64,000 nt of DNA, from the NCBI GenBank assembly GCA_013388635.1, contig JACAEX010000048.1, positions 26,999 through 90,998 of the forward strand, read 5' to 3'. A model generated the notes under the pieces. That model ran no database searches and was not told where the DNA came from. It worked only from the letters and a program-made list of their open reading frames with translations. The stretch comes from Syntrophaceae bacterium (GTDB lineage: Bacteria > Desulfobacterota > BSN033 > UBA1163). Both the position numbers and the translations under genes were made by a program. Of this stretch, positions 1-64,000 are shown piece by piece (the stretch's first letter is position 1; each line of letters opens with the position of its first letter).

Positions 1-25
1 AATTCATCAAAAAGGAGGGAAAGGT

Positions 26-1906
26 ATGAAAGGCATATGGAACAAGGTGTTGAGAGTCGATTTGAGCAAGGGAACCTGTAAGGCCGAGAAGATCCCTGAT
101 AAGGTCTATGAATACTTCCTGGGCGGAGAGGGACTGGGCGCCTATTTCATGTGGAGGGAGAGCCCCAGAGGAACGCTTCCATTTGATCCGGCCAACTGTC
201 TGACTTTTGGCGCAGGCACACTAAACGGCATTCAACAGAGCGGAGCGGATAAATGGGGGACCACAGCGATTTCCCCTTCGATTTACATGAACGCCGGCTC
301 TGCGGCCACGGCCAGCTTCGGCCTCGAGATGAAGGCAGCAGGCTACGATGCCATCGTCGTCACAGGCCGGTCGGAAAAACCGGTCTATCTCGTTGTCGAT
401 GACGACAAGGCAGTGCTCAAGGATGCAAGCCATCTCTGGGGTAAGGACGCTTATGAGGTCGAGGATGCGATTCATGCTGCTGAGGGAGACAAATTTGAGG
501 TGGCCAGCATCGGTCAGGCTGCTGAACGTGGAGTCCGGTTTGCAAATATTCAGACCCGGAAAAAGTCTTACTGCGGCCGAAGTGGAATGGGTGCGGTCAT
601 GGGGTCGAAGCTCCTCAAGGCCATCGCTGTCCGGGGAACCCAGGAGGTGAAGTACCATGATTCTAAGGAGCTGGATAAACTGAATAAGGAGATCAACCGC
701 CGGCTCGCCATCATGGATTCACAAAAGCCCGAATGGCTCCAGATCAAGCGTGTCGGAACGGCCATGGCAACGGAGCTGTTCGCACCTCAAGGAAATTTAC
801 CGATCAGCAACTATCGCCTGGCCGATTGGCCTGAAGGGGTGAAGGCGTGGCATGCCTCCAACTATGCCAAGGAGCTCAATGCAAAGCCCTGGCCTTGCAA
901 ATACTGCGTGATCCAGTGCCACAATCTTTGTGAGGTCACAGAGGGACCCTATCAGTTCAAAGGCAAGGGACCGGAGTATGAATCCTTCGCCATGATGGGC
1001 TTCAATACGATGTGCGCTGATGTCAAGGCCATTGCCTATGCCTGCGAACTGGCAGACAAATATTCCATGGATACCATCTCTCTGGGCGTGGTCATCGCAT
1101 GGGCCATGGAATGTTATGAGAAGGGCGTGATTACAAAAAAGGATACTTACGGCCTTGATCTCAAATGGGGAAATAATGAGGCTGTGGTGGAGCTGACGAA
1201 GAAGATTGGTTTGCGCGAAGGAGGTCTTGCCTACCTCCTCGGCGAGGGATGTCAATATGCCGCGCAAAGGATCGGAAAAGGTTCAGAAGACTGGGCTGTC
1301 GCCATGAAAGGACAGGAGATCGCAGCCCACAACTGGCGGGCCCAGTATATTTCAGCCCTGAACTACTGTACGGGCGTCGCCTCCGGGCCGAACCACGAGC
1401 GAGGGAACTCCCAGCATATCTGGGTCGGCCACATCCGGCTGCCCGAATGGGGAATTGGAGAGGTGGAGAACGACGAGCGCTGGTCCTGGAAAAACGCTCC
1501 GGATCGGAATGCCAAGTTCCACGATTATTGCAATATCATCAATTCAGCTGGCCACTGCAAATTTCAGGAGTTCCGTGGATATACGCTCACAGACCTGACC
1601 AACACCCTGAACGCGGCCTGTGGATTGGGATGGAATCTCGACGATCTCCGGAAATGCGGGGAGCGGATCACCACCCTCCAGAAGATCCTGAACATCCGCT
1701 ACGGCTGGAAGAAGGAGGACGACTTTAAATACCCGAAACGATTCATGGAGCCGGTCAGCGAAGGCCCTGCAGCAGGAAAGGTCCCGGTCGGTCTGGATCA
1801 GGCGATCCTCGACTACTACAAGATCCGGGGATGGGATTCTGAGGGCAGGCCGACACCCGCGCTCCTCGAACGGCTGGGCATGGAAGAGTATGCAGAAAAT
1901 ATTTAG
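26..1906 (+). CDS. Aldehyde:ferredoxin oxidoreductase (tungsten-pterin AOR family)
   Basis: N-terminus MKGIWNKVLRVDLSKGTCKAEKIPDKVYEYFLGGEGLGAYFMW, GRSGMGAVMGSKLLKAIAVRG and CxxCxxxC (CKYCVIQCHNLC) are typical of the AOR family. Confidence 0.93.
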   Translation: MKGIWNKVLRVDLSKGTCKAEKIPDKVYEYFLGGEGLGAYFMWRESPRGTLPFDPANCLTFGAGTLNGIQQSGADKWGTTAISPSIYMNAGSAATASFGLEMKAAGYDAIVVTGRSEKPVYLVVDDDKAVLKDASHLWGKDAYEVEDAIHAAEGDKFEVASIGQAAERGVRFANIQTRKKSYCGRSGMGAVMGSKLLKAIAVRGTQEVKYHDSKELDKLNKEINRRLAIMDSQKPEWLQIKRVGTAMATELFAPQGNLPISNYRLADWPEGVKAWHASNYAKELNAKPWPCKYCVIQCHNLCEVTEGPYQFKGKGPEYESFAMMGFNTMCADVKAIAYACELADKYSMDTISLGVVIAWAMECYEKGVITKKDTYGLDLKWGNNEAVVELTKKIGLREGGLAYLLGEGCQYAAQRIGKGSEDWAVAMKGQEIAAHNWRAQYISALNYCTGVASGPNHERGNSQHIWVGHIRLPEWGIGEVENDERWSWKNAPDRNAKFHDYCNIINSAGHCKFQEFRGYTLTDLTNTLNAACGLGWNLDDLRKCGERITTLQKILNIRYGWKKEDDFKYPKRFMEPVSEGPAAGKVPVGLDQAILDYYKIRGWDSEGRPTPALLERLGMEEYAENI

Positions 1907-1912
1907 CCTGTT

Positions 1913-1943
1913 GGGGCCGCCTTTTCCGGCCCCTTTATTTTTT
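1913..1943 (+). terminator. Rho-independent terminator after AOR
   Basis: GGGGCCG-ccttttc-CGGCCCC stem followed by TTTATTTTTT. Confidence 0.75.
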
Positions 1944-1990
1944 CCTTCCCACTTGAGAGACTGTGTCATAAGGGGTAACTGGGGTCAAAG

Positions 1991-3226
1991 GTGAAAGAAG
2001 TCCAAAGAACCATGGCCAGGGCCGAAGAGATCTTGAAGGCCTGGAAGCCAACGAAGATCGATTTCGGTGAAGGGAGAGTTCGCCACGTCGGTCAGATAGC
2101 TAAGAGATATGCGGACAGAACCCTTGTTGTCATCGGAAGGGGTTCGATCAAAAAATCAGGGATCTTGCAAGAGGCCATCCAGTCCCTTGAAGGGAGCGGG
2201 ATCACCTACAAAATCGTTGAAGGGGTTGAGCCGAACCCGAGCAAGGAAACGGTCTATCGGATCACCTATCATCTTTTAGCTGGAAATTTCAATTGTGTCA
2301 CTGCCATCGGAGGCGGATCGGTCATTGATGCAGCCAAGGCCGCAGGTATCTTGGGAACGACCAGAGAAGGGGAGATCGACGACTACTTTGGCGTCGGCAT
2401 GGTCTCCAAAAAGGTGAAGCGGATCATGAACCTGATCGCCGTGCCCACCACAAGCGGCACAGGAAGCGAGCTGACAAAATTTTCGGTCATTACCGACGCC
2501 AGCCTTCACGTCAAAAAGTTGATCTTTGACATGGCCATCGTCCCTGCTGAGGCCATCGTGGACCCTGAGCTCACCTATTCCTGTGGCAACCGGGTCTCCC
2601 TGATCACCGGTTTGGATACATTGACCCACCTGATCGAGGGCTATTTCAACAATGTCGACGAGGGAGCGGATCCAGAGGCCAACCAAAGAGCCCTCATCGG
2701 GATGAAACTCGTCTTCGAAGGTCTGCCCAGAGTTCTCCAGAACGGCCAGGACCGTGAAGCCAGAAGGATGATGTCTCTCGCAAGCACTCTGGGCGGATCG
2801 GTCCTCTTCTATAAACAGGCTGGCCTGCCCCACCTCAACTCCTTTAGCTGGTCCAATGTCATGGACCATGGAGAGGCGGTTGCGGTCATGCTGCCCTATT
2901 ACTCGGCCTACTATGCCCCGACCATCCCGGAGAAGATGAAGAAGGTGGGAGAGCTGATGTCCGTTTCAGAATCAAAGGACATCAGGGAGGCCTTTGTTCA
3001 AGGATTATTTGAATTCTATAGGAAAATTCATTTTCCTCTGACCTTGAAGGAGTTCAACGGTTTCTCGGAGGATTTGATTGAGAAAGCGGTCAAGGATGCC
3101 TCTCAGAACAGGATGAAGCTCGAGGCCTCGCCCAGGCCCGTTCCACCTGAGAGAAGCGATGAGATCCTTCGCACCATCATGGAAGGGGCCTATCACGGAA
3201 CTATCGAAAAGATCATGAATCTTTAG
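1991..3226 (+). CDS. Iron-containing alcohol dehydrogenase
   Basis: AIGGGSVIDAAKAAGIL, PTTSGTGSELTKFSVI and HGEAVAVMLPYY motifs. Confidence 0.9.
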   Translation: MKEVQRTMARAEEILKAWKPTKIDFGEGRVRHVGQIAKRYADRTLVVIGRGSIKKSGILQEAIQSLEGSGITYKIVEGVEPNPSKETVYRITYHLLAGNFNCVTAIGGGSVIDAAKAAGILGTTREGEIDDYFGVGMVSKKVKRIMNLIAVPTTSGTGSELTKFSVITDASLHVKKLIFDMAIVPAEAIVDPELTYSCGNRVSLITGLDTLTHLIEGYFNNVDEGADPEANQRALIGMKLVFEGLPRVLQNGQDREARRMMSLASTLGGSVLFYKQAGLPHLNSFSWSNVMDHGEAVAVMLPYYSAYYAPTIPEKMKKVGELMSVSESKDIREAFVQGLFEFYRKIHFPLTLKEFNGFSEDLIEKAVKDASQNRMKLEASPRPVPPERSDEILRTIMEGAYHGTIEKIMNL

Positions 3227-3260
3227 GATATGAGAGAACAAGTGAATCCGGAGGAGAACG

Positions 3261-3659
3261 ATGATCAAGGGAGTGGGACATATCGGGATTGCGGTGTCCA
3301 ATATTGAAGAGATCTTATCCAGCCTCTCAAAGATTCTCGGTATTTCCCCGCCTCCCATTCGAGACGTTCCCGAAAGAAAACTGAAGGTCTCCGTGGTCAG
3401 TATCGGAGGCATGGGCCTAGAGATCATCGAGGATTACAGCGGAGAGGGCCAATTTGCAAAGTTCGTGAGAGAGAGGGGAAACGCGATTCACCACATCTGT
3501 CTTCTGACCGACCAGATCGAAGCCGACATCGAACTCCTGAAGTCCAGGGGGATCGAGATGGCTGATCCAAAGCCGAAGATCGGAGTTAGGGGAAAGAAGA
3601 TCGCCTTCGCCGCACCCAGTGCACTGAACGGGATCACCCTTGAACTATCCGAGCCCTGA
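3261..3659 (+). CDS. VOC-family protein, methylmalonyl-CoA epimerase-like
   Basis: IKGVGHIGIAVSNIEE... GNAIHHICLLTDQIEADIELLKSRG ... IAFAAPSALNGITLELSEP. Confidence 0.85.
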   Translation: MIKGVGHIGIAVSNIEEILSSLSKILGISPPPIRDVPERKLKVSVVSIGGMGLEIIEDYSGEGQFAKFVRERGNAIHHICLLTDQIEADIELLKSRGIEMADPKPKIGVRGKKIAFAAPSALNGITLELSEP

Positions 3660-3704
3660 CAAAGCCCCTCTCCATTCGGCCGGGGCTTCAAGGCGACCTG
3701 AGAG

Positions 3705-5189
3705 ATGTTGGGCCCTTGCTTCTGGCTCTTTCAAACCGCATCCAGATCACCCGGAAAGGAAGCCATCTTCGATGAGGAACTATCCCTCTCGTTTGAAGGT
3801 TTATACCGGAGCGCCATCGGGGTGGCAAAATGGCTGAACAGGGAGGGAGAGTCAGGACAACGGGTGATGATCGCCATGCCTTCCGGCGTGGTCAGTGCAG
3901 TCCTCTATTTCGGGTCCATCCTTGCAGGTCAGGTGGCTGCACCGGTTGATCCCTCTCTCAGGCCTGAGCAGCTCGACCTGATCAGGAAAGAGATCGACCC
4001 TCATTGGGTGTTTGGAACTTCCGAGTTGAAGAGGGTCTGGAATGATTCAAAATTCTTCCCGGTTGATCGCTATCAGGACCTCTCCCGATTGATCTCAGGC
4101 TCTCAAACCTTCAAGGATATCAATCTTCCTGACGAGGATCCCTCAAGGCTTGTCAATATCGTCTATACTTCGGGGACCACAGGCCAGCCAAAGGGTGTGA
4201 TGCTCAGCGCAGGAAATCTCGAGGCAGTGATCCGGGGGATTGTAAAAGCCCTTGCCATCGATGAGGAGGCAAGAATCTTCACAGCCCTTCCCTTCTCGCA
4301 TACCTACGGATTATCCCAGCTCTGGCTCATGGCAAAAACAGGGGCCTCGGTCGGGGTGGTCCCGGATATTACAAACATGGCCACGATTAAGACAATCCTG
4401 CTCGAACGCAAGATCAATACGATCGCAGGCGTTCCCTACCACTTTGCCCTGATCACTCGTCGGGGAGATAAGGAAAGCTCGGGATCGATCAGACTGGTGA
4501 CGATTGCCGGAGAAGGCCCTTCAAAACCCCTTCTGGAGAGAGTGAAAACTTCCTTTCCCAATGCTCGCATCCATATCATGTATGGATTGACAGAAGCCAG
4601 CACCCGTCTGACCACCCTTCCCTCGGAGGATCTTGATCGGAAAGAGAACTCGATCGGTCTGCCGATTGAGGGAGTGGAGCTGAAGATCGTCGATGAGGAA
4701 GGAAGAGAGCTCGGTCCTGACCAGCCGGGCGAGTTGATTGCCCGGGGAGAAAATATTACTCCTGGATACTGGAGGGATGAGGCCCTGACCCGAAAGACGA
4801 TCATCAACGGGTGGCTTCGCACCGGTGATATCGTTAAAAAGGATGAGGAAGGGTACTACTACCATCTTGGCCGAAAGGATCTCATTTTCAAATCCGGGGG
4901 AGAAAAGATCATTCCGGATGTCATTGAAAGGGCGATCCGAGAGATCGAGGGCGTCCGGGATGCCGCAGTCTTTGGGAGAGAGGATCCCTACCTGGGAAAT
5001 AGGATCTGTGCAGCAGTGGTTAGGAAAAGAGGTTCAGACCTGACACCTAACGAGATCATATCGGCCTGCGGGAAGAAGCTGAACCGGCTGTGGGTTCCTC
5101 ATGAGGTGATCTTTATAAAGGAGATACCCAGGACCCCGAGTGGCAAGACCCAATATGACGTACTTAAGAAACAGGTTATCAGCGACTGA
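3705..5189 (+). CDS. AMP-dependent acyl-CoA synthetase/ligase (ANL superfamily)
   Basis: NIVYTSGTTGQPKGVMLS, YGLTEAS, GWLRTGDI and PRTPSGKTQYD motifs. Confidence 0.9.
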   Translation: MLGPCFWLFQTASRSPGKEAIFDEELSLSFEGLYRSAIGVAKWLNREGESGQRVMIAMPSGVVSAVLYFGSILAGQVAAPVDPSLRPEQLDLIRKEIDPHWVFGTSELKRVWNDSKFFPVDRYQDLSRLISGSQTFKDINLPDEDPSRLVNIVYTSGTTGQPKGVMLSAGNLEAVIRGIVKALAIDEEARIFTALPFSHTYGLSQLWLMAKTGASVGVVPDITNMATIKTILLERKINTIAGVPYHFALITRRGDKESSGSIRLVTIAGEGPSKPLLERVKTSFPNARIHIMYGLTEASTRLTTLPSEDLDRKENSIGLPIEGVELKIVDEEGRELGPDQPGELIARGENITPGYWRDEALTRKTIINGWLRTGDIVKKDEEGYYYHLGRKDLIFKSGGEKIIPDVIERAIREIEGVRDAAVFGREDPYLGNRICAAVVRKRGSDLTPNEIISACGKKLNRLWVPHEVIFIKEIPRTPSGKTQYDVLKKQVISD

Positions 5190-5239
5190 GTGATCAGCCG
5201 CTAACAATGAAAATTTAACAGGTTACGGACACGTGGTAG

Positions 5240-5261
5240 ACTTGCCTGCCGGTAGGCAGGT
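5240..5261. repeat. Short palindromic repeat ACTTGCCTGCCGGTAGGCAGGT
   Basis: Near-perfect 22-nt inverted repeat in the ligase-ACP intergenic region. Confidence 0.65.
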
Positions 5262-5299
5262 ACACGGACGCTATATTTTCTTTAGGAAGAGCAGAAAGA

Positions 5300-5581
5300 A
5301 TGGAAGAAAAGGTAAAGCAATTGATTCTCGAGAATTTCCCGTCTGTCCCACACCATCTCGAAAATACGCAACTCCTCCGGGAAAATGGCTTCACATCCCT
5401 GATGTTTGTGGAGCTGATCCTCCTTCTCGAAAAGGAGTTTGGCATTGAGGTCCTGGATGAAGAGATCGGCCCGGGACGCTTCAGCACGGTTGCGCGAATC
5501 GCTGAGTACGTCCAGTGCAAACTCGAAGGAAGACCGGTTCCGCCATTGCCTGTTTGTGAAGAATGCCGGTCGCATGGATGA
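5300..5581 (+). CDS. Acyl carrier protein-like
   Basis: Small acidic protein; ENGFTSLMFVELILLLEKEFGIEV has the phosphopantetheine-type S in an ACP helix II context. Confidence 0.75.
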   Translation: MEEKVKQLILENFPSVPHHLENTQLLRENGFTSLMFVELILLLEKEFGIEVLDEEIGPGRFSTVARIAEYVQCKLEGRPVPPLPVCEECRSHG

Positions 5582-5605
5582 GTTAGACCTAATCCGATCG
5601 ATTCA

Positions 5606-5631
5606 GCATCCCTGTGGGAGAACAGGAATGC
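5606..5631. repeat. Hairpin repeat, REP-like
   Basis: GCATCCCTGT-gggaga-ACAGGAATGC; shares words with the repeat at 5741-5804. Confidence 0.45.
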
Positions 5632-5740
5632 CCTAAAGTCTTTTAGAATGCGACTTTCTTTCTTAAGTGGGGTCAACACCCTTTTATTGAAGCAAACGGG
5701 TGTTTGGTTAATCAGCTCTGAAATCTGGTTCGGCATTAAA

Positions 5741-5804
5741 AGGTGGTCGCTCTAAAAGCCTTCTCAGCATCCCTGCTCTCTCGTGGTAATTATGAGAATC
5801 GTTC
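5741..5804 (+). repeat. Dispersed intergenic repeat, copy 1
   Basis: Reverse complement of 14491-14554 at roughly 85% identity (TCTAAAAGnCTTnTCAGCATCCCTGCTCTC...GAGAATCGTTC). Confidence 0.65.
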
Positions 5805-5834
5805 AATTCGCGTGAGAAATTTCTGGAGCGAAGA

Positions 5835-6707
5835 ATGAGCCAGGAGCCTCAGCCCCTCAGTCCGGATGAAAAGGAGCGCTACCTCCGCCAGCTGGCCATG
5901 GCCGATTGGTCTGAAGAGGATCAGCTCAAACTCAAGGGCCTCCACATCACCGTGATGGGTATCGGAGGGGCTGCCTCCTCAATCATCAATAACCTCCTTC
6001 TTCTGGGCGTGGGAAGGATCGAGGCGATCGATCAGGATACGGTGGAATTATCCAACTTGAACCGCCAGTTCATCCACAATGTGGACCGGATTGGGATGAG
6101 CAAGGCAGAGTCTTTGAAGATCTACGCCCAGAAGCTCAACCCCCATGTGGAGGTCATTGCCAAAGAGATGAGGGTCGATGAAGGCACGATCGAGAAGGCG
6201 GTCGATCCCAAAACAGACCTGATCATCGACACCTTTGACAAATGGGCTTTCCGCTCCATTGTGAACCGATTTGCAGTCGGGCACAGGATTCCCTACCTGA
6301 TGGCCGGCGTTGTTTCCAACTGTTTCTATACCGCCCTTCTCCATTCTCCTCGCACCCCGTGCCTCAACTGTCTGATCGGTCGATTTCAAAGCCCCTCTGT
6401 TTTAGGCACCTTTCAGTCAGCGACCTTTGGCATCAATATTCTTCCGATAGCTGCTATGGGTGCCTTCTCCGTGGCCGAGCTGATCAAATACCTCAAGACC
6501 CGGGAGGTCACCAATCAATTCTATTTCGGCTCGCTCTACGCCACAAAACAGGACATCCGTTTCTTCTCGCTCTTCTTAAGTAAACATTTTAGAAAGATCT
6601 CAGAAGAACAGGGCATCCAGTGGGGTCCGGTCTGGGACCAAGAAGGCATCATAAGATTGAAATTGTCACGCGACCCTTCTTGCCGGGTGTGCGGTCGCAT
6701 CTCTTAG
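5835..6707 (+). CDS. ThiF/MoeB/HesA-family E1-like adenylyltransferase
   Basis: GIGGAASSIINNLLLLGVGRIEAIDQDTVELSNLNRQF plus zinc CxxC pairs (CLNC ... CRVC). Confidence 0.88.
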   Translation: MSQEPQPLSPDEKERYLRQLAMADWSEEDQLKLKGLHITVMGIGGAASSIINNLLLLGVGRIEAIDQDTVELSNLNRQFIHNVDRIGMSKAESLKIYAQKLNPHVEVIAKEMRVDEGTIEKAVDPKTDLIIDTFDKWAFRSIVNRFAVGHRIPYLMAGVVSNCFYTALLHSPRTPCLNCLIGRFQSPSVLGTFQSATFGINILPIAAMGAFSVAELIKYLKTREVTNQFYFGSLYATKQDIRFFSLFLSKHFRKISEEQGIQWGPVWDQEGIIRLKLSRDPSCRVCGRIS

Positions 6708-6723
6708 GACATCCTTTCAGAAT

Positions 6724-7389
6724 ATGAGGAGGTCTCCGATGGATCTGACCAAGGCAATTCTTGAAAGAAGAAGCATCCGGGCTTTCAGACCCGATCCAAT
6801 TCCCAGAGAGAAGATTGAAGAGATACTAAGGCTATCGATCCGTGCTCCTTCCGGGATCAACCTTCAGCCCTGGGAGTTTGTGATCGTGACCGGAGAGGAG
6901 AAAGAGAGGCTGAGTCGAACATTGATAAAGGCCTATCGTGAAAAAAAGATATCCTGCGGCCCTGATGCTGTGAGGCCATTGCCCAAGACATTCGGGAAAA
7001 GAGGCGCCAAAACCCTTGAGGGGATGAGGCCCTTTTTTGAAGAGATGAAGGTCAGCCCCGAGCAGTATATCAACGAAGGGAGCTGTCAATTTTACGGAGC
7101 TCCTGTGGTGATCCTGATCTGCCTTGATGATGCCTTTTCAAAAAGCCGACTGCTGGACATCGGTGCACTCTTAGGATATCTCGTCTTAGCTGCCCATGAA
7201 TCTGGATTGGGGACCTGCCCGATCGGCCTGATCACGGCCTATGAAGAAGAGATCAAAGACCTGCTCAACATCCCGGATAATAAGAGGGTGGTGATTGGAC
7301 TGGCCTTAGGTCATCCTGATTGGGAAAGCCCGATCAACCGCTTCAAGTCTGACAGAGAGGATCTTGATAATATGGTCAGATGGGTTTGA
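6724..7389 (+). CDS. Nitroreductase family protein
   Basis: ILERRSIRAFRPDPIPREKIEEILRLSIRAPSGINLQPWEFVIVTG. Confidence 0.9.
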   Translation: MRRSPMDLTKAILERRSIRAFRPDPIPREKIEEILRLSIRAPSGINLQPWEFVIVTGEEKERLSRTLIKAYREKKISCGPDAVRPLPKTFGKRGAKTLEGMRPFFEEMKVSPEQYINEGSCQFYGAPVVILICLDDAFSKSRLLDIGALLGYLVLAAHESGLGTCPIGLITAYEEEIKDLLNIPDNKRVVIGLALGHPDWESPINRFKSDREDLDNMVRWV

Positions 7390-7573
7390 ACGAGCGGTAC
7401 CTGGACATCTCCCAGATGACACAGCGGGTTCTGAACTCACAGTAAAGCTTTGGATCAAGGCACTCACAGCAGTCACCGAGGTTCAGGCATTCACAGCATT
7501 CCTGGCAGAAGCCGGCCTTATGTTTGTAACAGATCCCAATCGCTTCCCGATCCGGGTGGTTTCTGCATTTCAT
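7376..7573 (-). CDS. Small cysteine-rich putative zinc-binding protein (B-box-like N-terminus)
   Basis: 65 aa with 11 Cys: MKCRNHPDREAIGICYKHKAGFCQECCECLNLGDCCECL. Confidence 0.6.
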   Translation of the reverse strand: MKCRNHPDREAIGICYKHKAGFCQECCECLNLGDCCECLDPKLYCEFRTRCVIWEMSRYRSFKPI

Positions 7574-8286
7574 CGCTTTTCGACTTCAACTCGCATCTTC
7601 TTGAACCGTTTTGAAACAGGACGTTCCCGGAGCAGGATATAGGTCGCTCCTGCACCTCCGTCACAGGGCCTTGCGCTTGAATAGGCAACGACCCACTTGC
7701 GCCATGTCCCGTGGGTCAGCCAGTCGATCACCTTCTTCTTCAGAACCGGCTCGGAAGGCGAAGAACGACCCCGACCATGGATTACCAAGACCCCCCTCTT
7801 CCCATTGGTCACAGCCCACCTCAGGAACTCTTCAAAAATTTCCTTTGCATCGTCAACCCGCAGACCATGAAGATCGATATGGGCCTGGATAGAGTATTCT
7901 CCTTGGTGGAGACGCCTTGCCACCGATGGATGGACATGGTAGCCTGTGCCTTCAACGTATTCCGGTGTTTCAGAAATATCAAAACCCTTTCCGTGCCTCA
8001 CAAGGTCTATCAGCCTCCTCAATGCCTCAGCATCCTCTCTATTCTCCTGGCTCCAGGGTCGTTCGGTCCGGCAGATTCTTCTCACACGTTTATCCTTCGA
8101 TATACGTCTCACGCCCTCCATCGCCTTCCTGAAAAGTTCTTCCGGAGATTGAGAGTCCTGTTGGTTGCGGTCTTCCTCGCGAGAATCATGCCGCTCAGGT
8201 AAAGAGAGGAAGCCCTTTTCGAGCAAGGCCTTCAGATCCTCGAAAGAGGTCAAGAGCAGGGAAGGTTTTTGGGATTCCACTGTCAA
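7570..8286 (-). CDS. Smr-domain (MutS2-type) protein
   Basis: IDLHGLRVDDAKEIFEEFLRWAVTNGKRGVLVIHGRG...GGAGATYILLR. Confidence 0.88.
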   Translation of the reverse strand: MTVESQKPSLLLTSFEDLKALLEKGFLSLPERHDSREEDRNQQDSQSPEELFRKAMEGVRRISKDKRVRRICRTERPWSQENREDAEALRRLIDLVRHGKGFDISETPEYVEGTGYHVHPSVARRLHQGEYSIQAHIDLHGLRVDDAKEIFEEFLRWAVTNGKRGVLVIHGRGRSSPSEPVLKKKVIDWLTHGTWRKWVVAYSSARPCDGGAGATYILLRERPVSKRFKKMRVEVEKR

Positions 8287-8585
8287 CCTGCCATACCAGA
8301 ACAGACAATTCTAATAGAACAATATTTTAAACGAAAAAAAGAGAAATGTTAAGCTATGTGCATACCAGCAAGCGCAAAAATTTATTACGGGGTGACAATT
8401 AGCGGCCCCGGCGAAACACCTCCTTGCACCACATTCCAGAATATAATTAAAATCTCTTTAAATTTCGCAAGATTAAAACCGAGAAGCCATAAGGCATACA
8501 ATTTGCTTAACTAAACGTCCGAGCCTGTTACAGCCCGCTTCCGAACCCAGGAAACGTCTATCCGGCCGCATCTCACTACCTGCGG

Positions 8586-8966
8586 GTGGGACCAGAGGGA
8601 GAAACCATGGATGGATCGAAGATCGATAGGGAGAAGAGGAAGCGTCCGCGTTACCCCATGGACCTTCCTCTTGAGTATCGTGTGATCGATGCCCCTGACG
8701 CCTATGGGGGCATTGTGGTCGATGGAAGCGAGATAGGGCTCCGCATTCACTCGGTCAAAAATCTGCCCGTCGGCACGAAACTGAATATCGCAGTCCTCTT
8801 TCCGAAAGAGTTCCAGATGAGCAACTTCCAGGTGACCGCTGAGATTATCTGGAAGGACGTCTTTATGAAGGAAGACTGGAATGGATATCAGTACGGGTTA
8901 AAGTTTGTCCTCATAGGAGAAGAAGACCTCCAGAAATTGAAACAACTTTTGGACGGCCAGCGTTAA
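8586..8966 (+). CDS. PilZ domain protein
   Basis: KRKRPRYPMDLPLEYRV...DGSEIGLRIHSVKNLPVGTKLNI...YQYGLKFVLI. Confidence 0.75.
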   Translation: MGPEGETMDGSKIDREKRKRPRYPMDLPLEYRVIDAPDAYGGIVVDGSEIGLRIHSVKNLPVGTKLNIAVLFPKEFQMSNFQVTAEIIWKDVFMKEDWNGYQYGLKFVLIGEEDLQKLKQLLDGQR

Positions 8967-9168
8967 GCGGACTGACCGGAACGTCCCACAGCCCTTTCCT
9001 GCCCTAACAAATTTTGTCAAATCATGTAAAAAAAGGGCATTTCTACACCTTTTCCCAGGCCAATGGATTTTTATAAAAGGAGAGGATCACCCCTCGAACC
9101 TCATGAAAACCTTATAATAATCGCAGAGTCCAACCGTTTCTGAAAGGAAACGATTAACTGACCATTTT

Positions 9169-9184
9169 TGGCATAAAATATGCT
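9169..9184 (+). promoter_or_regulatory. Candidate sigma-54 (-24/-12) promoter upstream of the pilin gene
   Basis: TTGGCATAAAATATGCT resembles TGGCAY-N5-TTGCW; pilin genes are often RpoN-dependent. Confidence 0.45.
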
Positions 9185-9219
9185 AATGTTAACATGGATC
9201 AGTGTGAGAAGACAGGGCT

Positions 9220-9825
9220 ATGCCTCTTTTTGACACATTTCAAAAAGCAGGGAATAGGGTCTTCACTGGAGGCCTTACGGGAGCAGGTCTCTCAGATTCC
9301 TTTCGAGAATTCTTCCGACTGGTGAAATGGCTTTTGAAGGATCCTCTGTCGGTTCATCAGCGGCAGAAAAAAGGGTCGAAGGCAATGACCTTAATTGAAC
9401 TACTCGTTGTAGTGGGCATAGTAGGAATTCTTGCTGCTGCTGGAGTGCCGGTCTATCGAGGTTATATCGAAAAGGCCAGAAACAATCAGGCTATTGTTGA
9501 CATCACGGAGATGGAGTCGGTGATCGTACGATTCATGGTGGAGAACCAGGTTCCACCAAACAACCTCAACCAGGTAGGTCTCGGAAACAGGCTCGACCCC
9601 TGGGGAAGGCCGTATGAGTACCTGAGAATCCAGGGGGTCGACAAGAACGAGATTAAAGAAAAGTGGCGAAAGGACCACTTTAATGTCCCTGTCAACACTG
9701 ACTTCGACCTCTACAGCATGGGAAAAGACGGCAAAAGCGAATCACCCTTCACAGCCCACCATAGCCGGGACGATATCGTGCGCGCGAACAACGGCAGGTT
9801 CATAGGACTGGCTAAAGATTATTGA
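9220..9825 (+). CDS. Type IV pilin / GspG-like pseudopilin; start codon uncertain
   Basis: AMTLIELLVVVGIVGILAAAGVPVYRGYIEKARNNQAIVDI and GspG-like C-terminus DPWGRPYEYLRI...DFDLYSMGKDGK. Confidence 0.88.
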   Translation: MPLFDTFQKAGNRVFTGGLTGAGLSDSFREFFRLVKWLLKDPLSVHQRQKKGSKAMTLIELLVVVGIVGILAAAGVPVYRGYIEKARNNQAIVDITEMESVIVRFMVENQVPPNNLNQVGLGNRLDPWGRPYEYLRIQGVDKNEIKEKWRKDHFNVPVNTDFDLYSMGKDGKSESPFTAHHSRDDIVRANNGRFIGLAKDY

Positions 9826-9837
9826 GGCAATAGAGAG

Positions 9838-11970
9838 ATGACCAAGATCGACAAGTCTTTTCTCCAGAGCAAGGTCGGACTCCGGATTTTTACCCTTTTC
9901 GTCGTCTGCGCCCTCCTTCCGATCACAGTTCTGGCCGTCCTCTCTTTTAGCCAGGTGACAAAGCAGCTGAATGAACAGGCCCGGGGTCGTTTGAAGCAGG
10001 CAGCCAAGAGTGCAAGCCTGACCATTCACGAAAGGCTCATATTTCTTGAAAATGAGATGAAGCTGGTCTCCACAAGTTTTGGTCTGAACCCGGTGCGCAC
10101 CATTCCCATCTCTCCTGCTGGATTGAGTGAAAGCCTGACCTGGCGATTTGTATCCATGGCCATTTTCACAGAGGACGGAAGGCAGATCTCCCTCTTCGGA
10201 AATATCAAGAAGATCCCCTCTCTCAGTGAATCAGAGAAGGCTCATATCCGTTCTGGCCTCACCCTTCTGACCACAGAGAAACATCCGGATCGCAAGATAG
10301 GCATGTTCATGATCCGTCTTTTCGATCAGAACAATCACAAAAGGGGAATCCTGGTCGGAGAGATCAACACAGCCTACCTCTGGAAGACCGACGAACAGAG
10401 CACCCTGCCTGTGACGACTGAACTCTCTGTCTTCGACCAGGCGAACACTCTCCTATTCTCTTCAGTCCGGCTACCGCCTACTGTCATTCAACAGGTGGCA
10501 GGAGCTGAGCGTCAATCGCCGGTTGGCCAGTTCGAGTGGAGACATGACGGAGAGGAGTACCTGGCAAGCTACCGATCGATCTTTCTTCAGCCCGTCTTTT
10601 TTGCGCCCAAATGGACAATTATGTTAAGCGAGTCGAAATCGGATCTCCTCTCGGCCATGACCTATTTCAAAAAGGTATTCCCACCGGTAATCGTGGTCTC
10701 CCTGTTAGTCGTCGTTCTTCTCAGCATTATTCAGATCCGAAGGAGTTTGATCCCGCTTGAAAAACTGAGAGAGGGGACGAAGCGGATTGCCAGAAGAGAC
10801 TTTGAAAGCCGCGTCACCATTAAAAGCGGCGATGAGTTTGAGGAGCTGGCCACATCGTTCAACCTGATGGCCGGTCAATTGGACAAACAGTTCAAGGCCC
10901 TGAGCACACTGGCTGAGATCGATCGGGCCATCCTTTCTGCCCTGGAGGTCGAAAAGATCGTTGACGTCGTACTTAATCGTCTTCACGACATCTTCCCATG
11001 TAAGTCGGTCAGCGTAGCCTTGCTCGATCCCGATGGGAAAAGCGCTAAGGTGAAAACGAGGATATACGGTGTGAAAGGGAGGACAGATGACCAAACCCTG
11101 TCAGAGATGATCGATCTCACCCCGCAGGAACAAAAGGAACTCACTGACCATCCCGATCATTTGTTGATAGAAGTGAAGGAGGAGCCTCCTCAATATCTTG
11201 CTCTAATGGTCAGGCAGGGGATCCGGTCGTTTGCAGTCTTTCCCGTTATTCTCAAACAAATGTTGACAGGAATGATCGCACTCGGCTACCTCAACTCACA
11301 TCCCCATAGCCAGGAAGACCTCGCCCAGGGTCGCCGATTTGCAAACCAGATGGCCGTGGCCCTTTCCAATGCCTATCTCATAAAGGACCTGGACCAGCTC
11401 AACTGGGGAACACTTACTGCCCTGGCCCGGGCCATCGATGCAAAATCTCCCTGGACAGCAGGCCATTCTGAACGTGTGACAGACCTCTCGATAAAAATCG
11501 GGAAGGTTCTTGGGCTTTCACAGGAAGAGCTGGACACCCTTCGTCGGGGAGGTCTTCTCCACGATCTTGGCAAGATCGGTATCCCCGCTGAGATTCTCGA
11601 CAAACCCGGAAAGCTGAACAAGGAGGAAAAACGGACCATGCAGCAGCACGCCCAGTTGGGGGCCCATATTCTCGAACCCATCTCTGCGTACGCTGAGGTC
11701 ATCCCTATGGTGGTGCAACATCATGAGCATTATTCTGGGACGGGTTACCCGGCTGGCCTGATCGGAGGAGCGATCAGTTTCGGCGCGCGCATCTTTGCCG
11801 TGGCCGACGCATACGATGCCATCACCTCGGACCGGCCATACCGAAAAGCCCTCGGTAAGAAACGGGCGATTGAAATTATCAAAGACGAATCCGGCAAACA
11901 GTTCGATCCAAAGGTTGTGGAGGCCTTCCTGAAGGTGATAGAGCAAGAAAATCCGGAGGAGTTTAAATGA
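9838..11970 (+). CDS. Membrane sensor with HAMP, GAF and HD-GYP domains (c-di-GMP phosphodiesterase)
   Basis: Two TM segments, RRSLIPLEKLREGTKRIARRDFESRV (HAMP), HDLGKIGIPAEILDKPGKL and HHEHYSGTGYPAGL (HD-GYP). Confidence 0.92.
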   Translation: MTKIDKSFLQSKVGLRIFTLFVVCALLPITVLAVLSFSQVTKQLNEQARGRLKQAAKSASLTIHERLIFLENEMKLVSTSFGLNPVRTIPISPAGLSESLTWRFVSMAIFTEDGRQISLFGNIKKIPSLSESEKAHIRSGLTLLTTEKHPDRKIGMFMIRLFDQNNHKRGILVGEINTAYLWKTDEQSTLPVTTELSVFDQANTLLFSSVRLPPTVIQQVAGAERQSPVGQFEWRHDGEEYLASYRSIFLQPVFFAPKWTIMLSESKSDLLSAMTYFKKVFPPVIVVSLLVVVLLSIIQIRRSLIPLEKLREGTKRIARRDFESRVTIKSGDEFEELATSFNLMAGQLDKQFKALSTLAEIDRAILSALEVEKIVDVVLNRLHDIFPCKSVSVALLDPDGKSAKVKTRIYGVKGRTDDQTLSEMIDLTPQEQKELTDHPDHLLIEVKEEPPQYLALMVRQGIRSFAVFPVILKQMLTGMIALGYLNSHPHSQEDLAQGRRFANQMAVALSNAYLIKDLDQLNWGTLTALARAIDAKSPWTAGHSERVTDLSIKIGKVLGLSQEELDTLRRGGLLHDLGKIGIPAEILDKPGKLNKEEKRTMQQHAQLGAHILEPISAYAEVIPMVVQHHEHYSGTGYPAGLIGGAISFGARIFAVADAYDAITSDRPYRKALGKKRAIEIIKDESGKQFDPKVVEAFLKVIEQENPEEFK

Positions 11971-12344
11971 AATTCAAAAAGACCTCGATATGGTTCGTAC
12001 TCTTAACAACAGCGCTGATCTTTTTTCAGTGCGGGAGCAAGACCGCTCCGGATTATTTGTTCGGCGTCTGGACGACCCCGGATGAGAAGTATGCAGATCG
12101 ATTCATGGAAATCGAGAGGACTACCATCACCTTTGGCATCGGCGAGGGAAAATCGAATACCTATCCCATCATTCGCGTTAAAATCGAAAAAACACCCAGT
12201 GACAAGGGCATCCTCCACACCATCTACTACCGGAATGAGGAAGGGCTAAAAACCACCTTCGCCTTCTATTACGACCCGGCGAATCGGGGCCAGATTCGGT
12301 TAAAATATCGAGATCACATCGTGTGGAAGAAGGAGAAAAAATAG
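11967..12344 (+). CDS. Small predicted lipoprotein
   Basis: MKFKKTSIWFVLLTTALIFFQCGSKTAP lipobox-like signal; overlaps the previous stop by 4 nt. Confidence 0.6.
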   Translation: MKFKKTSIWFVLLTTALIFFQCGSKTAPDYLFGVWTTPDEKYADRFMEIERTTITFGIGEGKSNTYPIIRVKIEKTPSDKGILHTIYYRNEEGLKTTFAFYYDPANRGQIRLKYRDHIVWKKEKK

Positions 12345-12441
12345 CACCCTCCCATCCATTCAATCCTCATTGACTTCAGAATCAATTCCGTATTAGATTA
12401 ACTTGAAAGCGCATAAAATTTTTTGGCCCCAGGAGACCAAC

Positions 12442-13206
12442 ATGGATACGATCAAGATCATGCCGTGCCTCGATATGAAAGAGGGACGGGTTGTCAAGGG
12501 CATCCACTTTGCAGACTTGAAGGACGCAGGTGATCCAGTCGAAAACGCAGCGTTTTATGAGAAGGAAGGTGCAGATGAGCTGGCCATGCTCGATATCGCG
12601 GCAACCGTAGAAAATCGAAAGACCAGACTCGAATGGGTCAGGAATGTCTCGTCGGTCATCCGGATCCCCTTGACAGTGGGAGGTGGCATCTCCACCCTGC
12701 AAGACATCGACCTGGTTCTCAAGTCCGGGGCGGATAAGATTTCGATGAACAGTGCAGCTGTCAAAAATCCGGATCTTGTCAGACAGGCCGCAGATAGATT
12801 TGGAAGTGAAAAGGTGATTGTGGCGATCGATGCGAGAAGAAACAAGGCGATGCCATCTGGATTTGAGCTGGTGGTTTCAGGAGGCACCAGGCCTGTGGCC
12901 AAAGACGCGGTGGCCTGGGCAAAGCAGTGTCAGGATCTTGGCGCCGGAGCAATCCTTCCGACCAGCATGGATGGTGACGGAACCCAGGCTGGCTACGACT
13001 TGGATTTCACGAAGGCGATTTCAGACGCAGTAACGATTCCGGTCGTTGCTTCAGGAGGAGCGGGCAAGCTTGAGCACTTCTATGAGGCGGTTGTCCGCGG
13101 AGGCGCCCAAATCCTTCTGGCTGCCTCGGTCTTTCATTATCGGATCTTAAGCATTCGGCAAGTCAAAGAATACCTCCTGAGAAAGGGGCTCCACGTCCAT
13201 ATCTGA
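12442..13206 (+). CDS. hisF: Imidazole glycerol phosphate synthase subunit HisF
   Basis: IMPCLDMKEGRVVKGIHFADLKDAGDPVENAAFYEKEGADELAMLDIAAT...PVVASGGAGKLEHF; internal ATG at 12442 (MDTIKIMPCLD) gives the canonical start. Confidence 0.9.
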   Translation: MDTIKIMPCLDMKEGRVVKGIHFADLKDAGDPVENAAFYEKEGADELAMLDIAATVENRKTRLEWVRNVSSVIRIPLTVGGGISTLQDIDLVLKSGADKISMNSAAVKNPDLVRQAADRFGSEKVIVAIDARRNKAMPSGFELVVSGGTRPVAKDAVAWAKQCQDLGAGAILPTSMDGDGTQAGYDLDFTKAISDAVTIPVVASGGAGKLEHFYEAVVRGGAQILLAASVFHYRILSIRQVKEYLLRKGLHVHI

Positions 13207-13229
13207 GGATCCTCTAAATCTGACTCCGG

Positions 13230-14453
13230 TCAAACGGATCGTTCAGAAACAGCCCATCCATTGATCTCCTCTTCTGTAATGCCCAAAATATAGAGGATGT
13301 TCTTCAGCCGGGCCCGACCCAGGCTCATATTGGCCGCTCGTTCAAGCGCCCTCTTGGCATTGTAAGCAATCCCCAGACCGGCCTGACCTAACATCAGCAT
13401 ATCATTGGCTCCGTCGCCGATGGCCACGGTCTGATCCAGAAGCACCCCTTCTTCACTGGCGACCAGGTTGACGATCTTTGCTTTGTAGGCGTTGTCCACT
13501 ATCCTTCCCAATATCCTGCCTGTCAGAGCGGAGTTCTTGATCTCTAACTGATTGGCAAAGGCAGAGTCCAGTCCCAATCTCTCCTTCAGAAAGTCGGCAA
13601 AGTAGCTGAACCCGCCGCTCACTAAAACCAGTTTGTAGCCCAGTCGCTTGAGAATCGTCACCAGCTCCTCCGCCCCTTCGGAGAGCCTCATCCCATTCCT
13701 GATCTTCTCCATTTCTTCCAGCCTCAACCCCTTCAGAAGGGCCACACGCTGGAGGAGGGCCTCTTCAAAGTCGAGGTCTCCCCTCCTCGCCTTCTCCGTA
13801 ATCCTTGAAACCTCCTTAAACACACCTGCACTTCGGGCCATCTCATCGATTATCTCCATATCGACGAGCGTGCTATCCATGTCGAAGAAGACCAGACGCT
13901 TGTTCTTGCGATAGGCCTCCATGTTCTGGAGGGCCAGATCAATGTTGAGCTCATGGCTCTTGGCAAGCACCCTTTCCTTGAGACGGCTCAAGTTCTGAGC
14001 TCCGGTCACATTGATCGTCAGCTCCACACAGCTGGCGCGGTGACGCGTCAGATTGGTAATCGTCTCGATATTGGCATTTTCTTCACCCAGGATAGTCGTA
14101 ATCTCTGCAAGGGCTCGCGTATCCCCGAAATAAGTGAGGACAAAAAGATTCTTATTGTTTCTTCCTTTGACCTCCTTCTCGGAGAAGATTCGGAAATTAA
14201 GCGTCAGGTGAAGACGGTTCGCCTCAAAGAGGAGGTCCTTCAGGACGCTGTCCTTTGATTGCTTGGCTCCGGTCATGTCCAGGAGAAAAGAGAGACCGAG
14301 AAAATCCTGAAGCGATGCCTGCTCGATATCGACCACCTCTACATTATTGTCCACCAGGATCTTGGTAAAGGCTGCGATGATTCCAGGTTGATCCGGACCA
14401 GACGCAGTCACCATCACAAAGTCTTTTCTTTCGTCCATCATCTCATCCTTCAA
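13230..14453 (-). CDS. serB: Phosphoserine phosphatase with N-terminal ACT domains
   Basis: ACT-like N-terminus; HAD motifs FFDMDSTLVDMEIID and AIGDGANDMLMLGQAGLGIAYNAK. Confidence 0.93.
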   Translation of the reverse strand: MKDEMMDERKDFVMVTASGPDQPGIIAAFTKILVDNNVEVVDIEQASLQDFLGLSFLLDMTGAKQSKDSVLKDLLFEANRLHLTLNFRIFSEKEVKGRNNKNLFVLTYFGDTRALAEITTILGEENANIETITNLTRHRASCVELTINVTGAQNLSRLKERVLAKSHELNIDLALQNMEAYRKNKRLVFFDMDSTLVDMEIIDEMARSAGVFKEVSRITEKARRGDLDFEEALLQRVALLKGLRLEEMEKIRNGMRLSEGAEELVTILKRLGYKLVLVSGGFSYFADFLKERLGLDSAFANQLEIKNSALTGRILGRIVDNAYKAKIVNLVASEEGVLLDQTVAIGDGANDMLMLGQAGLGIAYNAKRALERAANMSLGRARLKNILYILGITEEEINGWAVSERSV

Positions 14454-14490
14454 ATCACATCTTGTCGGTTTCTTATATTGTACCTAAACT

Positions 14491-14554
14491 GAACGATTCT
14501 CACAATCCCCGGGAGAGCAGGGATGCTGAAAAGACTTTTAGAACGATCACCTTG
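14491..14554 (-). repeat. Dispersed intergenic repeat, copy 2 (inverted)
   Basis: Reverse complement matches 5741-5804. Confidence 0.65.
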
Positions 14555-14589
14555 TAACAGATTCCCCCTCGCCCTCTCAGGCTGCTCAT

Positions 14590-16212
14590 TCAATAGCCGA
14601 TCGCACAGCCATCCTTTCTCCGATCGGAGGCCCCCAAGAGCACATTCTGCTCACGATCAAAGTAGATGGCCTGCCCAGCTCCGACCTGATTGACCGTTGA
14701 AACCCCTGTAATGATCTGGTGGCCCTTTTCGGCCAGGCTCGCTCCGGTCTCTTCAGAGACGCCATCTTCGAGATAGACCTCCATGCCTCTGAGATGCCTC
14801 ACCCTCGGCGAATCCATGGCCTCCTGCAGATTCATTCCGAAATCGATCAGGTTTGTTAGAAACTGGACATGGCCCTGCGGCTGCATATCGCCGCCCATCA
14901 CACCAAAGCTGATTAAAAATTTTCCATCTTTAAAGACCATGCCCGGAATAATCGTATGCATGGGACGCTTATGGGGTTCAAGCCTGTTCAAATGTCTTGA
15001 ATCGAGGGAAAACGATTTACCTCGGTTCTGTAAAACGATCCCTGTCCCGTCCACGACGATGCCTGACCCAAAGGCTGTAAAGAGGCTGCTGACCAAGGAG
15101 ACCGCATTCCTCTCCTCATCGACAGCAGTTAAATAGACCGTTTCAGAACCCTGACCATCCAGAAAGTAGGACGGGGGTGCTGCCCGATCCCTGTCAATCC
15201 TCTCCCTCACCCTTCCCGCGTACTCCTTTGAAAGAAGACGATCCATGGGGATGGCTTCAGATTCGGGGTCGGTGATAAACCGATCCCGATCATGGAAGGC
15301 TGCCTTTTTCGCCTCGATCAGAAGGTGGAGGTATTCTGCGCTATTGTGCCTGAGGTTTGCAATATCATACCCCTCCAGGATATTGAGCATCTCCAGGGCA
15401 ACTACGCCCTGACAGTTCGGAGGCAGCTCATAGATCGTATATCCACGGTATTCGGTTGAGATGGGCTCTACCCAGGTTGTCGAATGCTCCTTGAAGTCCT
15501 TCTGAGAGAGTAAGCCCTGATGATGATCCGATGTTCGCACCATCGCATCACAGATCTCGCCCTCATAAAAAACGCCGATCCCCTCACAGGCGATTCTCTG
15601 ATAAGTGCGGCTGATGTCACGATTGATAAACCTCTCTCCAGGCTGAGGAGCCCTGCCATTGATGAGATACGTCCGCGATGCGCTCTCCGTGGAGCGGAGA
15701 AGCCTCTCAGCCTCTCTCCACTCTCCCGCAATGATTTCAGTCACAGGGAAGCCCTCTTCTGCATAGACGATCGCATCTTCAAAGACGTCCTGAAGCTTAA
15801 GGGTTCCGTACTGTTTCAGGACCTCGGCCCATCCGTGAAGGGCCCCTGGCACGGTTACCGAAAGGATCCCTGTTTCCGGTATCTTGTTCATCCCCCTCTC
15901 TCTGAACCAGTCGATCGAGGCTCGATAAGGAGAACGGCCACTTCCATTCATCCCGATCAATCGATCCTCACCCGAGAGATAGATCAGGGCAAAGGCATCT
16001 CCACCCAGCCCGACTGAATAGGGCTCCACCACGCTCAAGACGCTCACCATGGCGATGGCCGCATCCACTGCATTTCCGCCTCTTAGAAGGGTTTTATAAC
16101 CTGCTACTGTCGCAAGAGGTTGACTCGATGCCACCATCCCGTGTGTTCCCATCGAGACGGATCGCTGCGAAGCGCTCTTCCACTCCCTTTTCTGTGTATA
16201 GGTGAATCTCAT
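14590..16212 (-). CDS. ggt: Gamma-glutamyltransferase family protein
   Basis: GMVASSQPLATVAGYKTLLRGGNAVDAAIAMVSVLSVVEPYSVGLGGDAFALI. Confidence 0.9.
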   Translation of the reverse strand: MRFTYTQKREWKSASQRSVSMGTHGMVASSQPLATVAGYKTLLRGGNAVDAAIAMVSVLSVVEPYSVGLGGDAFALIYLSGEDRLIGMNGSGRSPYRASIDWFRERGMNKIPETGILSVTVPGALHGWAEVLKQYGTLKLQDVFEDAIVYAEEGFPVTEIIAGEWREAERLLRSTESASRTYLINGRAPQPGERFINRDISRTYQRIACEGIGVFYEGEICDAMVRTSDHHQGLLSQKDFKEHSTTWVEPISTEYRGYTIYELPPNCQGVVALEMLNILEGYDIANLRHNSAEYLHLLIEAKKAAFHDRDRFITDPESEAIPMDRLLSKEYAGRVRERIDRDRAAPPSYFLDGQGSETVYLTAVDEERNAVSLVSSLFTAFGSGIVVDGTGIVLQNRGKSFSLDSRHLNRLEPHKRPMHTIIPGMVFKDGKFLISFGVMGGDMQPQGHVQFLTNLIDFGMNLQEAMDSPRVRHLRGMEVYLEDGVSEETGASLAEKGHQIITGVSTVNQVGAGQAIYFDREQNVLLGASDRRKDGCAIGY

Positions 16213-16303
16213 CTCCTCCTCTCCGTTCCAAACGATCTTGGAAAGTCGGTCGTTGACTCCCCTGCCCTTTTTCTACTATAACATAAAACAGGAGGATAAA
16301 GAG

Positions 16304-17974
16304 ATGATAAAAAAGGAGGAGTTCAGCAGGCAAGCCTTTTTATCGATGGCAGAGGCCTTTGGTCTGGATACAAAAGATCCTCACATGGAGGAGCTCTATG
16401 CCTATGTCCAGAAGATTCTTCCAGCCCTGAAACGGGTCGAGGAACTCAACTTAAATGGCCTGGAGCCAACCACCCCGATCACCTCATCCGCTCAACTCAA
16501 GCCCGGACGGAGTCGATTGCCCGGAGAAAAGAGGAAAAGAGTGAGGATAGAAAGGGCTCCTGACAGGACTGAGGATCTCTGTTATCTCAGCGCAGCCCAG
16601 CTCGGCCGGCTGATCAAAAAGAGGGAGATATCTCCTGTAGAGGTAACAGAGGCCCATCTCTCCCGTATCAAGGCCCTGGAGCCGAAATTGAACTCTTTCA
16701 TCACATTGCTTCCTGATCAGGCCATGGCTGCCGCTCGAAAAGCAGAAAAAGAGATCCTGAGAGGAAGATGCCTTGGCCCGCTTCACGGCATTCCTTTTGG
16801 ATTGAAGGATCTGTTTTACGTTAAAGGAGTACGGAATACATCAGGGTCTAAGATATTTGACCACTTTGTCCCTGATTTTGACAGCACCATCGCGCTGAGG
16901 CTTAAAGAAGCAGGGGCCATCCTCTTAGGGAAGCTCAACCTCCACCCCCTTGCCTACGGCGTTACAGGAGAGAATGAGGAGTACGGCCATATGCATAATC
17001 CCTGGAATCCGGACCTGATCACTGGAGGGTCGAGCGGAGGTTCAGGCTCTGCGGTTGCCTCGGGTGAATGCACTTTCGCAATGGGTACGGATACAGGGGG
17101 TTCAATTCGCATCCCAGGCGCTCTGTGCGGTCTGGTCGGCCTCAAACCTACTTATGGACGTCTCAGTCGCTACGGCATTACTGTCCTGGCCTGGAGTCAG
17201 GATCATCCAGGTCCAATGGCTCGCACAGTTGAGGATTGTGCGCTGATCTTAAATGCTGTCGCCGGATACGATCCCAATGATCCGGTCTCTGTTAAGCTTC
17301 CGGTCCCTGACTATACCAAAGCCCTCCGCAGCGACGCCAGAGGGTTAAGGGTGGGAGTGGTCAAAGAATATTTTGAATTACCTATTGAGCCCCAGGTGAA
17401 GGAATGTTCGTGGAGAGCGATGGAAAAGCTTAAGGAGCTGGGAGCGACCATCTCAGAGGTCTCGTTACCCATCTATCCCTATGCGACATCGATCGCCAGC
17501 GTCATCCAGATGGTTGAGGCCACAGCCTACCATGCGAGGTTGATCAGAGAAAACGGCCCGAGGATCTATTCGCCGGTTCGGCTGCGTCTGGAGGCAGGGA
17601 TCTTCATCTCAGGTACAGACTATGTCCAGGCCGAGCGGGCAAGGACCCTCTTTTACGCCAGGAGTCATGATCTATTTAAAGGGGTCGACCTCCTCGCAGG
17701 ACCCACCCTGCCTGTTCCTGCCTTCCCGATCGGAACTTCTGAGGTGAAGATCGCAGAGAGGACGGTGAACATCATCTCACTGATGACCCAGTATACCCGG
17801 CCTTTTAATCTGAACGGCTTTCCTGCGATCACCGTGCCCTGCGGTTTCTCTGCTGAGAATCTTCCAATTGGGCTACAGCTTGTAGGACGTCCCTTTGAAG
17901 AGGAGACTGTGGTGAGGGCTGCTTATGCCTACGAGCAGGCTGCCAAATGGTACTCCCGGAGGCCTCCCATTTAA
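16304..17974 (+). CDS. Amidase (AtzE/GatA-like) with N-terminal GatC/AtzG-like domain
   Basis: ATG 16304 with GGAGG upstream; N-terminus ELYAYVQKILPALKRVEELNLNGLEPTTPIT is GatC-like; then HGIPFGLKDLF and GGSSGGSGSAVASGECTFAMGTDTGGSIRIPGALCG. Confidence 0.85.
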   Translation: MIKKEEFSRQAFLSMAEAFGLDTKDPHMEELYAYVQKILPALKRVEELNLNGLEPTTPITSSAQLKPGRSRLPGEKRKRVRIERAPDRTEDLCYLSAAQLGRLIKKREISPVEVTEAHLSRIKALEPKLNSFITLLPDQAMAAARKAEKEILRGRCLGPLHGIPFGLKDLFYVKGVRNTSGSKIFDHFVPDFDSTIALRLKEAGAILLGKLNLHPLAYGVTGENEEYGHMHNPWNPDLITGGSSGGSGSAVASGECTFAMGTDTGGSIRIPGALCGLVGLKPTYGRLSRYGITVLAWSQDHPGPMARTVEDCALILNAVAGYDPNDPVSVKLPVPDYTKALRSDARGLRVGVVKEYFELPIEPQVKECSWRAMEKLKELGATISEVSLPIYPYATSIASVIQMVEATAYHARLIRENGPRIYSPVRLRLEAGIFISGTDYVQAERARTLFYARSHDLFKGVDLLAGPTLPVPAFPIGTSEVKIAERTVNIISLMTQYTRPFNLNGFPAITVPCGFSAENLPIGLQLVGRPFEEETVVRAAYAYEQAAKWYSRRPPI

Positions 17975-17986
17975 CATAGGATATCC

Positions 17987-18445
17987 TCAAAGCCTCTCGT
18001 TCATCTGATCAGGGTGGTCCTTTAGCCAGCGGAGATAGGCATCTTTGACTCTCTGTAGGTCTCCTAATTGATCCTTGCAGATTTTATATAGTTCTTCTTC
18101 GCCTATCTCATGATAAAAATGGATCAGACGATTGCGATATCCTGCCAATATCCTTAAGAGTTCGGCCTCCGAAGCGGACAATAAACCAAGCTCGCCAAGC
18201 CTTCGGGCTATCTCTTTGTACTCGCTGACTCCTGTGGCAAACCGCTTGGCCAAGATATGCCTTCCTATATCCAACAAGGCCTCGAGACTTCTCCTCAGGC
18301 ATGACTCAGCAGCCCAGACATTTCGCCTATCCTTTATAAAGTCTTGAAAGGTTCCCATGGGTAAAGATCGTATCTCCCCGATCATTCTTTCCACTATGGC
18401 CAGACGATCTCCAACTATTTTTTTAGAGATTAACCCAGGGGTCAT
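17987..18445 (-). CDS. HepT-like (DUF86) RNase toxin
   Basis: RNRLIHFY (RX4HXY motif) in a DUF86-like helical protein; overlaps the MntA-like gene by 4 nt. Confidence 0.85.
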   Translation of the reverse strand: MTPGLISKKIVGDRLAIVERMIGEIRSLPMGTFQDFIKDRRNVWAAESCLRRSLEALLDIGRHILAKRFATGVSEYKEIARRLGELGLLSASEAELLRILAGYRNRLIHFYHEIGEEELYKICKDQLGDLQRVKDAYLRWLKDHPDQMNERL

Positions 18446-18900
18446 CCCTCCTCCTTGAAAATCAGTCGCTCCCTTTCCTTCTCCAATGGGATCAGGTCCC
18501 CTGCCCGTCTGAGGATATAAAGTTCGTATTCATCAGCCTGATCCTCATCCCTGGCAAAGAGCCTTTCGCCACGAACGATGTCCGCAGCCAGAAAAGGATC
18601 TGCCTCAGGAAAGGTTACGAGATCCACTCTGTTCACACCTAAAAGGTCCTCAAGCCGGATGGCTAAGAGAACCTTTTCACGGACGCCAAGCCCTCTCCCA
18701 GGGATCAGTTTGATCCCGAGGTCCGCATCAGAAGGACCCGGAGAAATCGCGGATTCCTCGTTCAACAGAAACGCCGCCACCTCCTTCGAACGGCTTCCAA
18801 AAACATAGAGAATATCTATCCCAAATTCTTTGCAGAGATTCTGCATCAAATCTCTTTTACTCCCCATGCCATCCCACCTCTTCAGGACCTGAGCGAACAC
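18442..18900 (-). CDS. MntA-like minimal nucleotidyltransferase antitoxin
   Basis: YVFGSRSKEV...SDADLGIKLIPG...RVDLVTFPEADPFL. Confidence 0.82.
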   Translation of the reverse strand: MFAQVLKRWDGMGSKRDLMQNLCKEFGIDILYVFGSRSKEVAAFLLNEESAISPGPSDADLGIKLIPGRGLGVREKVLLAIRLEDLLGVNRVDLVTFPEADPFLAADIVRGERLFARDEDQADEYELYILRRAGDLIPLEKERERLIFKEEG

Positions 18901-19081
18901 GGAGTTTATTTAATTTACGTGTAACATAACAAAATCGTGCAAGTCAAACCCTCTGCTTAATCTCAATAGACCTCTCCAGACCGAGGCCCGTGGCTTTCTC
19001 TGAAGGCTGTAAGCCCGTATCAAAGCAGCACCGAAGCCAGCCCGGAATTGTTTGAAGACCATAAATGTGCTAAATTAACCG

Positions 19082-20416
19082 TTGATGAAAAAGATCCTCC
19101 CTTCTCACGGGATTGCCGGGATCATCCTTCTGATCCTCTCTGAAATCCTGCACTTCAAGAAGGTCGACCCCTTTTACAGTTGGTTTTACTGCTTTGCCTG
19201 GTGGTCATATATCCTCACGATCGATGCCGTCATCTACCGTTTAAAAGGAAACTCCCTCATCCTCAGTCGAACCAGAGAATTTCTGCTGATGATCCCCTGG
19301 TCGATCTTCATCTGGCTCATCTTCGAAGCGGCCAATCTCTCCCTAAAAAACTGGTACTATATCAACCTTCCCCGCTCCATCGTCGAGCGATGGTCAGGCT
19401 ATGCCATTGCCTATGGAACCGTTCTTCCCGGAATATTCGAGACCACTGAATTCTTGGAGACCATCGTGGCCTTTAAGGGATCGAGGATGAAGAGGACCTT
19501 GATCTCTCAGGAAGGACATGGGGTCTTCATCATGTTAGGAGTGGTCTGCCTTGTCTCCTCTCTCCTGATCCCGAAATATTTCTTTCCTCTGATCTGGGTC
19601 GGGTTCATCTTCATCCTGGAGCCATTGAACTATCGGTTTGGCGGAAGGTCTCTGCTCAGGGATTTGGAAGAGGGAAATCTGAGAAAAATTTATCTCCTCC
19701 TCACCGCTGGATTGATCTGTGGGTTTCTGTGGGAATTTTGGAATTTCTGGGCTCATTCAAAATGGGTCTACACCGTCCCCTTCTTTGAAGAGATCAAAGG
19801 ATTTGAAATGCCCGCCCTCGGTTTTCTCGGATTTCCTCCCTTCGCTGTTCAGGTCTACGTCATGTACAACTTCATCTCCCTCTTCCGGTTTGGAAGGGGC
19901 TGGGAGGAATCGACCTATCGTCTCCATCCCGAAAAAAAGACAAGACCCCTTACCCGGATCTTAACGGCCATCCTGATCGGAAGTTTCTCCGTTCTCGTTT
20001 TTAGGGCGATCGATCTCAAAACGGTCGATTCGTATGAGGTCCGCCTCCATGATGCCTACTGGATCGAGCCCCACTACCGAAAGGAGCTGCCAAAGGTAGG
20101 GATCACCAATTTAGATGATCTGATCCTGAGAACGAGAGATAAAAGGGAGAGGGATGAGCTGGCGCTCCGCCTCCTCGTCCCCAAAGAAAAACTGATCTGC
20201 TGGATTGAAAAGGCTCGACTGGTTCAGTTAAAAGGAATGGGGGTTGAGAATCTCCGGTTGTTGGAAAAGATGGGCATTCATTCGGTTTCAGCCCTTGCGG
20301 CTGAGAATCCGGAAAAACTCCATAAAAGCATGGAGGAGTTTTTGCAAGGAGAGGTCATCCCGGAGAAAGCAAAGATCAGGATCTGGATTAAAGAGGCAAG
20401 AAAAGTTCGGAGTTAA
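19082..20416 (+). CDS. Polytopic membrane protein with C-terminal DUF4332-like helix-hairpin-helix region
   Basis: About 8 hydrophobic segments, then LVQLKGMGVENLRLLEKMGIHSVSALAAENPEKL. Confidence 0.7.
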   Translation: MMKKILPSHGIAGIILLILSEILHFKKVDPFYSWFYCFAWWSYILTIDAVIYRLKGNSLILSRTREFLLMIPWSIFIWLIFEAANLSLKNWYYINLPRSIVERWSGYAIAYGTVLPGIFETTEFLETIVAFKGSRMKRTLISQEGHGVFIMLGVVCLVSSLLIPKYFFPLIWVGFIFILEPLNYRFGGRSLLRDLEEGNLRKIYLLLTAGLICGFLWEFWNFWAHSKWVYTVPFFEEIKGFEMPALGFLGFPPFAVQVYVMYNFISLFRFGRGWEESTYRLHPEKKTRPLTRILTAILIGSFSVLVFRAIDLKTVDSYEVRLHDAYWIEPHYRKELPKVGITNLDDLILRTRDKRERDELALRLLVPKEKLICWIEKARLVQLKGMGVENLRLLEKMGIHSVSALAAENPEKLHKSMEEFLQGEVIPEKAKIRIWIKEARKVRS

Positions 20417-20435
20417 ACGTCTCCGCCTTCAAGTT

Positions 20436-20475
20436 TATGGTTCATTGTTCATAGTCCATTGTCCATTGTCAGCGG
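20436..20475. repeat. ATGAAC-type heptamer-rich repeat, single arm
   Basis: tatggttcattgttcatagtccattgtccattgtcag; same word family as 41421-41451 and 41841-41870. Confidence 0.5.
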
Positions 20476-20483
20476 GGCAAAGA

Positions 20484-21278
20484 ATGAGATACGGAGCGAT
20501 GAATTTTCCGATCAAACCTCTTCTGAAGGAGATAGAAGAGATCGGAGAGATGGGTTTCGATTATGTGGAGCTGACATTCGACCCCCCTGAAGCGATTCCT
20601 CAAAGAGTACTGGCTCAAAAAAAACAGATCCTCGATCTCCTTCATCGCTACCGGATGGGGATCGTCGGACACCTTCCCACCTTTCTCTGGACATCCGACC
20701 TCTATGAAAGTTTGAGAAGGGTCTCCGTCCAGGAAACCCTGGATGCCCTCGATGCCGGGTCCGAGCTGGGGATCGAAAAGTTTGTCCTTCATCCCGGTTA
20801 CATCACCGGTCTGGGCAAATTCCTCATGGACAGGGCAAAGGGTTACGGAATGGCATCGATTGAGACCGTTCAGAAGAAAGCCACGTCTCTTGGGATCACC
20901 CTCTGTATCGAAAACATCTTTCCCCAGGCACATTTTCTCTCCAGCCCACACGAATTTCAGGAGGTCTTTCAATCCTTTCCCGACCTCCGCCTCACCCTGG
21001 ATATCGGTCATGCCAATCTCGGAGGGGGGAAGAATAAGTCCTCGGAGTTCATCCATCAGTATGGTCATCGGATCAGCCACGTCCACGCCAATGACAACTT
21101 CGGAAAGGAGGACAACCATCTTCCCATCGGTGCCGGAATCATCGACTTTGAAAAGATTCTTAGCGAACTCAAAGAGGCCAGATATGACGAGACCCTCACC
21201 CTCGAAGTCTTCTCCAAGGACAGGGATTACCTCAAGATCAGCAAAGAGAAGATAAAACGGATATGGGAGGCCCTGTGA
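20484..21278 (+). CDS. Xylose isomerase-like TIM-barrel sugar phosphate isomerase/epimerase
   Basis: MRYGAMNFPIKPLLKEIEEIGEMGFDYVELTF...TLCIENIF...LTLDIGHANL...HVHANDNFG. Confidence 0.85.
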   Translation: MRYGAMNFPIKPLLKEIEEIGEMGFDYVELTFDPPEAIPQRVLAQKKQILDLLHRYRMGIVGHLPTFLWTSDLYESLRRVSVQETLDALDAGSELGIEKFVLHPGYITGLGKFLMDRAKGYGMASIETVQKKATSLGITLCIENIFPQAHFLSSPHEFQEVFQSFPDLRLTLDIGHANLGGGKNKSSEFIHQYGHRISHVHANDNFGKEDNHLPIGAGIIDFEKILSELKEARYDETLTLEVFSKDRDYLKISKEKIKRIWEAL

Positions 21279-22081
21279 TCCTCGCCCTCGCCTTCTCCCT
21301 TCTGGTCGCCCTCTTCTGGCTCAAGAAGTTTAGAAAGATGGATAAGTTTGAAAAAGAGCCCGAGCGCTCCGTCTACAAGGCCTTCTTTGCCGGAGTGCTG
21401 GGGACCGTCCCCTCAGTCATCCTGGAGGCGCCGTTTCTGGTGGGATTCCCTTCTCAATCTCCCAATCTCGAAGGCCTCTTCCTTCCTTTTTTGTGGATTG
21501 CCATGGTGGAGGAGTTCTTCAAATATGCTGCCGTGAGGCTGACGGTCTACCGCTCCCATGAATTTAATGAGGTGATGGACGGCATGATCTACATGATCTC
21601 TGCGGCATTGGGTTTTGCAGCGACTGAGAATGTGGGATATATGGTCGGGTTTGGGTTCTCTGTGGGACTCCTTCGGGCCGTCCTCTCCTACCTCGGCCAT
21701 GTCTCTTTCTCTGCCATCCTCGGTTATTACCTGGCAAAGTCAAAACTTGAGAGTCGGGGAGATTGGCTCTGGATCGGTTTTGCATTGGCCATCTCCCTTC
21801 ACTGGCTTTACAACTCCTTTCTCGTGATCGGGACGGTAAAGAGATCGGGAGGCCTTCTTCTCCTTGGCCTGATGGTCTGGGTCTTTGCCCTGGTCTTCAC
21901 CTTCGTCCTTCTGAAAAGGGCACAGGCAGTCTCCCCTTTCCGCGCCACCCATATCCTTCCAAAGAGGCTGACCAGATTGTGCCAGTCCTGTGGGAAGACG
22001 GTCTCCTCCCGGGCTCTCATCTGCCACCACTGTGGAGAACCGCTGGCTATCGATGAGGAAGAGATCACTCTGAGAGCTTGA
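21263..22081 (+). CDS. PrsW-family intramembrane metalloprotease with C-terminal zinc ribbon
   Basis: MVEEFFKYAAVRLTVYRSHEFNEVMDGMIYMISAALGFAATENVGY; C-terminal CQSCGKTVSSRALICHHCGEPL. Confidence 0.87.
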   Translation: MGGPVILALAFSLLVALFWLKKFRKMDKFEKEPERSVYKAFFAGVLGTVPSVILEAPFLVGFPSQSPNLEGLFLPFLWIAMVEEFFKYAAVRLTVYRSHEFNEVMDGMIYMISAALGFAATENVGYMVGFGFSVGLLRAVLSYLGHVSFSAILGYYLAKSKLESRGDWLWIGFALAISLHWLYNSFLVIGTVKRSGGLLLLGLMVWVFALVFTFVLLKRAQAVSPFRATHILPKRLTRLCQSCGKTVSSRALICHHCGEPLAIDEEEITLRA

Positions 22082-22868
22082 TCAGCACCCCCGTTCTTCT
22101 TGCGTGATGAAGCACTGCCTTGAACGCCACCATCTCGATCAGCAGATAGAGACCGCTTAAACCGAACCCCCAGCCCAATAGGTTCCTGTATCCGCTCTCA
22201 AACCCGTAGAAGGATCGAAAGTATTCCAAAAAGAAGGTGAGAGGGATTGCCTGGGCGATCTCCGGGAGTGGGAATGGCAGGATGGAGATGGGATAGTACA
22301 CCCCGCAGATCAGGACCATCAGACTGACCAGGGACCAGGCTGCCACCTCTGCCTTATATCCAAAAAGCAGAACCAGAATACAGACGCTCATCCCGATGAG
22401 AACGGAGACTAAGAAAAGACCGAGAAGAAAGAGGACCAGAGGACCAATGCCTGGCCGCAGAAAGTCAAAGCCGAAGGCAAAGACGCTGAAGATAGAGAGC
22501 AGGAGAAAGACAAGAAAGGACCTGAAGACACCGATCAACCACGATCCTAAGATCAGCTGGAAAGAATGGACCGGAGCGATGAAGGTATGTTTGATCGACT
22601 TCGACCAGAGGTCATAGAGAAGGGCATAGGCCACATCGATCTGGCAGACCTGGATCACGCTCATCGAGATCACCCCGATCAGGATGAACCCAGACATGTC
22701 GGCATCCAGCTGAAGAAAGACGGTCAGAAGTCCGACGGAGAAGAGGCCGACCACAGGCCAGAACAGGATTTCGAAGAGGGTGAAGACATTCCGCTTCGTG
22801 ATGATCCAGTTCTTAAATACGAAGGCCCATATCTGAATCAGTGCCCTTTGCAAATTCGATGAAGACAT
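22065..22868 (-). CDS. ABC-2 type transporter permease
   Basis: Six hydrophobic segments; overlaps the ATPase gene. Confidence 0.85.
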   Translation of the reverse strand: MSSSNLQRALIQIWAFVFKNWIITKRNVFTLFEILFWPVVGLFSVGLLTVFLQLDADMSGFILIGVISMSVIQVCQIDVAYALLYDLWSKSIKHTFIAPVHSFQLILGSWLIGVFRSFLVFLLLSIFSVFAFGFDFLRPGIGPLVLFLLGLFLVSVLIGMSVCILVLLFGYKAEVAAWSLVSLMVLICGVYYPISILPFPLPEIAQAIPLTFFLEYFRSFYGFESGYRNLLGWGFGLSGLYLLIEMVAFKAVLHHARRTGVLIKLSE

Positions 22869-23805
22869 CTTCCAGATCTGTCTGCCCTAAGGAGACCCTT
22901 TTGATTTGAGCCCCGCCCTGGGAAATGATAGCGATCAAACTGGCCAACCGACTCTCCCCTTCATCCACAATGATCTCACAGAGGTCGCCCGAGATCGAAC
23001 AGTTGATCACACCTTCAGCCCGAATGATCTGATCGCAGGAGATCGGCCCGTTAAACTCAATCCTTACCACATCTCCGATCCGGACCATGCGCTTCAGGGC
23101 TCCCGCGCTCCCCAGAGCCACGATCTCGCCCTCTTTTAAAAAAGCGATCCGGTCACAGAGAGATTCCGCCTCTCTCATATTATGGGTGGTGAGAAGGATG
23201 GTCATTCCATTCTCTCTCTGAGCCGACCGAATCTTTTCCCGGATTCTGACAGAGACTTCTGGATCAAGACCGACCGTGGGTTCATCTAAGAAGAGCATCT
23301 GGGGATCGTTGAGCATCGATTTCGCCAGGGAAAGCCGCTGTTTCATACCGGTAGAAAGCCGGTCAAAAGGAACATGCTCATGCCCCTTCAGGTCAAAAAA
23401 CTCGATCAGGGCCTTCACCTTCTCCTCCCGGGCCTTTCCGGTGAGACCGTAAAGCATTCCGTAAAAATGGAGATTCTCACGGACGCTCAGGCTCCAGAGA
23501 AAGTTTGCATTCCCGCTCGAGATGTTCACCTTCTCCCTGATCCGATGTCCGTCCCTGAGACCATCGATCCCGAGGATCTCGACCTTACCTCGATCGGGGA
23601 AAAGCAATGTCGAAAGAATGGAAAGCAGAGTCGTCTTCCCTGCACCGTTCGGACCAAGGATGCCGAAGATCTCCCCCTGTTCAACCTGGAGGTCAACCCC
23701 CTTGAGGACTTCCTTCCTCCTCTGACCCCACCATCCCGACCGAAAGCTCTTGTATATCCCCTCTGCCCTGATCGCCAATGCCATATCACTCAGATCACGT
23801 CTCAA
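22813..23805 (-). CDS. ABC transporter ATP-binding protein
   Basis: GILGPNGAGKTTLLSIL, LSTGMKQRLSLAKSMLNDPQMLFLDEPTVGLD. Confidence 0.95.
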   Translation of the reverse strand: MRRDLSDMALAIRAEGIYKSFRSGWWGQRRKEVLKGVDLQVEQGEIFGILGPNGAGKTTLLSILSTLLFPDRGKVEILGIDGLRDGHRIREKVNISSGNANFLWSLSVRENLHFYGMLYGLTGKAREEKVKALIEFFDLKGHEHVPFDRLSTGMKQRLSLAKSMLNDPQMLFLDEPTVGLDPEVSVRIREKIRSAQRENGMTILLTTHNMREAESLCDRIAFLKEGEIVALGSAGALKRMVRIGDVVRIEFNGPISCDQIIRAEGVINCSISGDLCEIIVDEGESRLASLIAIISQGGAQIKRVSLGQTDLEDVFIEFAKGTDSDMGLRI

Positions 23806-23821
23806 TAACCGATTTTGAGTT

Positions 23822-24988
23822 TCAATTATTCATTGTCTTTAACAATTCCTGACATTCTTTAACCTTCTGCATACTTCTTCTGCTCTGAGTGATCAAAGCT
23901 TCCGTTGCTTTTAGCTGTTCATCTGTTAACTCATAATCCCGATCCACCTCTTCTTCCAACAAATCCAGCTTAAACCTGTGATAGCTGTACGTCTCGAGCA
24001 AACCTGCATAAATCTGGCCCCTGGAAATAGCATTGATCAGTCCAATCCGTGGATTCGTTGCCAGAGGTCCCGGATGTTTTTCCTCTAATATTTCTTTCAC
24101 TCTATCTAAAATCAGCCCGGCCCCAAACTCTCCTGATTCTGATAAATAAACCTGAAACTCTGGATCCGAAAGCATCGTCTTAAGCTCTCTATCTCCCTTT
24201 TCTATGTTATTATTTATTGTTTCCATCTCCGTCCAAAACCATCTACCCGAATCAACGGCCAAGGATGCCTTGTCCCATATCTCCGCGCGTTTTAAAGCAT
24301 CCTCATAAGCTTTACAGGCAGCCCTTAACCTATTGGTGATCTTAGGATTCTTAATTTTCTTGAGAACTTCCTCCGACAAAATGATTTTCAGCTTATCCAC
24401 TGCAGTTGTCCTTAGGAATTCACTTACTGATGGAAGAACATTCGAAACCACATCCATAGACAATTCCGCAATTTCTCCCTTGATCTCCTTTAGCCTTTCC
24501 TCCCTTTCCCTGTTCGTTCTTTCCATATCTTTCAAATACCTCTTTAAAACCATCTTGTCCTGTTCCAACTGCTTTTCTCTCTCCCTGCATATTTCACAAA
24601 GGCTTTTCAAGTTTTTATTCTCCCCTTCTCCTATTGCCTTCCCAATCATTTCAATCATTCTGTCCGCTTCCTGCTTCTTTTTTTTATGGATAAAAATGGC
24701 ATCCTGTGCCTTTCTCGCAGCCTCCTCGGCAGCCCTTACTGCCTCCACATTTCCTTTTGCCCTGGCCATCACTATAATATCTTGTGCTTTCATCAGCAGC
24801 CTATCGTTTTCTCTTATCCCTTTCATCGCCTCATCACTGACTCTTTGTAATCTCAAAAGTCTCTCTTTTAATCTATTTACATCTATACCTTTGCTGTCGC
24901 AGTCTTTAAACACTTCTGCTCCAAACCCAAACGATAAAAGAGAAAGGAATAATAAAAGAGAGAAGCCAATCCACGCTTTTCTTCTCAT
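23822..24988 (-). CDS. Secreted coiled-coil protein of unknown function
   Basis: Signal peptide MRRKAWIGFSLLLFLSLLSFGFGAEV followed by long heptad-rich helices. Confidence 0.6.
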   Translation of the reverse strand: MRRKAWIGFSLLLFLSLLSFGFGAEVFKDCDSKGIDVNRLKERLLRLQRVSDEAMKGIRENDRLLMKAQDIIVMARAKGNVEAVRAAEEAARKAQDAIFIHKKKKQEADRMIEMIGKAIGEGENKNLKSLCEICREREKQLEQDKMVLKRYLKDMERTNREREERLKEIKGEIAELSMDVVSNVLPSVSEFLRTTAVDKLKIILSEEVLKKIKNPKITNRLRAACKAYEDALKRAEIWDKASLAVDSGRWFWTEMETINNNIEKGDRELKTMLSDPEFQVYLSESGEFGAGLILDRVKEILEEKHPGPLATNPRIGLINAISRGQIYAGLLETYSYHRFKLDLLEEEVDRDYELTDEQLKATEALITQSRRSMQKVKECQELLKTMNN

Positions 24989-27117
24989 CACTTCGCTCCT
25001 CTCTCCATCATAAACTCCCATTTGTAAATCTCGTCCTTGGCCACCCGCTGATCCGGTGCATCAGGGGAAAGATCAAGGTAGATCTTTAAATTCCGGATGG
25101 CCTGCCGATACTCTTTCAACTCCGCATAATTCAAAGCCATTGCTTTATAAAAGCCCGGAAAGAATGGGGCGATTTTGATCGCCTCCCTGTATTCTCTGAC
25201 CGCATCCTCAAACTTACCCTCCTTTGTCATCACCTCTGCCCTTAAGGCATGCCTTCTCGCCTCCTCAGAAAGTTCTACAAGGTAGGGCCTGCCCTTTATC
25301 ATCTCCCCGATATGACTCCTTATCTCCCTCGCCCCTTTCTCATCAACAACCCTTATCAGTTCCGCATACTCCTTAAGCGCCTCCCTGTATTGCCCCTTGG
25401 CCTCAAACGACCTTGCCCGCCCCTTCCTATCCTCAAGATAAGGTCCTAAAGACTCAAGAACCGCATTCTTAAAATGCTGACGGAAAACGCTTTTCGACGA
25501 TAAATACTCCTCCGGGATAGAAGCATAGACTTCAAAAGACTTCCTTAGCTCACCCATCTTGGAATAAGCCAATGCCTCAAGCAATCGGTCAAAGCTCTCT
25601 TTAGAAGTGGATAGGATCCTCAAGGCCTCTGCCATCTTACCACCTTTGGTAAACGGAGGACTATCCATCAGGGATGCAAAGCTGATGGCCCTTCTCGCCC
25701 ATCTATTATCAGGATCCAGCGAATAGGCCTTTTCCGCATCTCTCATCGATTCTTTAGCCTCTCCCTTTACCGCATAAATCACGCTTCTCACACCAAAAGG
25801 AGTAGCAGCAGATCTCATAAACACCTTTCCTATCGTAACGATCTTTTCAAATGGCTCCTTAATCCCTTTCCTTTCTATGGTTAATGTAACCCGCGTCCCT
25901 TCATCGCCTTTTAAATTTTGAAAGAACCTTTCCCTGTTCCCCTTCGTCGGCTGACCATTGATCTTTATAATTCGATCTCCTCCCTCTAACCCTCCTGGAT
26001 TCGAAGGAACGGTCCCATGAACCAAAACCACAACCGGATAATCCTCCTCAAAGGTAAAATAGGTCCCGATCCCGCCTATCGTATTTAAATCAATTAGCTC
26101 ATTGACAGAATGAATGGCCTCATCCAATCTACCTATCGCCATATAGTTGGTTACAAGAGAATAATGAATCCCCCCATCCTTAGGTGCTATCTCCAATGCC
26201 TTTTTAAGTGTGTTGATGGCCTCACCATAATTCTCTCTGGTGTTATAAACCTGAGATAAAGCTAAATAAACATCCTTACCTTTTGGATCAATCTCAATCG
26301 TCCTTTTAAGATAATTCACGGCTTCGTCATACTGGTTCAGCTCTTTATAGATCAAACCCAAAAGTTTGTAACCAGCTTTGCTATTGGGAGCAATTTCTAT
26401 TGCCCTTTTGGCAGGAGGTATGGCCTCGCTATAATTCCTGGTTACACGGTAGAGATTTGACAGGGCTACAAATGCTGAAGCGTCATCCGGTACTTTCTTA
26501 ATATGCTCCTGTATCCCAGGAATCGCCCTCCCCGGAAACATAAGCGTCTCATAGACTTCCCTCCTCAACTTCTTCACAGCATCCACAGTGGCCAAATTCG
26601 CGGCTATACCAGACCCGCCCACAATTTTTTCAGTAAAATCCTCCCCTTTTGCGTATATACCTAAAGATGCTATCAGACCATCAATATATATAAGCGCTTT
26701 TACTCTTACAACAGCTTGAGAACCTCTAGCGCCAGGCTTTTCTATTTTAACGCCTGCTCCCACTTTCATTTCAACAGCATCTATATCTATCAATATCTCT
26801 TTGTACTCCTCCCCTGTAAACATTGGAGCAAAATAGTATTTGACAGCATCTTCAAGCCTGGCACCTATTTGGTAAATGGTTGTTAAATTGCCCGTTAAAT
26901 CACCTGTCTTCTGTGTGTATGAGAGTTCTCTATCTCTATTTACCTTAATACTGACTTTATAAGGTAATTTCTCCGGAATCTGAATCTCTTTCGGTGGCTC
27001 AATGGAATGCTGGGAATATTGCTTCTCTTTTATTGTCATTGCACATCCAGCAATGAATGTTGCAAATAAAAAGAAGAAAAGAATCTTAATTCCCATTCTT
27101 AAAACAAACCTTCTCAT
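24988..27117 (-). CDS. TPR + PDZ-domain lipoprotein
   Basis: Lipobox IAGCAM; several TPRs (ALSNLYRVTRNYSEAIPPAKRAIEIAPN); PDZ-like segment NPGGLEGGDRIIKINGQPTKG. Confidence 0.75.
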   Translation of the reverse strand: MRRFVLRMGIKILFFFLFATFIAGCAMTIKEKQYSQHSIEPPKEIQIPEKLPYKVSIKVNRDRELSYTQKTGDLTGNLTTIYQIGARLEDAVKYYFAPMFTGEEYKEILIDIDAVEMKVGAGVKIEKPGARGSQAVVRVKALIYIDGLIASLGIYAKGEDFTEKIVGGSGIAANLATVDAVKKLRREVYETLMFPGRAIPGIQEHIKKVPDDASAFVALSNLYRVTRNYSEAIPPAKRAIEIAPNSKAGYKLLGLIYKELNQYDEAVNYLKRTIEIDPKGKDVYLALSQVYNTRENYGEAINTLKKALEIAPKDGGIHYSLVTNYMAIGRLDEAIHSVNELIDLNTIGGIGTYFTFEEDYPVVVLVHGTVPSNPGGLEGGDRIIKINGQPTKGNRERFFQNLKGDEGTRVTLTIERKGIKEPFEKIVTIGKVFMRSAATPFGVRSVIYAVKGEAKESMRDAEKAYSLDPDNRWARRAISFASLMDSPPFTKGGKMAEALRILSTSKESFDRLLEALAYSKMGELRKSFEVYASIPEEYLSSKSVFRQHFKNAVLESLGPYLEDRKGRARSFEAKGQYREALKEYAELIRVVDEKGAREIRSHIGEMIKGRPYLVELSEEARRHALRAEVMTKEGKFEDAVREYREAIKIAPFFPGFYKAMALNYAELKEYRQAIRNLKIYLDLSPDAPDQRVAKDEIYKWEFMMERGAK

Positions 27118-28313
27118 CTCTGCCCTCCTGCTTGCATTTTATTTTTCATCTCGTTGAGTTCATTTTCCATATCCTGCTTCTCTTTATTCAGTCTCTCCTC
27201 AGATTCCACAGCTTCCCGATACTCTTTTTCCGCCTCTGCCTTCAGCGCCATCGCCTGTGCCAATAAGGCATCTACTTCAGCCTTCTTTTCTGGTGTATCG
27301 ACAGTCTGGCTCCTCGACTTTATCTCCTCTATCTGTTTGTCCACCTCTTCTATCTTTTTACTTGCTTCCTCTTTTTTAACCTTCACTTCTTCAAGTTTTG
27401 TCTCTATCTCCGAAAACTTTTCTATTTTAGGCACAACCTGACGATAGAGTTTCGACTCCTCGGTATATCTTCTGTTCAGCTCTGCTGCCCTTTTCATATC
27501 CATGGTTGATGCCAGTTCTTTCGGCGGCTTACATTCTATCGAGGTTGGCAACCCCTGCATGACATGATCCATCTGACTGGTGTAAAAACGAACCCCCTCC
27601 ATATCAACACTACTTGCCGCCATCTTTGAAAAATAGGCAGCACACAAAAGCCTTTCCATCTCTGTAAATCTGGATGTGTCATATTGTCCTGATGGCACCG
27701 GAGCAAAGCTCTGCGGGACATTCCAGGAAAATGGCTCAAGCCTTCCTCCACCGATCGACTCCATCTTAAGACCCCCACTGCCGCTAAGAGAGGTTTGTGA
27801 AAGAATTTCCTGCCCCCTTCTCTCTTTTTCTGCTTTTTCCTTTAACCTGCTGGTCTCTGCCTCTGTCTGTAATGCCAGCCATCTCTCAAGCGCCTGTCTC
27901 TTTATTTCCTGCTGCCTTTTTAACTCTTCCTGTTGTTGCCTTATGAAGGCATCCTGGCGGGAGGTATCGGGTGGACCAAATAGATTGCTAAAATCAAAGA
28001 CGGAATTCAAAAGGGGCTGGAACATGCTTTGAAACATCATCATCTGCGTCTGCTGTTTGGAACTCATCCCACCACCATAAGGCATGGCGGGAGGTTGGCT
28101 ACTTGACTTAGTGGTGCATATGGGGGATCCGATATTCGAGGGAGGACAAGAACAGTTGTGAGTTCTTAAATATTCTGTCATGCGCGGATCCTTTTCCCAT
28201 GCCTTAAGTGTTGCCTTGCAATCTATTGTATAACTCTGGGAAAAGGCAAGGCCAGGAAGGAGAATCCCTGTGATGGTAAGGATAAGCAATAGAGATTTTG
28301 ATATCCTGATCAT
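27114..28313 (-). CDS. Secreted coiled-coil protein of unknown function
   Basis: Likely start MIRISKSLLLILTITGILLPGLAFSQ at 28313; long coiled coil at the C-terminus; 4-nt overlap with the TPR-PDZ gene. Confidence 0.6.
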   Translation of the reverse strand: MIRISKSLLLILTITGILLPGLAFSQSYTIDCKATLKAWEKDPRMTEYLRTHNCSCPPSNIGSPICTTKSSSQPPAMPYGGGMSSKQQTQMMMFQSMFQPLLNSVFDFSNLFGPPDTSRQDAFIRQQQEELKRQQEIKRQALERWLALQTEAETSRLKEKAEKERRGQEILSQTSLSGSGGLKMESIGGGRLEPFSWNVPQSFAPVPSGQYDTSRFTEMERLLCAAYFSKMAASSVDMEGVRFYTSQMDHVMQGLPTSIECKPPKELASTMDMKRAAELNRRYTEESKLYRQVVPKIEKFSEIETKLEEVKVKKEEASKKIEEVDKQIEEIKSRSQTVDTPEKKAEVDALLAQAMALKAEAEKEYREAVESEERLNKEKQDMENELNEMKNKMQAGGQR

Positions 28314-28737
28314 CTGCTCCTCCTTTTGGGATAACGATATTGTCGCATCTCGTAGAGAAACGTTCCCGTTAAGAATAACCCCGAGGCACGGCTTATTGCA
28401 AGCACCTCCAGTGATGAAGAGATCAAACTTTACCCCAACAGAAAGTAAAGCAAGATAAATGCCAGGAAACATCTTTCGAGAAAAACCAGGAAGGATTTGA
28501 TAACTTATTGATGTTAATAGGATATTTACAGCTCTAACAAAACGAAGGCCCCCTCGGTGGATTTTTTTTGTTCAGTACTTCTTAAGAGTTAGCCAATTTT
28601 GCGACGTTTTGGGGTCCTCTTTTTTGATGCTTTCGAATCAGCGCTTCTATTCGATTTTTCTATACATTTAAACATCTCGATCAACTCTGAAGAGTCAATT
28701 TGAATCATGGGAGGGTTTGTGTATTATAATTAGTGTG

Positions 28738-31497
28738 ATGGAAAGATTCATCGAGATCGTCGGAGCCAAATCCCACAATCTTAAGAACATCCACTGTAAG
28801 ATCCCCAGGGGAAAGATCACGGTTATCACCGGTGTCTCCGGTTCTGGAAAATCGACCCTGGCCTTCGACACCCTCTACGCCGAGGGCCAGAGGCGCTACA
28901 TCGAATCCCTCTCCACCTATGCCCGCCAATTCCTGGAGAAGATGGACCGGCCCGATGTCGAGTCAATTCGAGGGATCCCTCCTGCCATTGCCATCGAACA
29001 GAAAAACACGGTGAAGAATGCCCGTTCTACCGTTGGAACAGCCTCGGAAATCTATGACTATTTGAGACTCCTATTCGCCAAGATCGGAGAGGTCTTCTGT
29101 CCCGAATGCCACATCAAAGTCTCAGGAGATACGGTTGAGGGAGCGGTTGAACAGATCCTAAAAGAGCACCATGGCAAAAAGATCCTCATCGTCTCTCCGG
29201 TCTCACTCGCCGAGACACAGGAGATCGAGCTAACCGTCAAAGATCTGATCAAGAACGGATACTACCGAATCTGGGAGACCGGTCAGGTGATCGACCTGAC
29301 AGACATCCCTACCTCCTCTCTTCAGGGCCGCCGAGAGGTCTCACTTGTCCTCGACCGCATCATCCCCGATGAGAAGAACCGGTCGAGATTGGCCGAGGCG
29401 ATTCAGACCGGCTTCCGGTTGGGAAATGGAAGGGTGGAGGCGATCGGAGAGGACGGCCCGGGAATCACCTTTCATCGAAGCTTCTCCTGCGGCCGATGCG
29501 GAAGAGGCTTTTCTGAACCCGAACCCCTCCTTTTTTCATTTAACAGCCCTATCGGCGCCTGCCCCACCTGCCAGGGTTTTGGCAGGATCATTGGAATCGA
29601 TTGGCAGAAGGTGATTCCAGACCCCAAAAAGACATTGAAGCAGAGGCCATTCGCTCCCTGGAACACACCCGGGCATGAGGATCTTTATGACTATCTCTTT
29701 GAGGCCTGCCGGCGGTACCGAATCCCGGTTCAAAAACCTTTTGAAAAACTCCTTCCCGAGCAAAAGGAGATCCTCATTAATGGAAAAGGAGAATTCATCG
29801 GTCTTAAGGGCTTCTTCGATTGGATGGAAGGGAAAAGATATAAGGTCCATTACCGGGTCTTTCTCAGCAAATACCGGGCCTATACGCCCTGCCCCACCTG
29901 TCACAACACCCGCCTCAAGTTAGAGGCCCTGAACGTTCTTCTGGCCGGAAAGAACATCGCCGAGCTTTGTGACATGAGCATCTCCGATCTCCAGATCTTC
30001 TTCAAGGACCTTCCGATCCAAGATTTTCAAAGGAAAGTGGCTGAACGCCTCCTTAAAGAGATCAACGATCGGATCCGATTCATCACCGATGTGGGTCTGG
30101 GTTATCTCACGCTCTCCCGCCAGACCCGGACCCTCTCCAGCGGTGAGTATCAACGGATCACCCTGGCGAGGGCCCTGGGATCTGCCCTGACCGAAACCCT
30201 CTATGTGCTCGACGAGCCGAGCATCGGCCTTCATCCAAGGGATACGCACCGTCTGCTTCAGGCCCTCCAGCATTTGAGGGAAAGAGGGAATACGGTCGTC
30301 GTTGTGGAACATGACCCGGATATGATCAGGGCAGCCGATCAGATCATCGATCTCGGTCCTGGCGCTGGCAGGGAGGGAGGCCGTATCGTCTTTCAAGGAG
30401 ATGTCGAGTCCCTGCTGAACTATCGGGATTCGATCACAGCCCGATATCTGAGGGATGGAACCCATCTTCCGGCAAAGCCTCTGAGAAGACCGAAAGGGTG
30501 GATCACCATCCGCAATGCCCGTGAGCACAACCTCAAAGGGATCGATGTGAAAATCCCCTTGGGCGTGATCGTCTGTATCACGGGCGTCTCAGGAGCAGGA
30601 AAGACGACCCTGGTCCATAACATCCTCTACGCCGGAGCAAAGGCCAATGGAACATCGTCGTTCGAAAAAGGGGCTTTCGATTCGATTGAAGGTCTGGACC
30701 AGATCCACGACCTCATCCTGGTCGATCAGTCTCCGATCGGGAAGAGTCTCCGGTCCAATCCCGCCACCTATATCAAGGTCTTCAGTGAAATCAGGGACCT
30801 CTTTGCCTCAACCCGTGAGGCCAAGAGAAATGGGCTCAAGCCACGCCACTTCTCCTTCAACACAGAGGGCGGCCGGTGCGAAGCCTGTCAGGGAGCTGGG
30901 CATCAGGTCCTGGACATGCAGTTCTTAGAGGATGTGATCATCACCTGTGAAACCTGTGAGGGAAAGAGGTTCCGGCCGGAAATCCTAAAGATTCGATACG
31001 GGGAAAAGAATATCTCAGAGGTCTTGGATATGACTGTGGACGAAGCCCTCATATTCTTCAGGAACCACGAACGGATCGTTTCAAAGCTTCAGATCCTGAA
31101 GGACGTCGGCCTCGGCTACCTCCCCCTGGGCCAGCCCACGAACACGCTGAGCGGAGGTGAATCGCAACGTTTAAAGTTGGCCCAGCACATCGGCCGGAGC
31201 CGGGAGGGAAATGACCTCTTCATCTTTGACGAGCCCACGACCGGCCTTCACATGGCGGATGTCGAGCTTCTTTTGAAATCCTTTCACAAACTGATCTCTC
31301 AGGGCCACTCGCTCATCGTGATCGAACATAATCTCGACCTCATTCGGTGTGCAGACTATATCATCGACCTGGGTCCAGAAGGAGGCGACGAAGGAGGCAG
31401 GATCGTCGTGGAAGGGGATCTCCAGACGGTCATGGCCTCCAAAAACTCCTACACTGGAGAGTTCCTGAGACAGCGTCTCAATAGGACTCAAAAATGA
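28738..31497 (+). CDS. uvrA: Excinuclease ABC subunit A
   Basis: GVSGSGKSTLAFDTLYAEGQRRYIESLSTYARQFL, zinc modules, LSGGESQRLKLAQHIG. Confidence 0.95.
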   Translation: MERFIEIVGAKSHNLKNIHCKIPRGKITVITGVSGSGKSTLAFDTLYAEGQRRYIESLSTYARQFLEKMDRPDVESIRGIPPAIAIEQKNTVKNARSTVGTASEIYDYLRLLFAKIGEVFCPECHIKVSGDTVEGAVEQILKEHHGKKILIVSPVSLAETQEIELTVKDLIKNGYYRIWETGQVIDLTDIPTSSLQGRREVSLVLDRIIPDEKNRSRLAEAIQTGFRLGNGRVEAIGEDGPGITFHRSFSCGRCGRGFSEPEPLLFSFNSPIGACPTCQGFGRIIGIDWQKVIPDPKKTLKQRPFAPWNTPGHEDLYDYLFEACRRYRIPVQKPFEKLLPEQKEILINGKGEFIGLKGFFDWMEGKRYKVHYRVFLSKYRAYTPCPTCHNTRLKLEALNVLLAGKNIAELCDMSISDLQIFFKDLPIQDFQRKVAERLLKEINDRIRFITDVGLGYLTLSRQTRTLSSGEYQRITLARALGSALTETLYVLDEPSIGLHPRDTHRLLQALQHLRERGNTVVVVEHDPDMIRAADQIIDLGPGAGREGGRIVFQGDVESLLNYRDSITARYLRDGTHLPAKPLRRPKGWITIRNAREHNLKGIDVKIPLGVIVCITGVSGAGKTTLVHNILYAGAKANGTSSFEKGAFDSIEGLDQIHDLILVDQSPIGKSLRSNPATYIKVFSEIRDLFASTREAKRNGLKPRHFSFNTEGGRCEACQGAGHQVLDMQFLEDVIITCETCEGKRFRPEILKIRYGEKNISEVLDMTVDEALIFFRNHERIVSKLQILKDVGLGYLPLGQPTNTLSGGESQRLKLAQHIGRSREGNDLFIFDEPTTGLHMADVELLLKSFHKLISQGHSLIVIEHNLDLIRCADYIIDLGPEGGDEGGRIVVEGDLQTVMASKNSYTGEFLRQRLNRTQK

Positions 31498-31527
31498 ATC
31501 CCGTCTGAAAAATTTGGACCTTCGTCT

Positions 31528-31788
31528 CTACACTTCTGATCTCTGTTTGATGCAGCTGAGCATCTGTTCCAGCCGGGCCCGGTCAAATCCGATCATCACC
31601 TCATTACACGCTGCGATCACCGGAACACTCCGTGCACCGGAGATCCTGACCATCTCATCCAATGCTGCTCGGTCCTTGGTCACGTCATATTCCGTAAATT
31701 TATACCCCTTCTGCGAAAGAAACTCTTTCGCCATCTTGCAATAGGGTCAGGTCGGTGTCGAATAAACCTTGATCTCTTCTGCTGCCAT
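31528..31788 (-). CDS. Glutaredoxin-like selenoprotein (UPYC active site; UGA at 31749-31747 read as Sec)
   Basis: Reading through UGA gives MAAEEIKVYSTPTUPYCKMAKEFLSQKGYKFTEYDVTKDRAALDEMVRISGARSVPVIAACNEVMIGFDRARLEQML; GGAGG at suitable spacing before ATG 31788. Confidence 0.85.
31713..31731 (-). promoter_or_regulatory. Candidate bacterial SECIS hairpin
   Basis: GCGAAAG-AGTTT-CTTTCGC, 7-bp stem starting 15 nt after the UGA, G in the apical loop. Confidence 0.7.
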
Positions 31789-31903
31789 CGCCATCCCTCC
31801 TCACTTATTTATTGGTTTACGCCTCCTTTTTATTTTTACACACATCCTGTCCCGATTGTCAAACAAAAATAGTCAGCGCGACAGGGCCCAAGATCGGATC
31901 TGC

Positions 31904-34726
31904 TCAATTGGTGCAGATATGGCCATAGACACATCTGCTGCAACTGTTTTTTGGATCGATCGTGGGATGGAAGGGCTGATCCGCATTTATGATCTCACCC
32001 AGGAGACTGAAAATCACCCCGTTCAACCTCTCGAAGTTCTCCTTGAACTCGGCCTCATTCTTAAAGAGTGGAACCTCAATCTCAGAGTCGATCCGGGCCC
32101 TCCCGAGAAGCAGAAACATGGGGTCGATCTTCTCCGGCCTCTCTCCTGTAAGGCTTGAATAAGTGATCAGATAGAACGGAAGCTGGAGGCTCCCAATGGC
32201 CTCGTTCCAGGAATCCCTGTTCTCAAGATCGAGCTTCTTGAAGCGGATCGCGAGGTAATGCTTATTGGCTGAGGTCTTATAATCGATGATGGCTGTCCTC
32301 TCTCCCCGCTTCTCGACCCGGTCGAGCCTGGCTCCCAGCTTGAAGGAATCCTTCACGACATCGATCCTCTGTTCAAGCCCCAGGATCTTGGTCTGGAACT
32401 CCTTTATCTTCGGAATCTGATAATGTCTGATGAAATCCTTCAGATGCCTTTCCACCTGGTTTCTGAACAGGTAGATCTCACCCGAAGGGTCTTTGCCGTA
32501 CTCTTCTTCGAAATGGCTCCGGATCACCCTCTCGAACTCCCTGAGATCCAGCTCTTTTTCCGTAAGGATGGATCCTGTCTTTCCTCTGAAATAGTCGCAA
32601 AGAACCTTGTGGACAAACGATCCCATCTCCTCCTTTTCGAACTCCTCTGAAACCACCTCCCTTTCCGTGAGGCCAAGAACGTATTCGTAATAGAACTGGA
32701 GAGGGCAGTGGAGATAGGTGTTTAAGGAGGTGGCACTGAAGGAATAACCTCTTAAGAACTCAATCATCTCTGGGGACTTGCGAATGGAACGGGGACTTTC
32801 TCGTTTCAGGGTGACGGAGTACTGGATGGTCTTCACATAACTCTCCACATCCCTTCTCCCCTCCCTCTTCTGCCTTTCCCAGAGGAGCTTCTCCACAAAC
32901 CTGCTCTTCTCCTTTTCGTCGTTCTCGATGTAGAAGAGATGGGCTTCCCTGGCTCCGCGGATCAGGGTATGGAAGGTATAGGAGATGATTTCTTCCCTGT
33001 CCAGGTAGGTGGGGAGTCCCAGAATCTCCCTCGCTTTAAAGGGCAGAAACGAATCCTCCCTCGTCGTATCGGGGAGGACCCCCTCGTTTGCGTCGAGAAG
33101 GAGGACACTGTCGAATTTCAGATTCCTCGTCTCCAGGAGCCCAAGCACCTGCAGACCTCTCAGGGGCGTTCCGGCAAAAGGGGTGTAAGAGGTCATAATA
33201 TACTTCTTAAAAAGATTAAAGTAGCTCCCGGTCTCCTGAAACCGAATCTCCTTCATCAGGGATCTGGAAAGCAGGTCGAGCTGGCTGATGAAAGACTCGG
33301 CGTAGGGATGGAACAGGGGATGGAGACGGGCCGTGCTGTTCTGATAGATGTATTCGACCACCTCTCTCACCTTCCCTGCAAAATCTCCCACATCTCTGAA
33401 GTTAAGCATCTTGCCGATGGTATTGGCGTGGATCGCCTTCAGGTGCTCTATCATCTCCTTCAGGGTTACCCCTGGTTCAACCCTTAAGACCTTCTCTTCG
33501 ATCGATTTGTGGACGCCCTCATCATTCTCCAGCTCTGATAAGGATAAAAACTTCCTGCCCCGCTTCTCCGTCAGGGCCTCCTCGATCGCATGGAAAAGGA
33601 TTCTGGTAATCTCTGCCCTTCCCTTGAAGTAGATATTCTTAGTATAGGGGTGGAGCACGAACTCCAGATAGTAGGGGATATAGAGGCGATCGCCATCCAT
33701 GGTGAGGACCACCTCCATCAGGTTATTGAAGAAGCCGAAAAGAGGGGTCCTCTCGAGAGGATATCCAAGGGAGATATTATAGTCGTCCGGATCGAGCAGG
33801 CTCAGGGCCTGATGGAGAAGCGGAAGCAAGGTCTCTGAAGAAGGGAGGACGATGACCGTGCTTTGGCCGATCCCTCCATTCCGATCGATTCTCTTCTTCA
33901 ATAATGTGCCCACACCCAGAACCTGACCATGGCAATCCGGACTCTTGTAACAGTGGATTTCAGTTTCGATCGGAGGGAGCTTTTCCTCGACCATTACTCC
34001 GAGCTCTGATAACTTCTTCTTCATCCCGTCCCCCTCCTGAAAAATGAGGAGGGTGTTCTCCCTCTTCATCAGGGATCTGAATATCCTCTTTTCCGATTCG
34101 GTCAGGGCAAAAAAGCCTGCGAGGATCACCTTCTTGAAACCACTCAGATCGAGACGCTCGATATTCTCCGAAACCGTGCGGTATCTCGAAGATCTTGTCG
34201 AATATTGCCCTTCCTCAACACGCCTGTAAAAGGTCTCATAGAAATATGAGAGCGACTGGAGCCTCTTGGCTGTCTGTCCGGGTATCTTCTCCCCTGCGAT
34301 GTTGTCGATCTCCTTCACCCTCTTCGAAGAGACCCCTTCGATATGAAGCTCCTCGATGTCATTGTAGATCTTCATCCCGAGAGGGAAAAAGGCGTCAGGA
34401 GTGAGGAAGCCCTTCCTTCCCAGATGATCGGGGAAGGTGGCATGGATGTGGTAAAGAATTGATATGGCATCGATCGCCTCGAGCCTCCTTCCACCAAACC
34501 CCAGGGACTGGTCATGGATATATTCGATGAACTCATCCATGGAGAAGATGAGCGGCGGTACGAAACTCGATCTCTCCCTATCTGCCAGCACCTTCCTCAG
34601 AAAGTGAGACGGCCTCTTGCCGGGGAAGATGACGAGATTGGAAGAGTAGTCCCTTTCAATCCCGATTAAATTCTCAGCCACCTTTTCAATCAGATTCTCC
34701 GATGGTGAAATCAAAAGGATGCTCAT
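31904..34726 (-). CDS. AddB-like PD-(D/E)XK nuclease/inactivated helicase
   Basis: C-terminal RLDRVEKRGERTAIIDYKTS nuclease motif with CPLQF...CSRCVYGHIC iron-sulfur-type cysteines; adjacent to the AddA-like gene. Confidence 0.85.
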   Translation of the reverse strand: MSILLISPSENLIEKVAENLIGIERDYSSNLVIFPGKRPSHFLRKVLADRERSSFVPPLIFSMDEFIEYIHDQSLGFGGRRLEAIDAISILYHIHATFPDHLGRKGFLTPDAFFPLGMKIYNDIEELHIEGVSSKRVKEIDNIAGEKIPGQTAKRLQSLSYFYETFYRRVEEGQYSTRSSRYRTVSENIERLDLSGFKKVILAGFFALTESEKRIFRSLMKRENTLLIFQEGDGMKKKLSELGVMVEEKLPPIETEIHCYKSPDCHGQVLGVGTLLKKRIDRNGGIGQSTVIVLPSSETLLPLLHQALSLLDPDDYNISLGYPLERTPLFGFFNNLMEVVLTMDGDRLYIPYYLEFVLHPYTKNIYFKGRAEITRILFHAIEEALTEKRGRKFLSLSELENDEGVHKSIEEKVLRVEPGVTLKEMIEHLKAIHANTIGKMLNFRDVGDFAGKVREVVEYIYQNSTARLHPLFHPYAESFISQLDLLSRSLMKEIRFQETGSYFNLFKKYIMTSYTPFAGTPLRGLQVLGLLETRNLKFDSVLLLDANEGVLPDTTREDSFLPFKAREILGLPTYLDREEIISYTFHTLIRGAREAHLFYIENDEKEKSRFVEKLLWERQKREGRRDVESYVKTIQYSVTLKRESPRSIRKSPEMIEFLRGYSFSATSLNTYLHCPLQFYYEYVLGLTEREVVSEEFEKEEMGSFVHKVLCDYFRGKTGSILTEKELDLREFERVIRSHFEEEYGKDPSGEIYLFRNQVERHLKDFIRHYQIPKIKEFQTKILGLEQRIDVVKDSFKLGARLDRVEKRGERTAIIDYKTSANKHYLAIRFKKLDLENRDSWNEAIGSLQLPFYLITYSSLTGERPEKIDPMFLLLGRARIDSEIEVPLFKNEAEFKENFERLNGVIFSLLGEIINADQPFHPTIDPKNSCSRCVYGHICTN

Positions 34727-37700
34727 TTAACCCTGCTGATCTCTTTCAGGTCGACGTAAGCGACGATCCCTTCGACCTCCCTCCCTGGATAGATCTCTTT
34801 TAGGATCCGGATATAATCTCTTATCTGGGAGATGTGCTCCTTCTCCCCTCTTCGGTCATAACCGGTTTTGTAATCGATCACAGACACCCGATCCTGATCC
34901 AGGATCACCCTGTCCATCCTGAAGAGATCCCCCCTGGCGTCTGAGAAATCCTGCTCCTTTTTGATCACCCTTGCCGGGACGACCTCAAAATAAGGCCTGA
35001 TCTCACCGTGGTTCAAAAAGCCAAGGATCGTCTCCTTCATCTCTCCCGGAGGATAAACGGTCTTTAATTCCTGATTGACCCGTGCGATGATCCCCTCGAT
35101 TTCAGGTTCGATCGCCTCATTTAGGGTGTCGATATAATAGAGAACCCTGTGGATGAACTCACCCCTTAGCCTCTCCTCCAGGTTGAGTTCTTCAGCCGCT
35201 GCAAAAGGGAATTTGATCAGTTCAGAAGGATGACAGAGCTCTATCTTCTCCTGCGTGGTTTCAGGAGAGCGGCGCCGCAGGACATGCCTCCACCCAAATT
35301 GAGAATCCACCTCCTTGAGGAGATCGGTCGGAAACTGCTCTCTCTCCCCTCCGACTGAAACAATATAGAGCTCATCTCCAGCACGGGTAAACCCTACATA
35401 CAGGGTATTGAGCTTGTTCACCCGATCCTTTAGCCTTTCCTCCTCATACTTCTCTCCCAGAAAGCGGCTGGCCTTGACGATCTGCTGGTTGATCTTGAGC
35501 AATCGGACTCCGTCCGCTTCCTCATCAACAATATATTTGAATCCCCGCACCGCCTCTTCATAAACCAGAACAATCGTAACCGGGAAGCCCAATCCTTTGG
35601 CCTTGTGGATGGTCATCACTTTAACAGCGGAGATGCCCTCGGGGACATCAATGGTCCAATCCGCCTCCCCTGCCTCCTTCTCAGAGGCACATCTCAGGAA
35701 ATCGGCAGGGCTGTTTCTGCCCTCTCCTTCAAATCTTTTTATCACCTCCAGGATCTTGAGAAGGGTGGCCTCCTCCTCTCTGAAATGATCGAAGACCCTG
35801 TAGATCCGGTAAATCTCATTGACCAGATCGTAAAGGGGTAAATAACCGGTCGACTTGAAAAGATCTTCAAAATAGACCTCCCAGAGATCCGGGAATTCCT
35901 CCCCGAAGGCCTTATAAAGGGGAGATCTCTTCCGGTTCCGGAAGATGAATTGATGTAGCTCTTTCAATCCGACCTTTCCATCCCTTTCCAGGGCCTTTCT
36001 GAATATCTCTCCCAGAACAAAACCTGCGAAGGAGAGATCGTCAGGCGGAGAATCGAGAAAGCTTAGCAATGCAATGATCTCAGCGGTCAGTTTTCTCGTT
36101 CTGATATCGAGGTTGCTATAGGAGATGAAGGGGACGTCCATCTCATTGAGCCATGTCGTGACATTGACCACCTCCTCATTTCGGTAGGTCAGGATGGCGA
36201 TATCCGAGTAGGAGTACCCCCTCCGGAGAAGATCTCTGATCAAATTCTGAATCTTCTCCTTTTCCGCTGGTCCGTCCTCTCTCTTTTCACACCGGATCAC
36301 CTCCACATATCCCGAACCCCGGTGTTCATCCTTGACCCTCTGTTCAAAATCGATGAGCCCGCTCCGGCTTGCGGGTTCCCGGTATTTCTCATGGCTGGCG
36401 ACGACCCCTTTGAAGAAGGTCTGGTTGAAATCGACCACGCCCTCCAGACTGCGGTAATTGATCTTCAGCTCCTTCACATGATGGGGGGCAGAGGGAAAAG
36501 GGTTTTTCAATTCAAGTGCCTTCATAATCCCGTAATCGGCGCTCCTGAACCCGTAGATCGCCTGCTTGGTATCACCCACAGCAAAGAGACTTCCCCCCTG
36601 GGAAAGGGAGTTCTCGATCAAAGGGAAGAGATTGGCCCATTGGATCGGAGAGGTATCCTGGAATTCGTCGATCAGGTAGTGGTAGATCGTCTCCCCTATC
36701 CGGAAGTAGACATCCGGTACGATCTCCTGATCGAGGTAGTCAGAAAGCTTCTTATTGATGTCATGGATGAAGACAGCCCCTTTCCTTCTCTTCGCCTCTT
36801 CAAGAATATCCTTGAAGACCTCGTAAGTCTTCAGATAAGGGCTGTAGTAGGTGATCGCATAATGTTCGATATACTCCCTGACCTGACGGCCAAGAAGATC
36901 CCACGTCTCGGATATCTCTCCATACCGGTTAGCCTCTTCCCCTCTTTTGGGCTTGAGCACAGGAGGGTTGGTGAGGCCTTTATCGAGAAGAGATGGAAAG
37001 TCGTCCCTCCTCACGATCTCCAGTATCTTATAAAAGGAGCTTCCCTTGCTTTTGGTGAGCCCCGATCTTTCGATCAAACCGTTCAGTCTCTCCGCCGTAT
37101 CCCGGATCTTCTTCTTGATCGACTCGATCTCTCTTCCTCCATCGACGATCTTTGCCTCTTTGACGATCCTCGAAAGCTCCTCGTAGAGCCCTGCCGTCTC
37201 CTCAAGAAAGTCCTTTGAGGGATCCCAGAGATAGGCAGACTCCCCTCCCTTAGCCTCTGAGATGATCCCCAGTAGCCTCTCGAGAAACTCCGCTTCTGGA
37301 CTCCCCTCCCTCACACCCCGGAGAAATCGGTTGAAGGCATAGGCCATGATGCTCTCCGGTGCCATGAGGATTTCAAAGTCAGGGCTGAAACCGAGATCGA
37401 TGGCCGAGGCCTTGTAGACCGAGGTCATGAAACTGTCGATCGTCTTCACCTGGAACTCGGTGTAGTGCTTTAGAATCTGATCGATCATCGCCCCGGCCTT
37501 CTCCGCGAGGAGCTCCTTCCTCAGGGAGACAATTTCAGAGAGCTTCTCAGTCTTCTCCGGATCCTGAAAATAGATGTCCTTGAGCCACGAGAGGATCCGC
37601 TCCTTCATCTCTTTGGCAGCGTTATTGGAAAAGGTGATGGCGAGAATATTTCGGAGATGGTTCCGGGGGATCTTTTCCGACAGGAGGAACTGGACAAATC

Positions 37701-37803
37701 TCTCCGTAAGGGAGTAGGTCTTGCCAGACCCTGCCGAAGCCTTCAGGATTGCCACATGGGGAAATTGGATGGCTGAATCTTTTTCAAGAACTGCCTGGCC
37801 CAT
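34723..37803 (-). CDS. AddA-like UvrD-family helicase-nuclease
   Basis: ILKASAGSGKTYSLTERFVQFL, YHYLIDEFQDTSPIQW, VMTIHKAKGLGFP, C-terminal VSVIDYKTG. Confidence 0.92.
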   Translation of the reverse strand: MGQAVLEKDSAIQFPHVAILKASAGSGKTYSLTERFVQFLLSEKIPRNHLRNILAITFSNNAAKEMKERILSWLKDIYFQDPEKTEKLSEIVSLRKELLAEKAGAMIDQILKHYTEFQVKTIDSFMTSVYKASAIDLGFSPDFEILMAPESIMAYAFNRFLRGVREGSPEAEFLERLLGIISEAKGGESAYLWDPSKDFLEETAGLYEELSRIVKEAKIVDGGREIESIKKKIRDTAERLNGLIERSGLTKSKGSSFYKILEIVRRDDFPSLLDKGLTNPPVLKPKRGEEANRYGEISETWDLLGRQVREYIEHYAITYYSPYLKTYEVFKDILEEAKRRKGAVFIHDINKKLSDYLDQEIVPDVYFRIGETIYHYLIDEFQDTSPIQWANLFPLIENSLSQGGSLFAVGDTKQAIYGFRSADYGIMKALELKNPFPSAPHHVKELKINYRSLEGVVDFNQTFFKGVVASHEKYREPASRSGLIDFEQRVKDEHRGSGYVEVIRCEKREDGPAEKEKIQNLIRDLLRRGYSYSDIAILTYRNEEVVNVTTWLNEMDVPFISYSNLDIRTRKLTAEIIALLSFLDSPPDDLSFAGFVLGEIFRKALERDGKVGLKELHQFIFRNRKRSPLYKAFGEEFPDLWEVYFEDLFKSTGYLPLYDLVNEIYRIYRVFDHFREEEATLLKILEVIKRFEGEGRNSPADFLRCASEKEAGEADWTIDVPEGISAVKVMTIHKAKGLGFPVTIVLVYEEAVRGFKYIVDEEADGVRLLKINQQIVKASRFLGEKYEEERLKDRVNKLNTLYVGFTRAGDELYIVSVGGEREQFPTDLLKEVDSQFGWRHVLRRRSPETTQEKIELCHPSELIKFPFAAAEELNLEERLRGEFIHRVLYYIDTLNEAIEPEIEGIIARVNQELKTVYPPGEMKETILGFLNHGEIRPYFEVVPARVIKKEQDFSDARGDLFRMDRVILDQDRVSVIDYKTGYDRRGEKEHISQIRDYIRILKEIYPGREVEGIVAYVDLKEISRVK

Positions 37804-37809
37804 ACCTTC

Positions 37810-38649
37810 TCAACCGTCAATACCCAAAGGATTTCGTTTGCTGCGGTGGCGCCAGAAATGGTAGAGGTAGAGTTGAGCGTAACCGGCAAAGGGGCCGAAA
37901 TGGCTGGAGACAAATGCCTCCATCTCCTTCTCGCTCGGCCTCCTCTCCCCAAAATAGACCTTCTGGAGACCCTTCTTGATCCATGTATCGATGGGAAAGG
38001 CCTCGAGGAAATCGAGGGAGTAGAGGAGGACACAATCCGCTATCTTCTTCCCAACGCCCGAAAGGCACATCAATCTTTTCTTCGCATCTCGATAGGAGAG
38101 ATCCTTGAGGCTGAGGAGCTCGGTCCGATCGATCGACTGGAAGACCCTGGTGAGGTAATCGATCCTGAATCCTGCCCTGACCGACCTTAGTTGAAGGGCT
38201 GTTTTGACGGATCGAGGTTCGGGAAATCCATACCCCAGGTAGTTCCCATAAGAAACCCTCTTTCCGCATGACCTGCAGAGCTCTTCGACGATCGACCGGA
38301 TATGGGGGATCGCCTTTGCGGATGAGCATAAGAAGGAGAGCAGACACTCCCACGGATCCTGCCGGATCAGCCTCAACCCCCGATGCCTCTGGATGGCTTC
38401 ATGGATGATCGGGTCACGGTCGACCTCCTTGAGGATCGAATCCAGGTCCTCATCCAGTCTGAAGAAATGGATCAAGAACGGTTCCTCTACACCCTTATAA
38501 AAAAGGAGATCTCCTCTCTGGTGAAGCGAGAAGATCCGACCCGAGGATTGGACAAGATAGGTATCCCCGAGCCGGGTGAACCGGAAAAATTGTCCGCAGC
38601 TCAATGTGTCGTGAAGTGAGAATGCGTCTATCCGGAGTCGGCCGGTCAT
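37810..38649 (-). CDS. 8-oxoguanine DNA glycosylase/AP lyase (OGG1-like HhH-GPD)
   Basis: OGG_N-like N-terminus and LSGVGKKIADCVLLYSLDFLEAFPIDTW with catalytic Lys/Asp context. Confidence 0.9.
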   Translation of the reverse strand: MTGRLRIDAFSLHDTLSCGQFFRFTRLGDTYLVQSSGRIFSLHQRGDLLFYKGVEEPFLIHFFRLDEDLDSILKEVDRDPIIHEAIQRHRGLRLIRQDPWECLLSFLCSSAKAIPHIRSIVEELCRSCGKRVSYGNYLGYGFPEPRSVKTALQLRSVRAGFRIDYLTRVFQSIDRTELLSLKDLSYRDAKKRLMCLSGVGKKIADCVLLYSLDFLEAFPIDTWIKKGLQKVYFGERRPSEKEMEAFVSSHFGPFAGYAQLYLYHFWRHRSKRNPLGIDG

Positions 38650-41345
38650 TCCTTCTTCTCTCTAAAAGGACGGATGACGGCAAGGACGTAGGCTTCCAGA
38701 TTGAAATACTCTTTCGCAACCCGATGGACATCTCCTCGGGTTACCTTCTGGATCTCCTCAGGATATCTCTGGTACTGATCAAAGCCCAGGCCATAGAGTT
38801 CATCCAGAGACATCTGATTGGCCTGGGCTCCATTGGTCTGAAGTCCGATCTCGAAGTTACCGATGAGGTATCTCTTGGCCCTCTCCACCTCCTCTTCTGT
38901 CAGGCCTTCCTCTCTCACCCTTCTCAGCTCCCTCAGCACTGACTCAATCGCTTTCTCCAATTTGTCCGGATGGGTTCCCATGTAGACCCCGATATAACCA
39001 CGATCCAGATTCGGATTTGCCACAAAGCTCAATGCATAGGCAAGGCTTTCTCTATCTCTCAGCTCATAAAAAAGCCTGCCGGCCTGGCCGGATAGGGCTG
39101 CATCGAGCACCTCCAGCGCATACCGGTCTCTATCCTGAAGGGCCATCCCTAAGAAGCCGAGGACGAAATGGGCCTGTGCCTTCTCCTTGTAGATCTCGGA
39201 CCTCCTTGTCCTCTGAGGAGGTTGCTCCTGGGGAATGGAGGGGCCGACAAAACCGCCTCTCCGGAGGTCCCCAAATCCCTTCTTGACGGACTGGATGACC
39301 TGACTGAGATCCACATCGCCAACCACGGTGAGGACCATATTTTCAGGAACCGCCATTCGGTGATAATACTCCTTCAGGTCCTTCTGCGTCAGACTCTGGA
39401 TCGAATCGATCGTCCCCATCGGATCCATTCGATAAGGATGCTTCTCGTAGAGGGTCTTTCGAAAAAGCTTAAACACCATCCGGGCAAGGTCATCCTCCTG
39501 CTGCCGGATCGAAGCTAAGATCAACCGTCTCCTCTTCTCCATCTCCTCAGGGTCAAAGGATGGCTTCTTCAGGACCTCCGCGAAGAGCGAAAAGGCCTCG
39601 TCAAAGTGCTGGCTCAAGAATGTGAAGGTCAGGCCGAAACTGTTATAGCCAGAAAAGCCACTCAGCGAACCTGCCATCCTCTCAGCCTTCTTTGCGATCT
39701 CGAGACTGCTCTGGTTCTCTGTCCCCTTGGTCAGCATCACCGCCATCAACTGATTGATCCCGTTCTGTGCCTCTTCTTCAAATCGGACCCCACCCAAGAA
39801 GGAGGCCTGAAGGCAGACGATGGGGATCGCCCTGTTCTCCTTTACGATCAGCCGAATCCCATTATTTAGGACGGTCTTAAAGACCTGTGGCTTTCCTCTC
39901 CTCTCCGTCGGGGCCATTTCCACACCGGCTTTCTCAACGATCGATTTCAAAGAAAGGCCCTTGAAAAGATCGGCCTTTTCCGAGGGGGCGAGCAGACTGA
40001 CCACCGGCGGCGAGGACCTGAGATACTTTCTCGCAGCCTTTTGAATCTCCTCGCTCCGAACCAGACCGACTCTTCTCATGTACTCCCTTTCAAACTGGAC
40101 ATCACCTGCGATCACCTCATAATACCCTGCCTTACGGGCTTCGCCCTGTACGGTCTGCCGGTTGTAGACAAGATCGCTCTCAATATTCACTTTTCCACGA
40201 TGGAGCTCCTCCGCGGTCACTCCCTCCTCTTGCAGCCGGGAGATCTCCTCGAGAACCGCACCCACCACCTTTTCAACGTTCTCGGCAGGGAGGGTGGCCT
40301 CGATGATAAAGACGCCCGGATCCTTAAGCGTGACCGAGGAAGCCGAAATCGAATTGACCAGTCCTTTCTCCAGCTTCACCCTTTGGACCAATCGAGAAGT
40401 CTCTCCTCCTCCCAGGATACCAGAGAGAAGATCGAGGGCAGGAATATCTTCATGCGTGGCTGAAGGCATGGGAAAGGCGATCTGGAGATAGGTCTCCTTG
40501 AAATTTCCATGAGAAATGGCAGACCGAAACTCCCTTTTCTCCGGTTCTTTACTCCTTTCGGAACGGCTTTCCGCCATGGTTTTAAAATCCTTGAATGCCT
40601 CTTTGACCCTGCCCTCCATCTTCTCGATATCGAAATCGCCCACTGCGACGAAGACCATCCGGTGTGGTCCGTACCACCGCTTAAAGAAGGAGACCATCTG
40701 ATCCCTGGTGATCGCCCTGATCGTCTTCTCATATCCGATAATGGGCCTCCGATAGGGATGCTGCCTGTAGAAGGTGGCCATGGTCTGGTTGAAAACCCTC
40801 CTCGAGGGATCGTCCTCTCCCATGCGAATCTCCTCCAGGATGACCTCCCGCTCCCTTTCCAATTCCACGGGATCGAACGTGGAATGCTGAATCGCATCCG
40901 CTAAGACATCGAGGGCTGTATCTGCATAACGGCTGGCAATCGTCACGTAGTAGACGGTCTGGTCGTAAGAGGTGAAGGCGTTGATCGACCCCCCCAGGGA
41001 CTCGATCTCCTTTGCCATTTCACGGACCTTCCTCTTCTCCGTCCCTTTGAAAATCATATGTTCGATGAAGTGGCACATTCCGGCCTCCTCATCCCTCTCA
41101 TCCGCGCTTCCCACCCCTGTCCAGATCTGGAGGGCCACGACAGGTGCGCTCCGGTTCTCCTTGAGGATCACCCTCAGCCCATTCTCCATCGTAAACCGGC
41201 GAAACCCATCCTGGCCAAAAGAGAGCCCAATCCCAATTACTGAAATCACGACCAGAATAGGAATGAGGAGCTTAAGAGATCGAAGAGCTCTCATCCGGAC
41301 TTTCCCAAGGTTTCTCATTTTCTTCTTCCCTCCTACCGTTTCCAA
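38646..41345 (-). CDS. M16 family metallopeptidase, two-lobe fusion
   Basis: First lobe HFIEH zinc motif (GMCHFIEHMIFKGTEKR); second lobe lacks HxxEH (MAVMLTKGTENQ). Confidence 0.92.
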   Translation of the reverse strand: METVGGKKKMRNLGKVRMRALRSLKLLIPILVVISVIGIGLSFGQDGFRRFTMENGLRVILKENRSAPVVALQIWTGVGSADERDEEAGMCHFIEHMIFKGTEKRKVREMAKEIESLGGSINAFTSYDQTVYYVTIASRYADTALDVLADAIQHSTFDPVELEREREVILEEIRMGEDDPSRRVFNQTMATFYRQHPYRRPIIGYEKTIRAITRDQMVSFFKRWYGPHRMVFVAVGDFDIEKMEGRVKEAFKDFKTMAESRSERSKEPEKREFRSAISHGNFKETYLQIAFPMPSATHEDIPALDLLSGILGGGETSRLVQRVKLEKGLVNSISASSVTLKDPGVFIIEATLPAENVEKVVGAVLEEISRLQEEGVTAEELHRGKVNIESDLVYNRQTVQGEARKAGYYEVIAGDVQFEREYMRRVGLVRSEEIQKAARKYLRSSPPVVSLLAPSEKADLFKGLSLKSIVEKAGVEMAPTERRGKPQVFKTVLNNGIRLIVKENRAIPIVCLQASFLGGVRFEEEAQNGINQLMAVMLTKGTENQSSLEIAKKAERMAGSLSGFSGYNSFGLTFTFLSQHFDEAFSLFAEVLKKPSFDPEEMEKRRRLILASIRQQEDDLARMVFKLFRKTLYEKHPYRMDPMGTIDSIQSLTQKDLKEYYHRMAVPENMVLTVVGDVDLSQVIQSVKKGFGDLRRGGFVGPSIPQEQPPQRTRRSEIYKEKAQAHFVLGFLGMALQDRDRYALEVLDAALSGQAGRLFYELRDRESLAYALSFVANPNLDRGYIGVYMGTHPDKLEKAIESVLRELRRVREEGLTEEEVERAKRYLIGNFEIGLQTNGAQANQMSLDELYGLGFDQYQRYPEEIQKVTRGDVHRVAKEYFNLEAYVLAVIRPFREKKE

Positions 41346-41363
41346 AAATTATAAACGAAAAGC

Positions 41364-41401
41364 TCATAAAAACAAAGGGCGAACCAACTTGATTCGCCCT
41401 T
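41364..41401 (-). terminator. Rho-independent terminator, minus strand
   Basis: AAGGGCGAA-tcaagttgg-TTCGCCCTT followed by TGTTTTTAT on the minus strand. Confidence 0.7.
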
Positions 41402-41452
41402 ATTGATCAGGTCGTTCCTTTACGATGAACTATGAACCGTGAACCATGAACT

Positions 41453-41866
41453 TCAAAAGCGAGATCCTTCTTCTCTCACCTTCCTTCCAAATGCAATCAA
41501 CTGGGACCCTAAATCCTCAGCCTCTCCAATCAGATCGTCAAATTCTTCCTTGCCAATATAACCATCGTCCAAAATCAAATCCAAACAACATGCCACCTCT
41601 TCCAACGAAGTCTCAGAATTATTCAGATATTTGCTGAATTCAATATCCGAAAGTTTATTCGACCCCTCCGCAATATTCAAACAAATCGAATCCGAAGCAC
41701 GAGACATCTGATCCCTCAATAAGTATCTCTCACTTTCAGGGAGCTTCCTGGCCAATTGTCTGATTTTTCTCCGAAATGCCATAGCCGCCTGATAAACGGG
41801 CCATTGCCTAAATCGAAATAATGATCTTCTCTGTCTTCTGTTCATCGTCCACGGTTCACTGTTCAT
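41453..41866 (-). CDS. Four-helix-bundle protein (23S rRNA IVP/S23-like, TIGR02436-type)
   Basis: RDQMSRASDSICLNIAEGSNKLSDIEFSKYLNNSETSLEEVACCLDLILDDGYI; start codon probably internal to the listed ORF. Confidence 0.88.
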   Translation of the reverse strand: MNSEPWTMNRRQRRSLFRFRQWPVYQAAMAFRRKIRQLARKLPESERYLLRDQMSRASDSICLNIAEGSNKLSDIEFSKYLNNSETSLEEVACCLDLILDDGYIGKEEFDDLIGEAEDLGSQLIAFGRKVREEGSRF

Positions 41867-41898
41867 AGTGCTTCTGCCAATCCCTTATTCATCAGGTC
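41839..41898 (+). repeat. 60-bp direct repeat, copy 1
   Basis: TGTTCATCGTCCACGGTTCACTGTTCATAGTGCTTCTGCCAATCCCTTATTCATCAGGTC, identical to 41969-42028. Confidence 0.9.
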
Positions 41899-41968
41899 GT
41901 CCCATTACGATGAACCGTAAACTATGAACCATGAACCTTAAAGACAAAAAAACCATCTCTGCTTCTTT

Positions 41969-42028
41969 TGTTCATCGTCCACGGTTCACTGTTCATAGTG
42001 CTTCTGCCAATCCCTTATTCATCAGGTC
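41969..42028 (+). repeat. 60-bp direct repeat, copy 2
   Basis: Identical to 41839-41898. Confidence 0.9.
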
Positions 42029-42149
42029 TCATTTCCTCACCTATTAAAGGAAAAGCAGAGCCAGTGCCGATACCGGTTGTCGCAATCCCTTATTGATCGG
42101 GTCTCACTTTCTCACTGCGGTGAAGAAGTTAATAAGCACTGGACTCCCT

Positions 42150-42998
42150 CTAGGAGGTTCGCATTTTCCATAGTTTATTCAACTCATCTCGATGCAGACT
42201 ATAAATGAAGTCAGGTACAGGAGGTGTGTCCATGATGAGACAGTCGTACTCGTGCACGATTCGTAACACATCCTCCAGTGTGTACTGGGTGGTTTTCAAA
42301 TATTCCAACTCGTTATCCAAGTCTCGGACCTGTGCCGAACGCTCGCGGAACAAACGGCACCAAGAGTAGAATCCCGAGGTAATAAGTGAAAGGACAACGG
42401 CAATAATCACACGAGCGAGAAGGTCGCTGCCTTTCAGCCACGGCGTAAAAGCGACAGAATAAAGCACAAGCGCCACACAGATGAGGCCTCCAATCGTGAT
42501 CCCCAAAGCCCACCTTGCCGCATGTTGCATGAGGCGATGCGTCCAAAAGAATGACTCCTGTGAACATTCGAGGAGCCTTTTTGGACCAGGGGGGGCTTCG
42601 CTTGCAAACCACCTCTCAGTTCCTGTTGTTCCCCGCGCCTTTGTTAGGGATTTTTTGCTGAACCGTTGAAAAAACTCGGTTAGCTTTTTCTTGGGGATAG
42701 GCCACCCGAGTGCTTCATTCATCACGTATGCCCTACGTGCTTCCTCGGCAAGCCCATAGCTTTTCTTGTAAGCTCCGGTGAGGATCCACGCGATTATCCC
42801 CAAAACCAACAAGAACAGGGCGAATAGGGATGTCCAATGAGCTGTTAGCAGATAGGTGCCCAAAACGCCTCCTATCGATATGAACATTTGAATTGCGATA
42901 CTGACGTACAAGAGAAATTTGGCTCGGGAGTACTCAACTCTTAACATTACCAACAAGTGCTTTACCTCTGTCGGACCTACATTCATACAACCCGCCAC
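42150..42998 (-). CDS. Four-TM membrane protein, S-4TM-like putative pore-forming effector
   Basis: Two TM pairs (FLLYVSIAIQMFISIGGVLGTYLL / LFALFLLVLGIIAWILTGAY and WALGITIGGLICVALVLYSVAF / VIIAVVLSLITSGFYSW) separated by a cytosolic segment; last gene of the RAMP operon. Confidence 0.6.
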   Translation of the reverse strand: MAGCMNVGPTEVKHLLVMLRVEYSRAKFLLYVSIAIQMFISIGGVLGTYLLTAHWTSLFALFLLVLGIIAWILTGAYKKSYGLAEEARRAYVMNEALGWPIPKKKLTEFFQRFSKKSLTKARGTTGTERWFASEAPPGPKRLLECSQESFFWTHRLMQHAARWALGITIGGLICVALVLYSVAFTPWLKGSDLLARVIIAVVLSLITSGFYSWCRLFRERSAQVRDLDNELEYLKTTQYTLEDVLRIVHEYDCLIMDTPPVPDFIYSLHRDELNKLWKMRTS

Positions 42999-43023
42999 CT
43001 GTAATACCCTACATGAACCCCTT

Positions 43024-44520
43024 CTATAAGCACCGCTTCATGATTTCTCTGTACCCCTTTGCGGTTTCCTGGTATATCTCGAAATGCAAGGCGCAGCGTC
43101 GGCCTTTCTTGTACAGTAGTCTAGCCAGATCTTTCGCTGCTGCCTCACCAATTCTTACTTCCTTGCCGTTTGACAAGGCATTGTAAATGTCCCCTTCCGA
43201 AGCGAGGTCTTCAAGCTGAACAGTAGGTTGAAAGCCACCAGGTCCGAACGGCGGATACGTAAAAATTAATTTGCTTTGTTCATCGTAAGTCAGAATTCTA
43301 GCAAGTTTTTCGAGACCAGGCCAGTCGAGATAGTTCGCGAATCCAAGATTGGTCAGTTTTTCCTTATCCCATGCCACAGAGAACAGTTTTTTGGACTCTT
43401 CTTCAAGAACATTCTCTCCACTAAATACTTGACCGGCCACATTCCGCACTGTACCTTTGCCCCATATAAACTCCATCGTACCATAACCATACTGTTTACC
43501 ATAACCTATCTTGTGTTTGATTTTGGTACCAGGGAAAAGAAGCAGCAAGAAGAGACGCATCAACGGTTTTGGGACATCTTCAAAGTAGATTCGGAAAGAT
43601 TCCGACATTGATCCTGGGGGAAGAACTTCTACCGGGAAGCAGTACACAGGATGCCCTTTCCTGGTCGGCCATTTGTTTGATTGATAATACGCAACACATT
43701 TGACTGGATCTTGGTGATAGTAGAATTTCCTCCCTCGATATCCAGCGCCTACAAACTCTGGCACCATTTTTGGCCCAACTCTTGTCTCAACTTTGCGCAA
43801 TCGAATTGAGTGTGCCTTTTGGTACCACCAACTTGAAGCACTGGGTTTCGCCCCACCCATAAAGGCGGCGTCCCGAATATCTGGAAATTGATATCTATTG
43901 CTTATTATGACATTCGATGGGCTTATAAAGGCATCTTCGAAACTCAGACGTCCTTTGAGTGCATTCCCCTCTGCTAATACATAGCCAAAAAGAAAAGAAC
44001 ACAGGTCTATTCGGCCGATAGCCCCATCAGGACCTGGTTGTAGTAATTTGTCATTTGGTATCGCCGGAGGCAAATTAGGGTCAATCTCCCCTTTTAGAAG
44101 AAGTTCGGGAATCTTCTCATCAGCCCCATTAGCTTGAAACCCAATGTGACGATATCCGAATTTTTTTGCGTAATACGGTGTAGCCTGAGACACCCAGCTA
44201 TTTGTGGCCGCTTCGAGAAACGACCTAAGCATACCCCTCACACTCGATGACGGAATGCACGGTCGACCTGCCCTCCTGTGAAAAAGACTTTTCTCAATGA
44301 TAAAGTCTTTCTTCAGTTTTCCGTCCTTCGTAGGATCTTGGGACGCGCTACCTTGGGCAGGTTGTTCACCAACCACATGCAAGGGTGTGAGGGCTTTGAT
44401 ACGGAGTTCTATGAAACCTGAGATCGGATCACCTGTACTATGCCATTCGGCAGCCGTTTTCAAAGCAACCGGTTCAACAGCAAACGGGACAAAATCGAAA
44501 GGATTAGGATTATGCTCCAT
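43024..44520 (-). CDS. RAMP-superfamily (Cas7/Cas5-like) CRISPR-associated protein, TIGR03986-like
   Basis: PSSSVRGMLRSFLEA and glycine-rich KHKIGYGKQYGYGTMEF. Confidence 0.8.
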   Translation of the reverse strand: MEHNPNPFDFVPFAVEPVALKTAAEWHSTGDPISGFIELRIKALTPLHVVGEQPAQGSASQDPTKDGKLKKDFIIEKSLFHRRAGRPCIPSSSVRGMLRSFLEAATNSWVSQATPYYAKKFGYRHIGFQANGADEKIPELLLKGEIDPNLPPAIPNDKLLQPGPDGAIGRIDLCSFLFGYVLAEGNALKGRLSFEDAFISPSNVIISNRYQFPDIRDAAFMGGAKPSASSWWYQKAHSIRLRKVETRVGPKMVPEFVGAGYRGRKFYYHQDPVKCVAYYQSNKWPTRKGHPVYCFPVEVLPPGSMSESFRIYFEDVPKPLMRLFLLLLFPGTKIKHKIGYGKQYGYGTMEFIWGKGTVRNVAGQVFSGENVLEEESKKLFSVAWDKEKLTNLGFANYLDWPGLEKLARILTYDEQSKLIFTYPPFGPGGFQPTVQLEDLASEGDIYNALSNGKEVRIGEAAAKDLARLLYKKGRRCALHFEIYQETAKGYREIMKRCL

Positions 44521-44529
44521 GCTTCACCT

Positions 44530-45567
44530 CTACTGAGTGCGAATTTCTATCTCTCCTATCTTGGACAACTTGTTGGGCGCTATGCTGAAAGAACTCCAAA
44601 TCCCAGAGAATAGAGTTTCCTCAAGGATTTGGTTGGCAAGCTCTTCTTTTACAGCCCACTCCAGTTTTGTCCTCCATGGAGAACTTGGCCCCACATGAAG
44701 CGCGTAACTACTGTTCACAAAATCGCAGCGCCCGCGACCTTGGCTGCCAAGTGCACCGAAACGGATAAACCCGTCTGAGATATCATGTTCCCATTTTATT
44801 ATTAAGTCTATATCCTGAGACTTTGGATTCAGTACATAGAACTTGACGGTCATGGTCTGCCCCGGAGAGAGCTCAACAAATGTGTGGAGCCCACCTTCTT
44901 TTGATGATTGCGATATTCGGTCGAGAGGATTCCGTATGGTCAGCTGCCTCCCCAGGTTTCCAGGAGCAGATTGTTCTTCGCTTCCAGTCAGTAAACTTCC
45001 GATCACGTCAAGGCCTACAGACCCTCCCGTCAACCCAATTCTTCCTTCCATCTTGAACCTTCCTGACCAAGTCAATTCCGCCTCTTCGTCGATTGCGAGA
45101 TCGAACGCACAGCCAAAAAGATCAAGCACTTGAGACCAGCCACTCTCTGCGGAATCCAGTGCCGCCCGGGCTCGTTGCAGGATTTCCTTAAGGTCTTCCT
45201 CTGTGAGTTTACCTTTCTTTGGCAGTTCAAATGCGTCTCTTATAGACTCTTGCACAAGATTCTTAATACTCCACTGGCGGAGGGAGCCACGAATTGAACT
45301 GGCTGGCACGGAATATTCCGCCACCAATGAACCGTCTGTCACACGGAAACTGTAGTTAAAATCACCCACCTGGTTCCAATCATCGCCCTCCTCGGTTAGC
45401 CAGTTGAATTTAACTTGTTTCCCACGTCCTTTACCCAGACTGGGGTCATTCTGTTGCCAGAAGCACTGATGGCTGTGGCGAATGTAAAGGGGAGTTACTA
45501 ATTTCAAATTCCACAGCACGCAGAGGATGCTGTGGACTCCTTCCTTGTAGGGTTTGAAACTGTTCAT
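44530..45567 (-). CDS. RAMP-superfamily CRISPR-associated protein
   Basis: LVTPLYIRHS, YSVPASSIRGSLRQW, FIRFGALGSQGRGRCDF. Confidence 0.78.
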   Translation of the reverse strand: MNSFKPYKEGVHSILCVLWNLKLVTPLYIRHSHQCFWQQNDPSLGKGRGKQVKFNWLTEEGDDWNQVGDFNYSFRVTDGSLVAEYSVPASSIRGSLRQWSIKNLVQESIRDAFELPKKGKLTEEDLKEILQRARAALDSAESGWSQVLDLFGCAFDLAIDEEAELTWSGRFKMEGRIGLTGGSVGLDVIGSLLTGSEEQSAPGNLGRQLTIRNPLDRISQSSKEGGLHTFVELSPGQTMTVKFYVLNPKSQDIDLIIKWEHDISDGFIRFGALGSQGRGRCDFVNSSYALHVGPSSPWRTKLEWAVKEELANQILEETLFSGIWSSFSIAPNKLSKIGEIEIRTQ

Positions 45568-46439
45568 AACACCCCTCCTACCAGTTCAGAAAAAGCATCT
45601 TTGAAGCGATTTATTAATTTCTGGTAATCTTTAACCTCTTTTAGTGCGTAGTATCCCCCATGGCTCTTTTCTATCGATTGCTTAATCCACTCGTTCAGGT
45701 CTTGCTTGTCAAGTTTGTAGATTGTTTTTGCCGAAAACTTCATCCGTCCGAACCCGCGTCCGCTCATTGCCCCCAATGTGAGTGGATAGATCTCAGAGTT
45801 TATCGCTTCCAAACCAAAGAACAACAGGCCGAGCTCCTCGTCATCAAGATTCTGACCTACCACATTCAACTCATATTGCATCCCGGCAGGCGCCACTTCA
45901 AAGGTGTAGAGTTTGCGTGCAGCGGCAGTTCCAGTTGCTGGATCAATCGCGACAGACTTTACGATATACGTGCATCGGTCAGGATTCCAACCTGCGCTCT
46001 CGTATCCGGGAGGCATTTGGATAGTCCTGTTGATTAAAGGGGCGTCCCAAAATTCGACCTTCCCTTCCGCAAATGGAGTACCTAACAGGCGTTCCAGCAT
46101 GCTTGCTTGGTTAAGCATATAATCAATTTGTTGCTGCTGGTTAAGGTCTTCCGGCCCTTCGAATTCCTTCGCGATCGTAGCACTGATGGGCTGAAAGACA
46201 TGTAACAGGTAGTGGCGAATGTTGCCCCGAATCGTACTACCAGGAATAATTGGCTTATTGGAGTAATCAACGCAGATCTCTGAAACTTTTACTGTCTCAG
46301 TTGGATCCGTATGCTCCTGACTAGTACTTAGAGGTTCCTCACGAACTAAACCGCTGCCAATATGCAGAGGTGTCAACGACTCAAGCACACCAACAACACG
46401 ATAGCGGTTTTCAAATGGATCACCCTTTAGCTTTACCAT
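45564..46439 (-). CDS. RAMP-superfamily protein, Csm3/Cas7-like
   Basis: LTPLHIGSGL, VDYSNKPIIPGSTIRGNIRHYLL, LLGTPFAEGKVEFWDAPL, MSGRGFGRMKF. Confidence 0.82.
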   Translation of the reverse strand: MVKLKGDPFENRYRVVGVLESLTPLHIGSGLVREEPLSTSQEHTDPTETVKVSEICVDYSNKPIIPGSTIRGNIRHYLLHVFQPISATIAKEFEGPEDLNQQQQIDYMLNQASMLERLLGTPFAEGKVEFWDAPLINRTIQMPPGYESAGWNPDRCTYIVKSVAIDPATGTAAARKLYTFEVAPAGMQYELNVVGQNLDDEELGLLFFGLEAINSEIYPLTLGAMSGRGFGRMKFSAKTIYKLDKQDLNEWIKQSIEKSHGGYYALKEVKDYQKLINRFKDAFSELVGGVL

Positions 46440-46469
46440 TCTTCTAACCTCCGTTTATCTTTATCGGGC

Positions 46470-48332
46470 TTAAACGAGCCCATATCCGGTGAGTAACCTT
46501 TTCCAGTGCCATTCGAGGTTCACGACAATTTCTCCGTACCCGTTGGTGGGTACAAAAGGAAATACCTGCCAGAGTTGATCTTCTTTTTGTTTGAACTTTT
46601 TCAACACCCACTCAGGAACGGGCAGACCATTTAAATACCACGCCTGCAGCACCTGCTTTGCTGCCTCCTCATTCCGAGATCGGAACACAAAAGTACTCCC
46701 AGCCTTGGTCAGAAAATAAGGGTAGTAGTCAGTCCCAGGCGTGTAGCGGAAATGGAGATAACCCCCTTCAAGCTTTTGGGCTGCAAAGAACTGAGTGAGT
46801 TCCAATGATCCTCGCGATGTCCTATTCCAGAATTGCTCGTAAAGCTGGCGCAACTTATCTTTATCCTTTACACCACTCAAGTCTGATGGGTCAATTAAAG
46901 GCGCGTCGGTTTGGAGTACCAAGACTACTTTTCCATCCACCACAAATCCACTTTCATGAGTGGGAATCTTTTGCCACACAAGGTTCGGACCTAAATCAAC
47001 AACAATGCGACTATCGCCCTTCCCGACATATTCCCAACAGCTCATGACGGCCTCCATCAATTCCTTCGCTAGTGGCCGCTGTTTCTCTGGGGAGATATCG
47101 GGAAGAATTATGTTAGCTAACCACACGTTCTTCCTTTTCTCATCTTCAACATCTCCATTATACTCTGGAGGATAGGGCGATATGTACTGGTAGGTATAAA
47201 GGGATTCCTGTAGCGCGCTATGGGTACTTGGTTCAATGGCTGTTCGTGTTTTAGTTATTACACTAAGGTTTGCCCATCCAAACTCCCTTCGTATTGATGA
47301 ATCGTCCTTCCAATCAGGGGCGAAGGCTGGAGCCCTCTTTTTACTATCTAGTATGGGACCGTTTAACAATGCCACATCAGCAAATTGGTCCTTCTCGGAG
47401 GTCCCTACTATAGACAGTGGGATCGCTACTGGTCGTTTCGTCGCCTCGGTTGGTGCCGGAAAGGCATGCGTGAATCTGATTTGGCTGAAGAATTCTGTGA
47501 GATTCGGGAATCTCCGCGCAACCTGCGTATTATGTACCGAAATAGCATCACTGTCTGGGTATACACCACAGCAGCGGTTTAAATTTGCGGCGAGTGCACC
47601 CTTAAGTACCCGTCCACTCATGATATGTTCAGACTCGATAAAATTGGTCTTCCGACGCACTCCACCGATGAGAAGATCGTCAACCAGTTTTATAGATAAA
47701 TGAAAACATTTGAAGTCAGCAAGCCCCTCCTGAATAGCCCTTGGCTTCCTCGTATACTCCTCCAATGAAACTTCAGCCGATTTCAATCGACCGTATCCGA
47801 CGCCCTTATCCGCACCGAATCCCGCAATCCAACGAAAACCGGTTGAAATGTGCTGATGTACCATGTTGGGATCCAAACCTTCCACTGAGTTGAAATCAAT
47901 AATCCCTTCCCAGACCGAATCGCCTTCATTCTGAATAAGCTTTTCCTGGCATTGAAGGAAAGCCTCCTTTGCCGTCCTAGTCAGGGTATGTATGCTCACT
48001 CGTGTCAGGGTACTATCTGTGGGAACCACAGAACCATCTACAAGCTGAAAATCATTGAAATGTAAAATCCCGCGTTCCGGAAAATAGTACCCTTCGTCGT
48101 TCCTTTTGCCAAAGAACAGATCAAGATTCGGCGCATAATTCGGATTAGCTTTGCTCAGCTCTTTCATAGCCTCGAGCAGTTTGCCTTTTATGTGGCTTGC
48201 AAGAATCACGGGCCGTCCGAGTGAATCACGTTGAAATGTGCGACTGAGGCCACGCGTCGTGTCTCCGCTTCCTCCGTATAAAAACGGCCCTCTGATAACC
48301 AATCTGACCTTCAGCTTATAGTTCCTGCGCAT
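46470..48332 (-). CDS. Fused double-RAMP (Cas7-like) protein
   Basis: RAMP 1: GPFLYGGSGD...RDSLGRPVILASHIKGKLLEAM...GADKGVGYGRLK; RAMP 2: LVDDLLIGG...IMSGRVLKGALAANL; ATG at 48332 overlaps the Cas10-like stop. Confidence 0.75.
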   Translation of the reverse strand: MRRNYKLKVRLVIRGPFLYGGSGDTTRGLSRTFQRDSLGRPVILASHIKGKLLEAMKELSKANPNYAPNLDLFFGKRNDEGYYFPERGILHFNDFQLVDGSVVPTDSTLTRVSIHTLTRTAKEAFLQCQEKLIQNEGDSVWEGIIDFNSVEGLDPNMVHQHISTGFRWIAGFGADKGVGYGRLKSAEVSLEEYTRKPRAIQEGLADFKCFHLSIKLVDDLLIGGVRRKTNFIESEHIMSGRVLKGALAANLNRCCGVYPDSDAISVHNTQVARRFPNLTEFFSQIRFTHAFPAPTEATKRPVAIPLSIVGTSEKDQFADVALLNGPILDSKKRAPAFAPDWKDDSSIRREFGWANLSVITKTRTAIEPSTHSALQESLYTYQYISPYPPEYNGDVEDEKRKNVWLANIILPDISPEKQRPLAKELMEAVMSCWEYVGKGDSRIVVDLGPNLVWQKIPTHESGFVVDGKVVLVLQTDAPLIDPSDLSGVKDKDKLRQLYEQFWNRTSRGSLELTQFFAAQKLEGGYLHFRYTPGTDYYPYFLTKAGSTFVFRSRNEEAAKQVLQAWYLNGLPVPEWVLKKFKQKEDQLWQVFPFVPTNGYGEIVVNLEWHWKRLLTGYGLV

Positions 48333-49782
48333 GATCGGCCTCCTTAAGATAGTCCCAAAGGTCGGCGATAACATACCATCTTATGGGATTGCCTGATAAT
48401 AACCTTTCAACGGCAGCTTGAGTTTCTTGCCTTACAGACGAGGAAACAAGTTCCCATGCACGAGCCAACTCTACGTTCAGTTTCTCGTGGTCACCCTTCT
48501 GCACTGCAGCAACAAGCTTGTAAACTTTGCTCCGAGGAAAATTCTGTCGAAGAGTCAGCATATCGCTCTCGAACTGTTTCATTTCGGTCGCTACTAATAT
48601 TAATTCCCCTGGCGTGGCAGGCCTGTGATATTTGTTGAGAATGGTGTTTACATCTCTGGTAACTTGATCAAATGATTCCATGGCAAGATAAGCAAATCTG
48701 TTTGACTTCGTATCAAGCTTATCTATTTCCTCTGGTACTTGCCCTTTTGCAATTTCACATAAGTCTTGAGCAATCCTTCGAATCTGCAAGATGGGAGCAC
48801 TCGCATGGCAGAGGACAAGACCAGCTGAGTGGGTCAACTGTATTCCATGAAATTCAGCTCCTATTGTGGCTTCGTAGTAAAGAGAGAGCGTACGCCATGC
48901 TTGCCATGCAGGAACGACAATGTCGATCTCGTCACCGCCCCAGAGTAGCACCTCCAGCCGGACTGTACCTGAATCTGTCCGAAAATTAGCGCCATGAGGC
49001 CCAACTGCGTAACCGAGGATTTTTGCCAATGCGCCTAAGCGCACTACGTTTTGAACATATGAGTGATACTCGTAATATTTCTGCGGGTCTATACACTTCT
49101 GGTCTCTTATCCTCCCAAAACGATTCCCGTCTATGTGGATCAGACCGATCCTTCCATTCAGTACACCGGCGTTGACGTCTTGAGCAAGTTCCTGAAGATC
49201 ATTCGTGAATAATAGTGGGTGAGCCACACTAATCTTAGCGTCCTCAAGTACTCTGCCCGCGAGACCTTGTCTAAGACTCACCCCCTTTTTTTTCCTTTCA
49301 TAAACAGCTTCCGACACATTTTTTACACTTCCCCCTACCGTCCATTTCTGCACGGCTGGCCTCACCCCATCAATTTCGCATGGCCCTCTTGTTTGCCTCA
49401 TATCTGGAAGAACTACCGTTAGCTGCTGTAACTGCCGCCAACGATTCTTTGCAATCAGCGTCTGGTTCATTTCCGTGAATGTTCTTCCTTCTGTCTTCTC
49501 AAGCCAATCCACGACAAATGTGCCGAGGTGTCCGGTTTTTGCCTCTAAAGCGCTCAGGACACCGGTACGTATCTCTTCGGCCTCTTTTTCTCCTGTTGCC
49601 TCGAACTTAAAAAGACCGACGCTTGCACCACACGCGATTTCTTCGATTCCTAACCTGTTCCAATCTTGTTTGAAAGCGTCAGCAATAAGAAAACTTCCTC
49701 CACGAATTGTACTAATGTCCTCCGTGTCGTAGACGACGTCATCGAAGTTCACGGCTTCTGCGCGCAGGTAGTATGTTCTCAT
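48316..49782 (-). CDS. Divergent Cas10-like palm-domain protein (GGDE), no recognised HD domain
   Basis: IGLIHIDGNRFGRI and RLEVLLWGGDEIDIVVPAWQAWRTL palm motifs; operonic with RAMPs. Confidence 0.75.
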   Translation of the reverse strand: MRTYYLRAEAVNFDDVVYDTEDISTIRGGSFLIADAFKQDWNRLGIEEIACGASVGLFKFEATGEKEAEEIRTGVLSALEAKTGHLGTFVVDWLEKTEGRTFTEMNQTLIAKNRWRQLQQLTVVLPDMRQTRGPCEIDGVRPAVQKWTVGGSVKNVSEAVYERKKKGVSLRQGLAGRVLEDAKISVAHPLLFTNDLQELAQDVNAGVLNGRIGLIHIDGNRFGRIRDQKCIDPQKYYEYHSYVQNVVRLGALAKILGYAVGPHGANFRTDSGTVRLEVLLWGGDEIDIVVPAWQAWRTLSLYYEATIGAEFHGIQLTHSAGLVLCHASAPILQIRRIAQDLCEIAKGQVPEEIDKLDTKSNRFAYLAMESFDQVTRDVNTILNKYHRPATPGELILVATEMKQFESDMLTLRQNFPRSKVYKLVAAVQKGDHEKLNVELARAWELVSSSVRQETQAAVERLLSGNPIRWYVIADLWDYLKEADHAQEL

Positions 49783-49990
49783 ATCTGGCTCCCTGTGCTT
49801 GAATTACTCCACATGTGCAGAACGATATTCAATACACATCCATTACTTCTGACCCGACTAAGTAGCGCCATAAGATTATTACTTGTTTGAGAATTCGGTA
49901 CAGAACCACAATTTCGCGACGGCACTAAATCTCTTACATTTCCGATTGTTTTACCCCTCCTCCATCTCAATCCTGAAACTCTACTGCTCG

Positions 49991-50019
49991 ATAAAAGAAA
50001 TTCAAAATTCAAGATTCAA
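49991..50019 (+). repeat. 29-bp direct repeat, copy 1, part of (ATTCAAA)n-type tract
   Basis: ATAAAAGAAATTCAAAATTCAAGATTCAA, identical to 50603-50631. Confidence 0.85.
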
Positions 50020-50118
50020 GATTCAAAATTCAAGACTAAAATCTAAAAAGAAATTCAAGATTCGAGATTGAAAATTCAAAACTCAAGAATCAAAAATCAA
50101 CATAAAAAACTTCAAGAT

Positions 50119-50595
50119 TTAGGAGCCATTTTTATTGAATTTTGAATGTTGGATATTGAGTTGACGAGTCATCTCCTCGACCCGATCCCTCATACTCCTG
50201 TACTCCTTTTTGAACTTCTCGCCTTTCAGTCGTGACCCTTTCAGATAATCAATCAGCCCGCTCAACTGACCGGACACGTCTTTGCACAATGATAAACCCT
50301 TATTAAACTCTCCTATTGTGATGTACTTTTGGTCGAGGGCAACATAAAATTGTGTTCTCACCTCCCCTGAAGAACCTTTCGAGATATAAAGAAACTGAAT
50401 GAATTCGCTGTTCGAACCCCGCTCAAATCCCTCCGAAATGTTAAACATGGCAGACGTGGAAGCACGCCTGATTTGATCCACCAGGCTAAAATCTCTACAG
50501 AATGGCTCTTTCTTCGTAAGATCGTAAACATATTGGACGAGCTCCCTTGCCTTCTGCCAGACGGGCAATTCCTCGAAGGTTTTAGGCATATCCAC
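50119..50595 (-). CDS. Four-helix-bundle protein (23S rRNA IVP/S23-like)
   Basis: PKTFEELPVWQKARELVQYVYDLTKKEPFCRDFSLVDQIRRASTSAMFNISEGFERGSNSEFIQFLYISKGSSGEVRTQ. Confidence 0.92.
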   Translation of the reverse strand: MDMPKTFEELPVWQKARELVQYVYDLTKKEPFCRDFSLVDQIRRASTSAMFNISEGFERGSNSEFIQFLYISKGSSGEVRTQFYVALDQKYITIGEFNKGLSLCKDVSGQLSGLIDYLKGSRLKGEKFKKEYRSMRDRVEEMTRQLNIQHSKFNKNGS

Positions 50596-50602
50596 CTCCT
50601 TA

Positions 50603-50631
50603 ATAAAAGAAATTCAAAATTCAAGATTCAA
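50603..50631 (+). repeat. 29-bp direct repeat, copy 2
   Basis: Identical to 49991-50019. Confidence 0.85.
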
Positions 50632-50634
50632 AAT

Positions 50635-51618
50635 TCAAAATTTAATCTCATATTTTCCGAGACCGAAGCTGGTGCCTTTGCCTACGTGGATATATTCGCC
50701 AACAAGTAAAAAAGGGATAAACTCTTTAACAACTCCTTCAAATGTAACTGAACCGATAAAACCACCCATTTTCATTTTAGTGTCCTGACGGTTAGAATAA
50801 CGCTCCCAGTCAGACCAGTGAAGATCCTCTTTTTGAAGCTTTACACCCTTTGCCTTCTCAATCAATCCTCTAAAATCGAGAGGCAACTCTTCTCCACAAT
50901 GGAAGTAGGAAAGCAGAGAAATACGCCTGATGAGATTCCGGATCAGGATGTGAAATTCGAGTTTCGGAGATAACCTACCATCAAACTTTAACCTAGTTGG
51001 GGTCAAAAATTTAAGGTGAAGGGTTAAAGGAGAAAGGTTAAAGGAAGCAAGATCATCGATGTTTAAGATTCTGAAATTATTCTTGAGGATTTTGTCTTTT
51101 CCGGAATAAATCACTGTGCTCATTTGATCTTTTTCTGTTTCTTGCCTTTCACCTTTCACCATTGTCCTTTGGCCTACACTTTCTAAGCTGTATCTCCCTT
51201 TGCCTTTTCCGATTCCCATCCTTCCAAGCTCATCAAAGGTGTAAATGAAGTAAGGAAGGTAATCGATCGATCTACCGATCAGCGTCAATTCAAAAAGTAG
51301 CGTTTCCCCTTCCCTGTAGATCCTTTTTTCTTCTAAGGGAGGGGTGATGACAAAGGGATGCGGGGCAAATGGGTATTTTCTCATCTTTGAGGTATCCGAC
51401 GGAGGTGGGGTTTCAAAAACATAGGAATAGGCGCATTTGCCTTTGAGGATGCAGGACTCGCAAATTTTCTCTCTGTTGACACAGACGACCTTTTTGAAGG
51501 CATGGCCAAAGGCACCCCGAAAGGTTGAGCCTTTATAAGCAGGCAAGTTCATGCAATCCAATGTCTTCAGGATAAACTGAAACTTTGTGAATTTGAAATT
51601 ACTGAGTGGAGCTTCCAT
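50635..51618 (-). CDS. cas6: Cas6-type CRISPR pre-crRNA processing endoribonuclease (RAMP)
   Basis: AYKGSTFRGAFGHAFKKVVC, CESCILKGKCAYSYVFETP, GIGKGKGRYSL, C-terminal VGEYIHVGKGTSFGLGKYEI. Confidence 0.85.
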   Translation of the reverse strand: MEAPLSNFKFTKFQFILKTLDCMNLPAYKGSTFRGAFGHAFKKVVCVNREKICESCILKGKCAYSYVFETPPPSDTSKMRKYPFAPHPFVITPPLEEKRIYREGETLLFELTLIGRSIDYLPYFIYTFDELGRMGIGKGKGRYSLESVGQRTMVKGERQETEKDQMSTVIYSGKDKILKNNFRILNIDDLASFNLSPLTLHLKFLTPTRLKFDGRLSPKLEFHILIRNLIRRISLLSYFHCGEELPLDFRGLIEKAKGVKLQKEDLHWSDWERYSNRQDTKMKMGGFIGSVTFEGVVKEFIPFLLVGEYIHVGKGTSFGLGKYEIKF

Positions 51619-51689
51619 GTCTTTTAATTAGCTCAATCAATTTAAGGAGTTGTACTACCGCAAATCAATTCAAATATCGATTTCCTTTA

Positions 51690-51722
51690 AAAAACAAAAC
51701 CCCATTTTTAAAATGGGGTTCG
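51690..51722 (-). terminator. Rho-independent terminator, minus strand
   Basis: GAACCCCATTTT/AAAAATGGGGTT followed by TTGTTTTTT on the minus strand. Confidence 0.65.
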
Positions 51723-51975
51723 ACTTCGGTCTCCAGTCCATATACCCATCCCCTATATGATCAAAGGTTTAGAGGATGTAATAAACGGCCTATTTTCGGG
51801 GAGAATCTACTAAATCTCTACTAAATAGTCAAGCTAAAATTACTGGCCAATGGCTTGATTTTTACGAATGCGGGGATTGGGGAATTGATAGTTGCGGTAT
51901 CAGGAATTTATGGAATTAGCGAAGTAGTCTCCCGCTTTGGTGATCTCGATCTCTTGCGATTATAAACAGGGCTTC

Positions 51976-52566
51976 TCAGCTTCTGGAGATCTGTTCTCTT
52001 CCTGCAGCAAAGGCCTTCTGATTCAGTTCGTGGACCTTTGGAGGGAGGTGCTTGAGAATGGTTTCCAACCAGAGGCTCTCTGCCACCTCAAAGAATTTCG
52101 ATATCGCACCGAGAAGCACCACATTTGCGGCCCGGACATCTCCGATCTGAAGGGCGATCTCCGTTCCTTTCACCAAATAGAAATCCTTGAATCTCGATCG
52201 AACGATCTCGGGAATGTCTCTGGGATACTCCATCTCTCCCAGATTGACGATGGGTGGATTGATCTTGTGATCGTTGATGATCACCTTGCCCTGGGGTCTC
52301 AAATGGTTGAGCCAGCGAAGCCCTTCGAGCTGCTCGAAGGCGAAGAGGATGTCAACCTCTCCCTCCTTAATCAGGGGGGAATAGACCTTCTTGCCGAAAC
52401 GGAAATGGGAGGTGACAATCCCTCCCCTCATCGCCATCCCATGAACCTCGCTTTTCTTCACGTCATACCCGGCTCCCATGAAAACCTCGGACATGATGTC
52501 GCTGGCCAGGATGACGCCCTGTCCTCCAACACCTGCTAACAAGATATTGGTGGTCAAATCCTCCAT
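51976..52566 (-). CDS. iorB: Indolepyruvate:ferredoxin oxidoreductase subunit beta
   Basis: MEDLTTNILLAGVGGQGVILASDIMSEVFMGAGYDVKKSEVHGMAMRGGIV; internal start at 52566. Confidence 0.92.
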   Translation of the reverse strand: MEDLTTNILLAGVGGQGVILASDIMSEVFMGAGYDVKKSEVHGMAMRGGIVTSHFRFGKKVYSPLIKEGEVDILFAFEQLEGLRWLNHLRPQGKVIINDHKINPPIVNLGEMEYPRDIPEIVRSRFKDFYLVKGTEIALQIGDVRAANVVLLGAISKFFEVAESLWLETILKHLPPKVHELNQKAFAAGREQISRS

Positions 52567-52639
52567 GCGCCTTTCTTCCTTTCCTAACCTGGTATAGCGA
52601 GAAGCAACAGGTTTTGTGATCACAAATTCAAATATTGGT

Positions 52640-54487
52640 TTACACGGTCTCAAAACCGAAGATCGGTCTCTCTTCCCCGCTCTGGATCGCCCCGAACTTA
52701 CAGACCTGATAACAGAGATGACATCCGGGGCAGAGGGTCGGATCGATACGGGCAATCCCTTTTCTTTTCTTCCCTTCCGCTGTGAAGGCCATCTCCCCTT
52801 CTACGGGTTGATAAGAGATGGCCGGACAACCTAAGTTGACGCAGGTTTTACACCCCACACAAAGGGTCTCGTCGACCCGTAGAGGTTTATTCAGCTTTTT
52901 AAATGCCCTCCGGAGGAGCATGCATGGGCCTTCGCTCACGATGAGGGAGGGCTCCTCCTTTTCGATCTCCTCCCTCACCACCTTTTCCGTCTCCTCTAAA
53001 TTCCAGGGGTTTACCCGCCTCGGATTCTCAATCCCCAGGGCCCGCCCCAGTTCGATGAAATCGATCTTGTGAGTCTTCTCCCCGCGGATCGTATAACCCG
53101 TGCCCGGATGCTCCTGTGAACCGGTCATCCCAGTGGTTCGGTTATCCAGGATGATGATCGTGGCATAGCTCTTGTTGTAACACACATTCATTAAGGGATG
53201 GACTCCGGCATGAAGGAATGTGGAGTCTCCGATCACTCCGACGATCTTTCCCCGGCCTTTTTCTCCCAGAGCCTTTGCCATTCCGTGGACTGCTCCAATA
53301 CTCGAGCCCATGCAGACATTGGAGTGGATCACGCTCAAAGGAGGGTAGCCTCCCAGTGTATAACAGCCGATGTCGCCAGCGGTATAGACCTTCAATTTCT
53401 TCAGGACAGCAAATACTCCCCTGTGAGGACATCCAGGACAGAGATTGGGCGGCCTCGGAGGAACCGACCCTGTGAAGACCGGCTGGGGCGCTTTGAACCT
53501 CTTTCCCAGGACCCCCTTTTCAACGATCAGTGGATTCAGTTCCCCACAAATTGGAAATCTGTCCTTTCCACCCTTTGGCCTGAAACCCATCGCCCTGATA
53601 TTCTCCTCAAGGAAAGGATCGAGTTCTTCGATCACGTAGACCTTCTTCACCTTCCTAAAAAATTCTCCGATCAGGCGCTTGGGCAGAGGCCACACCATGC
53701 CTAACTTGAGGTATGAATAATCTGGAAAGACCTCTTTCGCATACTGGTAGGAGATCCCCGCGGTGATGATCCCAACGGTCGGGTCATTGATCTCCATTTG
53801 GTTCCCTGAAAATTGCTCTGCAAAATCCTTCAACTTCAGAAGACGCTCTTCCATCACCCTATGCCTGATCCGGGCAAAGGAAGGGAGCATTGTAAATTTC
53901 TCTGTCTGCTTACGGATCTCGACAGAGACCGGCGGGACGACGGGCTCTCCCAATTCAACGATCCCTTTGGCATGAGAAATTCGGGTCACGCTTCTCACCA
54001 TGACCGGGGTGTCAAACTCCTCGCTCACCTCAAAGGCCAATTTGGTAAAATCCTTCGCCTCCTGGCTATCGCTCGGTTCAAACATCGGGACCTTCGCAAA
54101 TTTAGCGTAGTTGCGGTTGTCCTGTTCGTTCTGAGAGCTATAAAGCTCTGGATCATCGCAGGTGATCAGGACCAGGCCTCCATTTACCCCGACATAGGAG
54201 AGGGTCATGAACGGATCGGCAGCGACATTGAGGCCCACATGTTTCATGGACGCCATTGCTCTTGCTCCTGCCATCGAGGCCCCGGCTACAACTTCCAATG
54301 CCACCTTCTCATTCGGAGACCATTCAGCATAGATGTCCTTATATTCCCTCGAAATGTTCTCCATTATCTCAGTGCTCGGCGTGCCCGGATAAGCAGCTGC
54401 AACCCTGACCCCTGCCTCATATGCCCCCCGGGCAATGGCCTCATTTCCGCTCATTATCTTCTTCATACACAACTCCAGGATTTCCAA
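52640..54487 (-). CDS. iorA: Indolepyruvate:ferredoxin oxidoreductase subunit alpha
   Basis: GNEAIARGAYEAGVRVAAAYPGTPSTEI, TPP-binding region GVIGDSTFLHAG, C-terminal 2x[4Fe-4S]. Confidence 0.95.
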   Translation of the reverse strand: MEILELCMKKIMSGNEAIARGAYEAGVRVAAAYPGTPSTEIMENISREYKDIYAEWSPNEKVALEVVAGASMAGARAMASMKHVGLNVAADPFMTLSYVGVNGGLVLITCDDPELYSSQNEQDNRNYAKFAKVPMFEPSDSQEAKDFTKLAFEVSEEFDTPVMVRSVTRISHAKGIVELGEPVVPPVSVEIRKQTEKFTMLPSFARIRHRVMEERLLKLKDFAEQFSGNQMEINDPTVGIITAGISYQYAKEVFPDYSYLKLGMVWPLPKRLIGEFFRKVKKVYVIEELDPFLEENIRAMGFRPKGGKDRFPICGELNPLIVEKGVLGKRFKAPQPVFTGSVPPRPPNLCPGCPHRGVFAVLKKLKVYTAGDIGCYTLGGYPPLSVIHSNVCMGSSIGAVHGMAKALGEKGRGKIVGVIGDSTFLHAGVHPLMNVCYNKSYATIIILDNRTTGMTGSQEHPGTGYTIRGEKTHKIDFIELGRALGIENPRRVNPWNLEETEKVVREEIEKEEPSLIVSEGPCMLLRRAFKKLNKPLRVDETLCVGCKTCVNLGCPAISYQPVEGEMAFTAEGKKRKGIARIDPTLCPGCHLCYQVCKFGAIQSGEERPIFGFETV

Positions 54488-54632
54488 TTTTGATCACGAA
54501 TATAAAGTACTGAAAGTTTTGTCAAGTGAAAAATTTAACTTGTTTAGGTTTACCTCTTCTCCGATCAGCTCCAAGATCTTCCTATCTCTCAGAACTCTCT
54601 GCCCCCTATCACGTTAAGGCGATATTCTGGGG

Positions 54633-55346
54633 TTACTGGCCGGTCATGTTCTCCAGGATGGAGATCTTCCTTAACACCGCATTGGTCATCGATGATTTCT
54701 GAGACAGCTTTAAGAAGGCCCTGTAATTTTCCAGCGCCTCTTTCTTCTTATTCAGCTTCTCATAACAACGGCCAAGGCCGAGATAAGCATTTGGCAGTTG
54801 AAAGGTCTCGCCCCCTTCAACGATCTTCTGATAATTCTCAAGGGCCTTTTCATATTCCCTCTTTCCTTCATAGGAGTAGGCCAGACCCTCGAGTGCGAAG
54901 GCGCGGTAGAGCCTCTCCTTCGGCCCTTTGCGAAGAAAAGCCTCATACGATTTTGCCGCCTCTTCAAATTCTCCTATTCGGAGTTGAACATTTCCCTTGT
55001 AGAGAAGGGAGAGTCTTCCAGAAGAGGTCCGTGGGAATTTTTTAATAATTTCGGCAAATCTCTCCGAAAGGTTCTGATATACCGAGGTAGACTCCTCCTG
55101 GTAGGGAGAGCTGGCCATCCGGAGCATTTCCATGGCCGAGCTGAATTTTCGATGGGCCTCCTCTTCCTTGCTCGCCTCCCACTTCTGGAAGACGAAGACG
55201 GATAGGGCGATCACGAAGACAATGATCCCTCCTAAAACAATCTTCTTCGAATGCTTGGTCACCCAGAGAAAGGCCCTCTCCGTGAAACTGATGAATTCGT
55301 CCGGTTCCTTCAACTTCTTCTTGCTGATTTTCTTCATCCTTGCCAT
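54633..55346 (-). CDS. TM-anchored TPR protein (YfgM-like)
   Basis: N-terminal TM IVLGGIIVFVIALSVFVFQKWEASKEEEA and TPR repeats. Confidence 0.75.
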   Translation of the reverse strand: MARMKKISKKKLKEPDEFISFTERAFLWVTKHSKKIVLGGIIVFVIALSVFVFQKWEASKEEEAHRKFSSAMEMLRMASSPYQEESTSVYQNLSERFAEIIKKFPRTSSGRLSLLYKGNVQLRIGEFEEAAKSYEAFLRKGPKERLYRAFALEGLAYSYEGKREYEKALENYQKIVEGGETFQLPNAYLGLGRCYEKLNKKKEALENYRAFLKLSQKSSMTNAVLRKISILENMTGQ

Positions 55347-55421
55347 CTCAAAACCCTTCTTTCCGTTTTTTACCTATATATCTTTGCCCTGCTTTATTGT
55401 CAATCCTGCTGACGTGACTTA

Positions 55422-57332
55422 TCAGGAGGAGGTTCGTAGCAGCCTCTTCTCGCCCACCCGCACGGTCAGCTTGATCTGATCGAAATATTCGATCAATGGG
55501 ATCACATACTTTCGCGAGGCACCGGTCAGCTCTTTGAATTGGGAGGTGCTGATCTCCTGATGCCTCTTTAAATAGCTCGTCAACTCCTGCTTCAGATTTT
55601 CAAAGGGGACCCGGTGAAAGTACATCCCGCTTCGGACCCTGACCAGCACCCCTTCGTTCAAAAGATGCTCGAAGACAGCCAGGACCTCCTCCTCTTTTTC
55701 AGCCCATTGTTCCGACAATTCCTTGGGCGAAGGTGGCTGGAGCCCTCCCTGGAGGACCGCCTCCTCGATCCGCTTGACCAATCCCTTCTCGTCGCTGGAA
55801 AAGACCTGATGTTCGGTTAGCCTCAATTTATCCTTCTCGATCACCACCTCTTTTGATTGAGTCAAATCGCTGATCAGGATCTGAAAGAGCTTAACCTCCA
55901 CATCGATCGGAAGTTTTGTCCTCAACTCCTCCTTGGCCAAACCGGTCTTCATCGGAAATCTCTGATGGAATTCTTTCAAATGCATCAAGGCCATCCCCTT
56001 TAACCGGTCATATTGGCCCATTTCAACCACCTTCAACCTCTCAGAATCGACCAAAAGAAGATCGCGCCTCTCGATCATCTTTTTGAGTGTTCTCTGGATC
56101 TCATCCGGAGGCATGGCCACCCGGTTCAACAGGTCACCGAGTGTAATACCCGCTACCCCCGAACGGAGGATATGGTGGCTGAGGACCTGCTCCTGGCTTC
56201 CGTCTCTGAGGAGGGTCAGGTCATCGATCACCGACGGAGAGTGTCGCCTGTGTTTGACCGGCTGGGTGTCCAGCACCACCCCTCCGCCAAGCGTCTGGAC
56301 AGTTCCGGAGCCACGGATCACAAAATGATCCTGGGGTAAAGCGACCACTGGCCGTTCCAATCTCAACTGAGCAAACCCTCCTTCGCCCGGTGCCAGCTCT
56401 TCGCGGTCGAGAAGGAAGATCGATGCGGTAGTAGAATTTGTACCAATATGAAATCTCTGTTGGGTTCGATGTCTTAAGGGCCGGGGCGCACTGGCTAAGT
56501 ACTCAAGATAGACATCGAGCACCTTAGTGGGAGAGAGGGTCTTCGGCCGAACCAGAACATCCCCCCGCTCGACAGCAGAGGTTTCGATCCCCTGGAGGTT
56601 GACCGCAGTTCTTTCTCCGGCCATAGCTTCTTCGACCGAGCGATTGTAGACCTGGAGGTTTCGCACCTTGCCTTCGATGCCTGACGGTAGCACCTCCACC
56701 GTCTCTCCTGACGAGATCTTCCCGGAAATCGTCGTCCCAGTGACGACCGTACCAAACCCTTTCATAGTAAAGACTCGATCGATCGGCAACCGGAACAGGC
56801 CGTCGGACGACCTTTCCTCAACCTCCTTTGAGAGAGAATCAAGGGTCGAAATCAGGTCCGGAATTCCCTCTCCTGTGGTGGAAGAAACAGACAGGATGGG
56901 CGCATCTTTTAAAAACGTATCTTGCGTGATCTCGACTGCCTCTTCCCTTACGATCTCCAGAAGCTCACGATCAACGAGATCGATCTTTGTCAAGACGATC
57001 AACCCCTTTTTGACCTTCAGGAGCCTGCAGATGTCCAGGTGCTCCCTGGTTTGGGGCATCACGCCCTCATCCGCAGCGATCACGAGAGCGACAAGGTCGA
57101 TCCCCCAGGCGCCTGCCACCATGTGTTTGACAAATCTCTCGTGTCCGGGCACATCGATAATGCCCAACCGTATGCCGCTTGGAAGGGTTAAGAAAGCAAA
57201 TCCCAATTCGATCGTGATCCCCCGCTCCTTCTCTTCCTTCAACCGGTCCGTATCGACTCCGGTAAGGGCCTTCACCAGGGCGGTCTTTCCATGGTCGATG
57301 TGGCCAGCTGTTCCGAGAATCACACGTTTCAT
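55422..57332 (-). CDS. selB: Selenocysteine-specific translation elongation factor SelB
   Basis: GTAGHIDHGKTALVKALTGVDTDRLKEEKERGITIELGFAFL plus C-terminal winged-helix repeats. Confidence 0.95.
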   Translation of the reverse strand: MKRVILGTAGHIDHGKTALVKALTGVDTDRLKEEKERGITIELGFAFLTLPSGIRLGIIDVPGHERFVKHMVAGAWGIDLVALVIAADEGVMPQTREHLDICRLLKVKKGLIVLTKIDLVDRELLEIVREEAVEITQDTFLKDAPILSVSSTTGEGIPDLISTLDSLSKEVEERSSDGLFRLPIDRVFTMKGFGTVVTGTTISGKISSGETVEVLPSGIEGKVRNLQVYNRSVEEAMAGERTAVNLQGIETSAVERGDVLVRPKTLSPTKVLDVYLEYLASAPRPLRHRTQQRFHIGTNSTTASIFLLDREELAPGEGGFAQLRLERPVVALPQDHFVIRGSGTVQTLGGGVVLDTQPVKHRRHSPSVIDDLTLLRDGSQEQVLSHHILRSGVAGITLGDLLNRVAMPPDEIQRTLKKMIERRDLLLVDSERLKVVEMGQYDRLKGMALMHLKEFHQRFPMKTGLAKEELRTKLPIDVEVKLFQILISDLTQSKEVVIEKDKLRLTEHQVFSSDEKGLVKRIEEAVLQGGLQPPSPKELSEQWAEKEEEVLAVFEHLLNEGVLVRVRSGMYFHRVPFENLKQELTSYLKRHQEISTSQFKELTGASRKYVIPLIEYFDQIKLTVRVGEKRLLRTSS

Positions 57333-57866
57333 GAAACCATCCTCTTTTCAATTCCCGTTATTTTTAAACGATAACAAAAAAAAGAACCTCGTTTCAACTC
57401 TCCCCCCGCCCTTTCAAAGCCCTCTGCTGCGGGCATTAGAATCTTATACCCCTTTCGATACCAGTAAATCTCGGCCTTTCCAGTCTGGGGGATCTTCTTT
57501 CATTGATCCTGCTGTACTTTCCCGCAGGGCCGTTCTGCAATCTTTTTAAAATCAAGGGCTGGAGGCTGGAGACGTCTCTGAATGCAGTAAAATCAAGGCC
57601 CAGAAGGATGTCTTTCTCTTTTGTTCAAATCCTGTGGAAAAAGATGATTAATGCTGGCTACGTCTGCAATTCCATTGGCAAATCAAATTTGTCATGGCTT
57701 TGCTTCTTAAAAAAATTAATGATCTCAATAACTTAAAAAATTGTGGTCTCACCCTTTCAAAATCCTATATCTTGTGGCTCCTTCGACCGTCTTTCAACCT
57801 CCTCTGTTCATAACCTGTTTATATGGCCATCTTTCGAGAGGGCAATCTTCGATGCCATTCCCTGAC

Positions 57867-57896
57867 AAAAAAGGGGAGGAATTTCCTTCCTCCCCT
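57867..57896 (-). terminator. Rho-independent terminator of the HU gene
   Basis: AGGGGAGGAA-ggaaa-TTCCTCCCCT followed by TTTTT on the minus strand. Confidence 0.8.
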
Positions 57897-57936
57897 GATT
57901 GTCAGAATGGAAAAGCGGAACTTAGCTTATGAAAGC

Positions 57937-58209
57937 TCACTTGATGGCACTTCTCAAGAGATTGCCTGCTTTGAATTTTGCTACCCGGGTTGCCGGGATC
58001 TTAATCTCTTTCCCGGTCTGAGGATTTCTTCCTGTTCTTGCCTTCCTCTTCGACACAGAAAAAGTCCCGAATCCTGTTAAGGTTAACTTATCCCCTTTCT
58101 TCAACGCCTTCGTCACACAACCGGTGAAAGCGTTCAGCGCCTTCTCAGCCGACGCTTTCGATATCTTAGCCTCCTTCCCTATGCTGGCGATCAATTCCGC
58201 CTTGGTCAT
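57937..58209 (-). CDS. hup: HU-family DNA-binding protein
   Basis: MTKAELIASIGKEAKISKASAEKALNAF...GFGTFSVSKRKARTGRNPQTGKEIKIPA. Confidence 0.97.
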   Translation of the reverse strand: MTKAELIASIGKEAKISKASAEKALNAFTGCVTKALKKGDKLTLTGFGTFSVSKRKARTGRNPQTGKEIKIPATRVAKFKAGNLLRSAIK

Positions 58210-58314
58210 TTAAATCACCTCCCTTTCTTTGTTCTCAATTCGATTCAGATCCTGATCACTCGATGGAAAATTGCTTGCCATGATAAACCACCGACATTTT
58301 AAAAGTCAAGTCTT

Positions 58315-58908
58315 TTATTTTTTAATCCATATGGTTGGCAATGAAGTTCTGCCATCGCATGAAATCTTGATCTGGAGATCGTCCGGATCAATCCCCAGGA
58401 TCGAGAAGATCTTATTCTCGATCCGCCGAGTAGCCCTCTTGAGCTGCTCCATCTGTTCAGAGGCCTTCTGGCTCTTTCCATATCGCTCCATAAGGTCCCT
58501 GAACCTCTCCTCCAGAGAGACGAGGTGATCATGTTGAACCCGCTTATCAGCATAATTGACGATCTCCTCTTCTGTCACCCAGGAGGAATCGTCTTCTCTC
58601 GATAGATAAATATGCTCGGCCACGATCTCACCCACCCGAGCGTAGCCCATCCTTCTTAGAAACTCAGAGCCTGTCCGCGCATGGTCGGCCTTCGTCTTCA
58701 GACACTCTGACTTGGTCAGGTCATGCAACAGGGACGCCGCCTCTATTAGCTCGAGGTCAAGCCTCTGACCTTTCTTATTCAATTCCACGGCGAGGTAAAG
58801 CGCGACCCTTGCGACTTCGATACTATGGTCGACAATATGGCTGAGCATGCCACACTGGCTCATCAACCTGAAACACTCATCCCTGGTGGGGATCCTCTTC
58901 GCCTTCAT
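58315..58908 (-). CDS. HD-domain phosphohydrolase
   Basis: HSIEVARVALYLAVEL...EAASLLHDLTKSECL...DHARTGSEFLRRMG. Confidence 0.85.
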   Translation of the reverse strand: MKAKRIPTRDECFRLMSQCGMLSHIVDHSIEVARVALYLAVELNKKGQRLDLELIEAASLLHDLTKSECLKTKADHARTGSEFLRRMGYARVGEIVAEHIYLSREDDSSWVTEEEIVNYADKRVQHDHLVSLEERFRDLMERYGKSQKASEQMEQLKRATRRIENKIFSILGIDPDDLQIKISCDGRTSLPTIWIKK

Positions 58909-60035
58909 CCATTCCCCGTCGATTTTTCGCGCAAGGCCAGGGTGGGTTGGCTTTCGATCTGCTCCAGCCTGAAGGTAAACTTCTCCAGATGGGCTCTCGC
59001 TTCTTCAAAGCGGTTTCTGGCGTCCGCAATATGTTTTCCGACCAGCCGAAAGTCCTCCTGAAATTCCCTCAGATCCTTTCCCAAAACCGCAAGCATGGTC
59101 TGGATCTCCCTCGCATGCTCTTCGATTTTCAAACCCTTCAAGCCCAGAACGATCACCTGGAGATAGGCATAGAAAGAGTTCGGGGAGACCGGGATGACCC
59201 TTCTGCTCAGTGCATAATTCAAAACTCCTTTCTCTTCTCCGAAGGACTCATCCTTTGTAATCGTCTCATAATAGACGTTTTCAGCGGGGATGTAGAGGAG
59301 GGCGAAATCATAAGTTCCCTCCTGCGGCAAAATATATTTACTCGCAATATCATCAATATGTTTTCGCACATCCCTGTAAAAGGCCTTCTGGTATGTCTTC
59401 TTCTCCTCGTCTGTTTTGGATTCGATGATCCGCCTGAAATTATCCAGGGGGAACTTGGAATCGATCGGGACGATCTTTTCCCCCAATCTCACCGCGGCAT
59501 CGACCCTCTCCCCACTGGAGAATTGATACTGAAGGGTGAAGAACTCGGAAGGAAGGATCTGAGACAATAGCTCACCTAAAAATTGCTCGCCCAGCCCTCC
59601 CCTCAGTTTGGGGGGCCGGAGGATCTCCTGCAGGGTCGCAATATTCTTCCCGACTTCATAGATCTGCTCACTGGCCCTGGAGAGCCTTCCGATGTTCTCT
59701 TTTACCTCTCCGATCACTTTCGCCGCACTGTCGAGCCGCTGCCCGATCTGCCCGCTTGAGTTCTGAAGCTGTTGGTTCACCAGTTGAAGCTGTTGATTCA
59801 CCTGCTCATTGATCAGCCTCAACTGTTCGGTCAGGAGGGAAATGTTCTTATTCAAACCGTCGCTCATCTGCCCTCTCAACTGTTCCATCTGCTGCTGCAT
59901 CAAAGCCCACATCGCCTGGCCGGACCGATCCCGCCTAACCTCTTCGAGGACCTCCTTCCACCTCTGTTGAATGAAGAAGAAAAGGGCAAGGCCGACCGCC
60001 ACGATCAACCCCATCAGCCAATAAATCGTTTCCAC
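58905..60035 (-). CDS. rmuC: RmuC-family DNA recombination protein
   Basis: LRGGLGEQFLGELLSQILP...VDAAVRLGEKIVPIDSKFPLDNF. Confidence 0.93.
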   Translation of the reverse strand: METIYWLMGLIVAVGLALFFFIQQRWKEVLEEVRRDRSGQAMWALMQQQMEQLRGQMSDGLNKNISLLTEQLRLINEQVNQQLQLVNQQLQNSSGQIGQRLDSAAKVIGEVKENIGRLSRASEQIYEVGKNIATLQEILRPPKLRGGLGEQFLGELLSQILPSEFFTLQYQFSSGERVDAAVRLGEKIVPIDSKFPLDNFRRIIESKTDEEKKTYQKAFYRDVRKHIDDIASKYILPQEGTYDFALLYIPAENVYYETITKDESFGEEKGVLNYALSRRVIPVSPNSFYAYLQVIVLGLKGLKIEEHAREIQTMLAVLGKDLREFQEDFRLVGKHIADARNRFEEARAHLEKFTFRLEQIESQPTLALREKSTGNG

Positions 60036-60063
60036 TCCTACCCCCTCATCAGTAATCTCGTCC

Positions 60064-61362
60064 TCAAGGGTGTTGAACGATCAGGTGTCCCTCTATCCTT
60101 CTTTCGATGAGGTTGACCACTGAGACCGTCCACAGGCCCTCTTTACCGATCTCTCCGGAATGGATCGGAACTTCGACCTTAAGCGGGCTCTCTTCTGAAA
60201 GGGCGACAAAAGCCCTCCGATCTTCTGGCCCTCTGAAGGAGATCAGAAGCGAAACTCCGGTCCCCTGCCATCTTGCCTCTGCCTTTATCCTCTCCGTTTC
60301 CCCTTCTTCTTTTTTATGTCCAGGGCTGAAGACGGAAAAAGAAAATTCCTCACTCGCCTGGGGGGGCACCTGAAACGGGAAGATGATGAATGTCCTTTGA
60401 AGGCTGTTGTTCTCAAGCCGGACGTCACTCGAAGCCACCTTCGGTAAGACTGAAACCCTTACCCTGGCAATCCCACTAATCCTCACTCGATAAGGCGGAT
60501 CGATCGTGTACCGATTCCCCGAGTGGGCCTTCAACACCTCTGAGGTAAAATGTTCGAATTCTGAAACCTTGATGCCATTGACAAGAATCTGAACTCGAAA
60601 GGTGACCCCGCTCGGCAGCTCGATTTCCCCCACATTTGAAAGGATGATAGCGAGATCCAGGTCCTCTGTCAAATCGAGGTCCTGGACCACGATATCCGGA
60701 CCCTCCGGAGCACCCTCTAATATCCGCCTTAAATAATTATTCTCCTCATTCTGCTCCTTCATCTCCTCTCCTGTCACCACACGGGCCTCCACCTCATGCC
60801 GGCCACGGAAGCTTAGAGGTGTGACGAACCGGATGCTCTCTTTAGGTTGGAGCAAAGATTGATCAGAGATGCCCGAGAGGGGGTAACTCCCTTTGATCTG
60901 GCCATCCACAAAGATCTTCAGAATCCAACTTTCCAAAGGAAGTGGCCCATCTCCAACATTGGCAAGTGTGACCGTCAACCTCTTTTTAGGATCGAAGGAA
61001 AGATCGGTAACCGTCAGATCAGGACGGGGCACAGCCTTCTCAGGAGTTAACGGAGCAGCGGCTGGAATTGAGGCCGGGATATCCGTGACTTCACTCTTTT
61101 GAACTTCTGTAGGAGAATCCCTTGTCACCGGCTCCTTCGATTCCCTTTCCACAGCAATCCCCTCATCCTTTCTCTCTTCCACCACCGGGATAATCACGGC
61201 CTCTTCAGTTGGTACGATCTCCTCTTCGTTCAAGACAGCGATCTCAGAGAGACTGGCAGGTTCGGATGGAGCTGGAGGAGGAAGGAAGGGAGGTCTCGCT
61301 CCGGTCGAGCAAGCAAGAAAGAACACAGCACAGGCGAGCAGAAAGATCGCCCCTTTTGACAT
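60064..61362 (-). CDS. Predicted lipoprotein with CARDB-like beta domains
   Basis: [17 protein letters not shown] lipobox; repeats [29 protein letters not shown] and [29 protein letters not shown]. Confidence 0.65.
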
Positions 61363-61561
61363 GAAGGAAATCTCGACCTCCTCAAAACTTAAGTTACCGC
61401 ATCAGTCAATGAAATGCAATAGAAATAAAATCGGTTCCGTGTTCAGGGTTTGGAGTGAAGACTCCACCAGAAAAACTCCGAACTCGTTACCCCGAACTAT
61501 ACCAGACCTTGACACCTACTGTTTAAAATTGTATTTATCACTCGATCTGAAAGGACGGAAG

Positions 61562-62614
61562 ATGACGGAACGGTTGATCGATCTGAGAAGCGACACAGTG
61601 ACCAAGCCCACTCCTATGATGAGAAAGGCAATGGCAGAGGCAGAGGTGGGCGATGATGTCTTTGGTGAAGACCCGACTGTCAATGCCCTCCAGGAAAAGG
61701 TGGCCAGACTTCTTGGAAAAGAGAGCGCGATCTTTGTCCCATCTGGGACCATGGCCAACCAGCTGGCCATCAAGTCGCACACCCAACCTGGCGATGAGGT
61801 GATCATTGAAGGAACCTCGCACCCGTATAATTTTGAGGGTGGCGCAGGCGCCGCCCTCTCCGGCGTCCAGTTCTATTGTCTCAAGGGCACGCGCGGCATT
61901 CTCGATGCCTCTCAGATCGACGAGGCGATCCGATCCGATGACCACCACTTCCCTGTGACAAGACTGATCTGTCTCGAAAACACCCATAACCGCGGTGGAG
62001 GTTCTATCTATCCCATAGAAAAATTGATGGAGATTTACCGATTGGCCAAATCAAAGGGACTTCTCGTCCATCTTGACGGCGCCAGGCTTTGGAACGCCTC
62101 GATCGCCACGGGCATCCGACCTGATGAATATGCTCAATGGGCGGACTCTGTCTCGGTCTGCCTCTCAAAAGGACTGGGCGCACCCATCGGTTCGCTGGTC
62201 GCAGGATCCAAGGCATTCATCGATCGAGTCCACCGTTTCAGAAAGATGTTCGGAGGCGGGATGCGACAGGCGGGGATCATTGCCGCAGCAGGAATTTATG
62301 CACTCGATCACCATATGGAACGTCTCCAGGAAGACCACCGGAATGCCAGACGCCTGGCCCTGGCTCTGAAGGAGTTGAAAGGGATCTCCATCAACCCGGA
62401 GCACGTGGAGACCAATATCGTCATCTTCGACATCTCAAAGACCGGCATGACCGCTCACGAGATCGCAGCAAGAATGAGAAAGAGCGGGGTTCTCATCCAC
62501 CCGATCAGCCAAACCCAAATCCGTTTGGTCACCCATCTGGATGTGTCCAGTCAGGATATTGAGGTGGCGATAGGAGTGTTTGAAAAGGTGCTAAGTGGAG
62601 TAGAAACACGTTGA
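61562..62614 (+). CDS. ltaE: Low-specificity L-threonine aldolase
   Basis: [44 protein letters not shown]; internal start at 61562. Confidence 0.93.
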
Positions 62615-62636
62615 ACGCAGTGATCATATTCAAATT

Positions 62637-62765
62637 CCAAGCATCCATGACCAAATAATGATCAAATTCTCAATGACCAAACCTCCCTATTCACCTGGGT
62701 TATCTCGATATTGGTGATTTGGAGATTATTTAGAATTTGGGATCTGGTGATTGGGATTTCGTTTA
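62637..62765. repeat. CCAAATN-type tandem/inverted motif tract without gene
   Basis: caaattccaagcatccatgaccaaataatgatcaaattctcaatgaccaaa ... tttggagattatttagaatttgggatctggtgattggg. Confidence 0.5.
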
Positions 62766-62832
62766 ATTCATCGCAGCCAGTGTAGCCTGAAAGAGGATAG
62801 TCGAATCTCAGCCGTTCTGTCAGGAGGAAGTC

Positions 62833-63372
62833 ATGTCTTGGAAATTGGCGGTCGTTCCTGAACGATGCTCCGGATGCAAGCTGTGCGAGCTGGTATGCTC
62901 CATCCATCGCTTCGGAGTAAACAATCCAAAGAAGAGCGCCATTCGGGTGATGGTCGTCTACCCCCATCCGATCATCAGGATGCCCATTGTTTGCCGACAG
63001 TGCAAGGTGGCCAAATGCATGGAGAACTGTCCGACCGGAGCGATTGTGACAAAGGATGGGATCTACGACATCGATGGAGAAAAATGTATCTCCTGCCAGC
63101 AGTGCGTCATCTCTTGTCCCTTCGGCGCCATCTTCCTCCACGAGGAGGTGGAGACGCCCTTCAAGTGCAATCTCTGTAACGGAAATCCTCGTTGTGTTGA
63201 GGCGTGCCCGAAGGGCGCTCTCCTCTTTTTGCCTGAACATGTCCTGGGTCAGGCCCAGAGGATGGCCAGTGTCTTAAAATATGTCCACATGAAGGAAGTG
63301 GAGTATGTGGAGAAGGGAGAAAGGAAGGTTTTGAGATATGCCGACAGCGAAAAGGGAAAAGGGGAAGATTAA
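62833..63372 (+). CDS. 4Fe-4S ferredoxin (HycB/AOR-associated electron-transfer type)
   Basis: CSGCKLCELVCSIHRFG, CRQCKVAKCMENCPTGAI, CISCQQCVISCPFGAI, CNLCNGNPRCVEACPKGAL. Confidence 0.92.
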   Translation: MSWKLAVVPERCSGCKLCELVCSIHRFGVNNPKKSAIRVMVVYPHPIIRMPIVCRQCKVAKCMENCPTGAIVTKDGIYDIDGEKCISCQQCVISCPFGAIFLHEEVETPFKCNLCNGNPRCVEACPKGALLFLPEHVLGQAQRMASVLKYVHMKEVEYVEKGERKVLRYADSEKGKGED

Positions 63373-64000
63373 GGCCGGCTATTTCTGGAATATCCTCTGG
63401 GTTGATCTCGATCGAGGAGAGGCCAAGACGCTCGAATTCGATGAGGCCTTTGCCCTCAAATATATCGGAGGAAGGGGGTTCGGGGCCAAACTTCTTTGGG
63501 ATCATCTCCAGAGGGAAAATGTTGATCCCCTCGGTCCAGAAAATCTCCTGGTCATCTCCCCAGGCCCCTTGGCTGGCCTCTTCCTTCCTGCCTCTGGAAA
63601 GACATCTTTTGTCTCTATCTCTCCAGAGACCGGGATCTATGGCGATTCGAGCATGGGCGGCTCCTTCGGTGTGGAACTCCGCCAGGCTGGCATTGACGCA
63701 CTGGCCATCTCCGGAAAGGCCAAGACCCTCTCCTATCTCTGGATCGATAACGGAGAGGTGAAGATCACTCCCAGCGAGAAACTGAAAGGCAAAGGGAGCC
63801 TGGAAAGCGAAGGGATGATTAAGGAGGACCTCAGGGATGACCATGTCAAAATGATCACCATAGGAGTAGCGGGTGAGAATCGGGTCCGGTTTGCCTGTGT
63901 CAATTCCGACTGGGGGAGAAACGCTGGAAGAACTGGCATCGGCGCTGTGATGGGGTCAAAGAATTTGAAGGCCATCGTTGTCCGAGGATCCAAAGACCTT
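63338..64000 (+). CDS. Second aldehyde:ferredoxin oxidoreductase, truncated by window end
   Basis: Translation from ATG 63338: YFWNILWVDLDRGEAKTLEFDEAFALKYIGGRGFGAKLLWDHL...NAGRTGIGAVMGSKNLKAIVVRG; open to the last base. Confidence 0.92.
   Translation, partial: MPTAKREKGKIKAGYFWNILWVDLDRGEAKTLEFDEAFALKYIGGRGFGAKLLWDHLQRENVDPLGPENLLVISPGPLAGLFLPASGKTSFVSISPETGIYGDSSMGGSFGVELRQAGIDALAISGKAKTLSYLWIDNGEVKITPSEKLKGKGSLESEGMIKEDLRDDHVKMITIGVAGENRVRFACVNSDWGRNAGRTGIGAVMGSKNLKAIVVRGSKDL

What the first reader, a model, noticed from the sequence alone, without database searches (positions are those of the whole stretch)
42150..49782. Divergent type III CRISPR-like operon: Cas10-like + RAMP-RAMP fusion + three RAMPs + 4-TM protein
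Seen: six same-strand genes with overlaps or very short gaps (49782-48316, 48332-46470, 46439-45564, 45567-44530, 44520-43024, 42998-42150). At least five RAMP modules have the characteristic (P)xSSxRG/KG and glycine-rich loops, and one protein has a Cas10-like palm. No Csm2/Cmr5-like small subunit, no Csm6/CARF nuclease, no Cas1/Cas2 and no HD domain is recognisable. Established: type III effectors pair Cas10 with several RAMPs. Inference: the subunit inventory fits none of the standard III-A to III-F layouts I know, so this may be a derived type III variant whose effector is a membrane protein.
Basis: partly seen in the sequence, partly recalled or inferred. Interest (0 to 1): 0.88.

Follow-up and report, generated by a model that had tools for sequence, protein, structure and literature searches.

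The report
CRISPR operon with CBASS-type membrane effector
This is a real RNA-targeting CRISPR immune operon of the known type III-D family that carries, in place of its relatives' usual membrane effector (CorA), a four-helix membrane protein otherwise seen in a different bacterial alarm system (CBASS), suggesting that the two systems share and swap their cell-stopping weapons.

Summary
The six-gene operon is real and sits where stated. It is not an unplaceable layout: it is type III-D, from the branch with a Cas7-Cas5 (Csx10) fusion, related to solved complexes 9WXH and Synechocystis III-Dv. Cas10 has no HD domain but keeps invariant DGN and WGGDE motifs, so it should make a nucleotide signal.

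The unusual part is the last gene, an S-4TM protein of the CBASS 4TM effector type. I recovered 50 related loci. The window falls in a seven-member clade (support 100/97) with unfused Cas7s. All six members whose operon end is visible carry S-4TM (five) or SLATT (one); none has CorA or its DHH phosphodiesterase, present in 34 of 45 other loci. In one relative S-4TM lies between Cas7 and cas6-RT-cas1. The closest non-CRISPR S-4TMs found sit directly behind CD-NTase cyclases.

Best explanation: RNA-triggered Cas10 signalling disrupts the membrane through S-4TM, with no CARF/SAVED sensor. The messenger and pore activity are inferred. I found no report of S-4TM or SLATT in type III CRISPR, but searched only open-access text. 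New variant of a known kind.

The parts
50635..51618 (-). cas6, crRNA-processing endoribonuclease (327 aa)
   Evidence: PADLOC Cas6 9e-113, Pfam PF10040 2e-22; about 70-76% identical to a second cas6 on contig C77
50119..50595 (-). four-helix 23S-IVP protein with AAATTCA-type repeats, lying between cas6 and cas10; probably an insertion, not part of the system
   Evidence: PF05635 3.5e-34; repeats
48316..49782 (-). cas10, no HD domain; DGN218-220 and WGGDE281-285 catalytic motifs
46470..48332 (-). Cas7-Cas5 (Csx10) fusion, 620 aa
   Evidence: PDLC01408 2e-29, 9wxh_C 1e-54, AlphaFold2 model matching 8s9u_A
45564..46439 (-). Cas7 subunit, Csx7-like (291 aa)
   Evidence: TIGR02581 4e-22 below its cut-off, 9wxh_D 2e-26, invariant Asp166
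44530..45567 (-). Cas7 subunit (345 aa), counterpart of the second half of Cas7-2x
   Evidence: PF03787 2e-5; clade profile best hit III-Dv Cas7-2x 2e-4; invariant Asp216
43024..44520 (-). Cas7 subunit of the TIGR03986 family (498 aa)
   Evidence: TIGR03986 1e-29 below its cut-off, PDLC01407 4e-30
42150..42998 (-). S-4TM (CBASS 4TM-type) membrane effector, 282 aa
   Evidence: PDLC00724 2.6e-26, PF18159 1.2e-5, just under its cut-off, 4 TM segments, conserved in the clade
42079..42115 (-). CRISPR repeat 1 (37 nt)
   Evidence: 28/37 identical to the C77 array repeat, the best of all window positions; last 8 nt identical
42041..42078 (-). spacer (38 nt)
42004..42040 (-). degenerate CRISPR repeat 2 (37 nt)
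   Evidence: 25/37 identical to the C77 repeat, second best of all window positions
41453..41866 (-). second four-helix 23S-IVP gene with flanking repeats, lying in the CRISPR remnant; probably an insertion
   Evidence: PF05635 1.4e-27, repeats D3/D4/D6

Best explanation
A type III-D CRISPR-Cas effector operon that signals to a CBASS-type membrane effector. Cas6-processed crRNA is held by a complex of Cas10, the Cas7-Cas5 fusion and three separate Cas7 subunits. Binding of complementary foreign RNA activates the Cas10 palm (no HD nuclease), which makes a nucleotide second messenger. S-4TM senses it directly, without a CARF or SAVED domain, and permeabilises the inner membrane, causing dormancy or death; the Cas7 subunits cleave the bound RNA and switch Cas10 off. 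Shown: gene identities, conserved catalytic motifs, operon linkage, and clade-wide conservation of an S-4TM or SLATT gene in loci that lack the CorA gene of their relatives. Inferred from known families: crRNA-guided RNA sensing and messenger synthesis. Inferred only: that S-4TM binds this messenger, which nucleotide it is, and that S-4TM forms a pore.
For: Core subunits match III-D profiles, sequences and folds. DGN and WGGDE are invariant in the clade and nearly so in 43 loci. S-4TM or SLATT is in the operon of all six clade members whose operon end is visible, with 4-bp overlaps in L037 and L042, and between Cas7 and cas6-RT-cas1 in L040. CorA/DHH is in 0 of 7 clade loci but 34 of 45 others. 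The nearest non-CRISPR S-4TMs found sit directly behind CD-NTase cyclases, so the family normally works with a nucleotide synthase. Precedents for direct sensing by CARF-less membrane effectors (CorA, Csx23) and for CBASS effectors used by type III (NucC, TIR-SAVED) are in PMC11229360.
Against: No experiment exists. S-4TM has no solved homologue and no recognised ligand pocket. The window's CRISPR array is a one-spacer remnant interrupted by an IVP element, so this particular locus may be partly decayed or depend on the C77 array. The S-4TM subfamily differs between clade members, so it is not a strictly inherited partner. The clade has only seven known members, two on short contigs with doubtful labels.
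Confidence: 0.68

Rival explanations
1. An ordinary type III-D system in which S-4TM is a chance neighbour (a CBASS remnant or passenger gene in a defence island); immunity comes from RNA cleavage or from effectors elsewhere in the genome.
For: S-4TM genes usually belong to CBASS, and defence genes cluster. The same genome has Csm6 and a CARF protein at its III-A locus that could respond to cyclic oligoadenylate.
Against: No CD-NTase gene accompanies it; the gene is co-directional within 26 bp, and in L040 it is enclosed by cas genes. S-4TM/SLATT recurs in six of six assessable clade loci against 1 of 45 others, and Pfam S_4TM was found in 3 of 49 host genomes, only at this operon.
Confidence: 0.14
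2. The messenger is the same as in the CorA loci (SAM-AMP or a similar conjugate) and S-4TM is simply an alternative receptor for it.
For: The sister clade and most relatives carry CorA; B. fragilis III-B CorA senses SAM-AMP (PMC10600005).
Against: The DHH phosphodiesterase that accompanies CorA in part of the other loci is absent from the clade. The residue two before the catalytic DGN is Tyr in most other Cas10s but His in 6 of 7 clade members. The messenger of III-D CorA is itself unsettled (PMC12669027).
Confidence: 0.1
3. Inhibitory signalling: Cas10 keeps S-4TM silent with its product, and loss of the product triggers the membrane effector, as reported for the mini-Cas10 mCpol with 2TM-beta.
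For: A Cas10-related enzyme restrains a CBASS-like membrane effector by c-di-AMP in that system (PMC12657230).
Against: That enzyme is a stand-alone mini-Cas10; here Cas10 sits with a full crRNA-guided complex, whose relatives are expected to be switched on by target RNA.
Confidence: 0.05

Closest known systems
Complex of PDB 9WXH/9WXI/9WXJ (Cas10, Cas7-Cas5-like chain, TIGR03986 chain; III-D2-like by my reading, no paper found)
   Same: Cas10 and the fusion match end to end (1e-54, 8e-41); the WGGDE and DGN motifs are the same
   Different: Its Cas7 domains are fused in one 1235-aa chain; here they are three separate genes. Its accessory genes are not known to me
Synechocystis type III-Dv complex (8S9T-8S9X, PMC11026444)
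   Same: Cas10 with an intact palm, Cas7-Cas5 fusion fold, Cas7-2x and Cas7-insertion homologues
   Different: No Csx19, Cas7-2x split into two genes, shorter fusion (620 against 768 residues); III-Dv has Csm6 and Csx1 accessory genes instead of S-4TM
CorA-associated type III systems (PMC10600005; III-D CorA loci in PMC12669027)
   Same: HD-less Cas10 plus a CARF-less membrane effector in one operon; the sister clade in my tree is of this kind
   Different: CorA and DHH absent; S-4TM/SLATT present instead
CBASS operons with S-4TM (L034 Nonomuraea, L035 Deinococcus)
   Same: Same effector family (28% and 24% identity), encoded directly behind a nucleotide synthase
   Different: The synthase is a CD-NTase there and Cas10 here; a crRNA-guided trigger replaces the CBASS trigger
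NucC and TIR-SAVED in type III CRISPR
   Same: Precedent for CBASS effectors used by type III CRISPR (PMC11229360, PMC12669027)
   Different: Those are a nuclease and a TIR enzyme with known cA3 sensing; this is a 4-TM membrane protein with no recognised sensor domain

Membership tests
Type III CRISPR-Cas | Cas10 large subunit with palm/cyclase motifs | tested here: met
   PADLOC 1e-26, 9wxh_B 8e-41, invariant DGN and WGGDE
Type III CRISPR-Cas | Multiple RAMP (Cas7/Cas5) subunits | tested here: met
   Five RAMP modules
Type III CRISPR-Cas | Association with CRISPR repeats or cas6 | tested here: met
   cas6 upstream, repeat-spacer-repeat remnant downstream, related array on C77
Subtype III-D | Csx10-type Cas5 | tested here: met
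   PDLC01408 III-D 2e-29 full length; Csx10 model TIGR02674 6e-6 but below its cut-off; fold 8s9u_A
Subtype III-D | Cas10 without HD domain (the rule, not absolute) | tested here: met
   About 25 residues precede the palm RGG motif; HD in only 3% of III-D Cas10s (PMC11229360)
Type III-Dv (Synechocystis variant) | Cas7-2x fusion | tested here: not met
   Separate 291- and 345-aa genes
Type III-Dv (Synechocystis variant) | Csx19 in the operon | tested here: not met
   All operon genes are assigned to other families and no further ORF lies in it
Type III-Dv (Synechocystis variant) | C-terminal Cas11 domain on the Cas7-Cas5 fusion | tested here: inconclusive
   620 against 768 residues and the alignment ends with Cas5-like sequence, but the domain was not tested directly
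III-D2 / 9WXH-type | Cas7 domains fused with the TIGR03986 protein | tested here: not met
   Three separate genes
Subtype III-E | Single Cas7-11 effector without Cas10 | tested here: not met
   cas10 present; no fused effector
Subtype III-I | Cas10 lacking the polymerase domain, with Cas7-11i | tested here: not met
   Palm motifs intact; Cas6i model only 0.04
CorA / SAM-AMP type III systems | CorA effector with a phosphodiesterase or lyase | tested here: not met
   No CorA or DHH match in the window or its clade even at E=0.1
S-4TM (CBASS 4TM) effectors | Profile match and four TM helices in a 2+2 layout | tested here: met
   PDLC00724 2.6e-26; PF18159 25.3 bits against a cut-off of 26.9; hydropathy
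CBASS | CD-NTase cyclase next to the effector | tested here: not met
   No cyclase among the operon genes; the only nucleotide-making enzyme is Cas10
Type III signalling effector | Activated by the Cas10 product | not testable with these tools
   Needs biochemistry

The most novel reading that the evidence does not exclude
A distinct lineage of type III-D CRISPR has exchanged the CorA/DHH signalling module for CBASS membrane effectors (S-4TM, SLATT), so Cas10 makes a messenger that a CARF-less 4-TM protein senses directly. S-4TM/SLATT would be an unreported class of type III effector, and the unknown ligand of a poorly characterised effector family would come within reach.
Probability: 0.6. 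Interest if true: 0.75.

Novelty: new variant of a known kind. Interest (0 to 1): 0.63.

Why it matters
Type III cyclic-oligoadenylate sensors are described as almost exclusively CARF or SAVED domains (PMC12669027), with few exceptions among effectors (CorA, Csx23, NucC, Cam2). A clade that uses S-4TM/SLATT would extend effector trading between CBASS and CRISPR to membrane proteins. It gives a natural comparison (sister clades with CorA or with S-4TM) for finding which Cas10 residues set the messenger, and a route to the ligand and mechanism of S-4TM, for which I found no solved structure. The unfused-Cas7 layout is also a less-fused comparator for the III-D to III-E fusion series.

Tried and rejected
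(1) A new subtype outside III-A to III-F: rejected, since the core subunits fall in III-D. (2) III-E or III-I: rejected, as Cas10 is present with intact palm motifs. (3) The 23S-IVP gene beside cas10 as a hidden Cas11: rejected; it is a clear IVP four-helix protein with its own repeats, a similar gene lies on the other flank, and its Cas11 match is only 0.016. (4) Viral contigs for the fusion and phages for S-4TM: no relatives. (5) More clade members by sampling 400 genomes of the L039 phylum and 247 of the L037 phylum: none beyond the seeds. (6) Foldseek of the S-4TM model: no significant match. (7) Mapping onto this Cas10 the acidic residues that mark the B. fragilis SAM-AMP synthase: not possible, no alignable sequence in hand. 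(9) The 2015 nucleotide-centric-systems paper and the 2020 CARF paper: not held.
Full report
Observation. In operon order they are Cas10 (488 aa), a Cas7-Cas5 fusion (620 aa), three RAMP proteins (291, 345, 498 aa) and a 282-aa membrane protein. Profiles support each: Cas10 1e-26, Csx10/III-D fusion 2e-29, Csx7-like RAMP 4e-22, RAMP 2e-5, TIGR03986 1e-29, 4TM effector 3e-26. A cas6 lies just upstream at 50635-51618 (PADLOC 9e-113). Just after the last gene there is a repeat-spacer-repeat remnant: GTGAGAAAGTGAGACCCGATCAATAAGGGATTGCGAC, a 38-nt spacer, and a degenerate second repeat. These two repeats are the two best matches anywhere in the window (28 and 25 of 37 bases) to the 37-nt repeat of a seven-unit array on contig C77 of the same genome, and the last 8 nt of the first repeat, the expected crRNA tag, are identical. 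C77 also carries a complete type III-A locus with cas1, cas2, Csm6 and CARF genes, and a cas6 about 70-76% identical to the window's, so crRNA supply and adaptation in trans are plausible (inference).

What the core is. It is type III-D. The fusion matches chain C of PDB 9WXH over its whole length (1e-54), Cas10 matches chain B of the same entry (8e-41), and the first Cas7 matches the 1235-aa TIGR03986 chain D (2e-26). An AlphaFold2 model of the fusion (27 sequences, pLDDT 82) best matches the Synechocystis III-Dv Cas7-Cas5-Cas11 chain (Foldseek 9.5e-24), and the profile of the 345-aa protein best matches III-Dv Cas7-2x. The layout differs from III-Dv (no Csx19, Cas7-2x split) and from the 9WXH type (Cas7s not fused). 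The fusion has 620 residues, close to 9wxh_C (635), while the III-Dv chain has about 768; I infer that the C-terminal Cas11 domain of III-Dv is absent from it, but did not test this directly.

Comparative set. A phylum search gave eight relatives of the fusion, seven of them in loci with the same cas gene order, and a scan of the GTDB genome collection gave 50 loci. A maximum-likelihood tree of 45 fusions places the window in a seven-member clade (support 100/97) with two Chlorobiaceae (L037, L038), two Chloroflexota (L039, L040) and two MAG contigs labelled Methanothrix (L041) and Nanosynbacter (L042). The last two are on short contigs and their labels may be binning errors. All seven keep the Cas7s as separate genes, as do L043 and L044 in the sister clade (L043, L044, L046).

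The effector. In L040, L041 and L042 the gene after the last Cas7 is a strong S_4TM match (Pfam 2e-52, 5e-53, 7e-52). In L039 a divergent S-4TM (PDLC00724 1e-16) lies just before cas10. In L037 the gene that overlaps the last Cas7 by 4 bp is a SLATT-type 2TM effector (6e-58). The L038 contig ends too early to tell. In L040 the order is Cas7, S-4TM, Cas6, RT, Cas1, with repeats further on, and in L042 CRISPR repeats flank the operon, so the membrane gene lies inside the CRISPR locus. No clade member has CorA or the DHH phosphodiesterase, while 34 of the 45 other loci have one or the other (Fisher p=2e-4), including the whole sister clade; S-4TM occurs in 5 of 7 clade loci against 1 of 45 others (p=5e-5; CorA identity). 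These p values ignore relatedness, and several contigs outside the clade are truncated. Pfam S_4TM was found in 3 of 49 host genomes, each time at the III-D operon, and PDLC00724 in only 2 of 395 phylum genomes, the window's included. A further S-4TM (L058, Acidobacteriota, PDLC00724 6e-41) sits at the end of a III-D operon outside the clade. The S-4TM subfamilies differ between loci, which suggests repeated exchange.

What S-4TM is elsewhere. The best matches in the plasmid collection are Nonomuraea and Deinococcus proteins (28% and 24% identity). In both, the gene immediately upstream is a CD-NTase cyclase (PADLOC 7e-43 and 2e-56), that is, CBASS. In the window operon no CD-NTase was found; the only nucleotide-making enzyme is Cas10.

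Cas10. The residues needed for messenger synthesis are kept: DGN at 218-220 and WGGDE at 281-285 are invariant in the clade and nearly so over 43 loci. Only about 25 residues precede the palm RGG motif, so there is no room for an HD domain. The residue two before DGN is His in 6 of 7 clade members (Gln in L042) and Tyr in most other Cas10s. L058, with S-4TM outside the clade, has Tyr, so this is a lead and not a rule.

Mechanism. By the established behaviour of type III systems, crRNA-guided binding of foreign RNA should activate the palm, and the Cas7 subunits should cleave the RNA and end the signal; each separate Cas7 keeps an invariant Asp, though I did not map these onto catalytic residues. 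Membrane effectors without CARF are known for type III: CorA (SAM-AMP, PMC10600005) and Csx23 (cA4, PMC11014256, as summarised in PMC11229360). CBASS effectors used by type III are known too: NucC and TIR-SAVED (PMC11229360, PMC12669027). I therefore infer that S-4TM is the nucleotide-gated membrane effector here. Unproven are the messenger, direct binding and pore formation. The joint absence of CorA and DHH suggests, weakly, a messenger other than that of the CorA loci.

Novelty. Full-text searches for S-4TM or SLATT with type III CRISPR, and for S-4TM with CRISPR, found no paper in which the titles and abstracts point to this link; the words SLATT and 4TM do not occur in the 2024 type III effector survey or the 2025 classification. 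Only open-access papers were searched and supplements were not readable, so an earlier mention cannot be excluded. I rate it a new variant of a known kind: a known subtype, a known effector family, and an apparently unreported, clade-conserved pairing.

Noticed in passing
window 41453-42040 and 49998-50642: Two four-helix 23S-IVP genes with different flanking short repeats bracket the cas operon, one inside the CRISPR remnant and one between cas6 and cas10. Parts of the first one's repeat recur at three other contigs of the genome, so these look like mobile or repeat-targeting elements.
   Followed up: partly
L032 (own genome, contig C77) 3907-19878: A complete type III-A locus with Csm6 ring nuclease, a TIGR02710 CARF protein, Cas1, two Cas2-like genes, a cas6 read in two ORFs, and a seven-repeat array that runs off the contig end.
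   Followed up: partly
L058 7622-9653: Outside the clade, a III-D operon ends with a pentapeptide-repeat protein followed by S-4TM, which suggests an independent acquisition.
   Followed up: partly
L014 10196-10483, L016 378-704, L047, L048, L054, L055: A small (about 95-120 aa) protein with a weak WDGH-domain match (1e-4) follows the fused TIGR03986 gene in several CorA-type loci; its role is unknown.
   Followed up: no
Cas10 of L037-L042 and the window, residue 216 in the window: The residue two before the catalytic DGN is His (Gln in L042) in the S-4TM/SLATT clade and Tyr in most other loci.
   Followed up: partly
L040 7100-7985: The S-4TM gene appears split by a frameshift (matches at 7100-7231 and 7263-7949); sequencing error and decay cannot be told apart here.
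   Followed up: no
L041, L042: Two clade members are labelled Methanothrix and Nanosynbacter but lie on 13-15 kb contigs, have closely related operons, and may be binning errors.
   Followed up: no
L052 (Desulfonema magnum chromosome): The species whose III-E and III-I systems serve as references in PMC12669027 also carries a CorA-type III-D locus of this family.
   Followed up: no
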